This document shows positions 1 to 26,730 of a stretch of DNA of 26,730 nt, piece after piece. Origin of the DNA: a virus; the IMG/VR virus record IMGVR_UViG_3300042924_004399, positions 1 through 26,730 of that record; one strand, given 5' to 3'. Each line of letters begins with the position of its first letter. The stretch's first letter is position 1. The position numbers and the translations under genes are program-made. The notes below the pieces were generated by a model, which was not told the DNA's origin, made no database searches, and saw only the letters and a list, made by a program, of their open reading frames with translations.

Positions 1-650
1 GAGCCAGTCCATTCAAGGCTATACGTCAACTGGAAATATGGAGTTTGCACCGACGCCGTATATGTAGATGTTCCAGAGGTAATGCTAATAGTTTTGGTGG
101 TGTTGGCAATGGCAGAGATTGTCGCCGCAGAAACAGTCATTGCAGTAATAACGTTAAAGTTCACCCTGCCGTTGACGTCAAAGGAATCACCGAACACCTG
201 GTCGGTTCCCTCAACGCCGTCGGTCGAGTTAAAGATGGTCGTCTTTTGAACCGTGGCAAGGTTAGGGTTGATGGGGCTAACGCTGGCAAATGTAATCTGG
301 CTTAGTGGGGTCGTTACCTGATTCATTACTGCCTTGTAGTCAATGCCAGCAAAGACAGTCTCATACTCCGTAGCGTTGAAGTCGTTGATTACACCTGCGC
401 CAACAAACTCCCATCGTGGGGTGGCAATGCTGTCGTTCCATCGGGCAATCTCGTAGTGGCGCTCAAGAGGAACAAACTCGGAAATCTGTGGGTGGTCGTT
501 CTTCAGTGTCCAGAAGGCAGACCCAACATCGTTTGCGTTCTCTTCTACGCCAATGTCAGAGGCATCGTAGACAACTGCCTTCTGCGTTCCGCGCCAGCCG
601 CTGATCGAAAAGTCCCAGATCGTAAGGCGAAACTTTTTCTGATCGCTCAC
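1..650 (-). CDS. Tail hub / minor tail protein, N-terminal part (cut by window edge)
   Basis: An open frame runs from a GTG at 650-648 to the window edge, about 216 codons, so the C-terminus is missing. The GTG overlaps the TGA of the preceding tail gene by four bases (GTGA), which points to translational coupling. The protein begins SDQKKFRLTIWDFSISGWRG. A segment reading FWTLKNDHPQISEFVPLERH, followed by an alternating hydrophobic/polar stretch, resembles the start of siphovirus minor tail or hub proteins (Tal/gp27-like), which bind the Dit ring at the tail tip. Residues from about 150 on are rich in Thr, Ser, Ile and Val and probably beta. The position directly after a Dit-like gene supports the call. 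No peptidase or carbohydrate-binding domain can be judged because the gene is cut. Confidence 0.72.
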   Translation of the reverse strand, partial: MSDQKKFRLTIWDFSISGWRGTQKAVVYDASDIGVEENANDVGSAFWTLKNDHPQISEFVPLERHYEIARWNDSIATPRWEFVGAGVINDFNATEYETVFAGIDYKAVMNQVTTPLSQITFASVSPINPNLATVQKTTIFNSTDGVEGTDQVFGDSFDVNGRVNFNVITAMTVSAATISAIANTTKTISITSGTSTYTASVQTPYFQLTYSLEWTG

Positions 651-1543
651 AGCCACGCCTCATTGAAGCTGAATGTCCCAGTGACCGAGGCCATTGCGGA
701 CACCGTGATGACCGTTGCCCCATCAAGCAGATAGGGCATACTGGTCGTTCCAGTGGTGACCAAATCCATCCGCAGAGTAGTTCCAATTTTTACCGTCCGA
801 GCGTCGGAGTTGACGGTAATGGTTGAGGACGCTGGGAGCGTAATGACGCTCGTCCATGCGCTGGTGCTGATGGTTGCCGTTCGGCTGTCCGTCGCAGCAT
901 TCACAAAGACAAAGGTTGGGTACGCCACATAGTTGCCATTGTTGGTCAGCGTCGTGGTCGTTGCCGAAGATGAAGAAACGTTAATGGTTCCTGTGGTTGC
1001 CGTCTGGTTAGTCTTTCGTGGGTCTTTTGCCATGAGGGAAATAGCAGCCTTGGTGGAGATACCACGGTCTGTTGTCCGTGGAGTCACTAGGTCGTTGTTG
1101 AGGTTATAGGTTGGGATACTTGTTGGTCGAACCTTCATCCTCATATTGATGAACCCGCTGGTGTAGAGGCTAGTGCTTACTGTTGCCTGGTCAAAGTCCA
1201 ACGCACGAAACCCATCATCGCTCGTGGCGAATGACGGGTATGGTTGAAGCGACGAGTTGAGCGCGTTAAGCTTGTCGTAGAAGTCGGCAGATGACGAGCC
1301 GTACACCTGCACGATCATCTGGATCTGGCGGGTTCCAAGCAGGGCAATGTTGGCCTCTGCGCCGTCGCGCTGGGCAATAGAGTCCATGAAGCCGCTGACG
1401 CCAGCATTGGCATAGGCGACGCTCTCAAGCACATAGCCACTGAATGGCGTACCGACCGTGGGTGCGGTCGTGATGCTGTTGAGATTGAGATACGCTGAGG
1501 TCGCCGTACCAGTGGCGATCTTGATTTCCCTGTTGAAATCCAC
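647..1543 (-). CDS. Distal tail (Dit-like) structural protein
   Basis: This 298-residue protein probably forms part of the tail tip. The start is a GTG two bases after the TGA of the upstream adaptor gene, with an AAGGGAGG ribosome-binding site inside the end of that gene. Features of siphovirus Dit proteins are visible: an RDGAEANIALLGTRQIQM segment near residues 59-76, then a helix with DFYDKLNALNSSLQPYP, and a C-terminal half made of Thr/Ser-rich beta strands. The C-terminal half includes LTNNGNYVAYPTFVFVN and ends FSFNEAWL, like the beta-sandwich of tail-fold proteins. It is followed by a hub-like gene with a four-base overlap, the usual Dit-hub order. The family call rests on pattern, not on an alignment. 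Another tail or baseplate component is possible. Confidence 0.62.
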   Translation of the reverse strand: MDFNREIKIATGTATSAYLNLNSITTAPTVGTPFSGYVLESVAYANAGVSGFMDSIAQRDGAEANIALLGTRQIQMIVQVYGSSSADFYDKLNALNSSLQPYPSFATSDDGFRALDFDQATVSTSLYTSGFINMRMKVRPTSIPTYNLNNDLVTPRTTDRGISTKAAISLMAKDPRKTNQTATTGTINVSSSSATTTTLTNNGNYVAYPTFVFVNAATDSRTATISTSAWTSVITLPASSTITVNSDARTVKIGTTLRMDLVTTGTTSMPYLLDGATVITVSAMASVTGTFSFNEAWL

Positions 1544-1545
1544 GA

Positions 1546-2190
1546 TCAGCCTCCCTTACGGAATCTTCGAATGCGGTTCTTCTCTTGGCGCCATCGCTGC
1601 TGGGCAGCAAGGGCAAGGTTGTTCATCCCAAGGGCAGAGATGTCTGACGAGCCAGACGAGACCTGCCACTGCTGGTACTGCGCTCGGTCAAAGGTAAGCA
1701 TCGTGAGCGCCTCTGCCTCAACAAAGACCTTGACGGCGTTCTGCGCGGTCGTGTCTAGGTTGGTGATGGAGCTGGTCTGCGCGGTGTTGATCTGCGTCCA
1801 CGGACCATAGCCAACGATGTTGAGCGTACCCGTTCCCACCGCAAGGACGTAGCGGGTTGGGAGATACAAGATTTCTGCATGCGTCTCCCAACCCGAATCG
1901 GGACCATCGCCAGACGAGGGTCGAACCGTCTCACGATATTTCCCGCTGTTGTCATAAACATCAACGCGCACTGGCCACGTCACCGTGGTAAGCGCAACGC
2001 TAAATACCGAGCCGCTGATTGGCTGGGTGAAGGCGGTGGACTGGATTACTTCTGATTGGTAGACATCGCCAATGGCGTCAATGCCACGGTTGATGAGTTC
2101 ACCGAGTTGGCCATCCGACCACGTGGTCCCGTTAGGGTCACGTAGGGAGAGCCGCAGCGAAGTGAGTAGGCTGGAAAATGTGGTGCTCAT
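1546..2190 (-). CDS. Head-tail connector / adaptor protein
   Basis: This 214-residue protein starts at ATG 2190, which overlaps the TGA of the glycosyltransferase gene by four bases (ATGA). Its N-terminus has an amphipathic helical pattern, SSLLTSLRLSLRDPNG followed by WSDGQLGELINRGIDAIGDV, typical of head-completion and adaptor proteins that dock under the portal. The middle is beta-rich and includes a region around LPTRYVLAVGTGTLNIVGYG. A helical region with KVFVEAEALTMLTF follows, and the end is strongly basic (RWRQEKNRIRRFRKGG). The position after capsid and before the tail-tip genes fits a connector. The glycosyltransferase inserted between capsid and this gene is unusual. I do not recognise a precise family. 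Confidence 0.6.
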   Translation of the reverse strand: MSTTFSSLLTSLRLSLRDPNGTTWSDGQLGELINRGIDAIGDVYQSEVIQSTAFTQPISGSVFSVALTTVTWPVRVDVYDNSGKYRETVRPSSGDGPDSGWETHAEILYLPTRYVLAVGTGTLNIVGYGPWTQINTAQTSSITNLDTTAQNAVKVFVEAEALTMLTFDRAQYQQWQVSSGSSDISALGMNNLALAAQQRWRQEKNRIRRFRKGG

Positions 2191-3419
2191 GCGATCTTGG
2201 CTCCTTTGCCTTTATTCTCGGCTGCCCATTTGAAGGCGTCAGCCCATTCCTTTGCTCGATCTTTGTAGTGATATTCCTTTAGCACACGCTCACGCGCCGC
2301 ACCTGCGAGTTGTTCTCGTAGATCCTTGCTGCGTGTGAGCTTCTTCATTGCGTCGTACCATTCGCCGCGACCACGGGCAAGCATTCCGTCTACCCCTTCG
2401 CGGACCATTTGGTACGGACCATCGCCACGGAACCGCTCGCCAATGAAGGCGGCACCCGTCATGGCGTACTCAAGCCAGTGGAGTTCAGACTTGGCTTGGT
2501 CAAAGTCATCGCCCATCAGTGGGGCAATGCCGATGTCTGGGTGGGTATTGGCAAGGGTCTCGCAAAACTTCTGGATGCCCTCAACGTAGCCATACTGCTC
2601 TTGGAAGAACTGGGCTACGACTGATTCTGTTCCAGGATTTGTTCCGACAAAGACGGTCTGTAGTTCCTTGCGAAGGTCTGTCACTGCCTTGCCAGCGTAT
2701 CCGCCAGCAATCTTGTTGCGTGGTCCCTCTGGGTATCCAGCGTAGTCTCGGAGTCGAGCGGTGCTGCCGTAGTAGACAACCCGTGGCTTGTCCCCTGCTG
2801 GACGATCAACCGTTGGCTTGTACAAGTCGGGGTCAATGGCGTTTTTGATGACGCGGATATTGTCATTGAACCGTGCGTAACGCCGAGCAATGGTGCTGGT
2901 AGAGGTGGTGAGCAAATCGGCACGCTTGGCCATTGCCTCAATCATTGGGTACTCTGGTACTACATCTTTGATGTAGCCGTTCCACGGTCGGATGTTGAAG
3001 TGGTCATCGTCGGTCTCGTAGATGATTGCCTTGCCGTGCTTGGCGTACTGGAAGGTGGGCCAGAGGAGCCGCGTAATAAGGTCGCGCTCTTTCCAGCCGT
3101 GCTCATGCTGCATTGCCTCTGCGTAGGAGAAGGTCACGAATGGACACGCTTCATCCTTGCAGGAAATTGTGGTGTTGTAGTAGCGACGGAAGACGACGAC
3201 ATCTGCCCAGTCCACATCGGAAGTGTCAAAGTCCACAAGGCCTTTAGCCACTGCTTCGGGAAGGAGTAGTTTCTCCCCGCCCTCTTTGATCTTCATTCCG
3301 ACCTTGTTCAGACCGCGATACTCTACGCCGAGCTTCTTGAGTTCTTCGGTAAACTGGTGACCACGGAAGTAGGCACATGGCCCTTCCTCAACGTGTCCCC
3401 AAACTAGGACTTTCAGCAT
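2187..3419 (-). CDS. GT4-like glycosyltransferase
   Basis: This is a predicted sugar transferase of about 410 residues with a two-Rossmann (GT-B) pattern. The N-terminus MLKVLVWGHVEEGPCAYFRG is a typical first strand and glycine-rich loop. IIYETDDDHFNI and a segment ending VIKNAIDPDLYKP resemble conserved parts of family-4 enzymes. The C-terminal half has VVYYGST and a DIGIAPL segment, then an EYAMTGAAFIG stretch where the EX7E-type nucleotide-sugar region would lie. ATG 3419 is preferred over an in-frame GTG at 3446, because AAGAGGG lies five bases before the ATG and a small hairpin lies between the two. It is separated from the capsid gene by a terminator-like hairpin and overlaps the adaptor. 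Substrate is unknown; virion glycosylation or changing host surface sugars are both possible. Confidence 0.78.
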   Translation of the reverse strand: MLKVLVWGHVEEGPCAYFRGHQFTEELKKLGVEYRGLNKVGMKIKEGGEKLLLPEAVAKGLVDFDTSDVDWADVVVFRRYYNTTISCKDEACPFVTFSYAEAMQHEHGWKERDLITRLLWPTFQYAKHGKAIIYETDDDHFNIRPWNGYIKDVVPEYPMIEAMAKRADLLTTSTSTIARRYARFNDNIRVIKNAIDPDLYKPTVDRPAGDKPRVVYYGSTARLRDYAGYPEGPRNKIAGGYAGKAVTDLRKELQTVFVGTNPGTESVVAQFFQEQYGYVEGIQKFCETLANTHPDIGIAPLMGDDFDQAKSELHWLEYAMTGAAFIGERFRGDGPYQMVREGVDGMLARGRGEWYDAMKKLTRSKDLREQLAGAARERVLKEYHYKDRAKEWADAFKWAAENKGKGAKIA

Positions 3420-3460
3420 ATCGACCCTCTTGTGGCTAAGTGCCACCTTGACCCTTTTTG

Positions 3461-3480
3461 TGGCTCCTAGTGGCTCCTAG
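3461..3480. repeat. Tandem 10-bp direct repeat
   Basis: TGGCTCCTAG occurs twice back to back in the gap between the capsid gene and the glycosyltransferase. No function is visible. It sits 41 bases or more upstream of the chosen glycosyltransferase start and could be a binding site or simple slippage. Confidence 0.7.
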
Positions 3481-3508
3481 GTGCCTCTCCGTTGATTCTA
3501 GTGGGACT

Positions 3509-3537
3509 CCCCCACCCAGTCTAGGACTGAGTGGGGG
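3509..3537 (-). terminator. Terminator-like hairpin after the capsid gene
   Basis: Two 13-base arms (CCCCCACTCAGTC and GACTGGGTGGGGG on the minus strand) flank a three-base loop. On the minus-strand transcript the single non-Watson-Crick position is a G-U wobble, whereas on the plus strand it is an A-C mismatch. The structure therefore favours the capsid-gene strand. It lies 18 bases beyond the capsid stop. There is no clear U tract after it, so it may act as a partial terminator or as a 3' end stabiliser for the capsid message. Confidence 0.6.
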
Positions 3538-3555
3538 TATCGGCGTCCCGACCGA

Positions 3556-4527
3556 TTAGACTCCGACCGTGGCCTGGGTCTTGACGACGCGGTAACGGGC
3601 GCCTGCCTCATCGAGGAGGAGCGAACCGAAGCGCATCTTGTAACCCAACAGCGCCTTCTGTGCGAGTGGGTCGGTGTGGTCGCCACCAGGGGCTACGAAG
3701 TAGCTCTGGAGGGTCTGGCTGTCGCCAATTGCGTAGGCGTCAGGGCCAAGGAACAGAGCGGCGTACACGTTGCCAGCCGAAGCGCCAGCGGTCGTGTAGA
3801 CCTTGGCGTCCGAAGACACGATGAAACGCACGCCAGCGAACATACCAATCTCGCCCGTGAGCAGGTTGGTGTTGTCCACGTACTTGCGCGACTCAATCCA
3901 ACCGTTTACGGCGGTATCGCTGATCAAGTCATACTCCTGTGAAGGATGGATGATTGCGCGATACGTGCCATCAGCGAACTGAGGAACGTTGGCACCCTTG
4001 AGTCGAGCAACGATCTGCTTGACGAAGGAGCCATTGAGGAGACCAGCAGCAGCAACGGAGCTGTTAGCGGCGTTCTGGGTGAGGGTGCCCGATGCAGTTG
4101 CACCGAAGACCGCAGCGGTTGCCGCGTTCGAGTGCAGGTTGTCACGGACGATCTGGTCCATTGAGCGAACTGCCTGATACGCCACGCGCTCAGCAGCGAT
4201 GCTGATGAGGTCATGTGGCGAGTCAATGTTGGCAAGGTCCGAGATCGCAACCGTCGAACCGTACTGCGTAGCAGTGAAGTACTCGGATGAAATCGTCAGA
4301 GCCTGGTCAACAGGCGGGGCGCCTTCCGTCAGCGGGGTCGTGTTGACGCCAAGGTCAGCATAACGAGCGTAGCGGAGGGTGTTCGTGCCCTTGATGAAGC
4401 GAGCAGGGACATAAAGCCCTGGCATCGCGTGAACAGCACGTGCGCGCAGTTCCTCTAGAGCGCGTGCAGAAACAAGTTCCTGTACGAGATCAGAGAAACC
4501 CGACGTGCTGGTAGTTGTGGTAGCCAT
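3556..4527 (-). CDS. Major capsid protein, N4-gp56-like (HK97 fold)
   Basis: This 323-residue protein should form the icosahedral shell. The start is ATG 4527 with a strong GGAAGGAG site seven bases before it, the best ribosome-binding site in the left arm and fitting a highly expressed gene. After a Thr/Ser-rich N-terminus there is an N-arm helix (VQELVSARALEELRARAVHA). Then comes LTEGAPPVDQALTISSEYFT followed by QYGSTVAISDLANID, the pattern of the N4-gp56 capsid family. Later segments include YRAIIHPSQEYDLI and GMFAGVRFIVSSDA, typical of the A-domain strand region, and a C-terminal YKMRFGSLLLDEAGARYRVV. The gene follows the scaffold by 14 bases and precedes a hairpin. Length is normal for the family. 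Confidence 0.85.
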   Translation of the reverse strand: MATTTTSTSGFSDLVQELVSARALEELRARAVHAMPGLYVPARFIKGTNTLRYARYADLGVNTTPLTEGAPPVDQALTISSEYFTATQYGSTVAISDLANIDSPHDLISIAAERVAYQAVRSMDQIVRDNLHSNAATAAVFGATASGTLTQNAANSSVAAAGLLNGSFVKQIVARLKGANVPQFADGTYRAIIHPSQEYDLISDTAVNGWIESRKYVDNTNLLTGEIGMFAGVRFIVSSDAKVYTTAGASAGNVYAALFLGPDAYAIGDSQTLQSYFVAPGGDHTDPLAQKALLGYKMRFGSLLLDEAGARYRVVKTQATVGV

Positions 4528-4541
4528 GAAGCTACTCCTTC

Positions 4542-5099
4542 CTAATCAGCGAATGGATTACCCAGATTCCTGAGCTTCTCAGAGATGCCCTTAGAATCTG
4601 GCTTAGTAATTGGCGCAGCGGTTGCCCGACGCGCATTGTTTGGATCAACGATGGCGGGTGCCGTCTCGACCTGTTCCTTGGATGATGCAGCATCTCGGAT
4701 GAACTTCTCTAGCGCAGCAGCGCGAGAGGTCTCATCAAGACCACTGGTATCCTTGTTGAACTGGTAAGCGAGAGGGAATTCCCGCGCTAATCGCTCCTCC
4801 TTTGCGGACTGCTCGGCAGCAGCGGCCTTTGACTCCAGTTCTCGAATCTTGGCTTGCGCCTTCTCGAACTCCGTCATCTGAGCCTGCTCCTGCTCCGCCT
4901 TCCAGCGAGAGAGTTCCTCTGCCTTGGACTTGATATCATCAAGTTCCTTCTTAGCAGCGGTGAGCGCCTGATCCTTGCCTGCTAGACGCTTCTTCCAAGT
5001 GGCGACATCACCGTCGTTCTCAGTGGGCACAGTAGCTACCTCTGGGGCAACTACCTCAGCCGACTGGTCCACGACGCTGTTCACGACTTCTTCAGCCAC
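4542..5099 (-). CDS. Capsid scaffolding protein
   Basis: This is an acidic, helical protein of about 185 residues. The frame extends upstream to a GTG at 5126, but the better start is GTG 5099, since AAGGAG at 5113-5108 lies eight bases before it. The N-terminal 35 residues are acidic and disordered-looking. A long charged coiled coil follows, from about WKKRLAGKDQALTAAKKEL to EQSAKEERLAREF. The C-terminal part is more basic and ends SEKLRNLGNPFAD, where capsid binding usually occurs. Position immediately upstream of the major capsid gene, size and composition all match scaffolds, which fill the procapsid and leave before DNA packaging. No protease domain is seen, so it is probably released intact or cut by another enzyme. 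Confidence 0.78.
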   Translation of the reverse strand: MAEEVVNSVVDQSAEVVAPEVATVPTENDGDVATWKKRLAGKDQALTAAKKELDDIKSKAEELSRWKAEQEQAQMTEFEKAQAKIRELESKAAAAEQSAKEERLAREFPLAYQFNKDTSGLDETSRAAALEKFIRDAASSKEQVETAPAIVDPNNARRATAAPITKPDSKGISEKLRNLGNPFAD

Positions 5100-5124
5100 A
5101 GCATTTTCTCCTTCTTTACAACCC

Positions 5125-5146
5125 ACCCCAACACAGTGTCAGGGGT
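5125..5146 (-). other. Weak hairpin before the scaffold gene
   Basis: In the 55-base gap between the 1284-residue gene and the scaffold, ACCCC and GGGGT arms plus an inner CAC/GTG pairing form an imperfect stem with a small internal loop. There is no U tract on the minus strand. It may modulate read-through into the scaffold and capsid genes, or do nothing. Confidence 0.3.
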
Positions 5147-5154
5147 TTATTTTC

Positions 5155-8100
5155 TTAATTACCGCGCAGGCTCAAGACTGCTTCCTGAATATCCTGTGCG
5201 CTTGATTGAATAAAATCGCTAACGCCTTGATTGACATTTGTTGTATCCTGCACTGCCTGAAGCCCTTCAAGCATTGTGCGACCCTGACCAAGAACCGTAC
5301 CGCGACCCAACTGGGCAACTGTCTCAGTGAGCACTGGCGCAATTTGTCCAGGTGTAAGTGCCTGACCACGGAGGGCTGGCTGGATAAATCCACGACGCAG
5401 CCACGATGGACCAGAGAAGCCCATGTTGTCTGGCGTTGCAGGGAGCAACGTCGAGAACACATAAAGAAGCGCATCGTTCTGAAGCAACTTGTCCAATAGC
5501 GTCTCATCGCTATTTGTGCGGTTGTTGGCATACTCTAGGAAGTTTTGATAATACTCATAGCCAAGTCCTGGCATTACCACTCTTCCCTTGCCAAATGGGA
5601 ATGGAGTCACAAACATCAGACGCATAATCATTGGAATGGCCTTCTGCGTCATGTAGGAGTACGGATAGATGCCAAGGAATGGGTGGTTGAGGCTGCGCTC
5701 AAGCCAGGTGCGCTGGCTGGCAAAATACTGCGCCTTATCCGCAGCTCGGCTTCCCTTGAGGATTGCTACCTCATAGGCACCAACAACGGCATCAGCAAGA
5801 GCCTGTGCCTCTTCTGCGCCCATCTTTCCAACCAGTTCCTTGGAGACAAGGCCGCGAACCTTTGCCCCAGTTTCGGCAACATACTCCGCCAATCGGATTG
5901 GGTCGGAGTGAATCATGTATTCTTCTAGGAGAAGTTGTACTGCGCCCTTAGCGTCAGAAACGCCGTAGTGGATTGCCAGTTCTTCCAGTTTTCCTGGTGC
6001 CGCACGGTTGAGAAGGTCAACGAACTCATCGGCAGCAAACTTGTCCGACATAATGTCTCGTGCGATTTCCTTCTCAGATCGAACACGCTGAACAGAGAGC
6101 AAATCTTTTGACGGAAGCCATCCCTTAATCTTTTGCTCAACGCGACCCTTGAATGTCGTTGCCGTCTCAACGGCGGCGGCAGTATTGCGGTTAGCACGAG
6201 AGGCTAGGTACAACTGCCCGTCGGCAATCTCACGGTTGACATTGCGTGGGTCAAGGTATGCTCGACGAAGCGTTGAGCCAGTGATCTCCTGAGAGAACTC
6301 ACTAGCAGCTTCCTTTTTAATGCCGTAGATAATTTTCTGTGTTGCCGTCTCAATGCGCTCAAGGACCAAGTTGAAGAATGGGTTGAGGGAACCGAAGCGA
6401 ACCTCTGGGTAAATCTTGTCGGTTAGTAGAGTAATCGCTGGGAACACCGCCTTGACGCGGCCAGTGAACCCACTTGTGAGACCAGCGGAAGAAAGGTCTC
6501 CAGCGGCAGCTTCAAGCACTTCCTTGAAAGCGGTGCTGCCCTTGTCCAGAATCTTACCATAATCATCGCCCATTTCCTGTCGGAAGATGCGCTCTAGTTC
6601 GTTGCTGTCGGCAAGCAGTGCCTTTGCCTGCACGCCTTTACGAGCGGCAAGGTTATTGACCTCAGCCAAGATGCGGCGAGCCTTGTTGACAGAGATGCCG
6701 TACTGCCCAACCATGCGCGTGACGAATCGTTCCGCCACGACATTCTTGGTAACCTCTGCGCCGAATGGTCGAGATACACGATCAAAGATGCGACCAAGGC
6801 GGCTTGGACGAAGCGCAACCCCAGCGTTGTCAATGGCGTCAATAGCCACGTGGTCAATCGTATCGGCAAATGGCATCGTCATCTCAATGAACTTCTCATT
6901 GCCAAAGTGGTCTGTCGCTAGTGTGGTGACGCGAGAAATGTCGTCCTTTGGAGCAACGCCAAGGCGATAGCCCATTGCGACGAGTTCCTCCTCAAGTGCG
7001 GCAACCTGACGAACTGCGTCATCGCTAACGGCCTCAGCAGCAATGCGTGCTCGCTGTGACTTGCTCAGTTCACGGACCGTAAGGTTTGGAGCCCTGTTAA
7101 GAAATTCAAAAATCTCATCGTAGGTATGAAGTCCGTTGGTGCCAAACTGAGCCGCAAACTCATCGTACCCCTGAACCAATCGGTCAGCCTCTGCCTTTAG
7201 TTCAACCTTCACTGCCTTCTGCGTGGCAGTGTCGCCATCCTTGGCAGCCTGCTTCAACTGCGCCTTCAAGCCGTCAACGCGCTTGATGGTCGCCTCAGCC
7301 TCTGCCCTTGTTAGGCTGCGCTGTGAGGTGATGGTCAACTTGGCAAACGGGTCTCCCTTTGGGAAGAGGCTGCGAACAGCGGCGAGCTTGCGTGCTGCCT
7401 GACCGAAGTTTGCACCACGAGCCATAGCAAGGATATCTGTCAATGCACGAGTATCCCCAGCGTGCTTGGCAAACTGACGCTGGGCAACGGTAAGAGCCTG
7501 CTCTGGGCTAAGACCAAATCCGTTGACTAGGTACTTGGTCAACTCCTGAACGCCAAGGACTGGATCTGCGGCAAGAGCAACTACATCGTTCTTTGCCTCA
7601 AAGAGGACGCGAGTCATCTCTTCGGTAGCCAATCGAGAATCTGCCTTGACGCGCACATCGGCAACCATCTTCATAGATGCGCCCTTATTGGCAACTGTCC
7701 AGTTGGCGTGCCTGCTCGCAAGGGAGTCTACAATGCTGCGAATCTCAGGATCTTTGACCAACTCATCTAGTCGCTTAATTCCAACCTTTTCTTCAACCTT
7801 TGCGGCAAGCGTTGTAATGTCTGCATCATCAAGGCCAATGCGCTTGAGCAGTGAGACCATATCTCCATCGCCATAGACTTCAGTGGCAAGCACTTCGTCT
7901 ACGCTCTTGCCCTTGCTCAGGTCATCCCAGAAGCGGTGGACAATCGTATTGGCAAGGTCTTCTGAGCCAGAGCGTCGGATTGCGGTCACGGCACGAACGG
8001 CACCAGACTTTACCGCGTTCATTGAGGTTACGGCAAAGTTCCGCAGACCGCGATCTGCAACATCCGCACCGCCAGCAGCAGCAACATCATCCATAAATCC

Positions 8101-9009
8101 GCCAAGCGTCTTCATATTGTAGACCTTTGGCGTTGCAGCAACGACCTCTTTTGCCAGCGTAGAGGTAAACATCTGTGGTCGCCACGATAGCGTCTTCACC
8201 GTAGCGTCATGGACCTTCCCAGCCCATCCCCACGTGCTGAGAAATGCGTCTGCCTCTGCCTTTGCAGCGACGCCAACGACCCCCTCAAGTGCAGCTTGCT
8301 TTGAAATTCGAGCAAAGACCGAAGCCTGCTTGCCCATCTTGGCAGCATAGCCAACACCAGGGGCAATGAGGTTGATTGGGTCCAGGAGCAACGACCAGCC
8401 AAGATTGGCAAGGCCGTTCTCGCTATACCCAGCATTGGTTGTGGCGAGATGTTCGGCAGCCTGCTCAAGAGAGGCGCCGCCCTGCACCATTGCCATAACT
8501 TCTTTGGGAGCTGCGCCAAAGATACCAGAGATAAGATCCTGCCTACCAGTCTGCGTGTTTTGGATGCGCGCTTCGGCAACCTTCTGCTCCACAAATCGAC
8601 CAGGAGCAGAGATGACGTCAAGACCGCGAGCAAGCGGTGTGCCAACAACCTCTAGGGCGCTGACTGCCGCCTGAGCCAAGTTAGACTCACCAATGCGAAT
8701 GCCCTCTAGTGCGCTTACGCCCTGACCGATGGTTGCATCAGCGATAGATCCAACAAATCCAATGAGCGGCTTGGTAATGCCGCCGACAAATGGAAGGTTT
8801 TCCGCAACAGATACTAAGCCCTTGCCCACTCCAATAAAGCCAGCATTGACATCGCCAATGGACTTCTGGATAGACTTTGACGGATCGGCAATGCTCACCT
8901 GGATTCGACCAGCAGACTGAACTGCCTTTGCCGAAGCCCCAGGTTGGGCAATAGAGGCTGCTTTCGTTGTCCCAACTCGCGCCGACGGCGTGTCAAACAT
9001 ATTTGGCAT
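5155..9009 (-). CDS. Very large virion protein (probable internal/ejection protein)
   Basis: This 1284-residue protein has no catalytic motif I can name. ATG 9009 overlaps the previous TAA (TAATG). The N-terminal 200 residues are rich in Gly, Ala and Val with hydrophobic helices (GLVSVAENLPFVGG, GWSLLLDPINLIAPGVGYAA). The middle is a long alpha-helical, charged region. The C-terminal third contains LNPFFNLVLERIETATQKII and LNHPFLGIYPYSYMTQKAIP followed by hydrophobic Phe/Pro segments. A similar NHP...YP.SYM pattern is familiar from large structural proteins of other phages, from memory only. Location between portal and scaffold, length and hydrophobic ends suggest an internal or ejection protein that crosses the host membrane. 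A tape measure is the main alternative, though it would lie on the wrong side of the capsid gene. Confidence 0.55.
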   Translation of the reverse strand: MPNMFDTPSARVGTTKAASIAQPGASAKAVQSAGRIQVSIADPSKSIQKSIGDVNAGFIGVGKGLVSVAENLPFVGGITKPLIGFVGSIADATIGQGVSALEGIRIGESNLAQAAVSALEVVGTPLARGLDVISAPGRFVEQKVAEARIQNTQTGRQDLISGIFGAAPKEVMAMVQGGASLEQAAEHLATTNAGYSENGLANLGWSLLLDPINLIAPGVGYAAKMGKQASVFARISKQAALEGVVGVAAKAEADAFLSTWGWAGKVHDATVKTLSWRPQMFTSTLAKEVVAATPKVYNMKTLGGFMDDVAAAGGADVADRGLRNFAVTSMNAVKSGAVRAVTAIRRSGSEDLANTIVHRFWDDLSKGKSVDEVLATEVYGDGDMVSLLKRIGLDDADITTLAAKVEEKVGIKRLDELVKDPEIRSIVDSLASRHANWTVANKGASMKMVADVRVKADSRLATEEMTRVLFEAKNDVVALAADPVLGVQELTKYLVNGFGLSPEQALTVAQRQFAKHAGDTRALTDILAMARGANFGQAARKLAAVRSLFPKGDPFAKLTITSQRSLTRAEAEATIKRVDGLKAQLKQAAKDGDTATQKAVKVELKAEADRLVQGYDEFAAQFGTNGLHTYDEIFEFLNRAPNLTVRELSKSQRARIAAEAVSDDAVRQVAALEEELVAMGYRLGVAPKDDISRVTTLATDHFGNEKFIEMTMPFADTIDHVAIDAIDNAGVALRPSRLGRIFDRVSRPFGAEVTKNVVAERFVTRMVGQYGISVNKARRILAEVNNLAARKGVQAKALLADSNELERIFRQEMGDDYGKILDKGSTAFKEVLEAAAGDLSSAGLTSGFTGRVKAVFPAITLLTDKIYPEVRFGSLNPFFNLVLERIETATQKIIYGIKKEAASEFSQEITGSTLRRAYLDPRNVNREIADGQLYLASRANRNTAAAVETATTFKGRVEQKIKGWLPSKDLLSVQRVRSEKEIARDIMSDKFAADEFVDLLNRAAPGKLEELAIHYGVSDAKGAVQLLLEEYMIHSDPIRLAEYVAETGAKVRGLVSKELVGKMGAEEAQALADAVVGAYEVAILKGSRAADKAQYFASQRTWLERSLNHPFLGIYPYSYMTQKAIPMIMRLMFVTPFPFGKGRVVMPGLGYEYYQNFLEYANNRTNSDETLLDKLLQNDALLYVFSTLLPATPDNMGFSGPSWLRRGFIQPALRGQALTPGQIAPVLTETVAQLGRGTVLGQGRTMLEGLQAVQDTTNVNQGVSDFIQSSAQDIQEAVLSLRGN

Positions 9010-11633
9010 TACAACTTCCTAACGCCGCCGCCGCGTGACGGTGGCAACAGTGGGGGTGGTGGGGCGACTACTGGAGCGGTTGGCATTACTGGCCCCATAA
9101 TGTCTGGCATACGAACAGACGGGGTTTTCGGGATAACAACCGATGGTGCCATTGCCGCTGGTGGAAGCACAGGTGGCAGTGAGCCGTACTGCTGCTTCTT
9201 CGTCGTCGGCATATTTCTAAAGAAACTATCTGAAGGCGTTTGCGTTGACGCAACGCCATATCCAGCAAAGATGCGCTCTGCTGCGGCAACATCCCGCTCC
9301 CTGCTGCTTGACTTTACCGACTCTGGGCGAAGGTCAACAACATCTGGAAGGCTAGAGGTGCCGCCAGTATCAAACCTATTGCCCGTTAGCTGGCCGCCCA
9401 TTGCAAGGAACTTGTTTGTTTCTTGGTCGCTCCTTTTTGCCCCAAGATCCTTGAGTCGGAATAGACCCTTGGCAACCTCTTCGTACTTGTCCATATTCGG
9501 CTTCACAAACGTGTTGTATTGTGCTGCCGCAGGATTGCCACGAAGACCAGCAGCCTGCGCTAGTTGGTCCACATTGGACGCCGATGATTCAAGTGCGGTT
9601 GCACGAATTGTGACTGACTCAGCAGTAAGCGCCTGAGACGCGGCCTCAATTCCTGCCCTCGCCGTTCGGTCAAGTCCTGCTGCCACCGTCAGCGCCAGTT
9701 CTGCGGCAGCGTCAAGGTCGGCAGCATCTACGCCATACTGCGTAAGCGCAGCTCGTCGAGCCTCTCGGTCCTCTGGTCTGAACGCTCCAGCATTAGCACC
9801 CTGTCGAATAAAAGGAATCGTGTCAATGAGTGGAAGTCTCCCATCCGTTGTGGCAGTTCCGAAATCAGCAAAGTCATCAATTTCATAATCGGCACCAGTT
9901 ACTGGAACCGAACCAGTCAACTCGTAGGCATCGCCAGATGGATTAACTCCATAAGTCTTTCCATTTGGCAACTCAAAGATATATCCAGTTAACGTTACTC
10001 CATCAGTTGATGAAACAGTTTTCTTTCCAAGAACGGAGACAACTGACGGAACCTTTGTTCCGTCGGGAAGAACAGTGAAGCTGACATACTGGTAAGAACC
10101 CTGTGCAGCACCAGCCGCTCGTGGAGGCTCAGTGGTAAATTGGCCAGTCTCTTTATTCCAGACTTTGACAGCGGCACCAGAACTAAGTGCTGCTGCGGCG
10201 TCAATAGTCAACGGAATATCTGACCATCTTGGTTCTCCGCCGTTAAGTGCTCCAGTTAGGGTTAGTGACTCCTCTGCATACGAACCGTTCATTGCATTTG
10301 CTTCGTTCTGCACAACGGAAAATTGTTCTGGGTAAAGACCCCTAAGTGATGGTCGATCTCCGTAGTAGGACTTTGCCGCTTTGGGATCAGGTTCGGCAAG
10401 GAACTTCCTATACTCATTGTCATAGAAGTCAATAAGCGAATCATCACCATTGGCACTAGCAACATCGCGTGCGTGTTTGCTGCTAACAACTGCAAACTCG
10501 TCAAAAGTGGTCAATGAGCCGTTACTTCTTGCAGTGTCAGCCCAGTCGTCAAAGTTGGCCTTACCGCCAGCAGCCTCAACCGCCTGAGCGTCAGTCATTC
10601 CGCTATCTAGAGTGTCCTCAAACCACTGTCGGAAACTTGCCCCATCGGTAATACCAAGGGCAATAAGCGACGGGTCAATTGACGAGCTGTTGCTATCAAG
10701 CCATTCGGCATACAGGCCCATAAGGTCTGGATTCTTAGTCAAATTCTTAAGGACATTTTCCGAACCGCTCATAATGTCTTCTACGGGGATTTCTACGCCG
10801 CCAATCTTTGTTTTGGCAAGATTAAAGACGTTGTTAAGAGTGTTTAGTGTTTTATTGAGTCGCGTGTTTGTTGGGCTATCCCCAACGGCTAGACCAGCCT
10901 GGGAAATGCTTGCCCCAACTGAGGTATACAGGTCGCTGTCCTTAGAGATGCCAGAGCCAACCATTCGATTCTTGAAGCTGTTCGCCCAAGACCTAAACTG
11001 TCCGCTTGTCGCAGTCCCAGCCTTGACGCGGTTCTGCCACTTAGTTGCCTCTGCGTTCCACTCATACTGGAAGGCATCATAGACTGCGTTCTTGTAGGCG
11101 GTGCTGTCTGGGTCTAGAACCTTGAGCGACTCAAGCGTAATCTTCTGGTACTCGGCAGCAGTCAGCTCTCCTCGAATAAGCCTCTGGCCTTGGTACTTCA
11201 AATAGGCGTTTGTCGTTGTCTCAATGGAGTTTGCGTAATCCGAGATGTCATTTGGATCGGTAGAAGTCTGCGCCTCATTACCAAGGAAGTCAATGATGTC
11301 CTGGTAGTTTGACCCATCGGTCGTATTGAATGTGGAGATCAACGCATTAAACTGCTTCTTGAGGTCGTAGTTATTTAGGTCGGACTTCTTTTGGAAGATT
11401 GCCTGATACTCAAGTGATCCTGGGGTGTAGCCAGATGCCGATGCCCACTGATCGTAGAACGCCTGAATGTCATTTGCGGTCGGTACCGCGCCGTTGTAGG
11501 CAGTTCCAGTTCGATAGGCATTGAGCAACGCCTGCTCCTCTGCGGAGTTTCGCTCGCGCAGGAGGCTAGTAATCAGCGCGGTAAGGTTCTGTCCGCCCGA
11601 ATTTGGGCTGGTGAATCGTCCTCGTCGTGCCAT
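9009..11633 (-). CDS. Large virion protein of unknown function
   Basis: This 874-residue protein is encoded between the portal and the 1284-residue protein. ATG 11633 overlaps the portal stop (TAATG). The first third is helical with many Tyr, Asn and Asp residues (for example ANDIQAFYDQWASASGYTPG). The middle has beta-rich stretches such as GSYQYVSFTVLPDGTKVPSV and a FELPNGKTYGVNPSG segment. A further helical part follows (RREALTQYGVDAADLDAAAE-like). The last 60 residues are proline-rich, with PPVLPPAAMAPSVVIP and APPPPLLPPSRGGG, then a basic end. No signal peptide or known catalytic motif is visible. It is probably a structural or internal protein that works with its large neighbour. I do not recognise a family. 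Confidence 0.5.
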   Translation of the reverse strand: MARRGRFTSPNSGGQNLTALITSLLRERNSAEEQALLNAYRTGTAYNGAVPTANDIQAFYDQWASASGYTPGSLEYQAIFQKKSDLNNYDLKKQFNALISTFNTTDGSNYQDIIDFLGNEAQTSTDPNDISDYANSIETTTNAYLKYQGQRLIRGELTAAEYQKITLESLKVLDPDSTAYKNAVYDAFQYEWNAEATKWQNRVKAGTATSGQFRSWANSFKNRMVGSGISKDSDLYTSVGASISQAGLAVGDSPTNTRLNKTLNTLNNVFNLAKTKIGGVEIPVEDIMSGSENVLKNLTKNPDLMGLYAEWLDSNSSSIDPSLIALGITDGASFRQWFEDTLDSGMTDAQAVEAAGGKANFDDWADTARSNGSLTTFDEFAVVSSKHARDVASANGDDSLIDFYDNEYRKFLAEPDPKAAKSYYGDRPSLRGLYPEQFSVVQNEANAMNGSYAEESLTLTGALNGGEPRWSDIPLTIDAAAALSSGAAVKVWNKETGQFTTEPPRAAGAAQGSYQYVSFTVLPDGTKVPSVVSVLGKKTVSSTDGVTLTGYIFELPNGKTYGVNPSGDAYELTGSVPVTGADYEIDDFADFGTATTDGRLPLIDTIPFIRQGANAGAFRPEDREARRAALTQYGVDAADLDAAAELALTVAAGLDRTARAGIEAASQALTAESVTIRATALESSASNVDQLAQAAGLRGNPAAAQYNTFVKPNMDKYEEVAKGLFRLKDLGAKRSDQETNKFLAMGGQLTGNRFDTGGTSSLPDVVDLRPESVKSSSRERDVAAAERIFAGYGVASTQTPSDSFFRNMPTTKKQQYGSLPPVLPPAAMAPSVVIPKTPSVRMPDIMGPVMPTAPVVAPPPPLLPPSRGGGVRKL

Positions 11634-13882
11634 TATGCAGGTACCTCATTGGTGCCAGTCGGCGCTGGGATAAGGTTCTCTTCCCCTGGCGCGGCGGCGT
11701 TTTCTGGCAGAGCCTCTGGCGGCAACTGCGCCTGATTCTCTGGCTGGTTTAGCGACTGACTCCCAGGAACGCCTTGCTGCATCGTGCGCTGGGCATTAGC
11801 GGCCTGTTCCTGGGTAATCATTGCCTGCTGCTGGAGCTGGGCTTGTCCTTGCATCTGCATCTGCTGCATCTGCTGCATCACCTGTGCCATCGTTGCGACG
11901 GACGCAGGGTTTAGCGTGGCATCAGTCTGCTCATCGCGGATGAGGTCCTTCTCGCCAATCGGATCTTCCACACCCACTCGATCCATGGCACGCTCGGCGC
12001 TCCACAGTCGGTTCTGGACCAGGTTGATCGCGGTGCTGGCAAGTTCCAGCGTGTCTCGTGGCGTCAGTTCTGGCGCAACGATGTCAATGCGGTACTGGCC
12101 GCCAACGATTTCTGCAACGGCTGGGTTCTTGATTTCCCAAATACGGGCGCACATCTCCCAGACCTGTCGCATCCACTGGTAGAACACCTTGCGCTTCGGA
12201 GCAAGGCGTGCTTCGTAGTTCGCGATAAGCGCGGCAATGGCTCGTGACGAACCAAGTACCTGCGCGGGTGCGAGACCAAGGAGCAGGTCGTTCAATCCCG
12301 TTGCCACAGCAAGTTCTCGGTCGATACGACCGATGTACTGCTCAATCTGGAACGACGGGATGAACGGCTGGATGGCACGGAGTTCGTTGCCAGGTCCAGG
12401 GGTTGCGACGCGACCTGGCTTTGGTAGCGCGTTTGGCGGTACCTCATCAGGAGCCTCTGGTCCAACGAGCTGCCACATCTGCCCACCAACGATGGACTGA
12501 ATCATCTGCGCCATAGCGGTGACTCGCTCGTCCTTCTCGCGGAGCAACTGCTCGGCATCGTAGAGTGCTGGCTTACCGTATGGGCTACCAGGGATCTTGC
12601 CGTTTGGAAGGTGGACATACGGAATCTGTCCCTGATACTCAGGGTGCGCGTCGTTCTTTACCAGCGAGTTGCCGACAAAGATGGCGTTGTACACAAGTGG
12701 AGCCTTGCCTGGCTTGGTTGGTACCTTGTACCAGTAGTCGTAGACCTCAACCTGCATCTGCTCGTAGGCAGTCTCTCGGCGGAGCGGATTGCGCTCAAAG
12801 GTGTTGGACCACACATTGCCGATTGGATCGTCGTGTGTGCCACGAGTCGTGTATGGGAAATACTTGTCGCCCTGCTTGACAGGGATGACATCTACGCCGT
12901 AGTCCTCTTGGACTGACTGTGGTGACATACCGTAGCAGTAGAGCGCCCAGTCTAGGCGGTTGAAGTCGCTGTCGCCAAAGCCAAGGTAGAGGTTCTCTGG
13001 TCGCTCAATGACGCTGACCTTTGGAAGTTCCGCAACTGGATCCCAGAAGACCTTAGCCGCCGTATGGCCGTAGAGTTCCTTGAGAAGCGCAGCGTGCTCG
13101 TGGAGCAAGTCCATCTCGTTGGCATCCCACCAGCGGAAGTAAAGTCGCTCGCGCAGTTGTGCGGCGTCGCGCTCTTCAGTCGTTGGTCCAGTGGCAACAT
13201 AGTTGACGACTGGTCGCACCGCTTGGATAGAGGCTGGGATCTGGACATAGGCGTGGTGGATGTTGACCGAGACGTGCGCTCGACCAGCAAGCCGTGCGCT
13301 TGGATCATCTGCCCAGTGGTCAGCACCGCCAAGGGTGATGGTCTCTGGGTGATAGAGGTTGTCCATGCGGCGGAAGAGCGAGCGCAGTCGGTTCTGCTCT
13401 GGCTCAACCAACTGCTTGCGACCAAGGATTTCCTGGAGAAGCAGGTGTGCCTCGTCCTTGCTTGGGTCAATCCCCTGTCCGCTGAGTGAGGTCTCGGACA
13501 TCTTGACGGAAGCCTGTTCGCCAAGGGTGAGCTTCTCAAAGTTCGGCTTGATGCGCGTAGAAGCGCGGTTTCGTGCCGTGATGGATGGGTCGTTGATGCC
13601 AATGCCAGCACCGCCAGCGATTGACTGGTTTGCCTGACCCTTGACCGAACCCTGCTTGTTGATGCTGATGTTCGTAAAGACTGGAGCGGTGGCAATTGGC
13701 TTGCCAGCAGCGGCAGCCGCAACGATACGCTGACCCTTGGCTAGTTTGCGTGCCTTCTCGGTCGCAGTGCCAATAGAAGCAATCTGCTCAGGCGTGGCGA
13801 TATCAGGGTCAGTCGTGTACTGCGCTGGAATCGCCCGCGTTCCTTCGAACGCTGCGGGGATCTTTCGTACCTTGTCGGCCAT
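11633..13882 (-). CDS. Portal protein
   Basis: This 749-residue protein is expected to form the dodecameric ring through which DNA is packaged and ejected. ATG 13882 overlaps the terminase TGA (TGATG). After a disordered N-terminal 110 residues, the core includes RLRSLFRRMDNLYHPE, a conserved-looking HVSVNIHHAYVQIPASIQAV segment and a repeated aromatic/acidic pattern (YFRWWDANEMDLL). It also has KVFWDPV and a long C-terminal helical region with QMIQSIVGGQMWQLVG. The end is glutamine- and methionine-rich, with repeated QQMQ, a common portal tail. Position directly after terminase large subunit and the size support the call. No protease or MuF fusion is visible. Confidence 0.8.
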   Translation of the reverse strand: MADKVRKIPAAFEGTRAIPAQYTTDPDIATPEQIASIGTATEKARKLAKGQRIVAAAAAGKPIATAPVFTNISINKQGSVKGQANQSIAGGAGIGINDPSITARNRASTRIKPNFEKLTLGEQASVKMSETSLSGQGIDPSKDEAHLLLQEILGRKQLVEPEQNRLRSLFRRMDNLYHPETITLGGADHWADDPSARLAGRAHVSVNIHHAYVQIPASIQAVRPVVNYVATGPTTEERDAAQLRERLYFRWWDANEMDLLHEHAALLKELYGHTAAKVFWDPVAELPKVSVIERPENLYLGFGDSDFNRLDWALYCYGMSPQSVQEDYGVDVIPVKQGDKYFPYTTRGTHDDPIGNVWSNTFERNPLRRETAYEQMQVEVYDYWYKVPTKPGKAPLVYNAIFVGNSLVKNDAHPEYQGQIPYVHLPNGKIPGSPYGKPALYDAEQLLREKDERVTAMAQMIQSIVGGQMWQLVGPEAPDEVPPNALPKPGRVATPGPGNELRAIQPFIPSFQIEQYIGRIDRELAVATGLNDLLLGLAPAQVLGSSRAIAALIANYEARLAPKRKVFYQWMRQVWEMCARIWEIKNPAVAEIVGGQYRIDIVAPELTPRDTLELASTAINLVQNRLWSAERAMDRVGVEDPIGEKDLIRDEQTDATLNPASVATMAQVMQQMQQMQMQGQAQLQQQAMITQEQAANAQRTMQQGVPGSQSLNQPENQAQLPPEALPENAAAPGEENLIPAPTGTNEVPA

Positions 13883-15381
13883 CAGTCACTCACTCCAAAA
13901 TATGTGAACACTGGATCGTTCACGGGCTTCTCTGGGTTTCGCAAAGCGTGTCGCACAGCAATGGCCAGTGCCATCACTGCATCTTGCTCCAGCTTCTTAT
14001 CATCCAATTTGTAGGTGAGGAGTTGCCTTCGCATCTCATCCCACGCACCGCCAGTTGGCAGTTCGATTTGTCCCTTGTCTAGGACCGCCTTCAAGTCATT
14101 GAGGAGTTCCACCTTCTTCGCCTTGGTGCCACCGAAGTCAAACCCTCGGAGCGGACGGATGATGCTGAACTCCTGCTGAAATAGTCGTCCACCGAGTCCT
14201 GTGGAGTCGACGATGGTGGTGCAGTACGCACCGTCCTGTTGGTAGAGGAGATGTCCTTCGCGGACCATGTTCACGACGGCAGAGATGCTCTGCTTGCCGC
14301 CACGCTTTCTAATCCGCGTGCCGCGAAGGAGTTTTCTGTCAGTAATGTCGAGTGTAATCGCCCACGTTGCGTCATGTGAAATCCCTGGGTCTACACCCTG
14401 GACATACTTATGGTGACGTGTCGGGCCTAACTCTGCGACTCCTGATTTGAATACTGCCTGAATGGACTGAGACCAGAAGAATGCGTCTCGTGCCTCAATG
14501 AAGAATCCGTCAATGTTCTGTGGGATGAGGTACTCAGCCTGTTGGCGAACAACATCATCAAAGTTCTCTTGGGTCAATCCGTAGCCGATGTTGTCACGAG
14601 TGGACAATCGGAACGAGATGAACTTGTTGTCGCGGGCTGGGTTGTCGGGGTTGCCCTTCTCCCACAGATCTGCGTATTCGTTGAACCCCTCGGTCGGCGT
14701 TCCAATGAAGTGGAGTGGTCCGCCAGTGGAGAGTCGTCGGAGGTTCAGTACCTCTTGGTAGATCATCAGCAAGTGCGGCTCAAACGCCGCTTCGTCAAAG
14801 GAGATGCCGTTCATATCCTTACCAAGGAGAGCCTTTGCTCGATCCTGTGTGGTGCGGAAGTGGATGCTTGCCCCACCGACGATGGGATTGAACTTGATCC
14901 ACGGATACTCACCGCGATACTTCTTGGTGGTCTCTACGATCTTACCAAGTTCTGTGACCATGGGACAACCACGACCTTTTTGGGCGGGGTGCTGGCCAGT
15001 GAGGATGGTCTCAATCTCTCGGAAGACTAGCTCTGCGGTCTCCTGCTGGATACCAATGTGGAACCAGTCATAGGGAGAGTCTAGCCATGCAAGGTGGGAC
15101 TTGGGATCACCATATTTCGGGTTTGGAAGTCCCAGTTTGTACAAGGCGTGGTGGAAACAGACCACCGCCATTGCCATCGTTTTACCCGCACGGTTCCCAG
15201 CGGATACAACTGTTGTGATGTATTTCGGTCGGTACCCAGACTCATCGCGCTCGGAGCAGGACTTCCACCATGCAACCTGTCCAGGATTGCCCTGGATGCC
15301 AAGCCACCTGCGAGCAAAGAACTCGATGTCAGAGCGACCACGAGCCAGATCGACCGCAACCTCATTGGCTAGTTGCTTCAA
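13882..15381 (-). CDS. terL: Terminase large subunit (packaging ATPase and nuclease)
   Basis: This motor protein cuts concatemeric DNA and drives it into the procapsid. Using the TTG at 15381, it is 499 residues. A Walker A motif GNRAGKT lies at about 62-68 and a Walker B GISFDEA ends near 198. The RNase H-like nuclease has three acidic positions: GVDPGISHDA (D about 331), TIVDSTG (D about 392) and LEQDAVMALA (D about 467). The frame is open upstream to another TTG at 15447. The 15381 start is preferred because it gives a four-base TTGA overlap with the upstream stop instead of a 70-base overlap, and the extra 22 residues look like out-of-frame sequence. No ATG or GTG start is available before Walker A. 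Confidence 0.9.
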   Translation of the reverse strand: MKQLANEVAVDLARGRSDIEFFARRWLGIQGNPGQVAWWKSCSERDESGYRPKYITTVVSAGNRAGKTMAMAVVCFHHALYKLGLPNPKYGDPKSHLAWLDSPYDWFHIGIQQETAELVFREIETILTGQHPAQKGRGCPMVTELGKIVETTKKYRGEYPWIKFNPIVGGASIHFRTTQDRAKALLGKDMNGISFDEAAFEPHLLMIYQEVLNLRRLSTGGPLHFIGTPTEGFNEYADLWEKGNPDNPARDNKFISFRLSTRDNIGYGLTQENFDDVVRQQAEYLIPQNIDGFFIEARDAFFWSQSIQAVFKSGVAELGPTRHHKYVQGVDPGISHDATWAITLDITDRKLLRGTRIRKRGGKQSISAVVNMVREGHLLYQQDGAYCTTIVDSTGLGGRLFQQEFSIIRPLRGFDFGGTKAKKVELLNDLKAVLDKGQIELPTGGAWDEMRRQLLTYKLDDKKLEQDAVMALAIAVRHALRNPEKPVNDPVFTYFGVSD

Positions 15382-15677
15382 GCCTTGTTGCGCTTGCTGA
15401 TCGCGGCTGCCTTTGCACGGGCATCCGTCTTGCTGCTGGCGCCCCAAGCCTGAAGACTAAGGAGCAAGCGCGTCGGTCGACCTTTCTCGTCGCGCTCAGG
15501 ACCAGGCATACCGCCCATACGGGCGAGGAAAGAGGCTCGTCGCGGATTATCTCCGCTCTTGACTGGAGCCTTCAGCGTGCCGCCAGTCTGCGCCTTGTAG
15601 GACGCACGACCCTTGGCATTCAATCCGCCCTGCGGATTCTTGCCTTCCTTGCGTTGCCATGCAGCACTCTTGGGCAT
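15378..15677 (-). CDS. Small basic phage protein next to terminase
   Basis: This 99-residue, strongly basic protein has the pattern MPKSAAWQRKEGKNPQGGLN, then a KGRASYKAQTGGTLKAPVKS segment and RRASFLARMGGMPGPERD. I recall similar short proteins beside terminase genes in aquatic phages, annotated only as domains of unknown function. ATG 15677 overlaps the stop of the GT2 gene (TAATG), and its TGA overlaps the terminase TTG. Its position and basic charge would suit a DNA-binding packaging accessory, including a small-terminase role, but nothing shows this directly. Confidence 0.6.
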   Translation of the reverse strand: MPKSAAWQRKEGKNPQGGLNAKGRASYKAQTGGTLKAPVKSGDNPRRASFLARMGGMPGPERDEKGRPTRLLLSLQAWGASSKTDARAKAAAISKRNKA

Positions 15678-16216
15678 TACTTCACCTCATTGTGGGAATA
15701 TAGGACTTTGGGTACGAACTCAATCTTGCCGCTAAGTGCGGCCAGTCGATTGATGAAGGTGCCGTCCGCTTCGTAGTGGCGGTCGGTGTAGCCAGCCTTG
15801 CGAGCGTAGCTGGTCTTGGCAATGTAGTTGCCAGAAGTGGATTGACCAAGAGCAAAGGACGGGGTGTGGTTCTTGCTCCAGCCGCAGTATATCACATCTG
15901 CGCCACCTGATGCAGATTCCATCATTTCTTGGATGAAGGTCTGGTCGTAGGAGTCGTCGTGATTGAACCACGCGGTGTATTCAGATGTCGCCAGGTCAAG
16001 CCCCTTGGCCCTCTTGTCGTGACCCCAATCGTTGAGGTTGGGTTCTTCGTAGAACCTGACCCACGGAAACCGCTGCCAAACGCCCTCAAGGTTAATCTTA
16101 GAGCAGAGAGCAATGATTTCATCAGGCTTCTGGGTTTGCTTGCCCAGCAGCTCCAGGATACGAACAAGGTTCTCCGAGTCCGCATGAGCAGTTACCACGA
16201 CGGTGATGCTCGCCAT
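15677..16216 (-). CDS. Short GT2-like glycosyltransferase
   Basis: This 179-residue protein has a GT-A nucleotide-sugar fold pattern. The first strand reads MASITVVVTAHADSENLVRI. A second QTQKPDEIIAL segment follows, and SEYTAWFNHDDSYDQTFI carries an HDD at 86-88 where the metal-binding DxD normally lies. An aromatic ending with a late YEADGTFINRLAAL helix is also consistent. It is shorter than most GT2 enzymes (about 220-300), so it may be a minimal catalytic domain. The start is chosen by a GGGAGAATC ribosome-binding site before ATG 16216, which lies inside the end of the upstream nucleotidyltransferase frame. The two probably serve one sugar-modification pathway; substrate unknown. Confidence 0.72.
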   Translation of the reverse strand: MASITVVVTAHADSENLVRILELLGKQTQKPDEIIALCSKINLEGVWQRFPWVRFYEEPNLNDWGHDKRAKGLDLATSEYTAWFNHDDSYDQTFIQEMMESASGGADVIYCGWSKNHTPSFALGQSTSGNYIAKTSYARKAGYTDRHYEADGTFINRLAALSGKIEFVPKVLYSHNEVK

Positions 16217-16640
16217 TGATTCTCCCTATAATGTCGCTGGTGGAGATGCCAGCGGTATATGGAATGTACAACATCTCGATATCTTTGGTGTCTAGCCAAT
16301 GCTGGCTGATGTTGAGTTGGGTCAGAAGGCTATTGCCAGTCCAGTCATCGCCGTGGGCAATGTACTTGATTGTGCAATCACGCGGCATTGCGTCAATGGT
16401 GACCCAACTGTCTTCGTTGCCAATGTTGACGACAACCTTGTCCACGAATCGACACGCATCCAGCGCATCGTAGCGTTCTGCCAGAGAGAGGATTGGTCGC
16501 CGCTTATACCGAGCAGCAAACTGGTCTGTGTTGAGGGCAACGATTACCTTGCCGTACTCCGCGCACTTGCTGAGGAAGTTGATGTGTCCAGAGTGGAACA
16601 GATCAAATGTTCCACCGACATAGACCCACTTGTCGGGCAT
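16122..16640 (-). CDS. Cytidylyltransferase-like nucleotidyltransferase
   Basis: This enzyme likely activates an alcohol or sugar phosphate with CTP, as in glycerol-3-phosphate cytidylyltransferase (TagD-like) or related ADP-heptose synthases. The signature GGTFDLFHSGH lies at 9-19 and the second motif GISTSDIIGRI at about 131-141. The 172-residue frame continues 31 codons past that motif, and those codons overlap the following glycosyltransferase by 95 bases in another frame. This tail is Gly-, Cys- and Pro-rich and unlike the family, which normally ends soon after the ISTS helix. ATG 16640 overlaps the lysin stop (TAATG). Together with the GT2 gene it suggests a surface-polymer or virion-decoration step. 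Confidence 0.8.
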   Translation of the reverse strand: MPDKWVYVGGTFDLFHSGHINFLSKCAEYGKVIVALNTDQFAARYKRRPILSLAERYDALDACRFVDKVVVNIGNEDSWVTIDAMPRDCTIKYIAHGDDWTGNSLLTQLNISQHWLDTKDIEMLYIPYTAGISTSDIIGRINGEHHRRGNCSCGLGEPCSYPGAAGQANPEA

Positions 16641-17761
16641 TACTTTTTCTTCTGAACGCCGTAGTCCGTGGAGCTTGGATCAAGCGCCTTCACGATAACC
16701 TGGAGCGCCGAAGCGAGTCCAGCGGAGAGCACCAGACGGAAGTCTCCCCCGTTGATGTCTAGGAGCGGAATGCCCAATCCAAGGGCAACCGAGATGCTGA
16801 CGGTCAGGAATGTCCGAACCGCGTCAAGAATCATCTCGTCAATCTTGCTGTTGTCTGCGATGTACTTAAACCATGCGCTAATCTTACCCACGGTGGTCTT
16901 CTCCTTCTTGGCGGCCTCAGCCGCGCTTCCTGCCAGAGCCAGACCCTTTGCTCCGATTGATGCCCAGTCGACCTTTTCTAGGGCTTTTACCGCAACATCC
17001 AACTGGGATGGTGTCTTAGTACTAGATTCTACTTTTGGAGCCTCTACGGGCTTCCTAGGTGCCTCTACGTTGATTGTGGGGACTACCTGCGCGACCACTG
17101 GAGTTGCGACTGGGGCGGCTACCTTGCCAGGGTGCGTGACGATGAGCAGGCACTTGTAGTCGACTGCGACCTTCTTTGCCTTGACCTTGCTGTTGGCAAT
17201 CTGCTTGAGCTGCTCTTCGGTAACTGGTACGCCAAACTTCTCGGCGGCAACCTTCTCGTCACGAGTAGGACACGCCCACTGCCAGCCGTGGTCTGCACAC
17301 CAGCCAGCGGAAGTCATATGACCATAGCCATCAGTAATCTTCTTGGCGTCTTTCTTGGTCCAGTAGCGTCGCCAGCCGTCGTGCCACTTGCTAATCGCTA
17401 CGCCTGCTGGGTAGCCGACAGGCTGCTGCACCCACACCATCAGTGCGGCACCAGCCTTGGCAGCGGTGACGGCATCAGCCCACGACTTTGCGTAGCGAGC
17501 ATGTCCACCGAGTACCGCAACCGTCTGAGCAGCCTCTTTGAGGGAACCGCCAGCATCGCTGACGCCTTGCTTATCCTTGCGGCCAGTCGCCTTCTCAAAC
17601 GCGGCAACGCCTTGGGCAGCGGTGTAGTCGACCGTGTAGCCAGAAGCCCACGAGACTGCGGCGGCGCACGATGACCAGGTGCAGTCATCCAGCACCTGCT
17701 TGGCGCCCTTCTGCTGTGCCTCAGCGTCAGCGTAGAGTTGCGACTTGACCCGATACTGCAT
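16640..17761 (-). CDS. Cysteine-peptidase-like endolysin with holin-like C-terminus
   Basis: The 373-residue protein appears to join an enzyme to a membrane domain. The N-terminal 170 residues contain VLDDCTWSSCAAAVSWASG (C27 and C32) and DGYGHMTSAGW (H148). This is the Cys...His order of C39/papain-like peptidases seen in some phage lysins. A Lys/Pro/Val-rich linker spans about 205-265. The C-terminus has two hydrophobic helices at about 315-334 and 341-360, separated by the turn DINGGD, and ends KKK. This resembles a phage holin rather than a wall-binding domain. ATG 17761 lies three bases after the stop of a small holin-like gene. The peptidase assignment is from motifs only, and no amidase zinc triad or muramidase motif is visible. 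Confidence 0.62.
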   Translation of the reverse strand: MQYRVKSQLYADAEAQQKGAKQVLDDCTWSSCAAAVSWASGYTVDYTAAQGVAAFEKATGRKDKQGVSDAGGSLKEAAQTVAVLGGHARYAKSWADAVTAAKAGAALMVWVQQPVGYPAGVAISKWHDGWRRYWTKKDAKKITDGYGHMTSAGWCADHGWQWACPTRDEKVAAEKFGVPVTEEQLKQIANSKVKAKKVAVDYKCLLIVTHPGKVAAPVATPVVAQVVPTINVEAPRKPVEAPKVESSTKTPSQLDVAVKALEKVDWASIGAKGLALAGSAAEAAKKEKTTVGKISAWFKYIADNSKIDEMILDAVRTFLTVSISVALGLGIPLLDINGGDFRLVLSAGLASALQVIVKALDPSSTDYGVQKKK

Positions 17762-17764
17762 TCG

Positions 17765-17935
17765 TTAATCCTTCCAGCGTAGTGGTCCCGTCAGGAACCA
17801 TACTAGTGTCAACCCCGTGAAGATTGATGCCATTGTGTCTCGTGTTGCCCCTTCTGGTAGCACCACGACTGCGAAGAGAAGTCCGAGGATCGTCCAAGAC
17901 CCACCGACTAGATCGTTAATAATTCTTGTAATCAC
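17765..17935 (-). CDS. Small two-helix membrane protein, holin candidate
   Basis: A 56-residue frame starts at GTG 17935, overlapping the preceding TGA by four bases (GTGA), and ends TAA three bases before the lysin ATG. It has two hydrophobic segments, [15 protein letters not shown] and [17 protein letters not shown], joined by a short polar loop (EGATRDTM), and a charged end RWKD. Size, topology and position directly before a lysin fit a class II holin or an antiholin partner to the lysin's own membrane tail. It could also be an accessory membrane protein. Confidence 0.7.
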
Positions 17936-18750
17936 TTCTTATTTCTCCCTGTGTTGGAGGCTGCGACAGCAGCCGCTGCTGCTTGGGCTACCTGGCCTAC
18001 GATGATTGCCACCGCAACTGGTTGAGCCTGCTTCTTCTCCTCGACCGAGAGATCTTTTCCTAGGGTGGTCACCGCAGTGACCGCTTCCCCAATGCTTTCT
18101 GAGATTGCTGCGACTGCCTCTCCTACCGCTTCCGCTACTGCGTCCGCTGGCCCATCAGGAGCCACGCTAGGGCTTGGAACTGGTTCAGGACTCGGAGTGA
18201 CTTCTTCGCTTGGACTCGCGCTTGGAGTCGGCGTTCCACTTTGTTCTGGACTAGGATCTGGAGTTCGCGTTGGAGTTGGTGATGGTCGCTCACTTGGAGC
18301 TACAGTTGGAGTTGGGGTAGGCTCTGGCGTAGGCTCTGGAGTTGGCTGTGGCGTTGGTTCAGGCGTCGGAGTAGGAGTCGGTTCTGGCGTAGGACTTGGC
18401 GTCGGTTCTTCAGTCGGAGTCGGAGTCGGCTCTGGTGTTGGCTCTGGCGTCGGCTCAGGCGTCGGGCTGGGTGTAGGCTCTGGTGTCGGCTCAAGGCTAG
18501 GCTCCACACTCGCGCTCGGCGTTGGGTTCGGTTCCCACGGAATCGGATCCCATGGTCGATTTGGCAAGCACAGCCTCACCCACAGTTCGTCGGCTGGCTC
18601 GTCCGCCCACCAGAATGGACCCCATAGTTTCCACTCTCCCGTGTACGGATTCGTTCCCCCGCACCAGATTTCCTGCTGGTTTGCACGTGCAATTCTTGGA
18701 AGAACAAGGCTTACTGCGACTAGAAGTACCAATAAGGCTGCGGAACGCAA
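17932..18750 (-). CDS. Secreted Pro/Thr/Glu-repeat membrane protein in the lysis block
   Basis: This 272-residue protein starts at TTG 18750, immediately after the previous TGA. It has a signal peptide ([18 protein letters not shown], likely cut after ARA) and a small Trp-rich segment with two Cys ([12 protein letters not shown] and [12 protein letters not shown]). A long PTPEP-type repeat follows, from about residue 75 to 190, then Ala/Val-rich helices. A C-terminal hydrophobic segment ([20 protein letters not shown]) precedes a basic end. The extended linker could span the cell wall, giving a spanin-like or wall-anchoring arrangement. An in-frame ATG is absent near the start. Neighbouring holin and lysin genes suggest a part in lysis, but a virion or superinfection-related surface role is possible. 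Confidence 0.6.
18240..18500. repeat. Low-complexity PTPEP-coding repeats
   Basis: Imperfect short repeats of the type GGCTCTGGCGTCGG / GGTGTAGGCTC encode the Pro-Thr-Pro-Glu stretch of the secreted protein. They also create a long open antisense frame of Gly/Val repeats that is not a gene. Such repeats can change length by slippage. Confidence 0.75.
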
Positions 18751-19239
18751 TCATGACTCCGATTCTCCGACCCCTAATGGCTTGATTTCTGTTGCTTCAA
18801 TGATCTGGTAGGTGGCTCCGCCGCCCAGAATGCCCGCAAGTTGCAGTGCAACCTCACGATCTGCACCCTTTTCCTGGCGTCGGTCGATCATTTCCTGTGC
18901 GCGAAGGCCCTCTGCGAGCGATGGGGTCAAATCCCCGTCCTGCACCGCGCTGTGTACGTAGTCCCGCACCAACATTGCTAGGTCGCCTGTTGCCTTGATG
19001 GTCTTCTTCTGCTTCCGAAGGTGGTTGATGGCAGAGATGCGCTTGTGTTCGTGGTCTTCGGTGAGGTGTTCACGCTTGTGCTTGCCAAGGGTGATGCGGG
19101 AGATGTAGTGTCCAGCGTCCGCAAGCCACTTGGAAAGCTGCACATCGGACATTCCGTCGCGCATCTTCTTGTTGATCGCCTCAACCAAGGGGCTTCGGCA
19201 GACGTGGCAGCCCGTAAGGACTGGCGCGAGGTCAGTCAC
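18751..19239 (-). CDS. Cys/His-containing possible DNA-binding protein
   Basis: This 162-residue protein starts at GTG 19239, two bases after the previous stop. CHVC at 11-14 and a cluster of His later ([15 protein letters not shown]) could bind zinc. [20 protein letters not shown] resembles a helix-turn-helix, with LGKHKREHL following. The C-terminal half is helical ([20 protein letters not shown]) and could oligomerise. A DNA-binding protein of this size upstream of terminase could be the small terminase subunit, although lysis genes separate the two. A transcription factor is the alternative. I do not recognise a family. Confidence 0.45.
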
Positions 19240-19241
19240 GG

Positions 19242-19448
19242 TTATCTTAACTTTACTTCGTCAGTCAGCGCGACAAGCGCGTCAGTTCTAGTTGCGCCAG
19301 TTCCTGTGGCGAGTGGCTCTCCGAAAATGTTGTCTGAAGCCTGGGCAGTCCACACGCCATCAATCTGGTCGAGCAGCGTGACCTGCCAGCCGTGGACGGC
19401 AGCCGCAGCAGCCGCGTTGTTGAGTGCCTGAAGTTCAGCGTCCATCAC
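19242..19448 (-). CDS. Small hypothetical protein
   Basis: A 68-residue frame starts at GTG 19448, overlapping the fibre TGA (GTGA), with GGAAGGA about seven bases before it; an ATG follows directly as codon 2. The sequence is helix, strands, helix: an Ala-rich first helix, WQVTLLDQIDGVWTAQA strands, then a Gly/Thr loop and ATRTDALVALTDEVKL helix. This small alpha-beta layout recalls short phage proteins that modify or chaperone fibres, but there is no specific evidence. Confidence 0.55.
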   Translation of the reverse strand: MMDAELQALNNAAAAAAVHGWQVTLLDQIDGVWTAQASDNIFGEPLATGTGATRTDALVALTDEVKLR

Positions 19449-21190
19449 GCACCAATCCTTCCGACGCTTAGTGATGAATACACGCCTGTCACAAAGACTG
19501 TGTTGAGTGCTCCGCCTGAAGTCTGCGTGGCGAATACTTCCACATAATCTGTTGCTGCTAAGTACACATTGGTTGAAACGCTTAGGATTGTTGTAGCTCC
19601 AGAAAGTGCGGCGATCTGCACACCTCCACGGTCTGCTCCGTTGACATAGATCTGAACGAGCCGACGACCTGTTGAATTGCTGGCAAAGCCAACATTTGCG
19701 CTAATAGTGTAGAAACCAGCCTGCCCAATGGTAATTCGATCGTTTGCGTCATCAAACCAGCCCTTTGGATCATAGGAGCCTGTGGTTGGAGACGAGCTGG
19801 CAGTGTCAAATGTCAGTTTAGTTGTGGTGGCGTTGGTTAGCGATTGCGTTGCTGTGTATGAGATTCGCGCCACCCACAGCGAATTAGTTCCATTGATATC
19901 CAAATTATTAAACGATACGTTGCTATTTGTTGCAACCGCTTGGCCAATGGAGACAGTCTTTGCTGCTGCGTTGGCATCTGCGCCAGTGACAGTAACACCA
20001 GTACCAGCGGCAAGAGTGGCGACGAAGTTTCCGCTCGTAATGCTGCTTGTGGCGTGCGTGTGGACGCTAGAGGCGTAACTTGCGCTCAATCCAACCGTGA
20101 CGATGCCAGCGGTGTCGGTTGACGCCGTGATCGGTGCCGTGCCGTTAACGGCGGTGACATAAGTACCAGATGGCTGGTAGGCGTGGGTATGGACGGATGC
20201 CGCAATGCCAGCACTGGCAATGGACGATTTAGTCCAGAGGCTGCTAGAGGTCTTGTATTGAATGATGTCTCCATCAGACGGGCTTGCCGCAGAGACATTG
20301 TGTAGTTCGTCCAGTTCGTAGCCGTTCTGGACCTGCACAAGGATTTCGCCATTATTGAGATTGGACCTTGCAACAACACCAAGGAAAACGCTGTGAGATG
20401 GCTCGGCTGGCGGTGCATTATAGACTCGGCTACCAGGGGTATCGCCAAGCCAGACAGAAGACCCAGCGGTTGCTGCGCTTGTGTCGATGGTTCCAAGGAA
20501 GCCGTTCTCAATAACGTAGCCGAACGCATTGTTGGCTAGGTCTTGGGCAAGAAGTCCAAGCGTCTTTGACGATCCGACCTCGGAAGTGGCAGTTGCCAAC
20601 TGGATGGTGACGTTTGTGCCATCGGCTCCATTGACGTAAACAGCCTGACCCTTGGTCATTGATGCACCGCTGCTGTTCTTTACGTATGTCCGAAGAACCT
20701 CAGCATTGGTTGCCGAGTTTGCGGTGATGGCAGTCTGGTTGATGCCGACGGTGATGGCCGTGGTGCCAGAGGCGGTGATGGGAGCGGTGCCAGATACCGA
20801 TGTGACATAGGTACCGAATGGCTGGTAGGTGCCATCGTGAAGGTGGGTGGTCGTAGAGTAGCTGGCGTTCAGGCTAATGGTCGAGGTACCAGCAGCAGTC
20901 GCAACGCTGATTGGCGATGTGCCAATGATGGTTGCACCGCCAGCGCCAAAGTTACCAGTCGCCGTACCAGTGAGAACAATGTCTCCAACGGTAAGGCTAG
21001 ACATCTGGATGACCCCCGTCGTCGGGGTTTCGGTAATGACTACCGAGCCATCGGAGATCTGCAACGCCCAGTCCACAAGGAACTCCTCATGGAACGCATC
21101 TGGGAACGTGTGGGTAGATCCAGCCGCGCCGACGAAATCATTGTTTCGCCAGCGGGTATTGATTACCTTGGTTGAGGTAAAGCGGGACAA
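19445..21190 (-). CDS. Tail fibre / receptor-binding protein with C1q-like tip
   Basis: This 581-residue protein is rich in Thr, Ser, Ala and Gly. The start is TTG 21190, four bases after the previous stop, with AAGGG upstream. The body contains two related beta-repeat units, each with GTYVT(S/A)V.GTAPITAS followed by a helix-breaking Gly/Thr stretch and a THLH or VHTHA motif, typical of trimeric fibre shafts. A middle segment from about 165 to 290 resembles a DUF2190-like shell (VNGADGTNVTIQLATATS, VWLGDTPGSRV). The last 135 residues look like a C1q/TNF-type jelly roll: WVARISYTATQSLTN at the start, then GWFDDANDRITIGQAGFYTI and RRLVQIYVNGADRG. Such tips bind host surface structures. Confidence 0.72.
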   Translation of the reverse strand: MSRFTSTKVINTRWRNNDFVGAAGSTHTFPDAFHEEFLVDWALQISDGSVVITETPTTGVIQMSSLTVGDIVLTGTATGNFGAGGATIIGTSPISVATAAGTSTISLNASYSTTTHLHDGTYQPFGTYVTSVSGTAPITASGTTAITVGINQTAITANSATNAEVLRTYVKNSSGASMTKGQAVYVNGADGTNVTIQLATATSEVGSSKTLGLLAQDLANNAFGYVIENGFLGTIDTSAATAGSSVWLGDTPGSRVYNAPPAEPSHSVFLGVVARSNLNNGEILVQVQNGYELDELHNVSAASPSDGDIIQYKTSSSLWTKSSIASAGIAASVHTHAYQPSGTYVTAVNGTAPITASTDTAGIVTVGLSASYASSVHTHATSSITSGNFVATLAAGTGVTVTGADANAAAKTVSIGQAVATNSNVSFNNLDINGTNSLWVARISYTATQSLTNATTTKLTFDTASSSPTTGSYDPKGWFDDANDRITIGQAGFYTISANVGFASNSTGRRLVQIYVNGADRGGVQIAALSGATTILSVSTNVYLAATDYVEVFATQTSGGALNTVFVTGVYSSLSVGRIGA

Positions 21191-21193
21191 GGA

Positions 21194-21403
21194 CTACTTG
21201 CCCTTCGCGGTCTTGGCGGACTGCTTGAATGCCTTGGCGGTAGGTGCGCCCTTGCTCCCAGGCTTGCGCATCTTCTCGCCAGAGCCAGCTTCGATGCGCT
21301 TACGCTTGGCGTTGATGTTGGCGTACAGGCCCTTCTCGGCTTTCTCCGCCGCAGCCTTTCCAGCCTTCGTGTACGGGAACTTCTTCCCACCGACCATTGG
21401 CAT
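21194..21403 (-). CDS. Small Lys/Ala-rich basic protein
   Basis: This 69-residue protein starts at ATG 21403 within a TAATG overlap. It has the pattern MPMVGGKKFPYTKAGKAAAE, then Lys/Gly-rich sequence ending AFKQSAKTAKGK. Comparable short basic proteins occur in other phages as unnamed virion or DNA-associated proteins. No fold is visible. Confidence 0.6.
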   Translation of the reverse strand: MPMVGGKKFPYTKAGKAAAEKAEKGLYANINAKRKRIEAGSGEKMRKPGSKGAPTAKAFKQSAKTAKGK

Positions 21404-21792
21404 TAGTCTTCTCCTATGCTCGGCATCGGCAAGAGCCGAGCCAGGGGTACGGAAAGCGAGTCAGCCGCTCGTTCCGTTTCAACATCCCATACGTGGCTGA
21501 GGATGCTATGGGCCGCTGATCCCAGCGACTCCTCCAACGCCTCAACGAGACGCTCCACCCCTGCCTGGTGCAGGTGGATCAGTTCGTGCGCTACCACCCG
21601 TCGGATCTCGTCCTTCTTCTGCTTCCAGAGATCTGGAGAGAAGCGGATGGTGGCGTTATACAGGTTCGTGCTGACTTCTACGTCAGCCCAGGAATCGTCA
21701 GGCGGAGCGCCAGCTCCTACCGTGATGGTCCAATGCCCCAGTCCGAGGATGTCCTTGCAGCGATTGACGTATTGCGTAACTGCCTTGGACAT
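21403..21792 (-). CDS. HExxH zinc metallopeptidase-like protein
   Basis: This 129-residue protein carries HELIH at 69-73 within RRVVAHELIHLHQAG, the zincin active-site helix. A possible third ligand region is WDVETERAADSLS near 103-115. The N-terminal half has short strands (HWTITVGAGAP, YNATIRFSPDLW). The size fits minimal SprT/IrrE-like peptidases found in phages. It lies among small basic and fibre genes, so maturation or processing of a virion or host protein is a reasonable guess. The target is unknown. Confidence 0.68.
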   Translation of the reverse strand: MSKAVTQYVNRCKDILGLGHWTITVGAGAPPDDSWADVEVSTNLYNATIRFSPDLWKQKKDEIRRVVAHELIHLHQAGVERLVEALEESLGSAAHSILSHVWDVETERAADSLSVPLARLLPMPSIGED

Positions 21793-21825
21793 TCGACCCC
21801 CTCTGAATCGGTGGCGTTGTAACTA

Positions 21826-22572
21826 TTAGCGCCCTCGGCCCTTAAGTAGTCGGTCAATCTTTGCGGCGCCAGCATCGGTTACCTTCATGCCACGCTTTGC
21901 AGCAGACTGCTTGACTTCGCTAATACCGCTCTTGCTTGGTACCCGCTTGCTAAACTCATTAAACTTTGTCTTGAGTTGATTCTTGACTGGCTGAATTCCA
22001 GCAGCAGATCGCCAATTTCCTTCGCCAAATGGATCTGCAAGAACATCAAATGTTCGCTTTTCTCCAGGCGGGAGGTTTCCTTTTGGAAGTCTAGGGAAGA
22101 CGTCAATCTCAGATGTCATTCGGGAGGTCTCACCCTTTGTAATCAAACCAGATTTACGATTCCCCTTGTTGAAAGTCCTTGTCGCTTCATCAAGAGCGGC
22201 AGCTCGCTGAGAGATCGCGTACTCTTTACCGAACGCTTGACCAGCCTTCTTTGCTGCGACTCGACCCAGCAATTGATTTGCTACGCCAAATTTGCCAGCA
22301 GCCTTCAATGCTTGTCCAGCCTTGAATACCTTGCCAACTGGCAGGGCCATAGCGAGAGAGGCAGGGTCTACCTTGAGACCCTTACGGCTGGCGCTGAAGA
22401 TACCCTGGGTCAGCACCTCACCAGCGTCCTTGAGGCTAATGCTCTTGACGCCAGAGGCGGAACCCGTGAGGGGTGCGCCGTACTTCAGCTTCGTTGCAAT
22501 ACCCTCTGAGCGGCCAGTCAGTCGACGGGCGGTCCCAGAGGTGCGGTTCATTTCCTTCTTCTTTGCCATCAT
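21826..22572 (-). CDS. Lys-rich protein, longer member of a tandem paralogue pair
   Basis: This 248-residue protein shares its first 110 residues with the gene just upstream. Both begin MAKKKEMNRT.GTA.R (this one with an extra Met) and carry LTGSASGVKSISLK.AGE.LTQGI, then LAMALP.GKV.KA. The C-terminal half is unique (EIDVFPRLPKGNLPPGEKRT, WRSAAGIQPVKNQLKTK) and basic. The two ATGs sit in a TAATGATGG junction. The DNA around both starts is nearly identical. A virion or DNA-condensing role is possible for these basic, Ala/Lys-rich proteins, but function is unknown. Confidence 0.6.
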   Translation of the reverse strand: MMAKKKEMNRTSGTARRLTGRSEGIATKLKYGAPLTGSASGVKSISLKDAGEVLTQGIFSASRKGLKVDPASLAMALPVGKVFKAGQALKAAGKFGVANQLLGRVAAKKAGQAFGKEYAISQRAAALDEATRTFNKGNRKSGLITKGETSRMTSEIDVFPRLPKGNLPPGEKRTFDVLADPFGEGNWRSAAGIQPVKNQLKTKFNEFSKRVPSKSGISEVKQSAAKRGMKVTDAGAAKIDRLLKGRGR

Positions 22573-23012
22573 TACTTCCTTCTCGATGGTAGGCGTGGGA
22601 ACACACCCTCTGATCGAACTCTTGATTCTCGTGCAAACTCAACAGGCTCGTCAAAATAAGAAAACTCTCTTCCGATTTTTTGACCCTTGATCTTTGCTGC
22701 CGCTCTTGCCGCTAGCCCCGCTGCCTGATCTGTTTTTCCAGCGGCACGAAGCACCTTGGCAGCCTTGACGACCTTGCCCAATGGCAGGGCCATAGCCAAG
22801 CCCTCTGGGGCGAACTGGAGCTTCCCGCCACGGGTCGTGACGATGCCCTGCGTGAGGGCTTCACCAGCCTGCTTAAGGCTGATGCTCTTGACGCCAGAGG
22901 CGGAGCCAGTTAATGGCTTGCCCGTCTTCATACCAAAGCGGACTTCTTCCGCCTGGCTGATCTTCCGCTTGGCTGTGCCAGCGGTGCGGTTCATTTCCTT
23001 CTTCTTTGCCAT
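22572..23012 (-). CDS. Lys-rich protein, shorter member of the tandem paralogue pair
   Basis: This 146-residue basic protein is the shorter paralogue. The shared N-terminal block (KKKEMNRTAGTAKR, then PLTGSASGVKSISLKQAGEA) is followed by an Ala-rich helical part (LPLGKVVKAAKVLRAAGK) and a short FPRLPSRRK end. That end parallels the FPRLPKGN region of the longer copy, so the short copy looks like the same protein truncated at the FPRLP motif. Its TAA overlaps the next ATG. Function unknown. Confidence 0.6.
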   Translation of the reverse strand: MAKKKEMNRTAGTAKRKISQAEEVRFGMKTGKPLTGSASGVKSISLKQAGEALTQGIVTTRGGKLQFAPEGLAMALPLGKVVKAAKVLRAAGKTDQAAGLAARAAAKIKGQKIGREFSYFDEPVEFARESRVRSEGVFPRLPSRRK

Positions 23013-23014
23013 GA

Positions 23015-23287
23015 TTACTTCATACCTTTTCGGCCCTTTGGTTTAATGATCTTATTCTTTGGAACATCCGCGAGCACTTTACCCTGCTCGTTTACTGCAA
23101 CACGCACGTTGTCTACGATTTTATAGGTTGGTCCGCCGCCAACGTACTTGCCATTGGCCGTTGCTGGCATTTTAGAACCCTTGCTATTGTTATCGGTACC
23201 CTTGTAGATCGAAGGCTTCCCTGGCTTTGGCTTGCCTGGTACTGGCTTTGGGGTCTTCTTCCCCATGAGAATCTTGCCCTTTGGCAT
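23015..23287 (-). CDS. Small basic protein, first gene of the leftward unit
   Basis: This 90-residue, Lys/Pro/Gly-rich protein starts at ATG 23287 with AAGGAG six bases before it. It contains KTPKPVPGKPKPGKPSIYKG, a short strand region YKIVDNVRVAVNEQGKVL and a basic end KNKIIKPKGRKGMK. As the promoter-proximal gene of the whole leftward unit it is probably well expressed. The composition suits a DNA- or capsid-bound protein. Not recognised. Confidence 0.6.
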   Translation of the reverse strand: MPKGKILMGKKTPKPVPGKPKPGKPSIYKGTDNNSKGSKMPATANGKYVGGGPTYKIVDNVRVAVNEQGKVLADVPKNKIIKPKGRKGMK

Positions 23288-23317
23288 TTAAAACTCCTTG
23301 GGTTTCCCCATTCTTAA

Positions 23318-23335
23318 TCTGGCCTAGCGGCCAGA
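23318..23335 (-). promoter_or_regulatory. Stem-loop in the leader of the leftward unit
   Basis: TCTGGCC and GGCCAGA arms (7 bp) with a four-base loop lie about 30 bases before the first leftward start codon. A stem at this place in the 5' leader could stabilise the long message or act as a binding site. No U tract is present. Confidence 0.45.
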
Positions 23336-23402
23336 GCGAACTCTATTGAGTGAGAGACCGTTCTTACGGAGGGTGAGTTCGTTGCCCCCTCTGTGTCTCC
23401 CC

Positions 23403-23435
23403 CATATAACCAGAAAAACGGGGGGTTTATGTCAA
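23403..23435 (-). promoter_or_regulatory. Tentative leftward promoter
   Basis: A perfect TTGACA occurs on the minus strand (23435-23430), about 140 bases upstream of the first leftward gene. The best -10-like hexamer, TATATG at 23408-23403, is 21 bases away, which is too far for a normal sigma-70 promoter. A phage-specific or activator-dependent promoter is possible. Confidence 0.3.
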
Positions 23436-23445
23436 AAATAACATC

Positions 23446-23461
23446 ATTAAGATGTCTTAAT
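23446..23461. promoter_or_regulatory. AT-rich 16-bp palindrome, operator candidate
   Basis: ATTAAGATGTCTTAAT has 7-bp perfect arms around a TG centre. It lies just upstream of the minus-strand TTGACA, where a regulator of the leftward unit could bind. It is the longest AT-rich palindrome in the intergenic region. Confidence 0.5.
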
Positions 23462-23652
23462 CTTTATGAGGGAGGCTGTCGAGCACAACTTAACAGCTCC
23501 GCGTTAACAGATTGGGGTGAAAGCCTAGTCAAAAGGGGGGTGGCCTTATCAGAAGGGGTGTTCATTGCGGGGTTGGGTATTCCTAGCCCGCGCACGCCCC
23601 GCCCTCGAACCGCTACGGGGGGAGGGGGGGCGGCACAAATCGTGCCAACCTA

Positions 23653-23716
23653 CGACAGGGGCGCTTGTCGGCCAGCGACAGGGTAGCTTGTCGGGGGGCG
23701 ACAGGGTAGCTTGTCG
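23653..23716. repeat. Three 18-bp hyphenated palindromes with 23-bp period
   Basis: Units start at 23653, 23676 and 23699. The consensus is CGACAGGGTAGCTTGTCG; unit 1 differs by GGGGCGCT in the middle and units 2 and 3 are identical. Each has CGACA/TGTCG arms around an 8-base centre. The exact 23-bp spacing over non-coding DNA is typical of iterons for a replication initiator or of multiple operators. The core AAGCTACCC recurs in the opposite orientation near 23851. Confidence 0.8.
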
Positions 23717-23742
23717 AGGGGGGTAGGGCGGGCAGGGTAGGC

Positions 23743-23863
23743 GATACCCCCCTCGCCGTACCCGATACCCCCCGCGCCGTTGCAGGGCTAGCCCTCCCGC
23801 CGATCGATACCCCCCCGCCTAGCCCGTACCCGTGCAGGGGCTACCCCCGCAAGCTACCCCCGC
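23743..23863. repeat. C-rich direct repeats (GATACCCCCC, GCTACCCCCGC)
   Basis: GATACCCCCC occurs at 23743, 23764 and 23806, and GCTACCCCCGC at 23840 and 23853. The opposite strand therefore carries several runs of five to seven G that could form quadruplexes. No gene is visible. These may be further initiator-binding or structural sites of an origin. Confidence 0.6.
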
Positions 23864-23965
23864 CGATAGGCCGCCTCGACGTACACCGCCCCCCGCGCAA
23901 CGCTACGCCCCGCGCCCCCCTCGCCGCCATGATTGTATTCCCCCCGCCTCGATCGCCCCGCTACG

Positions 23966-23994
23966 TTGCCCCTAGACCCCTATTGGAATAGAAC
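23966..23994 (+). promoter_or_regulatory. Tentative rightward promoter
   Basis: TTGCCC (23966-23971) and TAGAAC (23989-23994) are 17 bases apart, each matching four of six consensus positions. The -10 lies inside the SOS-box-like palindrome, so binding there would block it. About 120 bases of leader would precede the first gene. Confidence 0.35.
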
Positions 23995-24007
23995 AAACGT
24001 TCTATTC
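23986..24007. promoter_or_regulatory. SOS-box-like 22-bp palindrome
   Basis: GAATAGAAC and GTTCTATTC form perfect 9-bp arms around AAAC. The centre GAAC-AAAC-GTTC matches the known GAACRNRYGTTC LexA box of Bacillus and actinobacteria. It sits 109 bases upstream of the first rightward gene. Host LexA control, or a phage repressor with a similar site, is inferred. Confidence 0.65.
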
Positions 24008-24076
24008 TCGATTGTTGCGGAATCTTATCCTTTGCCCCTATTGTCGATCCCGTGCAGGGGGTGTAGGCTAGGGGTA

Positions 24077-24095
24077 GGCGGGGGCTATCCCCGCC
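24077..24095 (+). promoter_or_regulatory. Leader hairpin before the first rightward gene
   Basis: GGCGGGG and CCCCGCC arms (7 bp) with a five-base loop end six bases before the GGGAGGAG ribosome-binding site of the gene at 24116. It is positioned like the other hairpins of this arm but has a different loop. Confidence 0.5.
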
Positions 24096-24115
24096 ACAAT
24101 CGGGAGGAGTAGACT

Positions 24116-24295
24116 ATGGCCGAGGAGTATACCGTTTGGGTGATCGTACCCGTCGAGTACTCGATGACAATCACCGCCGATAGCCTCGACGAGGCGCGGG
24201 AGGCGGTCGAGGATATGGAGGGCGAGGATATCGCCGCCAATGGTTGCGATGAGTCGAAGGGTACGCCCAAGATCCTATCGGTTGAGCTCGCCTAA
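24116..24295 (+). CDS. Small acidic protein, first gene of the rightward unit
   Basis: A 59-residue frame starts at ATG 24116 with a strong GGGAGGAG site seven bases upstream and ends TAA. The sequence begins with strands (EYTVWVIVPVEYSMTI), then ADSLDEAREAVEDMEGEDIA, an acidic helix, and a final strand PKILSVELA. This beta-alpha-beta pattern is common in small phage early proteins with no known function. One Cys is present. Clear ribosome-binding site and codon use like its neighbours support a real gene. Confidence 0.7.
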   Translation: MAEEYTVWVIVPVEYSMTITADSLDEAREAVEDMEGEDIAANGCDESKGTPKILSVELA

Positions 24296-24310
24296 GCGGG
24301 CGACAATAGC

Positions 24311-24335
24311 GGGGGGCGGGATCGACCCGCCCCCC
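24311..24335 (+). promoter_or_regulatory. Intercistronic hairpin A
   Basis: GGGGGGCGGG and CCCGCCCCCC arms (10 bp) with loop ATCGA end just before the GGAGGG ribosome-binding site of the next gene. It is a member of the arm's hairpin family by position and arm sequence, but lacks the AGAAT loop and conserved leader. Confidence 0.65.
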
Positions 24336-24351
24336 TTGGAGGGTATGAATC

Positions 24352-24768
24352 ATGAACGAAGCTCATTCAACATACTACGGGCAGGGGGCGGCGATCGATG
24401 CCGACACCCTCGCCGTGAAGGGGGAACGCACCGACACCGCGACGGTATCGCGGGCGATGGTTCCCGTAATCGAAGCGGGGCGGGGATCGGTTCGCAATTC
24501 GATCCGCACCGTGTGGGATGATGCCGAAGCTAACGGGCTAATCCCCTACGCCGTACACGTGCACGGGGGCTCGATCCCGCCCTACCGCCTATGCATCGTG
24601 CATAGCGTGATCCTCGCCCGTGATGCCGCCCGTGAGGGTTGGATCGATGAAGCGCCCGACTATTGGGAGTCTGGGGAACCCCTTGGGTGTACGTCATGCG
24701 GGGAATGGTACGGGCGGGAGGCGCATTGCGCCTCGTGCCGATGCAACGTCGAAGGGGGACGATCATGA
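24352..24768 (+). CDS. Zinc-ribbon-like small protein
   Basis: This 138-residue protein starts at ATG 24352, preceded by GGAGGG. The N-terminal half has RAMVPVIEAGRGSVRNSIRT and a strand region (YAVHVHGGSIPPYRLCIVHS). The C-terminal end carries CTSCGEWYGREAHCASCRC, a Cys4-type ribbon with extra Cys and His, likely zinc-binding. Its TGA overlaps the ATG of the next gene (ATGA). DNA or RNA binding is possible. No family recognised. Confidence 0.6.
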   Translation: MNEAHSTYYGQGAAIDADTLAVKGERTDTATVSRAMVPVIEAGRGSVRNSIRTVWDDAEANGLIPYAVHVHGGSIPPYRLCIVHSVILARDAAREGWIDEAPDYWESGEPLGCTSCGEWYGREAHCASCRCNVEGGRS

Positions 24769-24926
24769 GGCGCTACCGCGTAGCCTCACTCCGCACGCTT
24801 GCGGAGTATCGAGCGGCGGAACGCCGCGCCCGTATGATCCGCCGCCTATTGTGGGCGGCGCTCATCATCGGGGCGATCGGGGCGCTGGTGATCCCGTGCG
24901 ATCCCCTAGCAGGGTACGCGTGCTAG
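24765..24926 (+). CDS. Small single-pass membrane protein
   Basis: A 53-residue frame starts at ATG 24765, overlapping the previous TGA by four bases, with AAGGGGGA about six bases upstream. A basic N-terminal half (MRRYRVASLRTLAEYRAAER and RRARMIRR) precedes one transmembrane segment (LLWAALIIGAIGALVIP) and a short Cys-containing tail. By charge, the N-terminus is likely cytoplasmic. Small early phage membrane proteins often affect the host envelope or exclude other phages, but nothing here shows which. Confidence 0.65.
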   Translation: MRRYRVASLRTLAEYRAAERRARMIRRLLWAALIIGAIGALVIPCDPLAGYAC

Positions 24927-24929
24927 GGG

Positions 24930-24986
24930 TACAATCGAAGGGGGCGGGAGAATCCCGCCCCGATAGCATGAGGGGAGAATAGAATC
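24930..24986 (+). promoter_or_regulatory. Intercistronic element B (hairpin plus conserved leader)
   Basis: TACAATCGAAG is followed by a 9-bp-arm hairpin (GGGGCGGGA/TCCCGCCCC, 24941-24961) and then a leader shared base for base with element C up to the start codon. The leader contains AGGGGAG nine bases before ATG 24987 and a tiny ATG AGG GGA GAA TAG frame. TACAAT could be a -10 hexamer, but no -35 is seen. Confidence 0.75.
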
Positions 24987-25295
24987 ATGAGCATGAGTAA
25001 ACGGGACTACGTGAAGCTAGCCGATACGCTAGGGCGGGCGGTAGCGGTAGAATCCATCGAGGGGGGCGGCGAGGGTATCCGCGCGGCGGGGGCGGCCTAT
25101 CGGGTAGCCCTAGCGGTAGCCGATACCCTGCACGATAGCGGCGCTACGTTCGACGGGGGGCGATTCCTCGACGCGGTAGCGGTAGCCGCTAGCCGCGCCC
25201 GTAGCGCCCTAGCCGATAGCGGCGGGGGATCATACGGGGCGGGGCGGGCGATCGATGAGGCGCTCGCGCAACGCCGCACGGCTAGCCGATTCTAG
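24987..25295 (+). CDS. Small Ala/Gly-rich helical protein
   Basis: This 102-residue protein starts at ATG 24987 (MSMSKRDYVKLADTLGRAVA); a second ATG two codons later is possible. It is almost entirely helical, with VALAVADTLHDSGATFDGGR and FLDAVAVAASRARSALAD segments and a Gly-rich turn. The pattern resembles small phage proteins of unknown role. CTA and GTA dominate its Leu and Val codons, unlike most GC-rich genomes. Preceded by element B and followed by element C, it forms its own single-gene segment. Confidence 0.65.
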   Translation: MSMSKRDYVKLADTLGRAVAVESIEGGGEGIRAAGAAYRVALAVADTLHDSGATFDGGRFLDAVAVAASRARSALADSGGGSYGAGRAIDEALAQRRTASRF

Positions 25296-25299
25296 GGGC

Positions 25300-25368
25300 T
25301 ACAATCGAAGGGCGGGGGGCGGGAGAATCCCGCCCCCTTAGCCGATAGCATGAGGGGAGAATAGAATC
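25300..25368 (+). promoter_or_regulatory. Intercistronic element C (hairpin plus conserved leader)
   Basis: TACAATCGAAGGG precedes a 10-bp-arm hairpin (25315-25337, arms GGGGGCGGGA and TCCCGCCCCC). A leader follows, identical to element B over 32 bases from 25343 into the first codons of the next gene. It repeats the MRGE-stop mini-frame at 25350 and the AGGGGAG ribosome-binding site. Confidence 0.75.
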
Positions 25369-25707
25369 ATGAGCTTGCAGGATACGCTTGACGCTAAGGC
25401 GCTCGACGACATGAGGGCGATCGAGAAGCTTTACGGGATCATGCTCGACGCGATGAAGCGCGGCAACGCGCTACACGCGGCAACGGCGCGGCGCTTACGG
25501 CGCGAAGCTCGAGCGGCGGCGGCATCGCGGGGGCATCGCATGGCGCGATTCTCGCCCCTGCTACCATCGAAGGGGCTAGGCGGCTATTCCGATGCGGCGT
25601 GCACGGCGTGCGGCGCGGCGGTGAGAATCGAGACTAGCCCCGCCGCTAATAGCATCGACATAGGCGGCGAGGCCGTCGCCGTATCCTGCACGGGGCGGGC
25701 ATCATGA
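25369..25707 (+). CDS. Small protein with C-terminal Cys motif
   Basis: This 112-residue protein starts at ATG 25369. A helical N-terminal half (LDDMRAIEKLYGIMLDAMKR and a basic ARRLRREARAAAASRG) is followed by GYSDAACTACGAAVRIETSP and IDIGGEAVAVSC. It has CxxCG and a later Cys, suggesting a small zinc ribbon. Similar GGxAvxxxC endings occur in short phage proteins, from memory. Its TGA overlaps the next ATG (ATGA). Confidence 0.62.
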   Translation: MSLQDTLDAKALDDMRAIEKLYGIMLDAMKRGNALHAATARRLRREARAAAASRGHRMARFSPLLPSKGLGGYSDAACTACGAAVRIETSPAANSIDIGGEAVAVSCTGRAS

Positions 25708-25964
25708 GCACGGGCGAGGCTATCCGCACGCAAGCGCGGGCGGCGGCTAATAGGCTACTAGTAGCGCGGCGCGATGGCGGCGAGGCCGCCGCTATCGAGG
25801 CGATACGGCGCGAGGCGGCAACGTTGCCGCTAGAATCGCGGCGGGGATTCTTGCAGGGCGTAGCCTATGCAAGCTTCTTGCCCGCCGATTATGTCGACAC
25901 CTACGGCGCGAGGGCGGGAGAATCCCGCCCCGTAGCCGATAGCATGAAGGGGGCGCGATCATGA
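25704..25964 (+). CDS. Small helical protein whose end contains the repeat element
   Basis: This 86-residue protein starts at ATG 25704 in an ATGA overlap. The body is helical and basic (AIRTQARAAANRLLVARRDG, RREAATLPLESRRGFLQGVA). The last codons (RAGESRPVADSMKGARS) are the translated hairpin and leader seen between other genes as non-coding sequence. The reading frame thus extends through an element that regulates or precedes the next gene. TGA overlaps ATG 25961. Confidence 0.6.
   Translation: MSTGEAIRTQARAAANRLLVARRDGGEAAAIEAIRREAATLPLESRRGFLQGVAYASFLPADYVDTYGARAGESRPVADSMKGARS
25912..25960 (+). promoter_or_regulatory. Element D, inside a coding end
   Basis: GGGCGGGA and TCCCGCCC arms with GAA between them (25912-25930) are followed by TAGCCGATAGCATGA and AAGGGGG before ATG 25961. 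This is the same order as elements B and C, but with a shorter leader and lying within the preceding coding sequence. Confidence 0.65.
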
Positions 25965-26293
25965 GCAGGGGCTATACAATCGACGCGGCGAGGGTAATCG
26001 TCGAAGCGGCGAAGCTAGGCGGTACGCACGCCGCGATCATCACGCGCTACTACGGCGCGACGAATACACGGGGGGCGCGGATTGTCGCCCGCCTAGCGGG
26101 GGCGGGCAAGCGCCCCCGCGTATCGATCGGATTCCCGTATGAGCTCGACGAGCTTGGCCGCCATACGGCGGCGGCGCTCGCCCTGCTCGATAGCATGAAG
26201 CGCGAGGGCGACGCCTACGCGCCCGTGCTGGTATCGGCGGGCGCTATCGAGGGCGGGTATGCGTTCACAATCGAAACCCTGCCCGCCTATTAG
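25961..26293 (+). CDS. Small protein with YYGATNTRGARIVA motif
   Basis: This 110-residue protein starts at ATG 25961. It contains HAAIITRYYGATNTRGARIV and a following strand RPRVSIGFPYELDELGRHTA, then a helix LALLDSMKREG. A YxGxTNxRGxRIxA pattern recurs in short proteins of many phages and some bacteria, by recall, without a known function. The C-terminal part VLVSAGAIEGGYAFTIETLP is beta-like. It ends TAG shortly before a hairpin and a promoter-like site. Confidence 0.62.
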   Translation: MSRGYTIDAARVIVEAAKLGGTHAAIITRYYGATNTRGARIVARLAGAGKRPRVSIGFPYELDELGRHTAAALALLDSMKREGDAYAPVLVSAGAIEGGYAFTIETLPAY

Positions 26294-26309
26294 GGGGCGG
26301 CACGGCTAC

Positions 26310-26335
26310 GGGGGGCGGGCATGAGCTCGCCCCCC
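26310..26335 (+). terminator. Hairpin, possible terminator
   Basis: GGGGGGCG and CGCCCCCC arms (8 bp) with a ten-base loop containing ATGAGC lie 17 bases after a stop codon and are followed directly by TATTGACA. There is no long U tract. Placement between a gene end and a promoter-like sequence fits a terminator. Confidence 0.5.
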
Positions 26336-26337
26336 TA

Positions 26338-26366
26338 TTGACACCCCGCGCCGCTAGGCGTAGGGT
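26338..26366 (+). promoter_or_regulatory. Sigma-70-like promoter
   Basis: A perfect TTGACA (26338-26343) is followed after 17 bases by TAGGGT (26361-26366), which fits TANNNT. The expected transcript start, about 26373, lies just before hairpin E, so the message would begin with that hairpin. This is the clearest promoter in the window. Confidence 0.6.
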
Positions 26367-26375
26367 ACGGCGTAG

Positions 26376-26412
26376 GGCGGGAGAATCCCGCCAGAATCGA
26401 AGGGGGTAAAGC
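26376..26412 (+). promoter_or_regulatory. Element E (hairpin before next gene)
   Basis: GGCGGGA and TCCCGCC arms around GAA (26376-26392) are followed by AGAATCGAAGGGGGTAAAGC and ATG 26413. The AATCGAAGGGGG string that lies before hairpins B and C lies after this one. Confidence 0.65.
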
Positions 26413-26583
26413 ATGAGCAGGATCGAGCTCACCATCACCCGCACGGCGGGCGTGAACGGCGGCGGCTATCGGATCGCCGCAATGGTAGGCGGCGCGTATG
26501 TCGAGCGCCTATTCTTGGGCTATACGCGGCGCGAGGCCGTGCGCCTATTCCGCGAGGCGGTACGGGCAGGGGGTGTAGCATGA
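26413..26583 (+). CDS. Small basic protein, GYTRREAVRLFRE type
   Basis: A 56-residue frame starts at ATG 26413 with AAGGGGG upstream and ends TGA overlapping the next ATG. It has strands IELTITRT and GGYRIAAMVGGAYVERLFLG, then a helix YTRREAVRLFREAVRAG. A strand-strand-helix layout with a GYT.REA..LFR pattern is common in tiny phage and plasmid proteins, from memory. Function unknown. Confidence 0.65.
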   Translation: MSRIELTITRTAGVNGGGYRIAAMVGGAYVERLFLGYTRREAVRLFREAVRAGGVA

Positions 26584-26730
26584 GCGCGGGCTATACGGCG
26601 ACGTATAACCGCGCTCATACGGGTAAAGCTTGGGCTATCGCGGGCTATACGCTCGACGGCGGCGGGCTATGCACGGCGTGCGCGGATAGCCGCTTCGACG
26701 CGGCGACGCTATCGGGCGAGGCGGGCGGGG
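26580..26730 (+). CDS. Small CxxC protein, C-terminus cut by window edge
   Basis: An open frame starts at ATG 26580 in an ATGA overlap and runs off the window after 50 codons. It reads MSAGYTATYNRAHTGKAWAI, then GYTLDGGGLCTACADSRFDA, with a CxxC that could be half of a zinc site. Composition and codon use match its neighbours. Confidence 0.6.
   Translation, partial: MSAGYTATYNRAHTGKAWAIAGYTLDGGGLCTACADSRFDAATLSGEAGG

Follow-up and report, generated by a model that had tools for sequence, protein, structure and literature searches.

What is the role of the short series of palindromic units found where the two halves of an uncultured phage genome, read in opposite directions, are separated by their only long gap? 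In the window, that is, the whole stretch of 26,730 nucleotides analysed here (a 26.7-kb virus fragment), unit 1 (23653-23670, + strand, CGACAGGGGCGCTTGTCG), unit 2 (23676-23693, + strand, CGACAGGGTAGCTTGTCG) and unit 3 (23699-23716, + strand), which has the same sequence as unit 2, form an array of three 18-bp dyads with perfect CGACA/TGTCG arms and a period of exactly 23 bp. The coordinates, the arms and the period given in a preliminary description of this DNA, as well as the identity of two of the units, were thus reproduced. So was the placement of the array in a non-coding gap between divergent genes, which spans 828 bp (23288-24115) between the start of a leftward gene at 23287 and that of a rightward ORF at 24116, at ~370-400 bp from the array to either gene start. 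The AT content is 30-32% in 50-bp blocks over the array, and its flanks are GC-rich. When the window was scanned for any dyad with 5-nt arms whose same arms are repeated at a constant period of 18-30 bp, this array was the sole match, and dinucleotide shuffling of the gap (300 times) or of the window (12 times) never produced one. A possible reading of 23393-23686 as coding was rejected, as indels in L019 and L031 disrupt the frame, which more distant relatives do not keep.

Relatives were collected via the terminase, via a tandem-pair pattern (two units in 23-bp phase) and via blocks of the control region. The terminase has 80 relatives in the viral collection and no match in the phage-isolate collection, and no bacterial genome matched the terminase profile. 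No known phage relatives were found with the gap sequence, and the core pattern had no match in the bacterial genomes searched. Only five contigs of the viral collection carry the tandem pair; the terminase of four is 96-99% identical to that of the window, and the fifth (L008) has the same control region. From 40 copies in 17 contigs, collected by position, a 16-letter consensus GACA(A/G)G-N4-(C/G)TTGTC was derived. Each genome has 2-4 copies spaced by 22 or 23 bp, apart from one 74-bp gap that separates two pairs in G004, and in all 12 contigs that carry the motif it is confined to the array locus (one mismatch allowed). Thus, place, form and phase of the array, whose conservation in relatives the preliminary description had proposed to check, are kept at a single locus. 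The 40 copies compared also share one orientation: A-to-G changes at the fifth arm position number 17 in the left arm against one (as the complement) in the right, and C-to-G or C-to-A changes at the inner position number 9 in the right arm against none in the left. Since the contigs are related, these counts lack independence. The arrangement is therefore real and conserved, and it is familiar in kind. The same comparison disposes of a half-unit, GGGTAGCTT, previously described in reverse orientation near 23851. The letters AAGCTACCC are indeed present at 23851-23859, but the stretch gcaagctacccccgcc is kept in G001 and G012, whose units are without GGGTAGCTT, and it does not contain the conserved GACA(A/G)G / CTTGTC, which refutes its assignment as a half-site of the array.

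The divergent control region, delimited by the gene starts and by conservation (23288-24115), contains several further elements. Its non-coding positions 23305-23554 are 91-96% identical to the window in eight relatives, as against mostly 10-50% for the flanking genes, and nowhere in the neighbourhood is conservation stronger than in the non-coding DNA around the array. Within it lies a hairpin element (23315-23444), recognised by compensatory changes, with stems at 23318-23335, 23336-23343 with 23375-23382, 23399-23403 with 23420-23424, and 23430-23443. Six pairs changed on both sides, and 95% of cells are paired, compared with 35-48% when the alignment was slid. The strand of the element was not assigned, because wobble evidence was seen for both strands. 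The element, which has equivalents in L033, L040, L045 and L065, contains a near-invariant loop, ATATAACCAG. The element had no match in Rfam, and no known RNA family or tRNA was found in it. A loose pattern of the hairpins gave 76 matches in the viral collection, which is not above a rough chance estimate, and matches were therefore kept only when accompanied by further conserved blocks. This conserved structured element may be a more unusual feature than the array beside it.

Nearer to the array, a conserved core with direct repeats GGGTRTTC (GGCCTTATCAGAAGGGGTGTTCATTGCGGGGTTGGGTATTCCT, 23542-23584) occurs once per genome and is retained even in relatives that lack the array. Directly left of the array is a dyad, GGCAC-AAATC-GTGCC (23632-23646), and GGCAC-N5-GTGCC recurs in the equivalent region of several relatives. 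To the right, a G-run motif with the potential to fold into a quadruplex (23718-23737, + strand) was found in 9 of 15 sequences scanned. Ahead of the first rightward gene, the dyad GAACAAACGTTC (23991-24002), of the form GAACRNRYGTTC, resembles the SOS box consensus of B. subtilis, CGAAC(n)4GTTCG (PMC4551915). The window, G001, G002, G003, G009, G011, G012 and L045 all carry GAACRNRYGTTC in their divergent region. The sites are concentrated there (L095:2454 and 2479 and L073:2355 among them), and in G003 and G009 they form a tandem with 25-bp spacing. Consensus likeness suggests that these sites serve a host LexA of the Gram-positive type. As in LexA-controlled phages, an SOS box, here GAACRNRYGTTC as identified by sequence likeness only, thus lies in the early control region.

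The array is the point from which two gene arms diverge. To the right are numerous small genes and the gene for a DnaB helicase; the leftward arm contains the structural genes and, further on, genes for Erf annealing protein and for a Cas4-like exonuclease. The rightward arm (24116-26730) has a GC content of ~62-68%, compared with ~55% in the structural arm, and its genes are very short and packed. The leftward arm opens with two paralogous neighbours (21826-22572 and 22572-23012) that are 49% identical. Sugar-modifying genes, including glycosyltransferases and genes of cytidylyltransferase-like and dTDP-sugar epimerase type, were observed within the structural arm at 2187-3446, 15677-16216 and 16122-16640, and at L090:4413-4976. 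In relative G002, a C5-cytosine DNA methylase (L093:14200-15216) is encoded downstream of dnaB, and the contig ends overlap within dnaB, indicating a circularly permuted genome of ~40 kb.

Based on these features, we consider that the array consists of operator-like tandem sites for a putative dimeric regulator, phage- or host-encoded, in a central divergent control region, a reading whose chances we judge to be about even. A putative dimeric DNA-binding protein would occupy the three dyads, and the 22-23 bp phase, equal to two helical turns, would align its dimers along the same face of the helix, making cooperative binding possible. The bound complex would most likely act on transcription, controlling either or both of the divergent arms, namely the small early genes and dnaB to the right and the structural genes to the left. 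We infer this transcriptional role for three reasons. Firstly, the more distant relatives L045, L065 and L145 keep the hairpins and the core with the array missing, and G010 (the contig of L065, the one such relative checked) has dnaB without the array, so that the array behaves like a regulatory module that can be exchanged without loss of the helicase or of the other parts of the region. Secondly, the flanks of the array are GC-rich. Thirdly, the SOS-like boxes suggest a regulatory region. The array has tandem dyads at a constant spacing of about two turns, as operators do, but several observations weigh against this assignment: the phage proteins scanned (most ORFs) included no recognisable member of a helix-turn-helix or repressor family, although a divergent one could escape; a simple sigma-70 promoter scan gave nothing above chance; no second operator cluster was found elsewhere in the genome; and the distance to either gene start is large for an overlapping operator. 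Co-occurrence of the array with early genes picked out no single binder, and among the titles and abstracts listed by a literature search for the motif there was no phage array of such a kind. Because the cognate gene is missing, the array cannot simply be filed as an operator. The preliminary description had seen in it a binding array for an initiator or repressor; a protein-binding array is still the best reading, but neither kind of gene was recognised among the proteins scanned.

The main competitor, which we regard as possible but clearly less probable than the operator-like reading, is an iteron-type origin, at which a phage or host initiator would bind the dyads and load the phage DnaB. 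Like iterons, the units are direct repeats in uniform orientation and fixed phase at a single locus, and the phage carries dnaB, but G010 keeps dnaB without the array. A conserved AT-rich block (23405-23454) lies within the same region, and in lambda two iterons and the AT tract suffice for unwinding (PMC7466680), but this block, the nearest one, is ~200 bp from the array, and the flanks are GC-rich. The preliminary description had proposed to look for an adjacent or distant initiator gene; none was recognised among the proteins scanned (most ORFs), and the gene just upstream of dnaB, considered as a candidate, gave a predicted model with no recognisable match to an initiator fold. GC skew had likewise been proposed as a check, with loss of the array in related phages and lack of a skew change named as grounds against the reading. 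The array is conserved and the skew does change sign at it, but the flip coincides with the divergence of the gene strands and does not demonstrate an origin. Since both an adjacent AT-rich element and an initiator are missing, the array cannot be filed as an origin either.

Two further readings appear improbable. In one, GACARG/CTTGTC stem-loops in a putative rightward transcript would act as tandem RNA hairpins, bound by protein or affecting RNA polymerase. The changes at the fifth arm position do keep G-U pairing in + strand RNA (17 G-T and 22 A-T versus 1 A-C), and covarying hairpins lie upstream, but related sequences are counted repeatedly here, the loops are variable with no tetraloop consensus, and the inner pair is broken by G-G or G-A in 9 of 40 copies. 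In the other, which we hold equally doubtful as a whole, the entire 828-bp region would be one composite of an undescribed kind, serving an extrachromosomal phage as an origin and switch that needs no initiator and is controlled by RNA or SOS, and combining the structured element (RNA or hairpin DNA), the oriented dyad array and the host SOS boxes. Least probable of all is an array for packaging (pac) or one that resembles a centromere (parS). ParB or terminase sites can be tandem dyads, and the contig ends overlapping in dnaB fit circular permutation, but no ParA or ParB was found among the proteins scanned (most ORFs) and 8 kb separate the array from the gene for the large terminase.

On the favoured operator-like reading or otherwise, the array shows where the central control locus lies in an uncultured phage family, one for which the phage collection searched contains no terminase match, and it provides exact sites with which the cognate regulator or initiator could be sought. 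Among the few clues to the host type are the SOS-box-like sites.

In lambda, OR1-OR3, bound by CI and Cro, are three dyads ~23-24 bp apart. The present array resembles OR in having three dyads of similar length and spacing in a divergent control region, and differs from it in that no CI/Cro-like gene and no second operator cluster were found and overlap with a promoter is only conjectural.

At the lambda origin, the iterons bound by the O protein are imperfect inverted repeats, two of which suffice for unwinding when combined with the AT tract, and DnaB helicase takes part in phage replication (PMC7466680). Tandem imperfect-dyad iterons and a DnaB helicase are common to both systems; different from lambda, the array lies outside any initiator gene, with no adjoining AT-rich tract, and no O-like protein was found. 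The cluster A mycobacteriophages Alma and RedRock have RNA-based prophage origins, and the account of how these were identified describes no repeated motifs in them (PMC7157519). As far as that account goes, the likeness lies in a conserved structured non-coding region of a phage genome in which no RepA was found; the difference is that no parABS was found here, among the proteins scanned, and that a non-coding RNA is only conjectural. As regards a temperate lifestyle, no integrase was seen among the proteins scanned. Promoter P1 of Bacillus phage GIL01 has host LexA sites (PMC4551915); the motif of the present array is no SOS box, and yet the region around it shares with that phage an SOS box, here a putative one, in the early control region.
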